From Acidobacteriales bacterium 13_1_40CM_3_55_5 (GTDB lineage Bacteria > Acidobacteriota > Terriglobia > Terriglobales > Acidobacteriaceae): DNA of 49,946 nt. The DNA lies in contig MNGW01000030.1 in the NCBI GenBank assembly GCA_001918935.1, positions 1 through 49,946 of the forward strand, read 5' to 3'. Below the pieces are notes generated by a model that did not search any database, had not been told where the DNA came from, and saw only the letters and a list, made by a program, of their open reading frames with translations. Shown piece by piece: positions 1-49,946 of the stretch. Made by a program: the position numbers and the translations under genes. Positions within the stretch are counted from its first letter, which is position 1, and each line of letters starts with the position of its first letter.

Positions 1-3391
<3,391 letters not shown>

Positions 3392-3409
3392 CACGGAAGA
3401 AACAGCAGA

Positions 3410-3439
3410 GGGGCGGCTTAGAACCGCCCCCTTGTTTTT
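3410..3439 (+). terminator. Rho-independent terminator after rpoC
   Basis: A perfect 7-bp stem (GGGGCGG at 3410-3416, CCGCCCC at 3424-3430) with a 7-nt loop is followed by C and TTGTTTTT. It starts 18 nt after the rpoC stop and ends 9 nt before the next start, so it separates the RNA polymerase operon from yihY. Confidence 0.9.
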
Positions 3440-3448
3440 CTAGCTGCC

Positions 3449-4414
3449 ATGCACGCAAACCCCCAACGATTGCAAAAGCAGGAACGCGGCGGCAGTTCCC
3501 AGTTGCATGCAGTGTCTTCGGGCGATACCCTGAGGCCATTGTTCCTGCGCTTCCTTCGCCTGTTGCGGCTTGCTTTCTGGCGCGCGTTTGAGCATGATGC
3601 GTTCGCCATTGCTAAAGCCTCGGCCTACTCGTCCATCCTGACATTTTTTCCTGCTCTGGTCGTAGTTGGTTCCGTTCTGGCGACCTCACACAAGACAGAA
3701 GCCTACCTTCGAGAGATTTCCTACGCCGTCGGCAGAATCCTGCCGGCTGGAAGCGCTACCGCGGTGGCTTATCTCAAGGGAACAACTCAGCGTTCGCTCG
3801 GATTGTTGGTCACGACTTCATTGCTTTCGCTGTGGACCGCGTCTGGTGTCATGATTTCCTGGATGGAGGGCTTTCGCCGCTCTTACCAGCTTCCCAAAAT
3901 CTGGGGCTTGTTCAAAGAGCGCATGATTGCGTTTGCTCTGGTGATTCTTGCCGGGATTCCATTAACCTTCGCGACCATCCTCGTCGCATTTGGCAGCCGG
4001 ATCGAGACTCGTATCCTGTTTCACCTGGGGCATGAGTTCGGACCATACATTCTTTTATTGTGGACCGCGGTGCGCTGGCTGATCGCCGGACTGACGAGCA
4101 TCGCTGTGATCGCTCTCATCTATCACAATGCGGTGCCGCGTACTCAGCCCTGGCACAGCGTGCTTCCGGGCGCCACGCTGGCCACCGCGGTTTGGTTCGG
4201 TGCTACGGCGCTATTTGGTTGGTACCTGCAGCGCTATGCGGATTACAGCATCATCTACGGTTCCCTGGGTGTGGGCATCGCGCTGCTGGTTTGGATGTAC
4301 ATGATCTCCCTGATCATCCTGGTGGGCGCGGAGTTCAATGCCATGCTTTACCCTCGAGCAATGTTAGGCCGCGAACTCAGGGAAATGAGTGGCTCGACTC
4401 AGAGCACCCCATGA
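3449..4414 (+). CDS. YihY/BrkB-family inner membrane protein
   Basis: This 321-residue protein belongs to the YihY/BrkB (formerly 'ribonuclease BN') family of polytopic inner-membrane proteins of uncertain function. The conserved opening is visible around residues 46-75 (AFEHDAFAIAKASAYSSILTFF cut short here: it begins AFEHDAFAIAKASAYS), and about six hydrophobic segments follow. The family's conserved end segment is seen as GATLATAVWFGATALFGWYL and YGSLGVGIALLVWMYM. The N-terminal ~30 residues are hydrophilic and not conserved in the family. No clear Shine-Dalgarno sequence precedes the ATG, so the start is less certain than the stop. Its stop overlaps the proposed pyk start as ATGA, suggesting coupled translation. 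The old RNase BN name should not be taken as evidence of nuclease activity. Confidence 0.88.
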   Translation: MHANPQRLQKQERGGSSQLHAVSSGDTLRPLFLRFLRLLRLAFWRAFEHDAFAIAKASAYSSILTFFPALVVVGSVLATSHKTEAYLREISYAVGRILPAGSATAVAYLKGTTQRSLGLLVTTSLLSLWTASGVMISWMEGFRRSYQLPKIWGLFKERMIAFALVILAGIPLTFATILVAFGSRIETRILFHLGHEFGPYILLLWTAVRWLIAGLTSIAVIALIYHNAVPRTQPWHSVLPGATLATAVWFGATALFGWYLQRYADYSIIYGSLGVGIALLVWMYMISLIILVGAEFNAMLYPRAMLGRELREMSGSTQSTP

Positions 4415-6015
4415 GGCGGTCGAGTCGGGCCAAAATCTATCTCACTGCGAATCTGAATCAGGAACAAATGAAAGCCGGCAAGTCTGACCTCGTTTCAGGA
4501 GATCTCCCCAGGGGAGTGGTTCCGACCTCTTCCCCAAGCCTCCGTCGGGCCAAGATCATTTGTACTGTTGGGCCGGCGTGCGATTCCGAAGCGATGCTGC
4601 GCGAACTGATGCGGCTGGGAATGGATGTTGCCCGGCTGAATTTTTCTCACGGTACCCATCAAGAACATGCGCGCAATATCCAGCGATTGCGGCGCGCTGC
4701 CGAAAAGGAAAGTCGCAGCATTTGCATCTTGCAGGATTTACAAGGTCCCAAAATTCGCACTGGAAGGCTCAAGGGACACGATCCAGTCTTGCTCAAGAAC
4801 GGATCGCGAGTCACGATTACACCTCGAGATGTTTCCGGCACTCCCACTCTAATCTCAACCACTTTTGCGGATCTTTCCCGCGAGGTTCGTCCGGGTTCGC
4901 GGATTCTGCTCTCCGATGGATTGATCGAACTTCGCGTTATCCGCATTCGTGGCGAGGACATTGAATGCGAGGTGGTGAATGGGGGTTTGCTGACCGAACA
5001 TCAGGGCATCAATCTTCCCGGAACTGCGCTTAAGATTCCCGCTCTGAGCGCCAAAGATCGCAAGGATCTTGAGTTTGGACTCAACCACGGTGTGGATATT
5101 GTGGCGCTTTCGTTTGTGCGCTCCGCTGCGGACATCCGGGCGGTGAAGCAAGTCATGAGCGGTCACCGCCAAGAAGTGCCAGTGATTGCAAAGCTGGAAA
5201 AACCCCAGGCCCTGGAGCATCTGGAGGAGATTTTTGAAGCTGCCGATGGCGTGATGGTGGCTCGCGGTGATCTGGGAGTGGAGATGCCGCCGGAAAAGGT
5301 TCCGGTGATCCAGAAGCATGTGATCCGCCGTTCAATGCAGTGGCGGAAGCCGGTGATCATCGCCACCCAGATGCTGGAATCGATGATCGAGAATCCTCGG
5401 CCCACGCGCGCGGAGGCCAGTGATGTGGCCAATGCGGTATTCGATGGCACCGACGCGCTGATGCTGTCCGCTGAAACAGCCAGCGGCATGTATCCCCGCG
5501 AAGCGGTGACCATGATGTCGAAAATAGTCATTGAGGCGGAGAGCAACATGGGAGAGTTTACCCAGCCGCGACGCCGCGAACATCGCGGTCTGTCGGTCGC
5601 GGAGACGATCTGCGAGTCGATCGCGCATGCCGCGGAAGATTTGCGGATGGGAGCGATTGCGGTTTTCACTGAGAGCGGAAACACGGCGCGCTTGATTTCC
5701 AAGTATCGTCCCCAGGCAGCAATCTACGCCTTCAGCCACCTTTTGCCGGTATGTAACCGTATGAACCTGCTTTGGGGTGTGCACCCGATGCGTCGGAAGC
5801 AGGCTCGCAGCGCGGAAGAGATGATGTCTACAGCTGAGCAGGAATTGCTGCGAAAGGGAATCATCAGGACGGGGGATGTGGTGGGAGTTGTGGCAGGCAC
5901 GCAGATGGCATCGGGATCGACCAACTTTATGCGGCTGCATGTGGTGGGTGAAGGAATGGACCGCGGAGGTTCGCGCGCGCAAAAATCGTCTGCAGGTGCT
6001 AAGACCCGAGCGTAG
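4411..6015 (+). CDS. pyk: Pyruvate kinase
   Basis: Pyruvate kinase converts phosphoenolpyruvate and ADP to pyruvate and ATP in glycolysis. The core begins RRAKIICTVGPACDSE and contains the nucleotide/substrate signatures LNFSHGTH, LQDLQGPKIRTG, the active-site lysine motif VIAKLEKPQALEHLEEI, and RPTRAEASDVANAVFDGTDA followed by LMLSAETASG. The C-terminal domain is complete. The ATG at 4411 overlaps the yihY stop (ATGA) and gives 534 residues, about 50 longer than usual at the N-terminus. An ATG at 4468, preceded by AGGA at 4460-4463, gives 515 residues and is a fair alternative. The conserved fold starts only about 50 codons in. It is followed immediately by a hydrolase gene, probably in the same transcript. 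Confidence 0.96.
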   Translation: MRRSSRAKIYLTANLNQEQMKAGKSDLVSGDLPRGVVPTSSPSLRRAKIICTVGPACDSEAMLRELMRLGMDVARLNFSHGTHQEHARNIQRLRRAAEKESRSICILQDLQGPKIRTGRLKGHDPVLLKNGSRVTITPRDVSGTPTLISTTFADLSREVRPGSRILLSDGLIELRVIRIRGEDIECEVVNGGLLTEHQGINLPGTALKIPALSAKDRKDLEFGLNHGVDIVALSFVRSAADIRAVKQVMSGHRQEVPVIAKLEKPQALEHLEEIFEAADGVMVARGDLGVEMPPEKVPVIQKHVIRRSMQWRKPVIIATQMLESMIENPRPTRAEASDVANAVFDGTDALMLSAETASGMYPREAVTMMSKIVIEAESNMGEFTQPRRREHRGLSVAETICESIAHAAEDLRMGAIAVFTESGNTARLISKYRPQAAIYAFSHLLPVCNRMNLLWGVHPMRRKQARSAEEMMSTAEQELLRKGIIRTGDVVGVVAGTQMASGSTNFMRLHVVGEGMDRGGSRAQKSSAGAKTRA

Positions 6016-6016
6016 T

Positions 6017-6670
6017 GTGGAACCGTTCAACGACACCTCGCTGGTTCCAGCCGTTCGCGGACTCCTGCACCGTCCGGGAGATCCCAATGGGGATGGTCTT
6101 GTGCTCACGCATGGAGCGGGATCGAACTGGAACTCGCCGTTGCTGATTGCAGTGGCAGAAAAGTTTGCCCAAGCTGGTTTGACGGTGCTACGTTGTGATC
6201 TTCCTTTTCGCCAAATCAGATCTTATGGCCCGCCACGGCCTGGCGACGCTCAGCACGACCGGGAGGGATTGAAAAATGCGATCGACAAAATGAAAAGGCT
6301 GGTTTCCGGCCGGATATTTCTTGGAGGACACTCTTATGGCGGGAGGCAGGCGACGATGCTCTGCGCCGATCAATCGGGGCTTGTGCATGGTCTAGTTTTA
6401 CTCTCCTATCCTCTTCACCCGCCACGCAAGCCAACTCAGTTGCGCACTCAACATCTGCCCAAATTGCAAACACGCGCCTTGTTCGTCCACGGGACGCGCG
6501 ATCCGTTCGGATCGATTGAGGAGATGGAAGCGGCGATCAAGCTGATTCCATCGAAAGCGGAGTTGCTGCCGGTGGAAGGCGCGGGGCACGATTTGGGATT
6601 CAAGGGGAAAACGAAGCGACAGGATTTGCCTGCGGCAATCTCTACGGCGTTTCATAGCTTCTTCGGCTAG
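6017..6670 (+). CDS. Alpha/beta hydrolase, KANL3/Tex30-like
   Basis: This is a small cytoplasmic alpha/beta-hydrolase-fold protein of about 217 residues. The nucleophile elbow is GHSYGG, an acid residue lies in GTRDPFG and the histidine in GAGHDLGF. The N-terminal strand LVLTHGAGSNWNSPLL with HGAG provides the oxyanion region. This layout fits the KANL3/Tex30 dienelactone-hydrolase-like group found in many bacteria, whose substrates are unknown. I place the start at GTG 6017, one base after the pyk stop codon. Longer readings would overlap pyk and have no family-like sequence. The tight spacing suggests cotranscription with pyk. Confidence 0.85.
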   Translation: MEPFNDTSLVPAVRGLLHRPGDPNGDGLVLTHGAGSNWNSPLLIAVAEKFAQAGLTVLRCDLPFRQIRSYGPPRPGDAQHDREGLKNAIDKMKRLVSGRIFLGGHSYGGRQATMLCADQSGLVHGLVLLSYPLHPPRKPTQLRTQHLPKLQTRALFVHGTRDPFGSIEEMEAAIKLIPSKAELLPVEGAGHDLGFKGKTKRQDLPAAISTAFHSFFG

Positions 6671-6752
6671 TTTCTGTGTCTGGACTACACCTATAAATTG
6701 CCTGTGCGGCGGTGGCGAGTGAAATCGCGACGGTTTGCTCGACAATCAATTC

Positions 6753-7127
6753 CTAGCGGAACGGCCACATGAGGGCATCCGACGCAGGCTCGACATTGCC
6801 GTCGTTCGTGAACAGCAAACCTTCTGCATATATTCTGCCCACAGCTCCAATAGACAAGAATGTTGGCTGCGACCACGTGTGAACCAACGCTTGGCATACG
6901 ATGAGCGTTCCGCCCGCACTAGCCCCTAGCTTGTACGTTCCGAACGTGACGCGGTGTCCCTCGACAATCTGCTCTTCGAACAATTCAGTTGGAATCGCGG
7001 CCATCGGCAGGTAATCGACTGCGCCAATTGGCTAGTTTTCGTGAATCGCGTCGCAGACGCGTTCTTCAACTGCGCTGCGATACGCCTCTTGGCAGTTGCA
7101 CCGTCCTATTGCAATTCGAAACGCCAT
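6753..7127 (-). pseudogene. Possible broken small gene (two in-frame minus-strand segments split by TAG)
   Basis: The 535 bp between 6671 and 7205 have no clear gene. On the minus strand one reading frame holds a 31-codon segment (MAFRIAIGRCNC... ending HEN, 7035-7127). It is stopped by a TAG at 7032-7034 and then continues without further stops to 6753 through PIGAVDYLPMAAIPTELF and VTFGTYKLGASAGGTLIV. The amino-acid usage after the stop looks protein-like before the first ATG (7004) as well, as if one gene of about 125 residues had acquired a nonsense codon. I do not recognise the family. It could equally be two tiny genes or chance. UAG argues against selenocysteine. Confidence 0.3.
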
Positions 7128-7205
7128 CGTTTCCCGACGGTGATGCTACTCAGAATTATGGATTGGCGCGGCTATTAACGAGGCCATCCTGAGATAGCTT
7201 CTAGA

Positions 7206-8057
7206 CTAATTCACCCACCCGGACTTACTTCCACCATTCTTCTTGTCGGCGTCCTCCGGAGGGATATAGTTGCCGTGCTCGTCAAAGGTGACCTTGCGAT
7301 CGTGTTTGCGCATGTAAACTTCGAACTTTCTCGCTGCTCGGCGGCGCTTCCACCGGTAGTAGGAGTTGCGAAGTCCGAAATAGCGCTCTGAGGCGTCGAA
7401 CACTAGTCCGCGGCGGGGCACGAACTTGACATAGAGAAAGCCGAAGAGCAATCCACCGAGGTGGGCGAAGTAGGCGATGGCTTCTCCATGCCCGGGGGTG
7501 GCAGCGCCAATCGCACTCACTAGCGCGATAAAAGCTATGCCGGCGACGAAATACTTGGCGCGGATGCTAATGGGAATCGGGAACAGCATGATTTCGCGAT
7601 CGCCATAAATCAGTCCGAATGCCATCAGAATGCCGTAGATGCCGCCCGAGGCGCCAACCGTGATGGTTCGCGGCGTGACGCCGCCGATTCCCGTGTAAGC
7701 AATGGCGACCGTAGTCAAGGCCGCGCCGACCACGCAGAAGAAATAAAACTCCAGGAATCGTTTGTGTCCCCAGTCCGATTCAAATTGCGCGCCGAACATC
7801 CAAAGCGCCAGCATATTGAATAACAGGTGAAACAGGCCGCTGTGCAGGAAGGAATACGTAGCCAGTTGCCAGATCCAGCCGTGAGTGACCAGTTGCGGGA
7901 TCAAACCGAAGATCGAAAAAATCAGGTTGCCTACTTCGGGCGCAAGGGCTTGGAGCAACCTGATGAGCAGGTATACACCGGCATTGACAATAATGAGCCA
8001 CTTCACTGCCTTGGTGAAGGGAGGCAGGCTTAACGAGAGGGTTCGTCCGCTAGGCAT
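7206..8057 (-). CDS. Rhomboid-family intramembrane serine protease
   Basis: This 283-residue polytopic membrane protein belongs to the rhomboid family, which cleaves transmembrane substrates within the bilayer. The catalytic serine is S137 in GASGG (residues 135-139) and the catalytic histidine is H199 in AHLGG. The conserved HSGLFHLLFNM segment (about residues 72-82) forms the family's loop/TM2 region. The protein ends in a basic, soluble tail of about 70 residues (RWKRRRAARKFEVYMRKHD) that is unlikely to be membrane embedded. The gene lies 49 bp downstream of the M28 peptidase gene on the same strand and may be cotranscribed with it. Its natural substrate cannot be read from the sequence. 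Confidence 0.93.
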   Translation of the reverse strand: MPSGRTLSLSLPPFTKAVKWLIIVNAGVYLLIRLLQALAPEVGNLIFSIFGLIPQLVTHGWIWQLATYSFLHSGLFHLLFNMLALWMFGAQFESDWGHKRFLEFYFFCVVGAALTTVAIAYTGIGGVTPRTITVGASGGIYGILMAFGLIYGDREIMLFPIPISIRAKYFVAGIAFIALVSAIGAATPGHGEAIAYFAHLGGLLFGFLYVKFVPRRGLVFDASERYFGLRNSYYRWKRRRAARKFEVYMRKHDRKVTFDEHGNYIPPEDADKKNGGSKSGWVN

Positions 8058-8106
8058 GGAAATTGATGTCGCTTCTGCGTCTTACTAATCTTAACAGGCT
8101 ATGCGG

Positions 8107-9504
8107 TCATCGCTCTGGCAACGGGACGACCGGCAAACTTCTGTGCCCTTCTTTATCGACCGCTCGAACGGCGAAGATTACATTGTCTTTCGAGATGGGC
8201 AGCGTCGTCTTCGTCACGTTTCCAACGGGTTGCGTATGTTCCCATTCCGCACTCGTGGTAGCTCGCCACAGCACTTCGTAAGCATCGGTCCGACTGCCAG
8301 GCGAAGGCTCCCACGTCAGGGTTGAGTCGTTCTCGAGTTCTTTGGTCACAAGGCGGACTTTGTCAGGAGGAGCAGGCGCCGACGCCAGTGACGCCAGAGT
8401 CGCCGCATTCAGACGAGACACATTCGCCACGTAGTCGAAATTCACGAACTTGGGAACATCACCGTATTCAATACCATTTTCCGTTCGTACATTTTGGTGC
8501 TGGTGATGGTAATCCTCGCGATACTCGGTGAAGCGGACCGCCGCAAATCCTTGCTGATTAAAAGAGATGTGATCGCCGCCGCGAAGATAGCGGTCCAGGC
8601 GGAACACCAGCGTCGGCTTTAGGCCTACTACATAAGTACGTCCGACTTCGCCGACGTACCGGGCAATCTGGCGGGATGGGGAATCACTCTCTCCACCGAG
8701 ATTGCGTATGAGCTTCAATTCGGTGTCCGTGGCTGCACTCGGCACGCCTTCGGAAAAGACGCGCACCACACTCGGGTCCTGCTGCGAGTTGCGGTCGCCA
8801 CCTACGATGTCGTTGTTGAGCACGGCTTCAATGTTCCATCCTTCAGACTTCGCCATCTGAGCGAAATGATGGCTGCCGTTCAGGCCCTGCTCTTCGCCGG
8901 CAACGGTCAGAAAAATAATGGTCGCAGGAAATTTCAGCCTGCTCAGAACGCGGGCGCACTCCAGGCTTACGGCGGTGCCACTGGCGTCATCATTGGCACC
9001 GGGAGCTACGCCGGTTGTGTCCAGCGTGTCACTGTTGCGTGAATCGTAGTGGCCTGTGACAAGTACGACGCGTTTGGCATTTTCGGGATCAGTACCCTTC
9101 AGGACCGCATAAACATTGGTGATTTCGGTAGGCTTGGGGATCCGGTCGGCGGGCTGTTCGGTGAAGCTGTCGGTCTTTACCTCGAGGCGTCCGCCACAAT
9201 CGCGGGAGTAGCGTTCAAACTCACTCTTGATCCACTTTCGAGCTGCGCCGATACCATGACCTGCCGCAATGGAGGCCTGATCTTGAGCGGAGAGAGTTGA
9301 TCTTGTCTGAAAACTTGCCAGCTTCTCGATATTGGCTCGGATCTTCTCTGCTGAGATTTGCTTTAACGCTGCCGCGATCTGCGGGTCGGCGCTACTGGTA
9401 GTTATGGTTGGTTGGGCTGACGCTGACGCTACCGCCAAAACCAACAAAATCCATCCAAATCGCTGCGGGCAAGACGTCCTCATATCTATGAAAGCAAGAT
9501 TCAT
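8107..9504 (-). CDS. Secreted M28-family metallopeptidase with C-terminal fibronectin-like domain
   Basis: This exported zinc aminopeptidase of peptidase family M28 shows the co-catalytic metal ligands in order: His in VTGHYDSR, Asp in PGANDDASG, the catalytic Glu pair in AGEEQG, Asp in LNNDIVGG and His in GGDHISF. Residues after about 370 form a fibronectin-III-like beta domain (PPDKVRLVTKELEN to VRAVDKEGHRS). A signal peptide is evident in RFGWILLVLAVASASAQ. The start is unsure: I use ATG 9504. ATG 9483 gives the neatest signal peptide, and ATG 9561 is longer with no good Shine-Dalgarno. Such enzymes degrade peptides in the periplasm or outside the cell. It lies upstream of the rhomboid gene. 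Confidence 0.92.
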   Translation of the reverse strand: MNLAFIDMRTSCPQRFGWILLVLAVASASAQPTITTSSADPQIAAALKQISAEKIRANIEKLASFQTRSTLSAQDQASIAAGHGIGAARKWIKSEFERYSRDCGGRLEVKTDSFTEQPADRIPKPTEITNVYAVLKGTDPENAKRVVLVTGHYDSRNSDTLDTTGVAPGANDDASGTAVSLECARVLSRLKFPATIIFLTVAGEEQGLNGSHHFAQMAKSEGWNIEAVLNNDIVGGDRNSQQDPSVVRVFSEGVPSAATDTELKLIRNLGGESDSPSRQIARYVGEVGRTYVVGLKPTLVFRLDRYLRGGDHISFNQQGFAAVRFTEYREDYHHQHQNVRTENGIEYGDVPKFVNFDYVANVSRLNAATLASLASAPAPPDKVRLVTKELENDSTLTWEPSPGSRTDAYEVLWRATTSAEWEHTQPVGNVTKTTLPISKDNVIFAVRAVDKEGHRSLPVVPLPER

Positions 9505-9660
9505 ATAAGCTTCATGGTTTCTTTCGACCTTTTCCCTGGTTCCGGTACAGCCAAGTTCCATGAATCGACATCTGACGCCGCATAGGAATCGAGGCGCTTG
9601 ACCTTTAGCCCAGGAAGAAACTAAATATTAGCAGGGACATCTTATAGAACGGAGGCAATG

Positions 9661-9858
9661 ATGGTTTATTGTCCTGAATGCGAGACTGATCTCGACATCG
9701 AGGAAGACGAGGTCGATGAGGGAGAAGTCGTCTCTTGTCCGGAATGCGGCACTGACTTCGAAATCATTACGATTAATCCGATCGAACTGAAACCCGTCGA
9801 AGAGGAAGACCTTGATGAGGAGGAGGAAGAAGAAGCTGAAGACGGCGATTTATCGTAG
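9661..9858 (+). CDS. LysW-like small zinc-ribbon protein with acidic tail
   Basis: This 65-residue acidic protein opens MVYCPECETDLDIEEDEV and has a second knuckle CPECGTDFEI. This is the CPxC...CPxCG zinc ribbon of LysW/ArgW amino-group carrier proteins, including the LysW-like spacing and following hydrophobic strand. Unlike LysW, it does not end in EDWGE, whose terminal Glu carries the substrate. It has a long Glu/Asp run (EEEDLDEEEEEEAEDGD) ending in LS. GGAGG at 9651-9655 lies 2 nt from ATG 9658 and 5 nt from ATG 9661, so 9661 is the better start. No lysine or arginine biosynthesis genes lie nearby. Its function as a carrier is therefore doubtful. Confidence 0.8.
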   Translation: MVYCPECETDLDIEEDEVDEGEVVSCPECGTDFEIITINPIELKPVEEEDLDEEEEEEAEDGDLS

Positions 9859-10279
9859 CCTTTGCATAATTCCTCCCTCCTGCTCACCGCTCTCTCCCCG
9901 CGTTGCTCGCCGATTGCTCCTGGTTGCGCTGTTGCTTTGTCTTGGAACTGCCGTGCGTGAAGCGTCGGCTGCGGAAAAGAAATCCGAAAAACCCTACGCC
10001 CTGATTTTTGGCACTGTCTGGAGTCCCGAAAATCACACGTTGTATGGGGTTAAAGTCGAGATCCGCCGTGCGGACGATAAGAAGCCGCGCTGGGTGCTTA
10101 TTTCCGACCACAACGGAGAGTTCGCTCAACGGGTTCCTGCAGGCAAGGCCGATTACCTGTTGCGGGCTAACCTTAAAGGCTATAAGTCTAGCCACCACAA
10201 TGGTTTACGGGAGGGTACCGAGGTTACCGTCCACATCGAAAACGACGAGCGAACCGATGTTGGTTTGCATCTAAGATAG
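9812..10279 (+). CDS. Exported protein with carboxypeptidase-regulatory-like beta domain
   Basis: This is a small secreted or periplasmic protein. A hydrophobic signal segment (RRLLLVALLLCLGTAVREASA) precedes a single beta-sandwich of the carboxypeptidase-regulatory-like/transthyretin-fold type: IFGTVWSPENHTLYGVKVEI, then ISDHNGEFAQRVPAGKADYLL and a final strand VTVHIENDERTDVGLHL. As annotated, the start lies inside the end of the zinc-ribbon gene in another frame (47-bp overlap). The extra N-terminal basic stretch is poor evidence for that start, but no better start codon precedes the signal segment. The substrate or partner is unknown. The next gene encodes a similar protein. Confidence 0.72.
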   Translation: MMRRRKKKLKTAIYRSLCIIPPSCSPLSPRVARRLLLVALLLCLGTAVREASAAEKKSEKPYALIFGTVWSPENHTLYGVKVEIRRADDKKPRWVLISDHNGEFAQRVPAGKADYLLRANLKGYKSSHHNGLREGTEVTVHIENDERTDVGLHLR

Positions 10280-10324
10280 TAGAACCGCAGCTTGGGGAGT
10301 TGAGGCCGTTCGGGGAGGATCGAC

Positions 10325-10684
10325 ATGAAAACATATCGGGTGGCTACTGTTGCCGTGCTACTTCTGGCTGGCCTCGCCGCCATGGCGAGCCCCTATTACG
10401 ACAAGGATAAGGGCGACGCAGGACGTCTGCTGATGGGCAGAGTGACCGACCATGCAGACAATCCGCTGCCATCTGCGGTTGTGTATCTTTCGAACCCGCG
10501 CAACCGGGCTGTGAAGACGTATATCGTCGGTCCGGATGGCGTTTACCGCTTCCCGGCGTTGTCCCCTAACATTGACTACGAGGTGTATGCGCAGTACAAC
10601 GGCCAGAAAAGCGACACAAAGACGGTGAGTCAATTCGACAATCGGCAGCAAGTGAACATCAATCTGAAGATTGATGCGAAGTAG
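10325..10684 (+). CDS. Exported carboxypeptidase-regulatory-like domain protein
   Basis: This 119-residue exported protein has a signal peptide at residues 1-21 (YRVATVAVLLLAGLAAMAS) and one carboxypeptidase-regulatory-like beta domain: LLMGRVTDHADNPLPSAVVY, VGPDGVYRFPALSPNIDYEV and a final QQVNINLKI strand. It has the same architecture as the preceding gene, so the two may be a divergent duplication. The start is well supported by GGAGG at 10314-10318, 6 nt before the ATG. Stand-alone domains of this kind are abundant in Acidobacteriota exported proteins, but no activity is established. A strong terminator follows. Confidence 0.85.
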   Translation: MKTYRVATVAVLLLAGLAAMASPYYDKDKGDAGRLLMGRVTDHADNPLPSAVVYLSNPRNRAVKTYIVGPDGVYRFPALSPNIDYEVYAQYNGQKSDTKTVSQFDNRQQVNINLKIDAK

Positions 10685-10704
10685 TTCTCGCTGCGAATAA
10701 ATAA

Positions 10705-10733
10705 AAGGCCGCCAGAGAGATGGCGGCCTTTTT
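10705..10733. terminator. Bidirectional Rho-independent terminator
   Basis: The stem AAGGCCGCC (10705-10713) pairs with GGCGGCCTT (10722-10730) around an 8-nt loop, followed by TTT. The left flank is A-rich, so the hairpin also ends transcripts from the right. It lies between the plus-strand exported protein and the 3' end of rpsA on the minus strand and can serve both. Confidence 0.88.
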
Positions 10734-10780
10734 GCTTCGGCTAATCCGGAGCCGGCGGGACGCCGGCGCTGCGGTTCAGA

Positions 10781-12625
10781 TTAGTTATTCTCGTTTCCTG
10801 CGCGCTTCCACGAGACGAGTTCGCCAATCGTTGAGCCGCCTGTGCTGGAGACGGGGTGTTTATAGGCTTCTACCTCGGTGCGTGAAGCTTCTTCGCCCAC
10901 AGCACGAATGCTCAGGCCGACTTTCTTTTCTTCCGGAGTCATCTTGATAATCTTGAAATCGTGCTCCAGTCCAGGCTCGAGATGAATCGGTTGTCCGTTG
11001 GCATCCACGGCTTCCGAGTTGTGACAGAGTCCTTCGATGCCCTCGGCGATCTCTACAAATGCGCCGAAGCTGGCTACGCGCAAAACTTTTCCGTGCCGCA
11101 CATCGCCAACGTGATGCTGCTGGAAGAAAGTTTCCCAAACGTCGGGCTGCAGTTGCTTGACTCCCAAGGACAGGCGCCGCTTGTCGGGTTCGATCGCCAG
11201 CACGATGGCCTTTACGCGATCACCTTTCTTCAGCACCTCTGAGGGGTGCTTAACGCGCTTTGTCCAACTGAGATTGCTTACGTGTACCAGGCCGTCGATA
11301 GCGTCCTCGATCTCGATGAACGCGCCGAAATCGGTCAGGTTGCGTACCTTGCCTTCCACGGTTGCGCCCACTGGGTACTTCTCATGTAACGCGTCCCACG
11401 GATTGCTGGCCAATTGCCGCATGCCGAGCGAGATGCGCCGCTCTTGCGGATTGACGCTGAGCACCACGCAATCCACCTGATCCCCAACGTTCACTAACTT
11501 GGAGGGATGCTTCATTCGCTTGGACCAGGTCATCTCGCTGACGTGCACCAGTCCCTCAATGCCTTGCTCGAGCTCGACAAAGGCGCCATAGTCGGTGACG
11601 CTGATCACCCTTCCGCTTACGTGAGCACCGACCGGATATCGGTGTGACGCGTCCAGCCACGGATCCGGGGTGAGCTGTTTGAATCCCAGCGAAACGCGCT
11701 GCTTGTCTTTATCGAATTTGAGCACCTTGACTTGAATCTGATCGCCTACATTCACCAGGTCTCGTGGATGTGTTAGCCGCCCCCAGGACATATCGGTGAT
11801 ATGCAGCAGGCCGTCGATTCCGCCCAAGTCCACGAATGCTCCATATTCGGTCAGATTCTTAACAACGCCGGTGAGCACGGCACCTTCCTCGAGGTGTTCC
11901 AGAGTTTTGGAGCGCTTTTCCGTTTGCTCTTCTTCCAGCACCTGCTTGCGCGACACAACTATGTTGCCGCGTTTCTTGTTGAGCTTAATGATCGCCACTT
12001 CAAGTTTTTGTCCCTTGGCGGCATCCAGATTACGAACCGGCCGGAGATCCGTCTGGGAACCGGGCAGGAAAGCCTTGGCCCCGAGAATGTCCACTGTGAG
12101 ACCGCCCTTGATGCGTTCGACCACGGTAGCCTGGATGGGCTTTTTCTCGTTATAAGCCTTCTCAATTTCGTCCCAGGCACGCAGGCGTTGAGCCTTCTGG
12201 TGGGAAAGGTTGATGTAGCCTTCCTCGGTCTCGCCTTTATCGCGCATCACATCAATTTCGTCACCCGGCTGGAACTTGGGTTTGCCCTCGTGATCCAACA
12301 CTTCAGCCAGGGGCAGCATGCCCTCAGACTTGGCGCCGATGTCCACGACGACGTTGGTCGCGGTAAGCTTCAGGACTGTGCCCTTGAGAACGTTGTCTTC
12401 GCTGGCGGCTTCTTCACTTTCCGTGGTGAAGGTTTCCAGGGCCGAAGCAAAATCTTCGGTGGTGGCGATGGTTGCTGGTTTCTCGTCGTGATGCTGAGCC
12501 ATTTCGGGCTGTTGACGGGGAGTGGCGGATTCTGGAGCCGAGTCCTCAGGAGATGCCGTGCTGCGCTCGGCAAGGCTTGTCGAGCTCGAGGAGTCCTGGG
12601 AGTGGGCGCTGTTGTCGTCGAACAA
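10781..12625 (-). CDS. rpsA: 30S ribosomal protein S1
   Basis: Ribosomal protein S1 binds mRNA and brings it to the 30S subunit. Six S1/OB-fold repeats can be read from about residue 78 to 580. The last four are typical RNA-binding repeats, with phrases such as YGAFVDLGGIDGLLHITDMSW, YGAFVELEQGIEGLVHVSEM and FGAFIEIEDAIDGLVHVSNL. The proposed start is TTG at 12623-12625, preceded by AAGGT about 9 nt upstream. This gives a Ser/Ala-rich, low-complexity extension of roughly 70 residues before the first repeat. The first in-frame ATG is at 12502 and would remove 41 residues. A strong sigma-70-type promoter is present upstream. The gene faces the divergent HIT hydrolase gene. Confidence 0.95.
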   Translation of the reverse strand: MFDDNSAHSQDSSSSTSLAERSTASPEDSAPESATPRQQPEMAQHHDEKPATIATTEDFASALETFTTESEEAASEDNVLKGTVLKLTATNVVVDIGAKSEGMLPLAEVLDHEGKPKFQPGDEIDVMRDKGETEEGYINLSHQKAQRLRAWDEIEKAYNEKKPIQATVVERIKGGLTVDILGAKAFLPGSQTDLRPVRNLDAAKGQKLEVAIIKLNKKRGNIVVSRKQVLEEEQTEKRSKTLEHLEEGAVLTGVVKNLTEYGAFVDLGGIDGLLHITDMSWGRLTHPRDLVNVGDQIQVKVLKFDKDKQRVSLGFKQLTPDPWLDASHRYPVGAHVSGRVISVTDYGAFVELEQGIEGLVHVSEMTWSKRMKHPSKLVNVGDQVDCVVLSVNPQERRISLGMRQLASNPWDALHEKYPVGATVEGKVRNLTDFGAFIEIEDAIDGLVHVSNLSWTKRVKHPSEVLKKGDRVKAIVLAIEPDKRRLSLGVKQLQPDVWETFFQQHHVGDVRHGKVLRVASFGAFVEIAEGIEGLCHNSEAVDANGQPIHLEPGLEHDFKIIKMTPEEKKVGLSIRAVGEEASRTEVEAYKHPVSSTGGSTIGELVSWKRAGNENN

Positions 12626-12967
12626 GATGAGTGACCTTTCTGCGGTATTCTTCGCACATCGTGCGAGACAGATGCGGGTTATTTCGTACGGACAGCTGGC
12701 GTGAGTCTTAGGTTGTGTTGAGCCCGTCCTGGCGAACGAACTAGGACAATCCCAGCGGTCGGACTACTATACGAACCCGCTCCTGACGGCTAACCCCTCG
12801 ACTATAGCAACCGCTTGTAAACAGTGTCAAACACCAACTGAGCTGGTTCGCGAATGCTTCGGAAACCCACCTTTGACCGATGGGCGCTTGGACGCTGAAA
12901 ACACCAAGCACTCGGCTTTCGAGGGCTAAGTTCCGGAAGCGGCTGCCATCTGCTACTCTGCGATGCC
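12626..12967. other. Divergent intergenic region between rpsA and the HIT gene
   Basis: This 342-bp stretch without a supportable gene holds the rpsA promoter and a leader of about 170 nt. The leader could carry S1 autoregulatory RNA structure, but I could not define one. No clear promoter for the HIT gene or tRNA was seen. Confidence 0.6.
12801..12830 (-). promoter_or_regulatory. Sigma-70-type promoter of rpsA
   Basis: On the minus strand, TTGACA (plus coordinates 12825-12830) is followed after 18 bp by TATAGT (12801-12806). This is a near-consensus promoter pointing to rpsA, leaving a 5' leader of about 170 nt. Confidence 0.75.
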
Positions 12968-13456
12968 ATGGACTATCTCTGGACTCCCTGGCGATATGCC
13001 TACGTTACCGGCGCGGAGAAGGTTCCCGGCTGTATTTTTTGCGATTTACCCAAACAAGGCGATGACGCAAAAGCACGCATTGTGTATCGCGGCCAGCAAT
13101 GCTACGTCGTTCTGAATACCTATCCCTACACTCCGGGGCACTCCATGATCGTTCCTTTTGCCCATCTCGATGAGCTGCAGAAACTGCCGGTCGCAGCCGC
13201 ACACGAGATGATGGATCTTTCGCAGAAGATGGAACATTTACTCCGTGCCCTCTATGCACCAGACGGAATCAACCTGGGGATGAATATCGGTAAAGCCGCA
13301 GGGGCGGGGGTGGCAGGACACATTCACATGCACGCGCTGCCGCGCTGGGTGGCGGACTCGAATTTTGTTTCGGTGATCGGCGAAACTCGAATATTGCCGG
13401 AAACTCTGGAGATGACTTACGACAGGATTAAAAAGGCGATGGCAACCCAGTTTTAA
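12968..13456 (+). CDS. HIT-family nucleotide hydrolase/phosphorylase
   Basis: This 162-residue cytoplasmic histidine-triad protein carries the active motif HIHMH at residues 118-122, within GAGVAGHIHMHALPRW. The N-terminus has WTPWRYAYV and a CIFC zinc-type pair at residues 22-25, typical of the branch related to diadenosine tetraphosphate (Ap4A) phosphorylases and HIT-domain hydrolases. The core strand NTYPYTPGHSMIVPFAH is well conserved. Likely substrates are dinucleoside polyphosphates or AMP conjugates, but specificity cannot be set from the sequence. It lies divergent from rpsA and convergent with ligA. Confidence 0.92.
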   Translation: MDYLWTPWRYAYVTGAEKVPGCIFCDLPKQGDDAKARIVYRGQQCYVVLNTYPYTPGHSMIVPFAHLDELQKLPVAAAHEMMDLSQKMEHLLRALYAPDGINLGMNIGKAAGAGVAGHIHMHALPRWVADSNFVSVIGETRILPETLEMTYDRIKKAMATQF

Positions 13457-13480
13457 GCGGTAAATCTTATCGTCCTGACG

Positions 13481-15586
<2,106 letters not shown>

Positions 15587-15658
15587 CTAATGCCATATTT
15601 CTTGAGGGTTACATCGCGCCGCAGCCCCCGGGTACAATAAACTGTTACGTCAGGGGCC

Positions 15659-15686
15659 GCGGTCCCGTTGGTGTGACAGGGACCGC
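15659..15686 (+). promoter_or_regulatory. Hairpin in the queD leader
   Basis: GCGGTCCC (15659-15666) and GGGACCGC (15679-15686) form a perfect 8-bp stem with a 12-nt loop. It ends 4 nt before the purine-rich AGGGG (15691-15695) that precedes the queD ATG. A candidate -10 (TACAAT) lies at 15633-15638. Its place next to the ribosome site suggests translational control, but it does not match the preQ1 riboswitch classes I know. Confidence 0.4.
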
Positions 15687-15697
15687 CAAGAGGGGTC

Positions 15698-16075
15698 ATG
15701 TTCGAAGTCACCGTCGAAGATTCTTTTGCCGCTGGGCATTACCTGCGCAACTACAAGGGCAAGTGCGAGAATCCGCACGGGCACAACTACAAGGTGAGGG
15801 TCACGCTTGCCGGTAAAGAGTTGGATAAGGCCGGTCTGCTGCTCGATTTCAAAGAGCTGCGCGAGGTGATGAAAGATGTGATTGATCGGCTCGATCATCA
15901 AATGATCAATGATTTGGAGCCTTTCACCGCATTAAATCCCTCGGCTGAAAATCTGGCCAAATATTTCTACGATCAGGCCAACCTGAAACTGGATCAGGTT
16001 AGCCGGGGCCGGGTGCGGGTAAAGAACGTCACCGTCTATGAGACCGACACCACAACCGCAACTTATTCGGATTGA
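15698..16075 (+). CDS. queD: 6-carboxytetrahydropterin synthase
   Basis: QueD converts 7,8-dihydroneopterin triphosphate to 6-carboxy-5,6,7,8-tetrahydropterin, the second step toward preQ0 and queuosine. The zinc ligands are visible as H14 in FAAGHYL and H27/H29 in NPHGHNY, with the catalytic Cys at residue 23 (GKCENPHGHNY). The other active-site residues occur in LLLDFKELREV, DHQMIND and YETDTTTATY. The length of 125 residues is normal. It is the first gene of a queD-queE-queC cluster; the queE start follows 8 nt after its stop. Confidence 0.95.
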   Translation: MFEVTVEDSFAAGHYLRNYKGKCENPHGHNYKVRVTLAGKELDKAGLLLDFKELREVMKDVIDRLDHQMINDLEPFTALNPSAENLAKYFYDQANLKLDQVSRGRVRVKNVTVYETDTTTATYSD

Positions 16076-16083
16076 GTCCAGTC

Positions 16084-16767
16084 ATGCAGATTACTGAAAT
16101 TTATAAATCAATCCAGGGTGAGTCCACGCATGCGGGTTTGCCATGCGTTTTCGTCCGGCTTACGGGATGTAACCTAAGGTGCTCCTGGTGCGACAGCGAG
16201 TACACCTTCACCGGTGGACGCCGCATGGCGCTCGATGAGGTCCTGGAAGAAGTGGAACGATTGAGCCCGGACGGCGGGCTAGTCGAGATCACTGGTGGTG
16301 AACCCATGCTGCAGGAGCGCGAGGCGATTCCCTTGATGCAGCGCCTACTCGATGCGGGTTATACGGTGCTGCTTGAAACCAGCGGTGAGCGTCCGTTGGC
16401 AGGTGTGCCGCCCGGGGTGATAAAGATCGTGGATGTGAAATGCCCAAACTCCGGCGAGCCCGAGACTTTTTATATGGAAAATCTGGACACATTAGGATTG
16501 CAGGACGAAGTGAAATTTGTGCTCAGTGATCGGAGCGATTATGAGTTCGCCCGCAATTTCGTGGAGCGTCACGCCCTGGACCGGCGCGTCAATGCTGTTC
16601 TTTTTTCGCCGGCTTTCCGCAAGGACGCAGAGGGGGACAGAGATTGTTCGCATTGTCTCCTGGATCCGCGTGAACTCGCCGAGTGGATGTTGGAGGACAA
16701 TTCGACGGCCCGGTTAGGGCTCCAAATCCATAAGTTCATCTGGGATCCAGCGCTGAAGGGCGTTTAG
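16084..16767 (+). CDS. queE: 7-carboxy-7-deazaguanine synthase (radical SAM)
   Basis: QueE is a radical S-adenosylmethionine enzyme that contracts 6-carboxytetrahydropterin to 7-carboxy-7-deazaguanine. The cluster motif is C29xxxC33xxC36 (TGCNLRCSWCDSEY). The SAM-binding segment follows as VEITGGEPMLQ and LLETSGERPL. The N-terminus MQITEIYKSIQGES is the classical start of the family, which supports ATG 16084 over an upstream TTG at 16072 that would overlap the queD stop. The enzyme acts between QueD and QueC in the pathway. A 320-bp gap with a palindromic element separates it from queC. Confidence 0.96.
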   Translation: MQITEIYKSIQGESTHAGLPCVFVRLTGCNLRCSWCDSEYTFTGGRRMALDEVLEEVERLSPDGGLVEITGGEPMLQEREAIPLMQRLLDAGYTVLLETSGERPLAGVPPGVIKIVDVKCPNSGEPETFYMENLDTLGLQDEVKFVLSDRSDYEFARNFVERHALDRRVNAVLFSPAFRKDAEGDRDCSHCLLDPRELAEWMLEDNSTARLGLQIHKFIWDPALKGV

Positions 16768-16829
16768 AGCCCAAGGCGGAATGAAGAAAAGAAATGGCAG
16801 AAGTCAGAATGCGCAGGTCAGAATTCGGA

Positions 16830-17016
16830 AAGTCAGAAGCACTGTGGAAGAGCGGCGCTTTAGCGCCGCGTCTGGCGACTTTAAATGGGGCTTTAGCCCT
16901 TGTGGAGGTGGTTGCGCCCGCGTGACACTACAAAGGCGACCACCAGGGCTAAAGCCCATCGTTGCTCCTTCGTAACGCGGCCCTGAAGGGCCGCTCTTCC
17001 ACGGTGCTACTGACTT
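16830..17016. repeat. MITE-like element with long imperfect inverted repeats
   Basis: The left arm AAGTCAGAAGCACTGTGGAA (from 16830, continuing through AGAGCGGCGCTTTAGCGCCG) is the imperfect reverse complement of the right arm at about 16974-17016. The arms are about 45 bp long. Each arm itself contains a palindrome: GCGGCGCTTTAGCGCCGC on the left and GCGGCCCTGAAGGGCCGC on the right. A second inner pair, GGGCTTTAGCCC and GGGCTAAAGCCC, is nested inside. No coding sequence lies within. The form resembles a small non-autonomous element or a REP-type palindromic cluster. Confidence 0.75.
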
Positions 17017-17042
17017 TTGACCTCTGAGTTCGTTAGTCTCAG

Positions 17043-17089
17043 GCATCTAAACTTACGCATCTAAACATGAGGCTGACCCGCATCTAAAC
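17043..17089 (+). repeat. Triple GCATCTAAAC repeat in the queC leader, with a six-codon mini-ORF
   Basis: GCATCTAAAC occurs at 17043-17052, 17057-17066 and 17080-17089. The last two copies are each followed by ATGAG; the third ATG is the queC start. The ATG at 17067 opens a six-codon frame (MRLTRI, stop TAA 17085-17087) ending 2 nt before queC. No standard Shine-Dalgarno precedes queC. Confidence 0.6.
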
Positions 17090-17779
17090 ATGAGAGACGG
17101 CAAACACCGCGCGGTTGTCCTGCTTAGCGGTGGCATGGATTCCTGCGTATGTGCCGCGTTGGCCAGACGGGACTACGCAACGGCGGCCGTCCACATCAGT
17201 TATGGACAAAGGACGGAACAACGCGAGCGCCTGGCATTTGACCGGGTCTGTGAGCGGTTAGGGATTTCCGATCGGCTGGTTGCACGCAATGAGGCGCTGC
17301 GGGCAGTGGGCGGCTCGGCCTTGACCGATCCTCGGATTGCAGTTCCCGAGGCGGCAGAAATCGGACGGGAAGTGCCAGTCACATATGTGCCGTTCCGCAA
17401 TGCGCACCTTTTGGCTGTGGCGGTAAGTTGGGCGGAGGTACTGGGCGCGGAGAAAATATATATCGGTGCGGTAGAGCAGGACAGCTCGGGATATCCCGAT
17501 TGCCGCCCGGCCTACTATCGGGCGTACAACGAAGTCATAAAGGCGGGCACGAAAGAAGGACGAATTGAGATCGTCACTCCGCTAATCGGCATGCGGAAGA
17601 GTGAGATTGTCAGGCTCGGTCTTGAATTGAACGCGCCCTTCGATTTAACGTGGTCTTGTTATAGCCGGGAAGACAGCGCCTGCGGCGTGTGCGATAGTTG
17701 CGTGCTGCGACTTCAGGCCTTTCATCAAGTTGGCGCGGCGGACCCGATTCCTTATGCCGAGCTTGTCCAGAGAGCTTGA
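17090..17779 (+). CDS. queC: 7-cyano-7-deazaguanine (preQ0) synthase
   Basis: QueC uses ATP and ammonia to turn 7-carboxy-7-deazaguanine into preQ0, the common precursor of queuosine and archaeosine-type bases. The PP-loop ATP-binding motif SGGMDS is at residues 13-18. A four-cysteine zinc site closes the protein: C190, C198, C201 and C204 (SCYSREDSACGVCDSC). The central VPFRNAHLLAVAVSWAE and GAVEQDSSGYPDCRP match the family. The length of 229 residues is normal. QueF and the queuosine-inserting enzymes are not in this window. Confidence 0.96.
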   Translation: MRDGKHRAVVLLSGGMDSCVCAALARRDYATAAVHISYGQRTEQRERLAFDRVCERLGISDRLVARNEALRAVGGSALTDPRIAVPEAAEIGREVPVTYVPFRNAHLLAVAVSWAEVLGAEKIYIGAVEQDSSGYPDCRPAYYRAYNEVIKAGTKEGRIEIVTPLIGMRKSEIVRLGLELNAPFDLTWSCYSREDSACGVCDSCVLRLQAFHQVGAADPIPYAELVQRA

Positions 17780-17800
17780 CTGGAATTTTTGTTTTTTTTC
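17766..17800 (+). terminator. Weak terminator-like structure at the queC stop
   Basis: A short TCCAG/CTGGA stem (17766-17770 with 17780-17784) is followed by a long T-rich run, ATTTTTGTTTTTTTT. The stem is weak and spans the queC stop codon, so termination is plausible but unproven. Confidence 0.35.
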
Positions 17801-17873
17801 AATAATTTCTTTTGACCCGAAATAGTCTGCGGGAAAGTTGAAAATCGTAATCAGGTTCAGTGCGGAGGCCAAA

Positions 17874-19010
17874 ATGAAGCAAAAAGTTGCTGTCCTGATG
17901 CTGTTCGCGCTTGCGACAGCATTATTTACAACCCCAGCCTTTACCCAGACCACGGGCACTGTAAAGGGCGTGTGCAAGGATCTTGAAGGAAAACCAATCA
18001 CCGGAGCTGTCGTCCAGCTTACGAGCCAGGAAACTGGCCGCAAGTACGAAATAAAAACCAACAACAATGGTGAGTATTTTTCCCTGGGTATTTCGCCCGG
18101 AAAATACACCGTCGCGCTTCTGAAGGACGGCAAAGAACTGTTCCACTACGGAAATGTTCCTGTGGGTTTGGATGAAGTTACGATTGACTTTGACTTGAAA
18201 AAGGAACAAGCCCAGGGAGCGCAGCAGCAGGGCGTGAGTCCAGAGCAGCAGAAGAAGATCCAGGAGCAACAGGAAAAAGCGGCAAAAGAAACGAACACTG
18301 TCAAGGCGCTAAACGAGAAGCTTGCAGCTGCCACGCAAGCATCGACGGCTGGCGATTATGAGACGGCGATTAAGGTTCTGACAGAAGCCACACAGACGGA
18401 CGCCACACGAGATCTGCTGTGGTTCAAGTTGGCTGATGCTTATCGTGCGTCGGCCCCCAAGCAAACCGATCTCGCGGAAAGGACTAAACGCTTGGAGACC
18501 GCAATCTCCGATTATCAGAAGGCCATCGATCTGAAGCAGAAAGCTATGGAAGCCGCTCCCAAGACTCAGGATGCCAACAAACAGCTTGCCGCCTATTACA
18601 ACAATCTAGGCGACGCCTACGCCAGGGCTGGCAAGGGCGAGGAGGCGACGAAAGCTCTTTCGCAGGCGGCGCAGTTGGATCCTCCGAATGCTGCCATGTA
18701 CTACTTCAACCTTGGCGCAGTGTTGACCAATGTCGGCAAGGTGGATGATGCGATTGCCGCCTTCGACAAAGCCATTGCCGCTGATCCCAACCGTGCCGAT
18801 GCCTACTACTTCAAAGGCGTGAATCTGATGGGAAAGGCCACCCTCAAGGGCGATAAGATGGTTGCGCCAGATGGAACTTCTGAAGCTTTCAATAAGTATC
18901 TGGAACTTCAACCCACGGGTCAGTTTGCTGAACCCGCGAAGCAGATGTTGGCCAGCATCGGAGCTACGGTGGAAACCAGCTTCGGGAAGAAGAAGAGCTC
19001 GAAAAAGTAG
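17874..19010 (+). CDS. Exported TPR protein with N-terminal carboxypeptidase-regulatory-like domain
   Basis: This is an exported protein of about 378 residues. A signal peptide (QKVAVLMLFALATALFTTPA) is followed by a carboxypeptidase-regulatory-like beta domain (VKGVCKDLEGKPITGAVVQL, then NNNGEYFSLGISPGKYTV). A Gln/Glu-rich, probably coiled-coil linker comes next (PEQQKKIQEQQEKAAKE), then several TPR units, including AAYYNNLGDAYARAGKGEEA and YYFNLGAVLTNVGKVDDAI. The start at 17874 is supported by GGAGG at 17864-17868, 5 nt upstream. A longer in-frame reading from 17838 lacks such a site. It probably acts as a periplasmic scaffold or binding protein; no catalytic motif is visible. Confidence 0.88.
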   Translation: MKQKVAVLMLFALATALFTTPAFTQTTGTVKGVCKDLEGKPITGAVVQLTSQETGRKYEIKTNNNGEYFSLGISPGKYTVALLKDGKELFHYGNVPVGLDEVTIDFDLKKEQAQGAQQQGVSPEQQKKIQEQQEKAAKETNTVKALNEKLAAATQASTAGDYETAIKVLTEATQTDATRDLLWFKLADAYRASAPKQTDLAERTKRLETAISDYQKAIDLKQKAMEAAPKTQDANKQLAAYYNNLGDAYARAGKGEEATKALSQAAQLDPPNAAMYYFNLGAVLTNVGKVDDAIAAFDKAIAADPNRADAYYFKGVNLMGKATLKGDKMVAPDGTSEAFNKYLELQPTGQFAEPAKQMLASIGATVETSFGKKKSSKK

Positions 19011-19054
19011 AAACAGCGTTTGAAGAGCAGATTCTGTACTGTGATCCGAATCCA

Positions 19055-19079
19055 GGCGGCCTCCGGGCCGCCTTTTTTC
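19055..19079 (+). terminator. Rho-independent terminator
   Basis: GGCGGCC (19055-19061) pairs with GGCCGCC (19066-19072) around a TCCG tetraloop, followed by TTTTTT. It ends the TPR gene transcript. Confidence 0.92.
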
Positions 19080-19256
19080 TCCTACACGCTCTATCCCCGC
19101 GCCCTCATTACCAAGGTCTATGCACTTGCCGTTCTTCGTAGGAACGCCCACTTTCTTTGGCTAAAGTAGAGGATTGGTAGGGCAGTGCATCGCCACGAGC
19201 CGTGGTGTGATTTCCGGCTGTTCCTGCGTCTTTGTGGCGCACTCTCAATCCGAATT

Positions 19257-20399
19257 ATGGCAGCGACTGGCAGTGCTCCAAGAACCATAGCGCTCGATCC
19301 GCCTTCTGGCAAAGGCTCGGTGGCGACGCAGGCCCTGCTGTCGGCCATGCTCCGGGCTGACGATCAGATCAGCCAGCTGATTTTTTCGCCGGGACGTCCG
19401 CCGCAAATCGAGGTGTCCGGACAACTGGTGGCGGTTCTGGCTCCGGGACTTGAAGTGCTGAGTGCCGATGATACCAGGCGTTTTGCTTCCGACCTGATCG
19501 GGCAAAATAAGCGGGCAATCACCATGCTGCAGGAGCAGGGTTCGTGCGATGTCTCCTTCGGTCTGCCGGGGGTGGCGCGCTTCCGGGTGAACGTGTTTCT
19601 ACAGCGTGGTAGTTGTGCGGTGGTGATGAGGGTCATGCCAGGCACAATTCCTGATTTCGCCTGGCTGGGGCTGCCTGCGCATCTGGGAGACGTAGTCAAA
19701 CTTCGCGACGGGATGGTGTTGGTGACCGGCGCCCGGGGTTCCGGAAAATCCTCAATACTGGCTGCGCTTCTGGACTGCATCAACGAAAATCGCACTTGCC
19801 ATATTCTGACCATCGAAGACCCAATCGAATTTTTGTACACACACAAACGAGCAACCATTCACCAACGGGAACTGCACAGCGATGCGCCTAGCTTCCCGTT
19901 GGCGTTGAGTGCCGCGATGCATCAGGCACCCAAGGTCATCCTGATAAGCGAGCTGCGCGATCATGAAACTATGGAAATGGCGCTCGAAGCCGCCGAAACC
20001 GGACACCTGGTGCTCTCCAGCGTGAATAGCGTCAGTGCCGCGAAGGCGGTGGAGCGCATAGTGAATACGTTCGCGACGACAAAACAGGCTGCAACGCGAA
20101 GCCGTTTGGCCAAAGTTCTCCGCTACATTATCTGCCGCAAGCTCGTCCCGCGGACAGACAGCAGCGGCCGAATGGCAGTTGCGGAGATTCTTAAAGGAAA
20201 CTCGCGCGTTCGTGAGTCCGAAGAGGATAACCAGGCCATCCAGCCGGTTCCTGAAATGCCCAATGAAAAATCTGCCGATGGCGCACAGTATTTTGACGTA
20301 GAGATCGAAAAACTGGTCCGAGCCGGGGTAGTGGACTTAACCATAGCCCTGGCATGCGCTACTGATCCACAGCAGTTGCAGAAGAGACTGGCGAAATGA
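19257..20399 (+). CDS. PilT-like secretion ATPase, divergent
   Basis: This protein of about 380 residues belongs to the PilT/GspE secretion-ATPase superfamily, whose members power type IV pilus retraction. The Walker A motif is GARGSGKSS and the Asp box is ILTIEDPIEFL. The Walker B region reads VILISELRDHETMEMALEAA, keeping the catalytic Glu. The His box is altered: AETGHLVLSSVNS instead of the usual ...GHLVFGTLHTNS, so its second histidine is lost. No pilus genes surround it. I place the start at ATG 19257, because the 24 residues before it (from 19185) look non-coding. There is no strong Shine-Dalgarno at either site. It may be a regulatory or specialised paralogue. Confidence 0.85.
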   Translation: MAATGSAPRTIALDPPSGKGSVATQALLSAMLRADDQISQLIFSPGRPPQIEVSGQLVAVLAPGLEVLSADDTRRFASDLIGQNKRAITMLQEQGSCDVSFGLPGVARFRVNVFLQRGSCAVVMRVMPGTIPDFAWLGLPAHLGDVVKLRDGMVLVTGARGSGKSSILAALLDCINENRTCHILTIEDPIEFLYTHKRATIHQRELHSDAPSFPLALSAAMHQAPKVILISELRDHETMEMALEAAETGHLVLSSVNSVSAAKAVERIVNTFATTKQAATRSRLAKVLRYIICRKLVPRTDSSGRMAVAEILKGNSRVRESEEDNQAIQPVPEMPNEKSADGAQYFDVEIEKLVRAGVVDLTIALACATDPQQLQKRLAK

Positions 20400-20492
20400 G
20401 CAATTGTTGATTTAGATGGTTGCCCTCCCGCTGGCAAGCAAGGCGCAAAAACAGTAATCGAAACTTCTGTCTTCTCCCGTATCATTTCCGGT

Positions 20493-21773
20493 ATGGCCGC
20501 TGTGCCCGAGCCGTCTTTGATTCTTAGTTTTGAGGAGGCCCGTCATCTTGTCGAAGGGCATGCCTCGCGTCTGCGTCCGCGAGGTAAAGAGTTATTGGAG
20601 TTGCTCGACAGTGCTGGGCTCGTTCTGGCAGAGCCGGTGGCCGCGGATCGCAATTTTCCTCCTTTCCGCCGGGCAACGCGCGACGGATACGCGGTGCGTG
20701 CTGCGGATCTTGCGCAGCTTCCCACCAAGCTTCGGGTGGTCGGAGAAATTAGGGCAGGCGCTAATTTCGAGAATAGTGAAGTCAAGATCGAATCGGGAGA
20801 AGCCGTCGCTATCATGACTGGCGCACCGGCGCCTGCCGGTGCCGACGCTATCGTGATGGTGGAATGGACGTCCCGGGCCGGCGATCAAGTCGAGATCAAA
20901 AAGGGAATTGCCGCCGGAGACAACATTGTTCCCGTCGGTTCAGAAGCCAAACGTGGCGAGCAGTTGCTTTCTCCGGGAATGCGTTTGGATCACGCTGCTA
21001 TCGCAGTCGCGGCTTCCGGGGGCCGAGTGCACCTTCTGGTTTATGCCAAACCTCGGGTCGCAGTCCTTTCCACGGGCGACGAAGTTGTCGACATCGATGT
21101 GCCGCCCGGGCCCAACCAAATCCGCAACTCCAATACTTATTCACTCGCCGCACAAATTCAGGCTGCGGGCGGAGATCCGGTGCTCTTACCCATTGCTCCC
21201 GACCAGCCCGAGCGACTGAGCGAATTAATTGCGGAAGGGCTGGAAGCCGATATGCTGCTCCTCGCTGGCGGGGTCTCCATGGGGAAGTACGACTTGGTGG
21301 AACAAGTGCTGGCCGATTTCCAGGCGGAATTCTTTTTCACCGGTGCGCAGATTCAGCCCGGGAAGCCGATCGTATTTGGACGCGTCCCTTGGGCTTCCTC
21401 TCCGAAAGTCGCAATTACTGACGCCGAACCACAGTGGAAATATTTCTTTGGCCTTCCAGGAAATCCGATCTCTACCATGGTTACATTTCAGCTCTTTGCT
21501 CAGCCCATTCTCGAAGCGCTCGCGGGCAGGGCTCCGCAAAAGCTTGTTTTCCTCCACGCAAAGCTCAAATCCGAAATCAAAACTAAGACCGGACTGAAAC
21601 GGTTCCTCCCCGCAATTTTATCTGGCGAATTTGAACAAGCAGAAGTCGAGCTGGCGGGATGGCACGGATCTGGCGACATTGCGACCGCCGCACGAGCCAA
21701 TGGCTATGTCGTGATTTCTCCGGAGAAGAGCACGATTGCAGCGGGGGAATGGGTGCCAGTTCTGTTGCGCTGA
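20493..21773 (+). CDS. moeA: Molybdopterin molybdenumtransferase
   Basis: MoeA inserts molybdate into adenylated molybdopterin in the last step of molybdenum cofactor synthesis. The family motifs are clear: [16 protein letters not shown] near residue 55, [39 protein letters not shown] and the substrate loop [15 protein letters not shown]. The protein is full length at 426 residues. It opens a four-gene run with moaC, a response regulator and mogA. A TATCAT sits 7 nt before the ATG, so transcription could begin very near the start codon, but no -35 is convincing. Confidence 0.96.
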
Positions 21774-21828
21774 GGGTCGTCAGAAAGGTCACCGCCTCGA
21801 TTCCCAATGTAAGATAGAGACCTCGCAA

Positions 21829-22308
21829 ATGCCTAAGAAGCTCTCCCATTACGACGGCTCAGGGCGAGCCAGCATGGTGGACGTCTCGGCTAAGGCCGCT
21901 ACCCGGCGTGAAGCTGAAGCCAGCGCATATGTGCTGCTGAAACCTGCCGTCCTCAAAGCGTTGCCGAAAAATCCGAAAGGCGACCCCCTCGAAGTGGCAC
22001 GTCTGGCAGGAATTATGGCGGCCAAAAAAACCGCGGATCTCATTCCCATGTGTCACCCGCTCCCGCTGACCCACGTTGATGTGAATATGCGGCTATGCGA
22101 GAATGGCGTCGCTATTACCTCAAAAGTTACCACGACGGCAGCGACCGGCGTGGAAATGGAAGCCCTGATGGCCGCCAGTGTGGCCGCGCTCACCGTGTAC
22201 GATATGTGCAAGGCTTTAGACAGGGGAATTGAAATTCGCCAAATCGTGCTCAACTGTAAATCTGGCGGAAAGAGCGGAGACTATGTCCGTCCAGGCAAAA
22301 AGACCTAG
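21829..22308 (+). CDS. moaC: Cyclic pyranopterin monophosphate synthase
   Basis: MoaC works with MoaA to form cyclic pyranopterin monophosphate from GTP, the first stage of molybdenum cofactor synthesis. The start [20 protein letters not shown] is the usual family opening and supports ATG 21829. Longer readings would overlap moeA. Active-site motifs are [36 protein letters not shown] and [11 protein letters not shown], ending in KSGGKSGDY. The length of 159 residues is normal. It lies 55 bp after moeA, and the response regulator gene starts 8 nt after its stop. Confidence 0.97.
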
Positions 22309-22316
22309 ACCCTCGC

Positions 22317-23084
22317 ATGCCGAATAACGTCAAAGTCCTTCTGGTCGACGATAATCCGATGGTCCTGGGAATGTTGCGCGGTGCACTGACTCCGCTGGCC
22401 ATCGTCACGACCGCGAACGACGCCGCCGACGCGCTTGTGAAAGCCGTAGAAGACACACCCGACTTGCTGGTCTGTGACTATCGAATGCCGGGGATGGATG
22501 GCCGTCAATTGGTAGAAAAATTGAAAAGCCGTTCGCGGACAGCCAGCATTGCGGTGATCCTGCTCGCCACTAAAACTGATATCAGCGAGAAGTTAGCACT
22601 GCAGGACCCGGTAGATGACTTCGTAGAAAAGCCATTCTTTCTGAAAGAAGCCACCAACCGCATCAAGCGCATCATCGACAAAATAGCATTGGAGAAGATG
22701 GCCAAGACCATGGCGTCGGATGGCGTTCTGCGCGGCAGCCTCTCGCAGATGAATGTCATTGACCTGGTGCAGTCGCTCGAAATGGGCCGTAAGAGCGGAT
22801 CGCTGACGCTGACTAATGATGACGAAAAATGCGAAATGTATTTCAGCGAGGGCCAGGTAACCCATGCGTCGTATGGCTCTCTGACCGGTGACGCGGCTGT
22901 TTTCAAAGTCTTGCGTTGGACCGGCGGCAATTTCCAGATCAACTTCGAAGCCAAGACAAAAGAACAGACCACCACACTTAACACCCAGGGCCTGTTGATA
23001 GAGGGACTCCGTATGCTCGACGAATCCAAACGCGAGAGCGGCGGGACTGCGGGAGAAGAGGAAGATGTCCTCCTCGACACCTGA
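22317..23084 (+). CDS. Response regulator with C-terminal PATAN (DUF4388) domain
   Basis: This cytoplasmic two-domain signalling protein has an N-terminal receiver domain (residues 5-120) with acidic pair D11/D12, phospho-acceptor D54 in LVCDYRMPGMDG and the conserved lysine in DFVEKPFF. Residues from about 140 form a PATAN/DUF4388 module (LRGSLSQMNVIDLVQSLEMG, GSLTLTNDDEKCEMYF, GQVTHASYGSLTGDAAVFKV), as in PatA-like regulators. No DNA-binding domain is present, so output is probably by protein contact. The gene sits inside the molybdenum cofactor run, and its last 20 bases overlap mogA. A partner histidine kinase is not in the window. Confidence 0.9.
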   Translation: MPNNVKVLLVDDNPMVLGMLRGALTPLAIVTTANDAADALVKAVEDTPDLLVCDYRMPGMDGRQLVEKLKSRSRTASIAVILLATKTDISEKLALQDPVDDFVEKPFFLKEATNRIKRIIDKIALEKMAKTMASDGVLRGSLSQMNVIDLVQSLEMGRKSGSLTLTNDDEKCEMYFSEGQVTHASYGSLTGDAAVFKVLRWTGGNFQINFEAKTKEQTTTLNTQGLLIEGLRMLDESKRESGGTAGEEEDVLLDT

Positions 23085-23562
23085 GGCCCCGACTGCTGCC
23101 GTACTCACGGTTAGCGACTCGTCTGCACGCGGCGAACGATCGGATCTTTCTGGGCCAGCGGTAGCGGAAGTCCTCGGCAAAGCCGGTTTCTCCGTGGTGG
23201 CCGCGGAAGTTAGTTCGGACGATCAAGCACTGATTCAGCAGGCAATCACGCGACTCGCGAAGAAAGCACGCTTGGTTGTTACAACCGGCGGTACAGGGAT
23301 CGCTAAGCGGGACGTCACTCCCGAAGCCACCAGCGCGGTTTGCGAGCGCCTAGTGGAAGGAGTTGCTGAAAAGATGCGCTTTGAGGGCGGAAAAAAGACG
23401 CGGTTTGCGGCGCTCAGCCGCGGCATTTGTGGGGTGCGAGGTGAATCCGTGATCTTGAATGTGCCTGGCAGTCCAGCCGGAGCAGTCGATTCACTGAAGG
23501 CAGTGATTGATCTCATGCCGCATGCGCTGCAGTTATTGAGTGGAAACACGAAACACCAGTGA
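23065..23562 (+). CDS. mogA: Molybdopterin adenylyltransferase, MogA/MoaB family
   Basis: MogA/MoaB proteins adenylate molybdopterin before MoeA inserts molybdenum. The motifs are AAVLTVSDSSARGERSDLSG, VVTTGGTGIAKRDVTPEAT and the closing LNVPGSPAGAVDSL. The length of 165 residues is typical of the family. The start overlaps the end of the response regulator gene by 20 bp in another frame, indicating close translational linkage. MogA and MoaB cannot be separated by sequence alone here. The presence of moeA and moaC nearby supports a true molybdenum cofactor role. Confidence 0.92.
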   Translation: MSSSTPEAPTAAVLTVSDSSARGERSDLSGPAVAEVLGKAGFSVVAAEVSSDDQALIQQAITRLAKKARLVVTTGGTGIAKRDVTPEATSAVCERLVEGVAEKMRFEGGKKTRFAALSRGICGVRGESVILNVPGSPAGAVDSLKAVIDLMPHALQLLSGNTKHQ

Positions 23563-23702
23563 ACGGCACTCCCTCGGAGTTTTGTCACGCAAGATTCCTC
23601 CCAATCGTGTAACATCATCTGACTTTTGCTTCCCGCTCTATCCGCCACCAGGTCTTCATTCCCAAGTCGTTGAAGGGAAATTTTTGAATCGGAGAAAAAG
23701 AG

Positions 23703-24311
23703 ATGAAAAAGCACAATTTGAGAGTGCTCGTCGTAATTCTAAGTCTCGCGGCTTCGGCATGGGCGCAGTCGCTTACCCAGGCAGACCGCGATCGCGCGAT
23801 TAAATATCTGGAAAGCACCAGGCAAGGCGTGCAGGATGCTACTGCAGGACTTTCCCCGGCTCAATGGAATTTTAAGCTGGCGCCGGACCGCTGGTCCGTT
23901 GCTGAAGTGACCGAGCATATTGCCGCTGCCGAAGATTTTCTTCGGGGAATGGTCACCGATCAGGTAATGAAAGCGCCGTCGCGGCCTGCCGGGGAAGACG
24001 TGAAAGCTATCGACGAGATGGTGCTGACCGCCGTCCCCGATCGCACTCACAAGGCACAAGCTCCCGAGCCGCTCAAACCGACAAATCGCTTTGGCTCGCC
24101 CGAGGGCTCGTTGAAGCATTTCGTCGAGAGTCGCGAGCAAACCTTAGACTTTTTAAAGAAGCATGATGACCTGCGCGACCACGCGTCGGACGGTCCGATG
24201 GGAAAAAAGCTAGATGCTTACGAATGGATTCTCTTCGTTGCCGCGCACAGCGACCGCCACACCAAGCAGATCAATGAAGTAAAAGCCGACCCGAAATTCC
24301 CCAAGAGCTAA
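23703..24311 (+). CDS. Exported DinB-family protein
   Basis: This is a 202-residue four-helix-bundle protein of the DinB/YfiT superfamily with a cleavable signal peptide (NLRVLVVILSLAASAWAQ). The fold is recognised by RWSVAEVTEHIAAAEDFL near residue 67, giving the first metal-binding His, and AYEWILFVAAHSDRHTKQ near the C-terminus with the other His residues. DinB proteins often bind a metal and act in thiol-dependent reactions, but the substrate here is unknown. Export is unusual in the family but common in Acidobacteriota. GGAG lies about 8 nt before the ATG. Confidence 0.88.
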   Translation: MKKHNLRVLVVILSLAASAWAQSLTQADRDRAIKYLESTRQGVQDATAGLSPAQWNFKLAPDRWSVAEVTEHIAAAEDFLRGMVTDQVMKAPSRPAGEDVKAIDEMVLTAVPDRTHKAQAPEPLKPTNRFGSPEGSLKHFVESREQTLDFLKKHDDLRDHASDGPMGKKLDAYEWILFVAAHSDRHTKQINEVKADPKFPKS

Positions 24312-24321
24312 TGTGCATCCA

Positions 24322-24349
24322 GCAGAGACGCAGCTTACTGCGTCTCTGC
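24322..24349 (+). terminator. 12-bp perfect hairpin, terminator-like
   Basis: GCAGAGACGCAG (24322-24333) and CTGCGTCTCTGC (24338-24349) form a perfect 12-bp stem with a CTTA loop just after the DinB gene. No real U-tract follows (CGTCCTTG), so it may stabilise the mRNA end or be a Rho-type boundary. Confidence 0.45.
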
Positions 24350-24388
24350 CGTCCTTGTGCGCTTTCGCGTACACTGCCCACTTAAGTT

Positions 24389-25042
24389 TTGAAAACCATC
24401 AAGCACATCATCTCGCGTTATTTCGTCTTTCTCTGGGCGTTGTTGAAGCCTCTGGGCGCCTGGGGTGTTTTCGCGATTGCCGGCATTGACGCTTGTTTCT
24501 TCGGTTTGCCATTGGACGGCGTCGTCGCCGGCTACGTGTACCAGGACCGCTCACGTTTCCTGTTGTATGTATTCATGGCTTCGGCAGGATCCGCTCTAGG
24601 CAGCATCGTTCTGTATGTAGTCGGCTACAAAGGCGGAGAAGAACTACTGCGGAAACGGGTTTCGCCAGAGCGCTTCGAAACAATCCATCAGCTATTCGAA
24701 AAACATCCGGTTTGGGGATTGGTGATCCCCGCAATGTTACCGCCTCCAACGCCGTTCAAACTTCTCACCCTGGCAGCCGCAGTCTCCGAAATGAAGTTAA
24801 GCCACTTCCTGTTGGCTATTTTCGCCGGTCGCTTTTTACGCTTTCTTGGAGTGGCTTGGCTCACCATGGAGTATGGACCGGACATCGTTCGTGTCTCCGG
24901 CACTTTGTTTCGCCAGCACCTTCATTGGGTACTGGCCGCGGTCGCGGCCGGACTGGTGATCTGGTTGGTGGTTCGGCGAATCAGGCGAAAAAAGAATTCA
25001 AAAGGAAGCCAAGTCGAGAAACCCAAGCAAGGAATTCCCTAG
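24389..25042 (+). CDS. DedA/VTT-domain membrane protein
   Basis: This 217-residue polytopic inner-membrane protein belongs to the DedA/VTT (SNARE-associated) family, linked to lipid scrambling and envelope homeostasis. Characteristic parts are the entry loop FGLPLDGVVAGYV, SAGSALGSIVLYVVGYKGGE and the re-entrant motif MLPPPTPFKLLTLAAAVSEM, followed by GRFLRFLGVAWL. A basic cytoplasmic tail (RRIRRKKNSKGS) ends it. The start codon is TTG at 24389. Its TAG stop overlaps the stop of the convergent gene on the other strand within one CTAG at 25039-25042. Confidence 0.9.
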   Translation: MKTIKHIISRYFVFLWALLKPLGAWGVFAIAGIDACFFGLPLDGVVAGYVYQDRSRFLLYVFMASAGSALGSIVLYVVGYKGGEELLRKRVSPERFETIHQLFEKHPVWGLVIPAMLPPPTPFKLLTLAAAVSEMKLSHFLLAIFAGRFLRFLGVAWLTMEYGPDIVRVSGTLFRQHLHWVLAAVAAGLVIWLVVRRIRRKKNSKGSQVEKPKQGIP

Positions 25043-25569
25043 GCTGCTGCCGCGCGGTTAGATCCCTTGCGGAAGGCGCCAGCCAGCGCGTGGATCACCA
25101 CCGGCGTCGCGAACATGAGGCTGGTAAAGAGCAGGTCGCCCGCAACGCCCCGGCGGAAAAACGGCAGACCGGCAGCATAGGATTCCATCACGCCCGCGAA
25201 ATTCTTCGGATACATATCAAACGCTGCCCAGACCGCTAAGTTGCTTAGCAGGAAGAATGAAACCGAACTAGCCAGGGCAGCGCCAATCACCCGGAGTGGT
25301 TTCGCATTGTCCTGCAGTTTGGTGCCCAACCACAGGATGGCTGCGTACCAAGCCCAGGTGACCAACTGGTCCCAGGTAAACACGTAACCGTAGACCGCCT
25401 TCGTAAGAATTACGTCAGACACGGCAAGCAGCACTAGCGGCATCCATAACTGGCGGCGAGGGCCGCGGGCTCCGAAAAACAGCAGCGATGCAGCAACCGG
25501 CGTAAACGACAAAGGATGCGGAAGGAAACGCACGGCTATGGCAAGCACCACAAATAAGTAGGGCAGCAT
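25039..25569 (-). CDS. DUF6580-like polytopic membrane protein
   Basis: This is a membrane protein of about 176 residues with five or six hydrophobic segments. It opens MLPYLFVVLAIAVRFLPHP, followed by FTPVAASLLFFGARGPRR. This pattern resembles the DUF6580 group of putative ECF-type transport components in Acidobacteriota and other phyla. Typical features are the RFLPHP...NFTPV-like opening and a conserved YVFTWDQLVTWAWY segment. The substrate is unknown and no ECF ATPases are adjacent. I chose ATG 25569; a reading from 25593 adds eight residues. The family name is given from memory of the pattern, not from a search. Confidence 0.75.
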   Translation of the reverse strand: MLPYLFVVLAIAVRFLPHPLSFTPVAASLLFFGARGPRRQLWMPLVLLAVSDVILTKAVYGYVFTWDQLVTWAWYAAILWLGTKLQDNAKPLRVIGAALASSVSFFLLSNLAVWAAFDMYPKNFAGVMESYAAGLPFFRRGVAGDLLFTSLMFATPVVIHALAGAFRKGSNRAAAA

Positions 25570-25710
25570 GATTACCTCGTCAAGGTGACGCAATGATTGT
25601 GGCGCGCCCAGGCTTCGGCGTCAAGTTCCAGAGCATCGCCAATAGAGATCTGGCGCACGGACTTCCATTTCAATCCGGCACCTGGAACCCGAACCACTCG
25701 CGCATGACCT

Positions 25711-26637
25711 TCAAGTTGCGGTCCAATTGCACACCAGCGCTGAGAGGACTGTGTCCCGTTCGTCCCGGATAATCAAATCGGAGGTCTGTGAAGCGAACGA
25801 TGTAACCGGGCCCAGGTAAGACTTCTTGGCGGCCAGCGTTACCGGCGTTTCCTCGGGTTTATAACGAATGCGCATCTGGCCTTCTGGATCTACATCGGGA
25901 ACGGAAGAGTCGACCAGCATGGTCGCAAAAAAGTTTCGCGTCTCGACCACCCCGTACCAGCGAAACGGATTAATCCAAGACGGATAGGCGGATGCACGCA
26001 GGGGCTCCGCGCCCTCATACACGCGGGCTTCCAGTGCGTTGACAGCGCGGCGGTGCTCGTAATCCCTGACACCCCAGACCGCCACCACGCCTGCAAGCGC
26101 CAGAGTTGCCGCCAATCGTCCCTGAGGACCTTTGCGTCGTACTCCGATTTCATCATTAATCAGAGAAAAAAGAACCGGCAGCAGCAAGCCTGTGACTAAA
26201 AGAATGAGAATGGTCGGTTCTACGATGAAAACGATGTGCCAGGAGTACCACTTCTCCAAGAACGGCCAAAACGGACGTACACCGTAATGGTTGGTGAAGT
26301 CCAGCAGGATGTGAGTCAGCCCCGCCAAATAAGCAAACACGAAAAGCAATCCCCACCGCGGCGGCAGGTTCGGATCTTTGATTTTTCGTCCACGCAGCCT
26401 CCACCACAGGTACACAACTCCTACGATCATGGCCGAGACGAAAAGCAGTCCCAGGAATGAATGGGTGAAGCCGCGGTGGTGGGCAAAGCCAAATACACGT
26501 CCCTTTAAGTTACCCAACACGTCGATGTCGGGCGCTTCCGCCGCTAACGTCAGTGTTGCCGTAGCCAGCGCTGTTTTGCGATTCAGCCCAGCTCGTGCCA
26601 GACACGCGCCGGTCAGAAAATGAGTGATAGGTTCCAA
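25711..26637 (-). CDS. YdjM/YbcI-type membrane-bound metal-dependent hydrolase
   Basis: This 308-residue polytopic membrane protein belongs to the family annotated as membrane-bound metal-dependent hydrolase (DUF457/YdjM). Conserved charged and histidine residues lie at the opening EPITHFLTGACLARAGL, in EAPDIDVLG, in HHRGFTHSFLG and in THILLDFTNHYG, likely forming a metal site near the membrane. The last 130 residues form a soluble domain. E. coli YdjM is SOS induced, but no LexA box was identified here. The reaction catalysed is not known. Confidence 0.88.
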   Translation of the reverse strand: MEPITHFLTGACLARAGLNRKTALATATLTLAAEAPDIDVLGNLKGRVFGFAHHRGFTHSFLGLLFVSAMIVGVVYLWWRLRGRKIKDPNLPPRWGLLFVFAYLAGLTHILLDFTNHYGVRPFWPFLEKWYSWHIVFIVEPTILILLVTGLLLPVLFSLINDEIGVRRKGPQGRLAATLALAGVVAVWGVRDYEHRRAVNALEARVYEGAEPLRASAYPSWINPFRWYGVVETRNFFATMLVDSSVPDVDPEGQMRIRYKPEETPVTLAAKKSYLGPVTSFASQTSDLIIRDERDTVLSALVCNWTAT

Positions 26638-26734
26638 AAGTTAGCGGCGCCTTTCTGTGTGCAATACGAAGACGTTTAGATGTGTACCCGGTGATTCCCG
26701 ACGCAACGCCGTGGAGTTCGGATCGCGACGGCGT

Positions 26735-27691
26735 CTATGTTGCATGAGACTCAGGTACCAGCAAAGTCACCGCATCCGGTACCATGGAAATTTCAGCCGG
26801 TAGTGTACCCAACAATTCACCATCGGCCTGCACCAGAATTCGCGTGGATTCCCGATGGTTCGCTAGTGGACGGCAGATCGCCTCGGAACTATCAACAAGC
26901 TCAATCCCTTTGACGTTCCGGTTCATCCGAAAAAACCTTTGCATAATGTAGCGAAGGTACGCCAGCCTGCTGCTGGTGCGGAACAATACAAGTCGCAGAT
27001 TGTCACGATCCAGCGACGCGCCAGGAGCAAGCTCATGCAACGGACCGCCGAAGTCTCGAATCCGTACGGCCAACAATTGCGAAACTTCCGTTTTGTGAGT
27101 CTGCCGGCGATCCTTCTCAGAGAGTTCAACCGTGAAGTAATCCATTTTGTGAGTAAGCCACAAGCGGGTTGCTTGAGCATAGTACGCGCCCATCCCGAGT
27201 CGGAGTTTCAGCAGCGGATTCAACTTGTAGAACAGATGCGCGTCCACCCCAATCCCCAACGCGACGGTGAAATACTTTGAGCCTAGCTTTCCAGAGAAGT
27301 CCTGGTACCTCACTTGACCAACTGCTATGCGGCGTGGCGTGGCGGTCAAAGCGGCACGGGCCGCGGCAGCGGCCGAAAGTGGCAGGCGCAGATCATGGGC
27401 CAGCGCATTGCCCGTACCCAAGGGAATGACGCCCAAGGCGAGAGAACTACCGACCAACCCCTGTAAAACATCGTGCACAGTACCATCGCCGCCGCAGGCG
27501 AAGACTGCTTCACAACCTTCGGCGACCGCTTGTCGCGTTTGTTCGGTAGCGTCAGCGGCGCTGCGGGTGGCCGTCACCGAAACTTCAACGCCGGCATTTC
27601 GCAGAATGCCTACCGCAATCTCTACATCAGCCAAGCGTCGCCCTCTGCGCCGACCAGACAGAGTGTTGTAAAGAAGAGCAGCTTTGCGCAT
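26735..27691 (-). CDS. Diacylglycerol/lipid kinase family protein (YegS/BmrU-like)
   Basis: This is a lipid kinase of the DAGK catalytic family, about 318 residues long. The nucleotide-binding motif is CGGDGTVHDVLQGL, followed by VIPLGTGNALAHDL. A second conserved segment is FTVALGIGVDAHLFY, and the beta-sandwich C-terminal domain ends with the typical VQADGELLGTLPAEISM. Likely substrates are diacylglycerol or related lipids. The start is taken at ATG 27691 (MRKAALLYNTLSG), since the 12 residues before it are atypical. The gene is divergent from the next TPR gene. Confidence 0.92.
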   Translation of the reverse strand: MRKAALLYNTLSGRRRGRRLADVEIAVGILRNAGVEVSVTATRSAADATEQTRQAVAEGCEAVFACGGDGTVHDVLQGLVGSSLALGVIPLGTGNALAHDLRLPLSAAAAARAALTATPRRIAVGQVRYQDFSGKLGSKYFTVALGIGVDAHLFYKLNPLLKLRLGMGAYYAQATRLWLTHKMDYFTVELSEKDRRQTHKTEVSQLLAVRIRDFGGPLHELAPGASLDRDNLRLVLFRTSSRLAYLRYIMQRFFRMNRNVKGIELVDSSEAICRPLANHRESTRILVQADGELLGTLPAEISMVPDAVTLLVPESHAT

Positions 27692-27849
27692 GGAATCTTT
27701 CGGATTGTAAATGCAGGAGTGGATCAACGTGCGGAAGGCGGTGAATCCCGTAACCTGATTGCACGTTTTCGGGCTTTTGAATAAGCTATTCTAGTTTCCA
27801 GGCTTTTTAACTTAACAACTCCCCTCACGTTTCAAGGAGGACCATCTTC

Positions 27850-29496
27850 ATGAGATACGTTTGTTCTGCTCTGGTCGTAGTAATGCTTTCGGGCATCACC
27901 GTCGCCCAACAACATCCTGCGCATAATCAGCCCCAGCCGGCAACCCTGATGTCGGGGTTGGGAGACTTACATCATCCCGTCTCCACCAGCAATCCCGAAG
28001 CGCAGAAATTCTTCGATCAGGGATTGCGCCTGATCTTCGCTTTCAACCACGACGAGGCTGCGCGTTCATTTAGTCGCGCTGCTGAACTCGATCCCAAACT
28101 GGCCATAGCTTACTGCGGCGTCGCCGAAGCCGTGGGCCCGAACTACAACGACCCGGCAAGTGAAGACCGCTTCAAGCAAGCGCATGAAGCCATTCAGAAG
28201 GCCGTCGATCTCTCTGCGAACGCATCGCCGAGCGAGCAAGCCTACATCCAGGCCATGGCAAAGCGTTTTCCCGCAGACCCAAAATCAGATCTCAAGCGAG
28301 CAGCAGAAGACTATCGTGACGCCATGCGCGAAGTGGTCAGCAAATATCCCGACGATCTCGATGCCGCCACTTTGTTCGCAGAATCAGGCATGGATTTACA
28401 TCCCTGGGGTCTTTGGAATTTGGATGGATCTCCGCGCGAGGGTACGGAGGAAGTAGTTTCCACATTGGAATCCGTCATCAAGCGCGATCCCAACCACATG
28501 GGTGCGGTTCACTACTACATTCATGCGGTAGAAGCCTCCGCGGCGCCGCAACGCGCCCTAGCTGGGGCCAACCGTCTGGCGTCCATGGCTCCAGCCGCGG
28601 GACACTTGGTACATATGCCAGCGCATGTTTACATCCGCACTGGCGACTATGAGGCTGCGATCCAGACCAATGAGAAAGCGGCGGCGGCCGACCGGGCATA
28701 CATGCAGAGCAGCGGCGCACAGGGCATCTACCCTGCAATGTATTATTCTCACAACCTGCACTTCATCGCGGCGGCTGCAAGCATGAATGGGAACTACACC
28801 GAAGCCAAAAAAGCCGCAGATATGTTGTCCGCGCACGTGGGACCGCATGTGAAGGATATGCCTCCACTGGAGGCTTTTATGACCGTCCCCATGGCAGTGA
28901 ACCTCCGTTTCCAGAGATGGAATGAAATTCTGAACACTCCTCAGCCCAACGCTGACATGAAAGTCACCACAACCTACTGGCATTTCGCGCACGGCATGGC
29001 GCTGGCTGCCACTGGAAAAACCAGTGATGCGGAGGCCGAGTATAAAGCCCTGGAAGGCGTTCGTGACGCTACCCCCGCGGACGCAATATTCGCCATGCCT
29101 TTCAACAACAAGACGAAGGATATCTTGACCATTGCGACGGATGTCTTGGGAGCCAAGATCGCCTTGGCGAAGAAAGATAATGCCAGTGCCATCACACTGC
29201 TTCGCCACGCTGTCGACACACAAGACAAGCTGAATTATGGCGAACCCCCGGATTGGTTTTCGCCGGTGCGAGAGTCCCTGGGCGCGGCTCTACTTATGAA
29301 CGGCGATGCCGCGGGCGCAGAAAAAGTATTCCGGGCAGATCTCGATCGCAACCCACGCAATCCTCGTTCTCTTTTTGGATTGCAGCAAGCGCTGAAATCA
29401 CAAGGCCGGAATTACGACGCTGGTTTCGTCCAGAAAGAATTCGACGCTGCCTGGAAAGGCGGAAGCGTTAAATTGAAAGTCGAAAATCTGGTGTAA
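27850..29496 (+). CDS. Exported tetratricopeptide-repeat protein
   Basis: This 548-residue exported protein has a short signal peptide (YVCSALVVVMLSGITVAQ) and at least four TPR-like units: EAQKFFDQGLRLIFAFNHDE, AYCGVAEAVGPNYND, VYIRTGDYEAAIQTNEKA and LGAALLMNGDAAGAEKVFRA. Many histidines lie in conserved-looking loops (GAVHYYIHAVEAS, AGHLVHMPAHVYIR), hinting at metal or cofactor binding. This is a widespread family of about 550 residues in Acidobacteriota and Proteobacteria without a set function. AAGGAGG about 10 nt upstream supports the start. A terminator follows. Confidence 0.88.
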   Translation: MRYVCSALVVVMLSGITVAQQHPAHNQPQPATLMSGLGDLHHPVSTSNPEAQKFFDQGLRLIFAFNHDEAARSFSRAAELDPKLAIAYCGVAEAVGPNYNDPASEDRFKQAHEAIQKAVDLSANASPSEQAYIQAMAKRFPADPKSDLKRAAEDYRDAMREVVSKYPDDLDAATLFAESGMDLHPWGLWNLDGSPREGTEEVVSTLESVIKRDPNHMGAVHYYIHAVEASAAPQRALAGANRLASMAPAAGHLVHMPAHVYIRTGDYEAAIQTNEKAAAADRAYMQSSGAQGIYPAMYYSHNLHFIAAAASMNGNYTEAKKAADMLSAHVGPHVKDMPPLEAFMTVPMAVNLRFQRWNEILNTPQPNADMKVTTTYWHFAHGMALAATGKTSDAEAEYKALEGVRDATPADAIFAMPFNNKTKDILTIATDVLGAKIALAKKDNASAITLLRHAVDTQDKLNYGEPPDWFSPVRESLGAALLMNGDAAGAEKVFRADLDRNPRNPRSLFGLQQALKSQGRNYDAGFVQKEFDAAWKGGSVKLKVENLV

Positions 29497-29508
29497 TGAG
29501 GATAAAGA

Positions 29509-29536
29509 GGGCCGGCTGCAAACCGGCCCCTTCTTT
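29509..29536 (+). terminator. Rho-independent terminator
   Basis: GGGCCGG (29509-29515) pairs with CCGGCCC (29523-29529) around a 7-nt loop, then CTTCTTT. It ends the TPR gene and lies beside the convergent DUF1579-like gene. Confidence 0.88.
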
Positions 29537-29550
29537 ATTCGAAGAAGTTC

Positions 29551-30192
29551 TTACTGCGCGCTGGTCGTGGTTTTTGTAACTTTGGCGCCGGCTTTGGTGT
29601 ACTTGATGGTCATTTGCCGCTTCATCGGACCGCCATCCTGCGATCCATCTATCGTCATAGTGAAGGATGATGGCTTAATGTCGGTGTAGACTTCCTTCAT
29701 CGCCATCTTTTTGCCCATCATTTCCTGCTCGTCATTGAACACAACATCGTTGCCTTCCCACTTGCCCAAACCATTCGAAGCACTGCAGCCGTTGGGACTG
29801 GTGTTGTCGCACCAGACGCTCTTGAAGCCATTGGCTTTTTCGTCCCACCAAAAGACTCCGTGGCCGGCAAAAGCTCCCATACCGCCGCGCGAGTGGTAAT
29901 CTTCGGTCACAGAAAGGCCTCCCGGACCCTTTTTTATGATCGCGGTGCCGTGGCCTTTGCCGCCCTTGGGCATCATCTCGCTGACTTCAAAGTCTTCACT
30001 CGTGTTCCATATTCCGACAATCTTGTCGGCCAGTTTCTCTATCTGCGGCGAGGGCTTTGGCATGGGCATGCCTGCCGGCATTTCCGACTTAGTGGACGCT
30101 TTCTTAGCATCCTTGTGCTTTGTTTGCTGCGAGGCCACTCCGACACACAGTAGCAACATGATCAGTAGCGGCATGAAATGGATGTGTTTCAT
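29551..30192 (-). CDS. Exported DUF1579-like protein
   Basis: This is an exported protein of about 213 residues. A signal peptide (FMPLLIMLLLCVGVASQQ) leads into a Lys/Pro/Met-rich linker and then a lipocalin-like domain starting KLADKIVGIWNTSEDF. WWDEKANGFKSVWCDN and a KRQMTIKYTKA strand near the end fit the DUF1579/heme-lipocalin-like pattern. The true start is ATG 30192, preceded by AGGAGG. A longer reading to 30240 has no such site. The ligand is unknown. Confidence 0.82.
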   Translation of the reverse strand: MKHIHFMPLLIMLLLCVGVASQQTKHKDAKKASTKSEMPAGMPMPKPSPQIEKLADKIVGIWNTSEDFEVSEMMPKGGKGHGTAIIKKGPGGLSVTEDYHSRGGMGAFAGHGVFWWDEKANGFKSVWCDNTSPNGCSASNGLGKWEGNDVVFNDEQEMMGKKMAMKEVYTDIKPSSFTMTIDGSQDGGPMKRQMTIKYTKAGAKVTKTTTSAQ

Positions 30193-30255
30193 AGGACCTC
30201 CTGAAATTGTGTTTAACATCAGGGACAGAACGCACAGCACTATAGCGCAGTCGAC

Positions 30256-32189
30256 TCAATTTATTCCGAAAAATTCTTCCACATCTTGCAGTGCGATGGT
30301 CCTGCGATAATCCGGCAAGCTCTCCAGAAAAACTTTTCCATACGCCTTTTTCAGTATGCGATTATCGAGCAATACCAGCAGGCCGCGATCCTGTAGCGAC
30401 CGGATCAGCCGTCCGAAGCCTTGTTTCAGCGTGATCACCGCCGCCGGCACTTGATATTGGTAGAACGCATTGCCACCCTCGGTATCGATTGATTTGACCC
30501 GGGCCGCCACCACCGGATCGCTAGGCACGGCAAACGGCAGCCGATCGATAATTACACAGCTGAGTTGCTCGCCTTGCACGTCCACCCCTTGCCAGAACGA
30601 AGACGTGGCAAAGAGAACCGCATGCGGCGTGAGGCGAAATTCTTCGAGCAGTGCGCTTTTTGGGGCGTCGCCCTGAAGGAACATCGGGAATTCCAGTTCC
30701 CCTAGCAGTCGTTGATAGACGTCCTTCATCTGCGCGTAGCTGGTGAATAGCACGAATGCGCGCCCGCGAGTGATCTCAAGCACTCGCCGAATACGGTCCG
30801 CAGCCTTTACCGCAAATTGTGGCGTGCGTGGATCGGGCAAATCCGGAGGAACGTAGAACAACGCCTGACTCTGGTAGTCGAAGTGCGAGGGCAGTACCAG
30901 TTCTCGCGTATGCTCGAGCCCCAATCGCCGCCGCATATATTCAAATCCCGCGCCCACGGCCAGCGTGGCCGAAGTCAGCACAGCGCACTCCAGCGTGTCG
31001 AACAGGCAAGATTTCAGAATCGGTGCAACGTCAATCGGGGTGGCTTGCAGAAAAACATTTAGCCGCTCGCGGCCACCACGGCGGCGCTCGATCCAGAAGA
31101 CGGTGTTGCGGTCTTCGGACTCCATCAGGAATCCGAACTGGAAATGGATTTCCCCCGCCCGCCGTACGAAATTGAATATTTCCTCCGGCTTCGAAGGCAA
31201 GTTCTCGAGTTCCGAGCTCAAGCGTTGCAACGACTGCTGCAGGGCGAGGAACTCATCCCCGTTTTCTTCCAGGAACTCGCGCCGGTTATCGAAAGCAAAA
31301 CGGCCTTCGCCCTGCGGCAGTAGGGAGAAGAAAATCTGGGCCCTCTCACGCACGCTCTTCAATGCCCCCGAAAGAGATGCCGAGAGCATATGATTCCGCT
31401 GCAGTGAAACTTCTACGTCGCGGCAGAGTTCTTCCACTCGCGTGTTGCTGAGCGAAATTCCGAAATAACTTCCAGCGACGTCTTCCAGTTCATGCGCCTC
31501 GTCGAAGATCACCGTGCATACATCGGGCAAAATACCGGCATCAGGCGCATTCTCGGCATCGCCCGCCGATGCATTTCCGTAATAAAGCAGCGATCCCATT
31601 CGCTGCATTTTTGCCCTAGACAGGTATCCGCGCGCGCATCCAATTTGAACCACAACGCACTGGCCTCAGGCAGCGTGGACAATTCCGCCCGGTCTCCGGT
31701 ATTGGTTGTCTTCTCCCACGCCGCTATCGCCCGATATTGCTCGATTTCTTCCAGTCCGCTAAGCACGGGCTGTCCGGTCAGGTCGTAAAGTTTCTTGCGA
31801 CATAAATAATTGTTGCGGCCCTTTATGTAGCAGACATTTAGCTTCCCCTCGCCATTGGGAAAAAGCGCTTGCTCGAGAAATGGGATATCTTTGTGAAAGA
31901 GCTGTTCCTGGAGATTCTTGGTTCCAGTGGAGATGATCACGCGCTTGCCCGACCTGATGACAGGAACAAGATAGGCCAGCGTCTTTCCGGTACCCGTGCC
32001 GGCTTCCACGATCAGATGCCGCTTTTCTTCGAGCGCCCGCCCGACGGCTTCGGCCATTTGAAGTTGTCCTCGGCGGAATTCATATGCTGGATGGGTGCGC
32101 GAAAGCACGCCACCGGGTGCGAAGAATTGATAAAGAGAGACGCTCTTGTTGCCGATGGCAGGGACTGATGATTGGGAGGTAGAAGCCAC
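30256..32189 (-). pseudogene. DinG/XPD-type ATP-dependent DNA helicase, disrupted
   Basis: This is a superfamily 2, XPD-like helicase of the DinG type. The N-terminal part has Walker A EAGTGTGKT, ISTGTKNLQEQL and the four iron-sulfur cysteines (YLCRKKL, CLGQKCSEWDRC). It runs in frame to CFITEMHRRA near 31560. The C-terminal part resumes in another frame at GDAENAPDAGILPDV, with the DEAH box FDEAHELED, then SATLAVGAG, FATSSFWQGVDVQG and the final QGFGRLIRSLQDRG. About 25-28 codons normally found between them, including the NHHLFFAD-type motif, are missing, and the frame is shifted. I propose GTG 32189 as the start, with TATTAT 9 nt before it. Either a real pseudogene or an assembly error is possible. 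Confidence 0.88.
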
Positions 32190-32223
32190 GAAGTCACTAT
32201 AATAGCTCCACAGACCACATAGC

Positions 32224-32242
32224 CACAGGCGACTCGCCTGTG
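32224..32242. repeat. 19-bp palindrome between dinG-type helicase and der
   Basis: CACAGGCGA and TCGCCTGTG form perfect 9-bp arms around a single C in the divergent spacer between the helicase and der. It may be a regulator site or a REP-type intergenic palindrome. Confidence 0.5.
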
Positions 32243-32247
32243 CGCCT

Positions 32248-33702
32248 TTGACTTTGACCCGCCCCACCTACAACTCGCCATCAGCTACAGCCGTCGCCGC
32301 CGGGATACCGACGTTGGCGATTGTCGGGCGCCCCAACGTCGGCAAGTCCACGCTCTTCAATCGAATCGTAGGTTCGCGACGCGCCATCGTCGGCGACGAG
32401 CCTGGCATCACTCGCGATCGTCTCTACGGCGAGGGCGAATGGCGTGGCCGCAGCCTGCGCGTGGTTGATACCGGCGGCATTGTTCCCGAAGAAAAAGATT
32501 TCATGCCTGCGGAGATTTACCGCCAGGCCAAGGTCGCGCTCGAAGAGGCCGACGCCATCATCATGGTCGTGGATGGGCGCACCGAACTCGCCGCCCCCGA
32601 TATCGACCCCGCCCGCCAGTTGATTCGTGGCGGCAAGCCGCTTTTCCTCGCGGTTAATAAAGTCGATACCGAGAAACAACAAAGACTGACCGACGAATTT
32701 CATCGCCTAGGGATCAGAAAGCTGTTTCCTGTCTCCGCCGAACACGGTCGAGGGTTGGACGATCTGCTCGACGCAATTGTAGAAACCCTGAAACTGGAAG
32801 CAGTGAAACCTGAGCCCAAAGCGGAACGCGACGCAGAAGAAGAAGTCGCCGTCGAGCCGCGTGAAGTCAAGGTCGCCATCATCGGCCATCCCAACGTAGG
32901 TAAATCTACGCTACTGAACCTGCTCACTGGAAGCTCACGTGCGATTGTTTCGCCCGTCCCCGGTACCACACGTGACGCGGTGGACGAAATCGTGAAGCGC
33001 GATGGGAAAAGTTTTCGCTTCATCGATACCGCCGGGATTCGCCGCAAAGGCAAAACCCATATGATGGCGGAAAAGCTTTCGGTGGTCATGGCCCGCAAAC
33101 ATCTCGAAGGCGCCGATATCGCGTTGCTGGTGATTGACGCCACCGAAGGTGTCAGCGCCCTCGACGCGGCGATCGCCGGTTATGCGCATGAGAGTGGACG
33201 CTCCCTCATCATCATCGTGAACAAGTGGGACTTGGTCATCGCCGGGGACAAAAGTACCTCCAGGCATACCAAAGCCGCGCGCATGCGGGATAGCAAACGG
33301 CCGGCCGATCGCAGCGCTTATGAGGAAAGACTGCGGGATGCATTGAAGTTCCTGAATTACGCACCCGTGTTGTTCGTATCCGCAGCCACCGGGGTTGGCA
33401 CCGAAAAGATTTTCCCCGAGCTAGAACACGTCGCGAGTGAGCGCCGCAAGCGCATTGGAACGGGAGAGATCAACCGCTTCATCAAGCAGGTGGATTTCGA
33501 CCGCGCTTCGGTACCGGCTCGTCAGCAAGTAAAGATTTATTACATGACCCAGGCTTCCGTGGCGCCGCCAACCTTCGTGCTGTTTACCGACCACCAGGTA
33601 AAACTTCATTTTTCCTATCAGCGATTCATAGAAAATCAGCTTCGCCGTGCCTTCGGATTCGTAGGCACCCCGATCTGGATTAAGAATCGTTCCCGAGATT
33701 GA
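32248..33702 (+). CDS. der: Ribosome-associated GTPase Der (EngA)
   Basis: Der is an essential tandem-GTPase that helps assemble the 50S ribosomal subunit. The first G domain has GRPNVGKST, a switch DEPGITRD, DTGG and NKVD. The second has GHPNVGKST, PGTTRD, DTAG and NKWD. The C-terminal KH-like domain ends in the conserved FVGTPIWIKNRSRD. The length of 484 residues fits the family; an acidic linker (about residues 190-205) joins the G domains. The start is uncertain: TTG 32248 or TTG 32254, with no ATG before the first G1 motif. The gene is divergent from the helicase. Confidence 0.96.
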   Translation: MTLTRPTYNSPSATAVAAGIPTLAIVGRPNVGKSTLFNRIVGSRRAIVGDEPGITRDRLYGEGEWRGRSLRVVDTGGIVPEEKDFMPAEIYRQAKVALEEADAIIMVVDGRTELAAPDIDPARQLIRGGKPLFLAVNKVDTEKQQRLTDEFHRLGIRKLFPVSAEHGRGLDDLLDAIVETLKLEAVKPEPKAERDAEEEVAVEPREVKVAIIGHPNVGKSTLLNLLTGSSRAIVSPVPGTTRDAVDEIVKRDGKSFRFIDTAGIRRKGKTHMMAEKLSVVMARKHLEGADIALLVIDATEGVSALDAAIAGYAHESGRSLIIIVNKWDLVIAGDKSTSRHTKAARMRDSKRPADRSAYEERLRDALKFLNYAPVLFVSAATGVGTEKIFPELEHVASERRKRIGTGEINRFIKQVDFDRASVPARQQVKIYYMTQASVAPPTFVLFTDHQVKLHFSYQRFIENQLRRAFGFVGTPIWIKNRSRD

Positions 33703-33704
33703 GT

Positions 33705-34757
33705 TCAGTATGAGCTGGGCTCGGGTGACAGGAAGGGCGGCGGCGCTGGCCGAAGCACAGCATCCAGCGCCCGATAGCGCGCTGCGAAAAAGTAGATTGA
33801 ATATGCCGGAAAGAACACAATCGCAGGCACTGAAACCAACGAAACCACATACAAAATAAACGCGAGCAGGAAGCTTCCTATCACCACTGCCAGCGTGATG
33901 GTGTACAAGTTCCAATGTAGTCCGCCGGACTTCCCCATCAAAACCAGCACTGCCCCCACGCCGCCGATAGGAATCAGCGTTAGCAGGATGATAATCATGG
34001 CTGCAATTCCCACGATCACCGCGGCCCCAATCGACATCACAATCTTCATCCCCAAGTAGCCGGCGTACCCGCCTTTTTCCGATTTCAGCATGGGCAGTAA
34101 CCGCCGCCACGCTTCCATCGGGCCGATGTCCTCCAGCGCCATTTGCGGGACGATGAAGTCTTTGCTGAACACGAGTACTATCAGCCATAAAACAACGAAG
34201 GTCGTCACCAGAAAAAACAGGAGCACGCCACCCAGGATGAGAGGAACCATATGTTGGCTGGATTGTTTGAGCCAGCCCACAGCCAGCGCGAATGTCGCCG
34301 GGATTCCAACCAGGATCGTCAGTCCCACCATCATCGCCAGGAAAAGCAGGAGTTGCCAGGCGAAGTAGCGCAAGCCCGGCTTTTGACGGCGGTTCCAGTA
34401 CTGCCGGATCTCGCACTGTTTCGCGACCACGCTATCGAACAGCACAAAGCGCATCACGCTGTTCACATAGATGAACAACACCCACAGCACGAGTACGGCG
34501 ACAACCAGCAACGCAATCAATGCTGCGTATGCCACGGGATTCATCGCGGGTAAGCCGAGCTCCAGAAATCGTTCCCCACCTGACGTCCGCGTGGGCATCT
34601 GGAAATTGCCGCCGCTGCAACCTCCGGAATGAACCTCACCCGCCAGAAATCCCACCAGCGCCAGTTTTGCCCATTGACTGGCTCGAAAAGGCTCAATGAG
34701 TTGTTTTTTTGTGTGCTGAAACGCAGGGCTGATCGCATCCACGGCGGAAATTGGCAC
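33705..34757 (-). CDS. Polytopic membrane protein, DUF7544-like
   Basis: This is a 350-residue integral membrane protein with about six long hydrophobic segments, such as YAALIALLVVAVLVLWVLF and YFAWQLLLFLAMMVGL. The opening SPAFQHTKKQLIEPFRASQW, followed by AKLALVGFLAGE, resembles a family I associate with DUF7544 in Acidobacteriota. A Gly/Cys-containing loop (HSGGCSGGNFQMP) follows. The C-terminus is Pro-rich (APPPFLSPEPSS). No catalytic residues are recognisable. Its stop lies 2 bp from that of the convergent der gene. Confidence 0.72.
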   Translation of the reverse strand: MPISAVDAISPAFQHTKKQLIEPFRASQWAKLALVGFLAGEVHSGGCSGGNFQMPTRTSGGERFLELGLPAMNPVAYAALIALLVVAVLVLWVLFIYVNSVMRFVLFDSVVAKQCEIRQYWNRRQKPGLRYFAWQLLLFLAMMVGLTILVGIPATFALAVGWLKQSSQHMVPLILGGVLLFFLVTTFVVLWLIVLVFSKDFIVPQMALEDIGPMEAWRRLLPMLKSEKGGYAGYLGMKIVMSIGAAVIVGIAAMIIILLTLIPIGGVGAVLVLMGKSGGLHWNLYTITLAVVIGSFLLAFILYVVSLVSVPAIVFFPAYSIYFFAARYRALDAVLRPAPPPFLSPEPSSY

Positions 34758-34843
34758 GCGTACACCTCAAATCCGGATGTGGAGCAAGGTACTGCGAAGG
34801 CGGGGCGCGGTCAATTGGATTCTGAATAAGAATCTAGACGTCG

Positions 34844-34916
34844 AGCACTCAGCATTCAGCACTCAGCATTCAGCCGCATGGGCTGAGTGCTGACGGCTGA
34901 GTGCTGAATGCTTTTT
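34844..34916. repeat. Inverted/tandem CAGCATTCAGCACTCAGC-type repeat at the trmFO 3' end
   Basis: AGCACTCAGCATTCAGC occurs in two overlapping copies with a 14-bp period (34844-34860 and 34858-34874). AGCATTCAGCACTCAGC at 34851-34867 is the perfect reverse complement of 34896-34912, which is followed on the plus strand by TTTTT. It encodes the last residues of TrmFO on the minus strand. Confidence 0.8.
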
Positions 34917-36247
34917 GGCCAATGACCAACGCCTGCCCTTGCCAGCCAACCATCGAATTCTCGCAACCCGAGCTCACACTGCCTGCGATGCCTTTCCTGA
35001 CGATCCCGAACTTTTTGCTGCAACGGGGGCAAGAGGTCGAAGGTGATATTTACCGGCTGAAATCTCTTCGCGTCCGCCTGAGTGATGTAGTGCACCAAGG
35101 ATCCGAACGCGCTTGCTCGCGGAGGAGAAACCAGTTCTGCGCCACTACCGAGCGCTGACGCCTGAATCCCGGCCATCAGTCCCGTGGCAATGGACTCGAC
35201 ATAACCTTCCACCCCGCAAATCTGTCCGGCAAAAAACACTCGCTTATGCACTTTCATCTGCAAAGTATCGAGGAGCAGAGTGGGTGAGTTGATGTATGTA
35301 TTGCGGTGAATCTGCCCGTAGCGCAGAAAGCGAGCGCTTTCCAATCCTGGAATCAATCGCAGTACGCGAGCCTGCTCCGCGAATCTCAAATGGTTTTGAA
35401 ATCCCACCAGGTTGTAAGAATCCGCGCGCAAGTTCTCCTGCCTCAATTGCACCACGGCATAAGGACGACGTCCAGTTCGAGGATCGATCAGCCCAACCGG
35501 TTTCATGGGGCCAAACCGTAGAGTGTCCCGTCCTCGACGCGCGATCTCCTCGATCGGCAGACAGCCTTCAAAATAGTTCAGCTTTTCCCATTCCTTCTCC
35601 TCGACTGGCTGCGCGGCGAGCAATGCATCATAGAAACGGTCGTACTCTTCGCTAGTCATTGGACAATTAATGTAATCCGCTGAGCCCTTGTCGTAGCGAG
35701 CCGCCAGATAGACCTTCGACATATCAATAGAGTCCGCCTCGACTATCGGGCTAATCGAATCGTAGAAGTATAGGTTCGCTGTTCCTTCCGAAGATTCGCT
35801 GAGCCGTGCGATCTCTCTCGATAGCGCGTCGCTGGTCAACGGCCCGGTCGCAATAATCGTGATCTGCTCTTCGTCGATCCTGCAAATTTCTTCCCGCCGG
35901 ATCGTAATCAAGGGCTCGCGCGAGATGGTCTCCGTGACTTTAGCCGCGAAAGTCGCCCGATCCACGGCCAATGCGTGGCCTGCCGGGACAGCGCATTCTT
36001 GCGCAATCTCCATCAGCAGCGATCCCGCGAGGCGCATTTCTTGTTTCAAGAGCCACGGAGCGGTGTTGACGCTATCGGACTTGAATGAATTCGAGCACAC
36101 CAGTTCGGCGAACTGGTCAGTCTGGTGGGCCGGAGTCGAGCGCACGGGCCGCATCTCGCACAATTCGACACTCATCCCACCCCGCGCGCACTGCCAGGCG
36201 GCTTCCGATCCAGCCAAACCGGCCCCGATGATGCGTATCTTAGCCAT
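34856..36247 (-). CDS. trmFO: tRNA (uracil-54-C5)-methyltransferase, folate/FAD-dependent
   Basis: TrmFO makes ribothymidine at position 54 of tRNA, using methylene-tetrahydrofolate and FADH2 instead of SAM. The FAD-binding GxGLAGSEAAW is at the N-terminus (RIIGAGLAGSEAAWQCA), followed by CEMRPVRSTPAHQTDQFAEL and VCSNSFKSD, which holds the catalytic-type cysteine. The core YFYDSISPIVEADSIDM, YINCPMTSEEYDRFYDALL and GQICGVEGYVESIATGLMAG is complete. The last ~20 residues (SIQHSAVSTQPMRLNAEC) are encoded by an intergenic-type repeat and look acquired. The start MAKIRIIGAG is standard. Confidence 0.96.
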   Translation of the reverse strand: MAKIRIIGAGLAGSEAAWQCARGGMSVELCEMRPVRSTPAHQTDQFAELVCSNSFKSDSVNTAPWLLKQEMRLAGSLLMEIAQECAVPAGHALAVDRATFAAKVTETISREPLITIRREEICRIDEEQITIIATGPLTSDALSREIARLSESSEGTANLYFYDSISPIVEADSIDMSKVYLAARYDKGSADYINCPMTSEEYDRFYDALLAAQPVEEKEWEKLNYFEGCLPIEEIARRGRDTLRFGPMKPVGLIDPRTGRRPYAVVQLRQENLRADSYNLVGFQNHLRFAEQARVLRLIPGLESARFLRYGQIHRNTYINSPTLLLDTLQMKVHKRVFFAGQICGVEGYVESIATGLMAGIQASALGSGAELVSPPRASAFGSLVHYITQADAKRFQPVNITFDLLPPLQQKVRDRQERHRRQCELGLREFDGWLARAGVGHWPKSIQHSAVSTQPMRLNAEC

Positions 36248-36351
36248 TTTCTAGAGGGAAGACTTTCGCTCTGAGATCGCGAGCATCAAGCGCTACGACG
36301 AATCTGGCGCCTCAAGTTATTATACGAAGAGTCTCTGTCCGCGGAGGACCT

Positions 36352-36879
36352 ATGGCGCGAATCTCACTAATTCAACCCGAGCAAGCTTCGCCCGAAGTGA
36401 AAGAAATCTACGACAAGCAATTGCGTGGCAAGCCCGGCAATGTACAGAAGGCGCTGGCACACCGGCCGGAAGCACTTAAGAGTTTTCTGGCTTTCTACTC
36501 CAGTGTGGGTCGCTCACTCGAACGCAAACTTTACGAGCTCATTTACATTCGCGTCTCGATGATCAATAACTGTCACTATTGACTTCAGCACCATCTCGCT
36601 TCGTCGAAGCGAGTAGGCCTCACGCCTGAGGACTGGAACGCGCTGAAGCAAGCTGACTATCCACGATTTGGCGAAAAAGCACAAACTGCGCTCGCCTATG
36701 CGGAAAAGTTAACGCGGACTTCGTCCAAGATCACGGATTCCGATGTGGCAGGACTGACCAAGCACTTTCCAGATGCCGAAATCGTGGACCTGCATCTGCT
36801 GGTTGGACTGGCCAATCTTACCAACCGCTTCACTGACCCGCTGGGTCTCGAACTGGAGTTTGCAGAAGAAAAGATTTGA
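36352..36879 (+). CDS. AhpD-like / carboxymuconolactone decarboxylase-family selenoprotein (UGA read as selenocysteine)
   Basis: This 175-residue protein of the AhpD/carboxymuconolactone decarboxylase fold is probably a thiol-type peroxidase or disulfide reductase. Reading from ATG 36352, codon 77 is TGA (36580-36582). The frame continues without another stop to TGA 36877-36879, with clearly family-like sequence (QHHLASSKRVGLTPEDW, then LVGLANLTNRFTDPLGLEL). Around the UGA the protein reads CHY-U-LQHH, so UGA takes the place of the second Cys in the family's CxxCxxxH active site (C74, U77, H81). A hairpin with bacterial SECIS geometry follows. A translation stopped at the UGA would give only 76 residues and lose the active site. 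A nonsense mutation is the alternative, but it would not explain the motif position and the hairpin together. selA/B/C/D lie outside the window. Confidence 0.86.
36583..36613 (+). promoter_or_regulatory. Putative bacterial SECIS element
   Basis: Directly after the UGA at 36580-36582 come 12 nt and then a perfect 8-bp stem, CTCGCTTC (36595-36602) with GAAGCGAG (36606-36613), closing a GTC loop. The loop starts 20 nt after the UGA and with G then U. This agrees with the known bacterial rule of 16-37 nt to an apical loop with an early G. Confidence 0.75.
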
Positions 36880-36881
36880 CA

Positions 36882-37235
36882 ATGATTCGAACGCGAGGTG
36901 CTAACAGAACCCTTCACCGAATTATCCGCGGAATCGTGCTTCTGAACTTTATACTTCTAGTAGTGGACAGCAATGCGCTTCCCAGCTTCCAGGACCTCAT
37001 CAGGCGCAACCAATTCGTCACTCCTCTGTCCTACTGGGTCGAGATCTCAATCCTCTCGGTAATTGGTCTTCTGCTCGTTCAACCAATCCTGCGGGCCTAC
37101 CAAAGGGCGAAGACCCCCAAGGACAGCCTCACTTTGATTGATAAAGCCTTTTTGGCTGATCTGCTACTCCTTTTACTTTGGATAACCGCATTGTTCGTGG
37201 CAGCGGCCCGTTCCGGGGCAGGAGCCTCGGGATAG
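36882..37235 (+). CDS. Small membrane protein of unknown function
   Basis: This 117-residue protein has three hydrophobic segments (HRIIRGIVLLNFILLVV near residue 12, YWVEISILSVIGLLLVQP in the middle, AFLADLLLLLLWITALFVAA near the end) and a basic N-terminus. I do not recognise the family. The ATG at 36882 lies 2 nt after the stop of the selenoprotein gene, so the two are almost certainly cotranscribed. A TTG at 36876 would overlap that stop. It could be a membrane partner of the selenoprotein, but nothing in its sequence shows this. Confidence 0.72.
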   Translation: MIRTRGANRTLHRIIRGIVLLNFILLVVDSNALPSFQDLIRRNQFVTPLSYWVEISILSVIGLLLVQPILRAYQRAKTPKDSLTLIDKAFLADLLLLLLWITALFVAAARSGAGASG

Positions 37236-37367
37236 TCGTACCTGGGGCCGAAGCGGAGCCTTTTCTCACCATTTCGCTGAGGGTCGCAAGTGCTACAATA
37301 TTGCAAATAAGCAGGGCTCTTCGCTCTCTCGAACAGATATACAATGCAAAGCGGATTGGGGTCTTTT

Positions 37368-38234
37368 ATGTCAGTCGTTCGTCTTAAATTCGGGTTTCTG
37401 GTTGTAACTTTTGCCCTTTTAGCTAGTTCGTCGTTTGCCGCACAGAAGCCATTGTCATCCAAGCGCAGGGTAAAGCAGGTGCAACCCGCGCCTACGCCAC
37501 AGCCCACACCCCAACCAGTCCCGCCGCCTCCTCCTTCCACACTGGAGCAGCTGCCCACCTCAGCGCCGCAGGTCTCATTTCAGAATGGGCAGTTGATGAT
37601 CGTCGCTCATAACTCCACGCTCGGGGACGTCCTCCGAGCCGTCCGAAATCAGACTGGCGCCAACGTAGAAATCCCGGCCAATGCCACCGAGAGGGTGGTG
37701 GGCCGCTTTGGCCCAGGCCCAGCGCGCGATGTTCTGGCATCGCTTCTAAACGGATCACATTTCAATTACGTGATGCTCGGCTCAGCGACCAACCCCAACG
37801 CACTCGATCATGTAATCGTCACCGGCAAAGCGGGTGACGTAACCGCGCCTGCCTCCCCTTCTCAACCCAATGGCGGGAATCAATCGATGGCCTCCCAGCC
37901 TCAAGGCATGCCGCCGGGGGTGGTTCCTCCTGGGCAGGAAACCCAAGAGATGAACGAAGAGTTTTCCGAGGAGAATCCCGGGACGGAGGATCAAGCCGAC
38001 CAGACCAATCAGGCGGATGGCCAGCAAGAACAGCAGCCAAATGGTCAGCCGGCAGTTAAGACTCCAGAACAGCTCTTGCGGGAACTCCAGCGCCAGCAGC
38101 AGCAACAGCAGCCACAGCAGCAGGCACAGCCACAGCAGCCCGGAGCCCCACAGGGTTTTCCAGTTCCCCCTGGCCAGGCTCAACCACAGCCGCAACCGCC
38201 GCCGCAACCGCCGCCGCAGCCCCCGCAGGATTAA
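37368..38234 (+). CDS. Exported STN-domain-like protein with Pro/Gln-rich tail
   Basis: This is an exported protein of about 288 residues. After a signal peptide (KFGFLVVTFALLASSSFAAQ) and a Pro-rich spacer, residues about 70-140 resemble a secretin/TonB N-terminal short (STN) domain: VSFQNGQLMIVAHNSTLGDV, ANVEIPANATERV, ARDVLASLLNGSHFNYVM. The rest is low complexity: an acidic Gln-rich stretch and a tail of QQQ/PPQP repeats encoded by CAG- and CCG-type runs (about 38090-38230). STN domains normally sit at the front of secretins or TonB receptors; here no barrel or secretin follows. ATG 37344 is an alternative start. Confidence 0.75.
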   Translation: MSVVRLKFGFLVVTFALLASSSFAAQKPLSSKRRVKQVQPAPTPQPTPQPVPPPPPSTLEQLPTSAPQVSFQNGQLMIVAHNSTLGDVLRAVRNQTGANVEIPANATERVVGRFGPGPARDVLASLLNGSHFNYVMLGSATNPNALDHVIVTGKAGDVTAPASPSQPNGGNQSMASQPQGMPPGVVPPGQETQEMNEEFSEENPGTEDQADQTNQADGQQEQQPNGQPAVKTPEQLLRELQRQQQQQQPQQQAQPQQPGAPQGFPVPPGQAQPQPQPPPQPPPQPPQD

Positions 38235-38296
38235 GGGTCCAACCGAGGCTTGCGGACGCAGAGCGGAACCGCGGGCAGTCTAGCAGGTTTGCTGAA

Positions 38297-38893
38297 TTAA
38301 AAACCAGGAGCAAAGTTGTAGCCCAGGGAAATGCCGAAGCGTGTTGCTCGTCCCGAACTGAACTCAACATTGTTATGGACGAGATACAGATGGGCCTCGG
38401 GGCGCACGAAAAAGTGACCGTGGGCATAAAACCGCAAGCCACCACCGAAATGGCCCAGAAAGTGATTGGTACTGACGTAGTTTGTGCATCCGGTAAAGCC
38501 GCAGGTGGTGAAGGGCTGATAGGCGCGCAAGCTTTCCACCCCGATGCCGGCCATTAATTCAGCGGCCGCAAACTTTCCCAGTTTCGGAACATAGATTCCG
38601 TTGAAGTCCCAAAATATAGGACGGTAGGGCTGATACGCACCGTAGATGGCTCGACTGGCTCTCCATGCCACTTCGCCACCAACTCCCAAACGCCCTTTAA
38701 ATAAAAAGTCTCCGCTGAAGCTGGGGTAAGCCCCACCGCTCAATGATTGCGGCGCGTAGTTGCCCGTAGCGCTCGATGCAGAAGGCGCGGTCAATGTACC
38801 CACGCCGAATGCCGCGTCAAACTCCTGCGCTTGAGCAGGTCTCTGCGTTAACAGGAACACACACAATCCGGCAATCACGATCAGCTTTTTCAA
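38297..38893 (-). CDS. Outer-membrane beta-barrel protein
   Basis: This 198-residue exported protein has a signal peptide (KLIVIAGLCVFLLTQRPAQA) and alternating hydrophobic/polar strands rich in Gly and aromatic residues. Examples are FDAAFGVGTLTA, GRLGVGGEVAWRAS, FAAAELMAGIGVESL, HFGGGLRFYAHGHFFVRPEA and the C-terminal strand RFGISLGYNFAPGF ending in Phe. This is the pattern of small OmpA/OmpW-like 8-stranded barrels. One Cys pair lies in TTCGFTGCTN. It probably sits in the outer membrane; the ligand is unknown. Confidence 0.85.
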   Translation of the reverse strand: MKKLIVIAGLCVFLLTQRPAQAQEFDAAFGVGTLTAPSASSATGNYAPQSLSGGAYPSFSGDFLFKGRLGVGGEVAWRASRAIYGAYQPYRPIFWDFNGIYVPKLGKFAAAELMAGIGVESLRAYQPFTTCGFTGCTNYVSTNHFLGHFGGGLRFYAHGHFFVRPEAHLYLVHNNVEFSSGRATRFGISLGYNFAPGF

Positions 38894-38950
38894 GGAAGCC
38901 TCCGGGAATCTAGAACCCTTAGATGCACCAACTCACTCTATTAGATATCT

Positions 38951-39052
38951 GGTCTCAGGTGCTAGGTCTCAGGTGGCAGCCAAACCACAACTCTGACGTC
39001 GAGAGATTGAGATCTGAATCGCGAGACCTAAGACCTGAACCCTGACACCTGA
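38951..39052. repeat. GGTCTCAGGTG direct/inverted repeat cluster
   Basis: GGTCTCAGGTG is repeated exactly at 38951-38961 and 38965-38975. Diverged inverted copies follow near 39023-39052 (GAGACCTAAGACCTGA, CACCTGA). They lie in the spacer before the ABC-F gene, which otherwise holds no gene. Confidence 0.6.
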
Positions 39053-39150
39053 AGGGCGAGACAATGACAGCAAAATTTACGCCTACCATGCCAATTTCGC
39101 CGACCTACGGCTTCAAAACAGCCTCCCTCATGAGACGATAGAACTAACCC

Positions 39151-41097
39151 ATGATCCAGTTATCAGCAGCCGGAAAACGATATGGCCACAAGCTCCTTTT
39201 TGAAGGAGCTGACTGGATGATCACGCCCCGCGACCGTGTCGGATTGGTCGGCGCAAATGGTACCGGCAAATCCACCGTCATGAAAATCCTGGCTGGGCTT
39301 GAAACCCTTGACTACGGCTCACTCAGCACCGCGAAGGGCATCAGCGCCGGCTACCTACCGCAAGATGGCCTCACGCTCTCCGGACAAACTGTGTTTGCCG
39401 AAGCCATGTCAGTCTTCTCCGATCTACGCGACATGGAACAGGAAATGGAGGACCTGACTGGCCGCATGTCGGAACTCGACCATTCATCGCCGGAGTACGA
39501 CCAGGTCGCTGACCGCTATCACCGCATTCAACACGAATTCCAAATGCGCGACGGGTATGCGATCGAAGCACAAGTTGGAACCGTGCTCTCAGGATTAGGT
39601 TTCCCCAAAGAAGACTGGCATCGCCACACCGATGAATTCTCCGGCGGCTGGCAGATGAGGATTGCTCTCGCCAAACTTCTACTGCAACAGCCAAACTTAC
39701 TCCTGCTGGATGAGCCCACCAACCATCTTGATCTTGAAGCTCGCAATTGGCTGGAAGAGTATCTTACGAATTATCCCCACGCCTTCGTTCTGATCTCCCA
39801 CGACCGTTATTTCCTCGACGTGACGGTGAACAAGATTGCCGAAATCTGGAACAAGCGAATTCATCTTTACACCGGCAACTATGAGAAGTTTCTGGGGCAG
39901 AAAACGCAGCGCCTCGAACAGCTCCAGGCTGCATTTCGCAACCAGCGGGAACGCATCGAGCAGTTGGAGATTTTTATCAACCGCTTCCGCTACACCGCGA
40001 CCAAAGCCAAGCAAGTGCAGAGCCGCATCAAGGAACTGGAAAAGATGGAGCGGATAGAAATCCCGCAGGAAGAGCGCACGATCCACTTTTCATTCCCCCA
40101 GCCCAAACCCAGCGGCCGCATCGTTGCCCAGTTTGCTGGCGTGGCAAAGTCCTACGGTCAGAAAGAAGTATTCCGCGACGTCAGCTTTATGATCGAGCGC
40201 GGCGATCGCATCGCGTTAGTGGGAGTAAACGGCGCCGGAAAGTCCACATTGATCAAGTTGCTGGCCGGAGTCGAACCGCTGACGCAAGGCGAATTTCGTC
40301 TCGGCCACAACTCCCAGCCCGATTATTTCGCCCAAGATCAATACAAGGAACTCAACCCCGACGCGCGCATCCTGGACGATCTTGGTCAAATCTCGACTCG
40401 TTCCACCCAGACTGAGCTGCGTAGCCTCCTAGGCTGTTTCCTTTTTTCCGCCGATGACGTCTTCAAGCGCATCGGCGTCCTTTCGGGAGGAGAGCGTAAC
40501 CGTTACGCCCTGCTACGCATGCTGCTGCATCCTGCCAACTTCCTGTTGCTCGACGAGCCCACAAACCACCTGGATATCCGCGCGAAAGACGTTTTACTAG
40601 CAGCACTGTCGGACTACACCGGAACGGTAGTCTTCGTTTCTCACGATCGCTACTTCATCGACAAGCTCGCCACCCGAGTTTTTCACGTTGGCGACGGCCA
40701 GGTCGAAGTCTACCCCGGCAATTATGAGGATTATTTGTGGCGGAAGCAGGGAGGCGCTGAAACCCTGCAGAAAACCGTTTCTCTCCCCAGTGAAGCGCCG
40801 CCCACCAACGGAAACCAGAAGAGCGCCGGTGCTCAAACCAAGCGCCTGAATCCCATCAAGCGCAAGCAAATGGAACAACGCGTCCACGAACTCGAAGCCG
40901 ACATCCACCGCCTGGAAGCTGGGATTACCGAATGCGAAGCTGCCCTGCAGACTTTCGTCAGTGCCGAAGAAACCGAGCGCCGTGGGCGTGAACTGCACCA
41001 ACATCGCCGCGATTTACAGAATCGCCTAAGCGAATGGGAGCACCTGAGCGAAGCCCTCGGCGGGACTCCAGTCGTTGAAGGCATCAAGGCGCCTTAA
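39151..41097 (+). CDS. ABC-F family ATPase
   Basis: This soluble 648-residue tandem-ATPase of the ABC-F class, which acts on ribosomes, has no membrane segments. Domain 1 has Walker A GANGTGKST, signature FSGGW and Walker B LLLLDEPTNHLDLE. Domain 2 has GVNGAGKST, LSGGERNR and LLLDEPTNHLDI. The linker between them (about residues 245-310, KTQRLEQLQAAFRNQRERIE) is the P-site tRNA interaction motif region. The C-terminal coiled coil (KRKQMEQRVHELEADIHRLE and beyond) is like that of Uup/YdiF. It may rescue stalled ribosomes or give antibiotic resistance; the subgroup was not resolved. Confidence 0.94.
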   Translation: MIQLSAAGKRYGHKLLFEGADWMITPRDRVGLVGANGTGKSTVMKILAGLETLDYGSLSTAKGISAGYLPQDGLTLSGQTVFAEAMSVFSDLRDMEQEMEDLTGRMSELDHSSPEYDQVADRYHRIQHEFQMRDGYAIEAQVGTVLSGLGFPKEDWHRHTDEFSGGWQMRIALAKLLLQQPNLLLLDEPTNHLDLEARNWLEEYLTNYPHAFVLISHDRYFLDVTVNKIAEIWNKRIHLYTGNYEKFLGQKTQRLEQLQAAFRNQRERIEQLEIFINRFRYTATKAKQVQSRIKELEKMERIEIPQEERTIHFSFPQPKPSGRIVAQFAGVAKSYGQKEVFRDVSFMIERGDRIALVGVNGAGKSTLIKLLAGVEPLTQGEFRLGHNSQPDYFAQDQYKELNPDARILDDLGQISTRSTQTELRSLLGCFLFSADDVFKRIGVLSGGERNRYALLRMLLHPANFLLLDEPTNHLDIRAKDVLLAALSDYTGTVVFVSHDRYFIDKLATRVFHVGDGQVEVYPGNYEDYLWRKQGGAETLQKTVSLPSEAPPTNGNQKSAGAQTKRLNPIKRKQMEQRVHELEADIHRLEAGITECEAALQTFVSAEETERRGRELHQHRRDLQNRLSEWEHLSEALGGTPVVEGIKAP

Positions 41098-41297
41098 GCT
41101 TTCCCTTCGTGTACCTTCATGTCCTTCGTGGTAAACGCCCTTTTCGTTCTCACAATCGGACACGTTCTTCCGTAACCTGCTCAATTACTTGCCCCCATGC
41201 GATATTGAGTTTGGCCACTGGCCGAAGTTATCCGAGACCCGCCGCTTGCGGTAGCGCCTCAAGTGCACGCCGCGCGGAGCCAAGGAAGGGCGAACCG

Positions 41298-41816
41298 ATG
41301 TTGCAGTCACCAGAAAACAACTCTCAGAAATCTCAATTTTCCTCGAACCCAAATTCCTTCAACCCGGTCAAGACCGTCAGCCCGCCCATGGAGCAGGCAA
41401 CGATCGGCCGTTCGCTGGTTATCAAGGGCGAGGTCACTGGATCGGAAGCACTCTATATCGATGGCAAGATCGAAGGCACCATCAACCTTGCCGACAACCG
41501 CGTCACCGTCGGACGCAATGGCATCGTAGCCGCCAATATCAGCGCCCGCGAAGTCGTAATCATGGGCAAGGTAACGGGCAACATCCAATGCGTCGACCGC
41601 CTGGACATCCGCAGCGAAGGGTCGCTGACCGGAGATGTCGTCACCCAGCGCATCAGCATTGAAGATGGAGCCTTCCTGAAGGGAAGCGTTCAGGTACGCG
41701 CCTCCGAGCACAAACACGACAAGGCGCAACAACAGCAGTCCAAGGCACTGTCCACAGAATCCGTTAAGCCTTCCACCGAGCAGCCCAAGGCCGCATCGGC
41801 AGTGGCCGGCCGCTAA
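41298..41816 (+). CDS. Bactofilin
   Basis: Bactofilins are polymerising cytoskeletal proteins that form right-handed beta-helices. The DUF583 core lies at about residues 33-140: ATIGRSLVIKGEVTGSEALY, GTINLADNRVTVGRNGIVAA, VVIMGKVTGNIQCVDRLDI and VVTQRISIEDGAFLKGSV. Disordered N-terminal and Gln/Ser/Lys-rich C-terminal tails flank it. The real start is ATG 41298, preceded by AAGGAAGGG about 8 nt upstream. A frame open to 41109 is not bactofilin-like before it. The gene may organise envelope or cell-shape proteins. Confidence 0.92.
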   Translation: MLQSPENNSQKSQFSSNPNSFNPVKTVSPPMEQATIGRSLVIKGEVTGSEALYIDGKIEGTINLADNRVTVGRNGIVAANISAREVVIMGKVTGNIQCVDRLDIRSEGSLTGDVVTQRISIEDGAFLKGSVQVRASEHKHDKAQQQQSKALSTESVKPSTEQPKAASAVAGR

Positions 41817-41837
41817 AGGTTCCAACCGTTAGCAAAG

Positions 41838-41870
41838 GGGCACGTCTTTAGCGTGCCCTATTTCTTTTTG
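41838..41870. terminator. Rho-independent terminator after bactofilin
   Basis: GGGCACG (41838-41844) pairs with CGTGCCC (41852-41858) around TCTTTAG, followed by TATTTCTTTTT. It ends the bactofilin gene; its 3' base touches the end of the convergent msrB gene. Confidence 0.88.
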
Positions 41871-42289
41871 TTTTGATCCGCTTTCAAATCCAGCGCCGCG
41901 GAATTCATGCAGTAGCGCAATCCGGTAGGAGCCGGCCCGTCTTCAAAGACGTGCCCCAAGTGCGCATTGCATTTGGAACAACGCACTTCGGTGCGAACCA
42001 TGCCATGGCTGGCATCGGTATGCGCTAGCACCGCACTCTCATCCAAAGGCCGCCAGAAACTGGGCCAGCCTGTTCCCGAATCAAACTTACTCTCAGAGCT
42101 GAACAACGGTTCTCCGCAACAGACGCAGTTATAGGTGCCCGGATCTTTGGTCTTCCAGTATTTCCCAGTAAACGCCGGCTCAGTTCCTGCCTTGCGCGTC
42201 ACGTAATACTGCTCAGGTGACAACTGCTTCTGCCATTCTTCCTCAGTCTTCTTTACTTTTTCGGCCATTCCCTCTCTGTATTTGCTCAT
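41858..42289 (-). CDS. msrB: Peptide-methionine (R)-S-oxide reductase
   Basis: MsrB repairs the R form of methionine sulfoxide in proteins. The structural zinc site is four Cys (C55/C58 in NCVCCGE and C104/C107 in CSKC), and the catalytic cysteine is C127 in RYCMNSAAL. The substrate-binding phrases [11 protein letters not shown] and [11 protein letters not shown] are intact. The protein has 143 residues. ATG 42268 ([12 protein letters not shown]) is an alternative start, seven codons in. A short lysine-rich tail ends it. Confidence 0.95.
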
Positions 42290-42363
42290 ACTTTTTAGAT
42301 CAATTCCGCTACCAAAGGATTCCGATTGCCAAACACAACGCGATTGGGATTGCGTCTTGGAAT

Positions 42364-42398
42364 TCGTAAATCGTAAATCGAAAATCGTAAATCGTAAA
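42364..42398. repeat. Tandem TCGTAAA repeat (five copies)
   Basis: Five consecutive 7-mers of TCGTAAA, the third being TCGAAAA, occupy 42364-42398 between msrB and the next gene. It is too short and too close-spaced to be a CRISPR array; it is a simple sequence repeat. Confidence 0.85.
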
Positions 42399-42412
42399 TT
42401 TCGGTTCCCTTG

Positions 42413-42973
42413 CTACTCTCTGAGCACCAAATCCCCCGCTCCAACATGGGCGTGAAGACGATATTTCCCGCCGCCGTGCTTGTCGAAGGAACGGAACAGA
42501 CCACCCTTGGATACTCCAAAAGGCTGCGCATCCAGATCACCCGCGTTTACCGACGCATCCACATGGCCGTAGTCATCCGCTTTGCCCACACCAAGTATCA
42601 TGTCACCAGCGTGAATCTCGACGTCCTTGTCGCCAGTGAGACCGTCGACCTCCAGGTCTCCAGCAGGCATGCGCAAGTACAGACCTGAGTTCTTTGGAAC
42701 TTGGATCTTAATGTGGAAATCGTTATTGGGACCACCGCTGACTCGCAATTCTGCGTAGTTCCCGATGGTCTTTAGTCTGACCGTGACATCGTTGGTCTTA
42801 CTTCCATTCTTGCCCGAGTAGTTAACTCGAATCTTTCCCCCGGAGACAAAATCAGCTTCAAAACTCTCTTTCCCAGTCTCCGTAACTTGAAGAGCTTTCC
42901 CCGCCCTTTCGTCGGCCGCAGCAACGCAGATGAGCGAAAACACGAGAAAGAAAACCAGGGAATTGCGTTTCAT
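42413..42973 (-). CDS. Exported adhesin-like beta-helix protein (DUF4097-like)
   Basis: This is an exported protein of about 186 residues. A signal peptide (RNSLVFFLVFSLICVAAADE) precedes repeated beta strands rich in Gly and Asp (SGGPNNDFHIKIQVPKNSGLYL, LTGDKDVEIHAGDMILGVG, VDASVNAGDLDAQPFGVSKG). Repeated AGDL-type turns recall the DUF4097 (putative auto-transporter adhesin head) pattern. I favour ATG 42973, with a GAGG about 8 nt upstream; a GTG two codons earlier is possible. The function is not known. Confidence 0.75.
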   Translation of the reverse strand: MKRNSLVFFLVFSLICVAAADERAGKALQVTETGKESFEADFVSGGKIRVNYSGKNGSKTNDVTVRLKTIGNYAELRVSGGPNNDFHIKIQVPKNSGLYLRMPAGDLEVDGLTGDKDVEIHAGDMILGVGKADDYGHVDASVNAGDLDAQPFGVSKGGLFRSFDKHGGGKYRLHAHVGAGDLVLRE

Positions 42974-43090
42974 GGACACACCTCGAGAGAGCTACCCGTA
43001 ATACGATAAGTTGCCGGCAGAAGTTCCGTAGCGCCGGCGTCCCCGCCGGCAACCGGAATCCCATCGGTGTCGCTCAAACAACACAGCCCA

Positions 43091-43531
43091 TCACTTCAGC
43101 GCCGCCTGCAACCCGTCAATTAACTTCTGGACGTTCTTTTTACCCAAGGGCTCGAGTAATCCGCCCGCGACCGACATAAGTCGCCCAAATATTTGCGCTT
43201 CCCCTTGCCAAACGACTTTGGTTCCGCCCTCCACAGGCGAGAGATCGAATCCTGCCGTGAACGATACATTGCCACCGGCGACGCTCCCCTGTCCCTTATA
43301 CTGCGCCCGCTTAGGCCGCTCCGCCTGAACCAGTTCCATCTTCACTTCCGCCAAACCTTTGATATACGCGATCCCTACGTTGACTTTCACCGTGAAATGG
43401 GTCGCGTCCTGCACGTTCATGCCTTGAAAATCAGGCAGCAGCGGTCCGAACTTCTTGGGGTCGGTGAGGAAGTCATAAACCTCTTCCGGCGGACGCTTGA
43501 CCTCGAATTCGCCGTTAAACTTTATCGCCAT
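43091..43531 (-). CDS. CoxG-type SRPBCC protein
   Basis: This 146-residue protein has the START-like SRPBCC fold of the CoxG family. The opening FNGEFEVKRPPEEVYDFLTD and the middle LLPDFQGMNVQD are typical, as is the end FGRLMSVAGGLLEPLGKKNV. CoxG was first described as a carbon monoxide dehydrogenase accessory protein, but no coxLMS genes are near. The family often acts in membrane binding or lipid or quinone handling. It lies 13 bp downstream of the flavin reductase gene and is likely cotranscribed with it. Confidence 0.9.
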   Translation of the reverse strand: MAIKFNGEFEVKRPPEEVYDFLTDPKKFGPLLPDFQGMNVQDATHFTVKVNVGIAYIKGLAEVKMELVQAERPKRAQYKGQGSVAGGNVSFTAGFDLSPVEGGTKVVWQGEAQIFGRLMSVAGGLLEPLGKKNVQKLIDGLQAALK

Positions 43532-43543
43532 GCGTCAGTCACT

Positions 43544-44089
43544 TTAGCTCGGATGTTGTGAAGTCTTGCTCTTCGTCCCGGTTGAATCTGAACTTTCCGA
43601 TGGTGCTCCAATAGCACGGTAATTTCCACGATAGAACAGCAGCGGATCCCCCTCGCGCACCACCACATCTTCAACTTCGGCAATGAAGATAGTGTGATCG
43701 CCGGCGTCTTGCGCTGTGTGCAACCGGCACTCCAGGTAAGCGAGGGCGCCATAAAGCACTGGCGTACCATGCGCCGTACGGTCAAAGCGTGCGCCAGCCT
43801 CCTGCTCGGCGCGCTGATGGGTGTCGCCGGGGCGTGCATAATATTGCGAGATATTGCGTTGATTCTCCGCCAATACATTCACTCCGAAGCGCTTTTTTGA
43901 ATGAAGATGGGCGTGAGTTCGCGCCTTGTGATCGACGCAGACCAGCACCAGCAGCGGATCTAATGACACCGACGTAAAAGCATTTGCCGTCATGCCGTGG
44001 ACGTCGCCTTCGTAGTCCACGGTGATCACCGTAACTCCGGTGGCAAAGCAACCCATCGCTCTGCGAAATTCTGCCTGAGTAACACTCAT
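43544..44089 (-). CDS. Flavin reductase family protein (FMN-binding)
   Basis: This protein has the split-barrel flavin reductase fold and 181 residues. Key phrases are FRRAMGCFATGVTVITVDYEG, HGMTANAFTSVSLDPLLVLV, FGVNVLAENQRNISQYYA and LECRLHTAQDAGDHTIFIAEV. The histidine and Asp of GDHTIF are conserved near the flavin. It likely uses NAD(P)H to reduce FMN or FAD for a partner enzyme. The gene is divergent from the F420 operon, but a functional link is not shown. The C-terminus is a hydrophilic Ser/Thr tail. Confidence 0.9.
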   Translation of the reverse strand: MSVTQAEFRRAMGCFATGVTVITVDYEGDVHGMTANAFTSVSLDPLLVLVCVDHKARTHAHLHSKKRFGVNVLAENQRNISQYYARPGDTHQRAEQEAGARFDRTAHGTPVLYGALAYLECRLHTAQDAGDHTIFIAEVEDVVVREGDPLLFYRGNYRAIGAPSESSDSTGTKSKTSQHPS

Positions 44090-44360
44090 CGGAAGGCTGA
44101 AGCCCCGGCCATCTTAATGGAGTTTAGGTGGGGCAGACTCTTTGCCCGCTCTCGCCCTTCAGAGTTTTATCACGCCAAGCACGAGCTGCACTATCGCCAT
44201 TCAACGGCAACTGGGAACCCACAACAAGAATGTCGTAGCCGCTCTAATGTATTATTTCGGTGGTTGGTCTTACACAGCAGGCCAGCATGCCATTGAGCAC
44301 AGTTGTTTCTGGTCACACTTAACTGTTTGCTCTATTTAGAGATTCAGGAAGGTTATCGCT

Positions 44361-45563
44361 TTGACTGTAGCGGCGACAACGTGCACGCATCACTTATCGC
44401 TAGATTCACTCCTGGACGAACTCCGCTCGGGATCACCAATCTCCGGCCAACAGGCATGCCAGCTGACTCGAGCTTCGGACGAGCAACTTCCCGCGCTGCT
44501 AGGCGCTGCATTAGAAGCAAAGCAGCGTTTCAAGCCTGGAATTATCACTTACTCGGGTAAAGTTTTTATTCCCCTGACTAACCTATGTCGCGATTATTGC
44601 GGTTACTGCATCTTCCGTCGCGATCCCGGACAGCCTGGCGCGCACACTATGACTCCCGAGCAGGTGCTCGAAGTCGCACGGGCTGGCCAGAAGCTAGGTT
44701 GCACCGAAGCTCTCTTCAGCCTGGGCGACAAGCCGGAGTTGGGGTTTCCGGAAATGCGCGAAACCTTGCGCCGTCTCGGATATCGCTCCACACTTCACTA
44801 TCTGGAAGCCATGTGCGAGCTGATTCTGCGGGAAACCCATCTGCTGCCCCATCCCAATCCCGGTCTGCTTAGTGCAGAGTGGATCACCCGCCTCGCCGCC
44901 GTATCGCCAAGCATGGGCTTGATGCTCGAAACCACCAGCACTTCTCTGCTCGAACCCGGCGCAGCGCATCATAATGCTCCCGACAAAATTCCTGCCCGCC
45001 GCCTTCGCACCATCGAGGAGGCCGGCCGCCAGAATGTCCCCTTCACCACCGGTTTACTGATCGGAATTGGTGAGACTCCGGAAGATCGCGTGGACACACT
45101 ACTCGCAATCCGCGAGCTGCACCGCCGTTACGGCCACATCCAGGAAGTTATCATCCAAAATTTTCGTACTAAGCCCGACATTCCCATGCGAGACTGGCCC
45201 GAACCTACACAGGGAGAAATGCTGCGCACCATCGCGGTGGCCCGCTTGCTGATGCCGGATGTCAACCTGCAAGCGCCTCCCAACCTTTCCGCCCCGTACT
45301 ACGACGAGCTGCTGGACGCAGGAATCAACGACTGGGGCGGCATCTCGCCTCTGACTCCCGATTTCATCAATCCGGAAAAACCTTGGCCTCATCTTGAAGA
45401 ACTGAAATTACGAACTGAAGCCAAGGGATACAGTTTGCGCCAGCGGCTGCCTGTTTATCCCGAGTTCTTGCCGGCTCTGCGAACACGAACCGGCCTGCTT
45501 GCAGAAAAACTCGAAGCCCTCACCGATCGCGAAGGCTACGCCAGGAGGTCGATGGCAGCATGA
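44361..45563 (+). CDS. cofG: 7,8-didemethyl-8-hydroxy-5-deazariboflavin (Fo) synthase subunit CofG
   Basis: CofG is a radical SAM enzyme. With CofH it joins a tyrosine-derived adduct with 5-amino-6-ribitylaminouracil to give Fo, the chromophore of coenzyme F420. The iron-sulfur cysteines are C76xxxC80xxC83 (NLCRDYCGYCIF). Other family phrases are CTEALFSLGDKPE, MGLMLETTSTSLLE and TTGLLIGIGETPEDRVD, and near the end INDWGGISPLTPDFINPE. The start is TTG 44361, backed by AGGAAGG at 44346-44352, 8 nt upstream. It opens the F420 operon; its stop overlaps cofD as ATGA. Confidence 0.97.
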   Translation: MTVAATTCTHHLSLDSLLDELRSGSPISGQQACQLTRASDEQLPALLGAALEAKQRFKPGIITYSGKVFIPLTNLCRDYCGYCIFRRDPGQPGAHTMTPEQVLEVARAGQKLGCTEALFSLGDKPELGFPEMRETLRRLGYRSTLHYLEAMCELILRETHLLPHPNPGLLSAEWITRLAAVSPSMGLMLETTSTSLLEPGAAHHNAPDKIPARRLRTIEEAGRQNVPFTTGLLIGIGETPEDRVDTLLAIRELHRRYGHIQEVIIQNFRTKPDIPMRDWPEPTQGEMLRTIAVARLLMPDVNLQAPPNLSAPYYDELLDAGINDWGGISPLTPDFINPEKPWPHLEELKLRTEAKGYSLRQRLPVYPEFLPALRTRTGLLAEKLEALTDREGYARRSMAA

Positions 45564-46513
45564 TCGTCGTACTCACCGGCGGAACCGGAGGCGCCAAGTT
45601 CATCGATGGCCTCCGCCAGGTCATCGCTCCCGAAGAAATCACGCTGATCGTGAATACGGGCGACGATCTCGAGTGGTGGGGACTGTATGTCTCGCCTGAC
45701 CTTGATTCGATCACTTATGTTCTTGCCGGCCTGCTCAGCAAAGAGCGCGGCTGGGGCGTGAAAGGCGACACCTTTTATTGTTTGCAGGCCATGGGTGAGT
45801 TAGGACAGCCCATCTGGTTCCACGTCGGCGACCGTGACCTCGCCGTCCACTTGCTTCGTTCAAAATTACTCACGCAGGGAAAAACTCTGGCCGAAGCCAC
45901 CAACGAGATTGCCGGCAAACTGGGTGTCCAGGCTCGCATTCTTCCCATGAGCAATTCGCGGGTAGAAACAAGAATTGGAACACCTATCGGCGAGCTCAGC
46001 TTCCAGGAATATTTTGTGCAGCGCTGGTATCAGGATCCAGTGAACTCCGTACGTTTCGCCGGAATCGCCGACGCCGAACCGGCTCCCGGCGTCATCGAGG
46101 CCATCAAGTCAGCGAGTGCCATTGTGATCGCCCCGAGTAATCCTGTCACCAGCATCGGACCAATCCTCGGGGTTCCCGGCATCTTGGCTGCATTGCGCAA
46201 AACGCGAGCGCCGATTCTCGGCATCAGTCCGATTATTGCTGCCGCAGCCGTCTCCGGCCCAGCCGGAATTTTGATGGCCGCGAATGGACTGCCCGTATCA
46301 ATCGCAGGTGTGGCACAGGCCTATCAGGATTTCCTGAAGATTCTTGTCGTTGATACTCGTGATGCCAAGGCCGCCAAGCAACTGCAGCGCTCCGGATTGG
46401 TGGTTCACTCTACTAATACTCTAATGCGTACGAAAGATGAAAAAGTGGAGTTGGCGCGCACCGTACTGTCGCTCCTTGGGGCAAGCGCAGCCCACGCCGC
46501 GGAGCCGTCATGA
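45560..46513 (+). CDS. cofD: 2-phospho-L-lactate transferase CofD
   Basis: CofD transfers the phospholactyl-type group from an activated GDP precursor to Fo, giving F420-0. The opening IVVLTGGTGGAKFIDGL is the family nucleotide/phosphate loop, followed by IVNTGDDLEWWGLYVSPDLD, PIWFHVGDRDLA and VIAPSNPVTSIGPIL. The length of 317 residues is normal. It overlaps cofG by ATGA (45560-45563), and the next gene also begins in its stop. Whether the natural donor is phospholactate, phosphoglycerate or dehydro-F420 chemistry cannot be told from sequence. Confidence 0.96.
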   Translation: MIVVLTGGTGGAKFIDGLRQVIAPEEITLIVNTGDDLEWWGLYVSPDLDSITYVLAGLLSKERGWGVKGDTFYCLQAMGELGQPIWFHVGDRDLAVHLLRSKLLTQGKTLAEATNEIAGKLGVQARILPMSNSRVETRIGTPIGELSFQEYFVQRWYQDPVNSVRFAGIADAEPAPGVIEAIKSASAIVIAPSNPVTSIGPILGVPGILAALRKTRAPILGISPIIAAAAVSGPAGILMAANGLPVSIAGVAQAYQDFLKILVVDTRDAKAAKQLQRSGLVVHSTNTLMRTKDEKVELARTVLSLLGASAAHAAEPS

Positions 46514-47163
46514 TCCTTGTCCCGGTCAAGAACCTCGCCCACGCCAAGCAGCGCCTCGCCCCACTGCTCGACGCCTCGGCTCGGACGAAACTCGCGCAAG
46601 CTATGCTATTCGACGTTTTAGAAACCCTGGCTGCCTGTTCGAATCGCCCCGAAGTAGGCCTAGTCACGAGCGATCCTTTTGCCATCGATGCAGCGCGTCA
46701 CTTCAAGTTTGAAGTGATCGCCGCCGATTCCAATCGGAGTGAAACCGATGCCATCGACATGGCAACAAAGTTCTGCGAATCGCGCGGAATAGATCACACA
46801 CTGGTCATTCCCGGCGACATTCCGTTAATCCAAACGAATGAATTAGAAATGATTTTTCAAGCCGCCCCGTCGCAAGGTTCTGTCCTGGTCCCGTCCGCCG
46901 ATGGGCGTGGCACTAACGCCGTCTGGCGCAGTCCGGCCGGATTGTTCCCGCTGCTCTTTGGCAATGACAGTTTCAAACCTCACCTTGCTGCGGCGCGAGC
47001 CACTGAGAAACCTTGCATTGTGCTCTCGCTGCCGGGCATCGCGCTGGATGTTGACTGGCCGTCCGATCTTCAGCAACTTGCAGCGGCTCCTGGTGACACA
47101 CGCGCCCAGCGCCTGGCCCGAGAGTGGGAGCTCTTAGACCTGGCTTTGGTGGCGAACCAATAA
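46510..47163 (+). CDS. cofC: 2-phospho-L-lactate guanylyltransferase CofC
   Basis: CofC (FbiD in actinobacteria) charges the three-carbon phosphoacid with GMP for CofD. The nucleotidyltransferase motif ILVPVKNLAHAKQRLAPLL opens the protein. VIPGDIPLIQ holds the metal-binding Asp, and PSADGRGTNAVWRSP is the substrate loop. The closing SLPGIALDVDWPSDL is typical. The protein has 217 residues. Its start overlaps the cofD stop as ATGA. Substrate choice (phospholactate, PEP or 3-phosphoglycerate) varies among bacteria and is not deducible here. Confidence 0.95.
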   Translation: MILVPVKNLAHAKQRLAPLLDASARTKLAQAMLFDVLETLAACSNRPEVGLVTSDPFAIDAARHFKFEVIAADSNRSETDAIDMATKFCESRGIDHTLVIPGDIPLIQTNELEMIFQAAPSQGSVLVPSADGRGTNAVWRSPAGLFPLLFGNDSFKPHLAAARATEKPCIVLSLPGIALDVDWPSDLQQLAAAPGDTRAQRLAREWELLDLALVANQ

Positions 47164-47180
47164 CCAACACGGTTCAGTCT

Positions 47181-48044
47181 GTGCGGACCTCTACTCTTAA
47201 GTCGCGACCGGAATCAACCCATGGATCTTTCGAATCCAGCCACCGAAAGACTGCCCACTCTCAAGATCGCAAGGACACTCCCATTTCGCGCTCGCCAGAG
47301 TTGCGCATCATTCCTCTTCCCCTGCAGGCTGAAGTTCGTCCCGGAGCAGCCCTCGCAACTCTGCTTCTGACCGCGCTGAAACACCAAAAACAAAAACTCG
47401 TTGCCGGCGATATCCTGGTCCTGAAACACAAAATCGTTTCCAAGGCGGAAGGGCAATTCGTAAAACTGGATAACATCCGTCCTTCGAGGGCTTCCCGCGC
47501 CTGGGCTCTCCGCCATGATCTCGATCCCCGCGTCATTGAACTGGGTCTAACCCAAAGCCGGCGCATTGTCCGCCGCAAACGTGGCGTGCTGATTACCGAA
47601 ACTGGCCACGGGCTCATCTGTGCCAACAGCGGTGTGGATGTTTCTAACGTGAACGGCGGACGCCACGCTCTTCTGCTTCCTGAAGATCCTGACCGCTCCG
47701 CCGCCCAGCTGCACCGTGCCCTCAAAAAACGTCTGAAACTTTCTATCCCTGTAATCATCACTGACAGTTTTGGTCGCCCCTGGCGCGAAGGCTTAACCGA
47801 AACCGCTATCGGCGTTGCCGGCATGAAGGCGTTACATGACTATCGCCAACAACGCGATCCACACGGTTACACGTTGAAGGCGAGCATCGAAGCTATTGCC
47901 GACGAGCTGGCTTGCGCCGCTGGCCTCGTATGCGGCAAGCTGTCACGCACTCCGGCGTGTATCATTCGAGGTTTCCGTTACCGGCCAGGATCAGGAAGCG
48001 CCAGCGACCTGATTCGTCCCGCCGCCACCGACTTGTTTCGTTGA
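47181..48044 (+). CDS. cofE: Coenzyme F420 gamma-glutamyl ligase CofE
   Basis: CofE adds glutamate residues to F420-0, using GTP in known enzymes. The core starts at RIIPLPLQAEVRPG and carries VLKHKIVSKAEG, RRKRGVLITETGHGLICANS and the metal-binding TDSFGRPWREGLTETAIGVAG. It ends GKLSRTPACIIRGF. This is the stand-alone form without the nitroreductase domain of actinobacterial FbiB. The start is uncertain: GTG 47181 gives 287 residues with an unconserved stretch of about 40 before the core; a frame open to 47124 would overlap cofC; TTG 47301 would start right at the core. No strong ribosome site settles it. Confidence 0.93.
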   Translation: MRTSTLKSRPESTHGSFESSHRKTAHSQDRKDTPISRSPELRIIPLPLQAEVRPGAALATLLLTALKHQKQKLVAGDILVLKHKIVSKAEGQFVKLDNIRPSRASRAWALRHDLDPRVIELGLTQSRRIVRRKRGVLITETGHGLICANSGVDVSNVNGGRHALLLPEDPDRSAAQLHRALKKRLKLSIPVIITDSFGRPWREGLTETAIGVAGMKALHDYRQQRDPHGYTLKASIEAIADELACAAGLVCGKLSRTPACIIRGFRYRPGSGSASDLIRPAATDLFR

Positions 48045-48065
48045 GAGTATTGTTGAGGAGACTCT

Positions 48066-49298
48066 GTGATCCGAACCTTGACCCAATCCGAACTGGAGAG
48101 CTTCCCTTCGCTGGAGTGGCCCGACATTGTTGCGCGCATTTCCCTTGAAACTCGCGCCGCCCTCGATCAGGTTCTGGAAACCCAAGACGGCGGCCATCTC
48201 TCTCGAGAACAATGCCTGCTGCTGGCCAACGTCGAAGGCGACGACCTGCTCGGCCTGCTCGTCGCCGCCGACACCCTGCGCCGGGATTTGGTCGGAAATC
48301 TTGTTACCTACGTCGTCAATCGCAACATCAATTTCACCAATGTGTGTTTCGTTGGCTGCAAATTCTGTGCCTTCAGCCGTGGTCCTCGCGAAGGTGATAC
48401 GTACTTCCTCAGCCTCGAACAACTCGCCCAGAAGACTGTCGAGGCTTGGCAGTTGGGAGCGACTGAAGTTTGCATCCAGGGCGGGCTGCCCCACGAACTC
48501 CCTCCCTTTCACTATCGCGATATTCTGCGAGCCGTGAAAAATGCCGTCCCCGCCATGCACATTCATGCTTTTTCTCCCATGGAGATCGTTTACGGCGTCG
48601 AACTCACCGGAATGCCATTGCACGACTATCTATCCATGTTGCGCGACAACGGACTCAATACTCTGCCCGGCACCGCGGCGGAAATTCTCGATGACGATGT
48701 GCGTTTCCTCCTCTCCCGCAACAAGCTCTCGACCGAACAATGGAAGCAGGTCATCCGCACCGCTCACGGCTGTGGCATCCGCAGCACCTCGACGCTGATG
48801 TACGGCCACGTCGAGACTCCCACGCACTGGGTCAACCAACTTCTTCTGTTCCGTGAAATTCAACGGGAGACTGGCGGCTTCACCGAATTCGTGCCGCTGG
48901 GATTCGTACACTACAACACTTTGCTTTTCCAGCAGGGAATTTCGCGCCCCGGTCCCACCCTCGCCGAGCACCTCAAAATTCATGCCCTGTCGCGCGTCAT
49001 GCTGGCAGGCGCCATCAATAATATTCAAGTGTCGTGGGTAAAACTGAATCGGCAGCTTTCCCAGCTTTGCTTGCACGCGGGCGCCAATGATTACGGCGGC
49101 ACGCTGATGGAAGAAAATATCTCGCGCGAAGCCGGGGCGACTGCGGGCCAATACACCAGTCCTGAACAGTTCCAAGCTTTGATTCTCGAAGCCGGCCGCA
49201 TCCCCGCCGAGCGCAATACCACTTACACCCGGATCAATATCAAACTCCAGCCGGAAGAATTCATCGTCGAGCAGGCGTTCGAACCGGAATTCGCATGA
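48066..49298 (+). CDS. cofH: Fo synthase subunit CofH
   Basis: CofH is the second radical SAM enzyme of Fo synthesis, acting on tyrosine and 5-amino-6-ribitylaminouracil. The cluster cysteines are C94xxxC98xxC101 (NVCFVGCKFCAF), preceded by the family phrase VVNRNINFTN. VCIQGGLPHELPPFHY, HIHAFSPMEIVYG and LPGTAAEILDD follow, with FVPLGFVHYNT and GANDYGGTLMEENISREAGA near the end. The start is GTG 48066, with GAGGAG 5 nt upstream. The last codons overlap npdG as ATGA. Confidence 0.97.
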   Translation: MIRTLTQSELESFPSLEWPDIVARISLETRAALDQVLETQDGGHLSREQCLLLANVEGDDLLGLLVAADTLRRDLVGNLVTYVVNRNINFTNVCFVGCKFCAFSRGPREGDTYFLSLEQLAQKTVEAWQLGATEVCIQGGLPHELPPFHYRDILRAVKNAVPAMHIHAFSPMEIVYGVELTGMPLHDYLSMLRDNGLNTLPGTAAEILDDDVRFLLSRNKLSTEQWKQVIRTAHGCGIRSTSTLMYGHVETPTHWVNQLLLFREIQRETGGFTEFVPLGFVHYNTLLFQQGISRPGPTLAEHLKIHALSRVMLAGAINNIQVSWVKLNRQLSQLCLHAGANDYGGTLMEENISREAGATAGQYTSPEQFQALILEAGRIPAERNTTYTRINIKLQPEEFIVEQAFEPEFA

Positions 49299-49946
49299 GC
49301 CGGCCCATCGCTGTCCTCGGAGGCACCGGCCCAGAGGGTTTTGGACTGGCGCTGCGCTGGGCGCAGGCCGGTGAAATCGTCATCATCGGATCGCGAGATC
49401 TCAAGCGCGCCGAAGAAGGGGCTTTTAAGATTCAAGAGAAAGTTGGCAGCAATGCGCGGGTCTCCGCAAAAGAAAACATCGAAGCCTGTGCTGTTGCCGA
49501 CCTGCTCGTTCTCACCATCCCGTTTGAAGCCCACGCCACTTTGTTGAAGCAACTGAAACCTGCGATTCGTCCCGGCAGCATCGTGATCGACGCCACAGTC
49601 CCGCTGGCCGCGAGTGTCGGCGGACGCCCCACTCGCACGCTAGGCGTCTGGCAGGGCTCCGCGGCACAAGAGACCGCCGAGCTCGTGCCCAAAGGCGTAT
49701 CGGTAGTAGCAGCGTTCCAGAATCTCTCAGCTACGTTGCTTAACGAGGACGGCCCGCTGGATTGCGACGTCATCGTTTGCAGCGACGACGCCAGCGCCAT
49801 CCAAATCGTTCGTCCACTGGCGGCTAAAATTCCCGGCGTCCGCGCCATCGATGGCGGCAAACTGGAAAATGCGCGCATCCTGGAGCACATCACCGCCCTA
49901 TTGGTCGGTCTGAACATCCGCCACAAAGGCGACTCCGGAATCCGCG
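49295..49946 (+). CDS. npdG: F420-dependent NADP reductase (NADPH-F420 reductase), 3'-partial
   Basis: This enzyme moves hydride between NADPH and F420, linking the cofactor to general metabolism. The N-terminal Rossmann fold opens IAVLGGTGPEGFGLALRWA, matching the NADP-binding start of the family. VIIGSRDLKRAEEGAFKI, LLVLTIPFEAHATLLKQL and IVIDATVPLAASVGG follow, with the F420-proximal AAFQNLSATLLNEDGPLDCDV. The frame is open to the last base, with 217 codons visible, so perhaps ten to twenty residues are missing. The ATG overlaps the cofH stop. Confidence 0.93.
   Translation, partial: MSRPIAVLGGTGPEGFGLALRWAQAGEIVIIGSRDLKRAEEGAFKIQEKVGSNARVSAKENIEACAVADLLVLTIPFEAHATLLKQLKPAIRPGSIVIDATVPLAASVGGRPTRTLGVWQGSAAQETAELVPKGVSVVAAFQNLSATLLNEDGPLDCDVIVCSDDASAIQIVRPLAAKIPGVRAIDGGKLENARILEHITALLVGLNIRHKGDSGIR

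Follow-up and report, generated by a model that had tools for sequence, protein, structure and literature searches.

The queE and queC genes of a queuosine cluster are separated here by a nested palindromic element, and this locus raises the question of whether such an element acts on the expression of queC or is a non-autonomous mobile sequence. The window, that is, the whole stretch of DNA that was analyzed, comprises 49,946 nucleotides. The genome that contains it is designated G000, the sister species is designated G001, and other G numbers denote other genomes of the same family. A preliminary description had reported imperfect inverted ends of about 45 bp, each with its own palindrome, and an inner pair forming a second nested level, all inside the queuosine cluster. 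This anatomy was borne out (Table 1). The neighbors were identified as queE and queC by a Radical_SAM match and PF06508, respectively. The outer inverted arms were 43 nt each, 88% complementary and 103 nt apart, and contained one outer hairpin each, GCGGCGCTTTAGCGCCGC on the left and GCGGCCCTGAAGGGCCGC on the right. The inner arms (16888-16905 and 16940-16957) were 18 nt long, 94% complementary, and contained the palindromes GGGCTTTAGCCC and GGGCTAAAGCCC, respectively. The core common to other copies extends approximately from one GTGG tag to the other, and the outer 13-15 nt of the window arms, beginning with AAAGTCAG, were private to this copy among the copies compared. These outermost segments (16829-16843 and 17003-17017) form an inverted repeat, AAAGTCAG..AGCAC, that extends the element on both sides and is not a target-site duplication.

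Table 1. Positions in the window of the element between queE and queC, its parts and its two neighboring genes
Feature	Position	Strand	Basis or remark
queE (7-carboxy-7-deazaguanine synthase), upstream neighbor	16084..16767	+	Radical_SAM match, tblastn
Left outer inverted arm, B-type end	16829..16871	+	B-type by sequence comparison
REPIN-like doublet core, GTGG tag to GTGG tag	16844..17002		Aligns end to end with 6 other doublets
GTGG guide-like tag, left arm (GTGG-AAGA-hairpin)	16844..16847	+	Conserved beside RAYT-flanking hairpins
Left outer hairpin GCGGCGC-TTTA-GCGCCGC	16852..16869	+	Pairs covary
Left inner palindrome GGGCTTTAGCCC	16888..16899		Repeat search, covariation
Central loop, long variant	16906..16939		Transposase gene at this place in RAYT-bearing relatives
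Right inner palindrome GGGCTAAAGCCC	16946..16957		Repeat search, covariation
Right outer inverted arm, A-type end	16975..17017	-	Sequence comparison
Right outer hairpin GCGGCCC-TGAA-GGGCCGC	16977..16994	-	Repeat search, covariation
GTGG guide-like tag, right arm	16999..17002	-	Tag search, doublet alignment
queC, downstream neighbor	17090..17779	+	Pfam PF06508, E 3.6e-68

The predicted DNA fold of the element had an energy of -66.7 kcal/mol compared to -33.0 in shuffles (z -11.0), and the RNA fold -120.9 compared to -69.1 (z -12.5); none of 200 shuffles was as low in either case. A chance origin is excluded because of these z-scores and because copies were found in the same genome with E values down to 5e-28.

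A very stable predicted RNA hairpin, lying in a 322-nt gap (queE stop to queC start) between two genes of one pathway, could act in cis within the queuosine operon and control queC, for instance as an attenuator or a transcript-stabilizing or processing hairpin, and REP elements elsewhere have been reported to stabilize or terminate transcripts (PMC6006769, in the part dealing with such roles). In contrast, no match to a transcription terminator or sigma-70 promoter was found in the element, and an Rfam search of it gave no match up to E 1, which ruled out a known structured RNA. The position also argues against such a control element. Among 61 genomes, 58 have queC, and 30 queC loci were fetched. 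The queE-queC order was present in 22 of these; in the other eight, queE was not found nearby (seven) or was on the other strand (one). The gap contained the full element in G000, a remnant consisting of one decayed A arm in G001, and no copy in any of the 20 other genomes of the same gene order. Moreover, the same sequence was found at unrelated places. A role as a cis-acting control element is thus considered very improbable, and the effect on queC expression that had initially been suggested is left unsupported, with neither a terminator, promoter or Rfam match nor a conserved position. In G007, which belongs to another genus, the queE-queC gap (L250) carries a different inverted repeat, GTCATCCCGAGCGAAGCGAGGGATCTTGG; therefore, repeats have entered this gap on more than one occasion.

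The element was found to belong to a repeat family. The G000 assembly (2.87 Mb in 175 contigs, 74% complete) gave 18 matching stretches in a DNA search, counting the query itself and matches to parts of an arm. Two of them were further full copies (C89:22094-22239 and C135:10922-11067) and most of the others were single arms, while the sister species (assembly 67% complete) contained four full copies. Copies were 75-90% alike, and the best same-genome match had an E value of 5e-28. Matches were obtained in 20 of 100 relatives, G000 and G001 included (18 others), and all 20 lay within the set of 60 that belonged to the same family; none of the 40 genomes outside the family matched (14 from elsewhere in the order and 26 from elsewhere in the class). 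When the 13-nt tag GTGGAAGAGCGGC was searched in 200 family genomes, 121 copies were counted in G122, 53 in G007, 20 in G001 and 14 in G000, compared to 0 or 1 for the reversed tag in these four genomes (0 in both G000 and G001). Many other family genomes contained just 0-3 copies, similar to the control. A longer exact pattern was present in at least 118 stretches in named genome contigs, and titles among the matches listed were Acidobacteria, Acidobacteriaceae, Acidobacteriales, Terriglobia and Sulfotelmatobacter. In G000, two single-arm copies (L005 and L006, on C169 and C29) were located at the same place upstream of two seemingly paralogous genes, 79% alike over 461 nt, and therefore part of the copy number may stem from segment duplication.

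The arms of this repeat have a fixed order: CCGTGGAAGA, an outer hairpin of the GCGGCCC or GCGGCGC type, approximately 18 nt, the inner hairpin GGGCTTYAGCCC, and GGTGG. Each arm opens with the GTGG tag, an AAGA spacer and the GC-rich outer hairpin, so that the tag is 4 nt off the hairpin and not at its foot. Across both genomes of the genus, type A arms carried GCGGCCC and a spacer starting with TTACGAAGG, and type B arms carried GCGGCGC and a spacer starting with TCAGACGGC; few arms were of other kinds. All seven head-to-head doublets (three in G000 and four in G001) consisted of one A and one B arm, aligned end to end, and had a unit length of approximately 140-165 bp with a long or short variant of the central loop. 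The doublet thus spread as a unit, because all seven pair A with B. One A and B pair in G001 (L056) was in the opposite arrangement, with the tags face to face, and single arms were mostly of the A type. Most A arms of G000 and G001 (e.g. L004, L005, L007 and L002) shared CCGTTTGCGC(TAACG) in the outside flank, which the window copy does not have; this sequence may be a favored target or may extend the element.

Base pairs of the hairpins were found to covary. In an alignment of 36 arms, which took in eight arms flanking RAYT genes in other genera and left out the weak arm L017, 97.2% of the cells paired, and there were 16 both-side changes compared to 3.5 in shuffles. Sliding the partner by 1-3 columns lowered pairing to 28-56%. 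Variation in the outer hairpin is under-counted here, because most arms of the genus were found through its 5' half; the inner hairpin played no part in the selection of arms. A GT[AG]G sequence near the hairpin foot (GTGG, 4 nt away) together with compensatory changes is what distinguishes GT[AG]G-tagged REPs, and both were present.

The positions of the repeat were patchy between the two species of the genus. One full copy of G001 (C70:17323) was absent from the orthologous G000 site, where 53 nt were found instead of 275 nt between flanks 85-86% alike; these flanks were too diverged to place the insertion point to the base, and a base-exact empty site was not obtained. At the C3/C25 site, G001 contained a full copy and G000 an A arm with a trace of the inner palindrome, the reverse of the situation between queE and queC. 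Partial copies were present in both species at two other sites (L006/L281 and L017/L277). For the full copy C89 of G000, the flanks gave repeat matches alone in the sister species and no orthologous locus. The movement is old and four sites were filled before the species split, because four of the five comparable sites were occupied in both species, with the copies decayed to differing degrees; these five sites gave no indication of recent movement. The two findings specified beforehand as speaking against mobility, a single-copy sequence and a position conserved in all relatives, both failed to appear.

No direct repeat or target-site duplication was seen flanking the doublets compared, as read from the alignment. 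Insertion of the IS200/RAYT type is not expected to leave flanking direct repeats, and the lack of a duplication fits such a process rather than that of a classical insertion sequence. This bears on the possibility that a classical DDE-type insertion sequence gave rise to the element as a MITE, whose 43-bp arms would be its terminal inverted repeats and which would be mobilized in trans, a reading that fits its general look of long terminal inverted repeats around a short non-coding core. Besides the missing duplication, the hairpins within each arm covary, which DDE ends do not need, and RAYT genes are flanked by the same ends in seven genomes (see below). A DDE-type MITE is thus regarded as very unlikely.

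The association with RAYT genes was examined at approximately 85 distinct Y1-type loci, some of them fragments, drawn from three sets of Y1_Tnp loci (33, 30 with three repeated from the first set, and 26 with two of one gene), with approximately 1.5 kb on each side and less at contig ends. Motif hairpins were located on both sides of a RAYT gene in seven genomes (G007, G122, G185, G049, G043, G011 and G229); in G229 the RAYT was frameshifted, with the gene split between two frames. A single motif copy was present near one further locus (L334 in G200), the remaining loci had no motif within about 1.5 kb, and shuffled and reversed sequence controls gave no matches. All six intact motif-flanked proteins scored 107.9-123 bits against NCBIfam NF047646 ('REP-associated tyrosine transposase'; cut-off 80) and contained the HUH, WQ and Y..NP motifs. 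At three loci (L214, L220 and L223; as a set, in genomes G011, G043 and G122) the order was outer-inner-RAYT-inner-outer, and the RAYT gene in these genomes occupied the place of the loop of the small element; the L223 gene was among those recovered with Pfam PF01797. The motif-flanked RAYTs were clustered on the protein tree (three changes; 2 of 500 shuffles were as low), short of demonstrably one clade.

A RAYT with matching ends was thus found in seven relatives but not in the window's own genome or in the sister species. G000 contained three Y1_Tnp genes and G001 contained two, none of them flanked by the motif (assemblies 74% and 67% complete, respectively). The three genes of G000 were rejected as the partner because each is flanked by other palindromes; one of them (L021, on C99) lies between CCTTTGCTGTTAGCAAAGG-type palindromes and represents another REP-like system. 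The sister RAYT L085 was likewise rejected, its flanking hairpins being TTTGAAAG-tagged and of another motif. In G182 and G200 (97-99% complete, 29-35 tags), no closely related motif-flanked RAYT was found among the loci examined. The partner RAYT of the genus may be missing from the assemblies or have been lost, and the genus probably possessed such a RAYT at one time.

The finding of RAYT genes between outer-inner and inner-outer arms resembling those of the small element brings in a further possibility, that RAYT gene and double-hairpin ends together make up a transposon in these bacteria, of which the window copy would be an internally deleted derivative. G122 and G007 each yielded a single RAYT copy of this type, which is what stationary REPtrons would show, so a multi-copy RAYT transposon was rejected; copies of the small element outnumber the RAYT copies by tens. 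A derivation by internal deletion is thus considered unlikely. A broader proposal would be that in soil Acidobacteria the RAYT and its unlike double-hairpin ends make up complete two-ended transposons, that the small doublets are internal deletions of them, and that tag, stem and transposase lineage have co-diversified. This proposal is equally doubtful; if true, REPtrons would be units that move or have moved, and the REP systems would form a large family.

The repeat is multi-copy, has an A+B unit and covarying hairpins, flanks RAYT genes and shows no target-site duplication; therefore, it is a REPIN/BIME-like, non-autonomous, RAYT-associated repeat. The element between queE and queC is very probably one such copy, a RAYT-mobilized inverted pair of unlike REP-like arms with B on the left and A on the right. 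The mobile element envisaged at the outset is accordingly well supported, by the genomic copies, the presence or absence of copies between species, and the RAYTs between matching hairpins in relatives. As in REPINs, an inverted REP pair forms one hairpin and is dispersed in many copies with the doublet as the unit; a specific RAYT with these REPs on either side was found in the seven family genomes and none in the window's genus. Weighing against this reading are the low likeness of the copies (75-90%), the tag set 4 nt off the hairpin, the lack of a matching RAYT in the two incomplete genomes of the genus and among the loci examined in G182 and G200, the occupancy of most comparable sites in both species, and the motif-flanked RAYTs falling short of one clade.

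The spread was probably brought about long ago by a small transposase. Judging from published RAYT work (the relevant parts of PMC6006769 and PMC3116915), a REP-associated tyrosine (HUH, Y1) transposase would recognize the GTGG tag and hairpin on single-stranded DNA and cut and rejoin there, and the doublet would be copied or moved to a new place, leaving no target-site duplication. In relatives from other genera, arms of this kind enclose the transposase gene itself. The insertion between queE and queC predates the split of the two species of the genus and is decaying, intact in G000 and with one arm left in the sister species.

When compared to known systems, the element belongs broadly with the REP elements of E. 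coli and Pseudomonas and is an old copy of a small dispersed repeat of soil Acidobacteria. It resembles the REPINs of Pseudomonas fluorescens, as described in PMC3116915, in its inverted doublet, variable spacer, single arms like decayed doublets, many dispersed copies and related hairpins flanking RAYT genes. It differs from them in having two hairpins per arm, two fixed arm types, and fewer and older copies in the genus. With the BIMEs and GTAG-type REPs of enterobacteria it shares tagged palindromes, inverted pairs of unlike arms (heterodimers) and a RAYT partner, according to accounts in PMC3733652 and PMC6006769, but its tag is GTGG, with 4 nt between tag and hairpin. PMC3733652 lists GTAG families from Proteobacteria, Cyanobacteria, Chloroflexi and the PVC group, and Acidobacteria are not named in that list. 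The element thus shows the testable features of REPINs and BIMEs with a GT[AG]G tag and differs by the 4-nt gap, the two hairpins per arm and the fixed unlike ends.

The general architecture is not new, because PMC3733652, in its section on TIRtrons, describes acidobacterial Y1 transposase genes (TIRYT genes of Koribacter and others) with long inverted repeats, some of them doubly palindromic and some recurring in the genome. The double inverted repeats beside P. putida 607 and P. fluorescens 4255 belong to the same comparison. The likeness to TIRtron repeats lies in their described architecture, and most of them are called unrelated to GTAG repeats in that section, in contrast to the GTGG/GTAG tag found here. 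The class 3 TnpA-Y1 structures outlined in PMC6006769 (approximately 600 in Solibacter usitatus) are likewise high-copy hairpins beside acidobacterial Y1 transposase genes, with a CnGA foot and a Y....Q motif compared to GTGG and Y..NP in the present case. No published description of this repeat was found in a literature search at the title and abstract level.

Other RAYT lineages of the family were associated with different flanking stems and with tags of their own (GTGGAAG, GTAGAAG, TTTGAAAG and CCGGGAAG). Sister RAYT lineages use GTAG, and the tags broadly track the protein tree when compared by eye. Across the loci L213-L242 and L065-L094, many RAYT/Y1_Tnp genes of the family had lineage-tagged hairpins on both sides, with GTAGAAG, TTTGAAAG, CCGGGAAG or TAG followed by CCCAGCGC. 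These genes and hairpins form a collection of REP-like systems still to be explored. A REP system that is linked to RAYTs, carries a GT[AG]G tag and has double-hairpin ends of unlike types is thus spread through one acidobacterial family. Tag and stem seem to be particular to each of several RAYT lineages there, so that the mutual recognition of RAYT and REP could be tested in a natural series.

For the queuosine cluster itself, the element is an ordinary insertion, and a RAYT-mobilized repeat implies no function for queE or queC. Between the element and queC there is another, smaller repeat of 16 nt, CGCATCTAAACATGAG, at 17056-17071 and 17079-17094, with a 75% copy at 17042, and it reaches into the queC start codon. 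CATCTAA-like words were also found upstream of queC in several other genera, and may represent a -10 box belonging to a leaderless transcript.

Follow-up and report, generated by a model that had tools for sequence, protein, structure and literature searches.

An AhpD-like gene of Terriglobales with an in-frame UGA predicted to encode selenocysteine in its active site

Introduction

How should a UGA be read when it interrupts an otherwise open frame at the very codon where relatives of the protein carry an active-site cysteine? The question is raised by a gene in a 49,946-nucleotide stretch of DNA (the window), which lies in contig C112 of G000, a metagenome-assembled genome (MAG) of 2.87 Mb in 175 contigs that is 74% complete. 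Automatic annotation would end the protein at residue 76 and thereby lose the active site. Relatives that carry the gene are metagenome assemblies named as Terriglobales, 'Acidobacteriaceae' or Candidatus Sulfotelmatobacter, which places the source among the acidobacteria of this group.

The statement in the initial annotation that AhpD-like selenoproteins had been predicted before in metagenomes agrees with the literature. CxxU AhpD-like and CMD-domain selenoproteins were described from the Sargasso Sea in 2005, with 27 and 4 sequences, respectively (PMC1088965), and the 2008 GOS survey counted 299 selenoproteins of 'AhpD-like 1' (COG2128) and 70 of 'AhpD-like 2' (pfam02627) (PMC2398784). They also appear in a 2026 review (PMC13188914). 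We found no published acidobacterial AhpD selenoprotein in the open literature.

Results and discussion

Reading frame, active-site motif and protein family

The gene, which we describe as encoding a predicted selenoprotein of the AhpD-like or carboxymuconolactone-decarboxylase (CMD) fold, occupies positions 36352 to 36879 on the forward strand. Translation with TGA read as U gave 175 residues, with U77 in the context NNCHYULQHHLASSKR and a terminal TGA, bearing out the initial description of a 175-codon frame that is open except for a single in-frame TGA at codon 77. The active-site motif C74-H-Y-U77-L-Q-H-H81 (CxxUxxxH) spans positions 36571 to 36594 (forward strand), and at the level of single bases the TGA (36580 to 36582, forward strand) falls exactly at the second cysteine of CxxCxxxH, as had been proposed. 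An alignment of 29 orthologues showed C74, position 77 (Cys or Sec), Q79, H80 and H81 to be invariant, with C74, C/U77 and H81 making up the CxxCxxxH active site of the AhpD/CMD superfamily; U77 aligned with Cys in every Cys homologue, the outcome that the initial annotation had suggested looking for.

Profile searches placed the product in this superfamily through PF02627 (E=3.7e-17; 62.5 bits against a cut-off of 23) and the AhpD core domain TIGR00778 (36.3 bits, above its cut-off of 27.8), so that the label 'AhpD-like' holds for the AhpD/CMD fold and for a peroxidase-related protein but not for AhpD proper, whose model TIGR00777 gave 18.7 bits, far below its cut-off of 191.95. AhpD proper, as in Mycobacterium tuberculosis, shares the CxxCxxxH active site, in which the second Cys and the His are the catalytic residues. 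The best family-level matches, both nearly full length, were NF053654 (GroundWater_YciW, YciW-related (seleno)protein; 67.5 bits) and TIGR01926 (peroxidase-related enzyme; 67.3 bits), scores that lie below the curated cut-offs (310 and 81.8, respectively) and therefore place the product in neither family as curated. For the Terriglobales clade, the profile search returned no NCBIfam equivalog above its cut-off.

The closest solved structures were PA0269, a CMD-family protein of Pseudomonas aeruginosa (PDB 2ijc, 2o4d), and other peroxidase-related CMD proteins, with their CxxC aligning with C74 and U77. PA0269 is homologous over residues 38 to 167 (E ~1e-16), has Cys where the Terriglobales protein would have Sec, and has a shorter N-terminus. 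This homology to solved structures is enough to settle the fold.

The UGA among orthologues

Codon 77 was UGA in 12 and TGC or TGT in 56 of 68 distinct orthologues from Terriglobales (Acidobacteriota), a set obtained with an extraction pattern that accepted only these three codons at that position and that left out four loci at ≥58% identity (L072, L086, L122 and L116). The orthologues are 60-79% identical in protein sequence. On the tree of the gene at least three changes between Sec and Cys are required, and well-supported branches make two of these unavoidable.

This distribution bears directly on whether the UGA is simply a one-base sequencing or assembly error for TGC, as might be suspected of a metagenome assembly. 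The same codon is UGA in 12 separate genomes at 60-79% protein identity, each time with the hairpin described below, and its recurrence in independently assembled relatives makes such an error very unlikely, to the point of being negligible.

In one UGA orthologue, L021 (positions 1495-2019), a further stop codon, TAA, lies in the N-terminal part and no clear start is seen, so that this copy may be damaged or misassembled; it was counted in the hairpin comparison and omitted from the protein alignment (A1).

A hairpin that accompanies the UGA

Immediately after the motif, at positions 36595 to 36613 on the forward strand, lies a SECIS-like hairpin with an 8-bp stem, CUCGCUUC/GAAGCGAG, and a GUC loop. 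The hairpin reported by the initial annotation was reproduced in all its particulars, with perfect pairing and with stem and loop lying 12 and 20 nt from the UGA, and folding of the RNA returned a minimum free energy structure (-16.5 kcal/mol) containing exactly CUCGCUUC-GUC-GAAGCGAG. It resembles a SECIS in lying directly 3' of the UGA, in an apical loop that starts with G and in its conservation among the UGA forms; an Rfam scan of the gene matched no known RNA family. The fold had a z-score of -2.2, with 5 of 200 dinucleotide shuffles equally good, and the native sequence ranked in the best 1.3% when set against synonymous recodings of the identical peptide.

A single hairpin would by itself be weak evidence, and it is the comparison of UGA with Cys orthologues that takes it well beyond chance. 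All 12 UGA genes keep 7 or 8 of the 8 pairs, whereas all 56 Cys genes keep between 1 and 6, a perfect separation of the two alleles (Fisher p ~1e-13, kinship ignored). Because pairs were counted on the structure of the window's own gene these counts carry some bias, and the association still stands when that gene is removed (p ~8e-13). Among the UGA genes, L031 shows a compensatory change from C-G to U-A in the stem, and G-U replacements occur in L027 and L039. The Terriglobales clade offers a clean natural comparison of a single enzyme in its Sec and Cys forms, with the recoding hairpin found only alongside UGA.

The same data speak to the reading of the locus as a pseudogene, in which a nonsense mutation terminates translation and the remainder of the frame is decaying. 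A UGA is a stop by default, and this MAG, at 74% completeness, yielded no tRNA gene selC, both of which would fit such a reading. No decay downstream of the UGA, a possibility that the initial annotation had raised, was seen: the frame stays open before and after it, and comparison with the nearest UGA orthologue (L012) gave a dN/dS of 0.09 for the part preceding the UGA and 0.13 for the part following it, the latter indicating purifying selection (several further comparisons were saturated at synonymous sites and were excluded). The same UGA is common to 12 divergent orthologues, which are the only ones to have kept the hairpin. Selection and hairpin data together already contradict the pseudogene, which we regard as highly improbable.

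Selenocysteine machinery

If the UGA is read as selenocysteine, the genome should supply the means, and the search for sel genes proposed in the initial annotation succeeded for three of the four. In the window's genome these three exceeded the NCBIfam cut-offs, selA at 480.8 bits, selB at 372.7 and selD at 357 (summed), but selC was not found in the MAG. The selD gene (L043:1069-2181, reverse strand; contig C43 of G000) has a UGA of its own at codon 18, in the context AAGUASKLSP and followed by a stem-loop, at the residue where selenophosphate synthetase is known to have its catalytic Cys or Sec; selD is accordingly predicted to be itself a selenoprotein gene.

For tRNA-Sec, the best match to RF01852 in the 74% complete G000 scored 44.9 bits and was rejected as selC, with ARAGORN calling a tRNA-Gly at the same place. 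A genome of the same genus, G068, has a selC with anticodon UCA (67.9 bits) flanked by an antiporter gene (identified by eye); the antiporter was also found in G000, on a continuous contig (C27:4912-6286), with no selC adjoining it. On contig C72 of G068, selC is followed by a DUF3800-like ORF (identified by eye), which may reflect a mobile insertion at selC. Matches to RF01852 of at least 65 bits were present in 13 of the 13 other listed UGA-allele genomes (G110, G014, G076, G004, G053, G011, G029, G090, G112, G026, G078, G075 and G003), and 16 of 19 Cys-allele genomes had one exceeding 60 bits. One of the UGA genomes, G029, yielded no selB above the cut-off. With the MAG only 74% complete, selC may lie elsewhere in the genome, and as about a quarter of the genome is absent while selA, selB and selD are kept, we infer that selC is most likely just missing from the assembly.

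The selC result would also be consistent with readthrough of the UGA by another route, either genome-wide recoding of UGA or insertion of Cys at UGA after loss of selC or selenium. Against this stand the use of UGA as an ordinary terminator at the end of the same gene, the retention of selA, selB and a UGA-bearing selD, and the occurrence of only Cys or UGA at position 77 in 68 orthologues (the only codons that the extraction pattern accepted), and we find this route scarcely probable.

Orthologues, hairpin, selection and machinery are four agreeing lines of evidence that UGA77 is read as selenocysteine. The reading put forward in the initial annotation is thus strongly supported by the Cys homologues, by a hairpin that tracks the allele, by purifying selection downstream and by the presence of selA, selB and selD.

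Proposed mechanism

We consider it very highly probable, from sequence comparison, that the product is a thiol/selenol oxidoreductase with the AhpD/CMD fold and that UGA77 is decoded as Sec through SelB-GTP, tRNA-Sec and the hairpin to give a CxxU redox product. By extension of the known bacterial Sec pathway to this sequence, SelB-GTP with Sec-tRNA would bind the hairpin 12 nt downstream and decode UGA77. By analogy with AhpD, Sec77 would be the likely residue attacking peroxide or another oxidant, aided by C74 and H81, with resolution through a selenenylsulfide with C74 as the resolving residue and with H81 taking part in a proton relay. Insertion of Sec in vivo, the redox chemistry and the substrate are what we infer from sequence, and for the substrate peroxides are the default guess.

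Gene neighbourhood

The gene sits in a conserved setting. Its divergent upstream neighbour in the window is trmFO (GIDA family; positions 34856 to 36247, reverse strand; PF01134, E=5e-94), which is upstream in at least 53 of the 68 orthologous loci, and selB lies downstream and convergent in at least 58 of the 68, both counts being lower bounds because of contig ends and short flanks. The order trmFO, ahpD-like gene, selB is seen in L015, L017, L026, L061 and others. Across the 58 loci selB is some 100 bp to 2 kb away from the ahpD-like gene; G000 itself carries selB on a separate contig, C46. The adjacency extends to the Cys forms, at least 50 of 56 of which adjoin selB.

This conserved link with selB points to a testable role for the protein. 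It might work in selenium metabolism, for instance by reducing a selenium intermediate or by protecting the Sec-incorporation machinery, which would account for its constant place next to selB across most Terriglobales, whether the protein has Cys or Sec; since gene order may persist by synteny alone, we treat this functional reading as a lead only and think it rather unlikely.

Relation to known AhpD-like selenoproteins

Compared by description, the Terriglobales protein shares with the Sargasso Sea and GOS AhpD-like sets, which are metagenome reads of mostly marine origin, the fold, a CxxU motif in which Sec replaces the second Cys, a SECIS-like hairpin downstream and widespread Cys homologues. 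Unlike those sets, the Terriglobales clade has a defined trmFO-selB neighbourhood. As CxxU selenoproteins of the AhpD/CMD type were already described in 2005 and 2008, the Terriglobales protein adds a lineage-specific member to a known group.

A second, more distant AhpD-like group of the same family (~33-39% identical; in G106, G133, G050, G074 and others) often has one in-frame TGA as well, which suggests additional Sec-containing paralogues.
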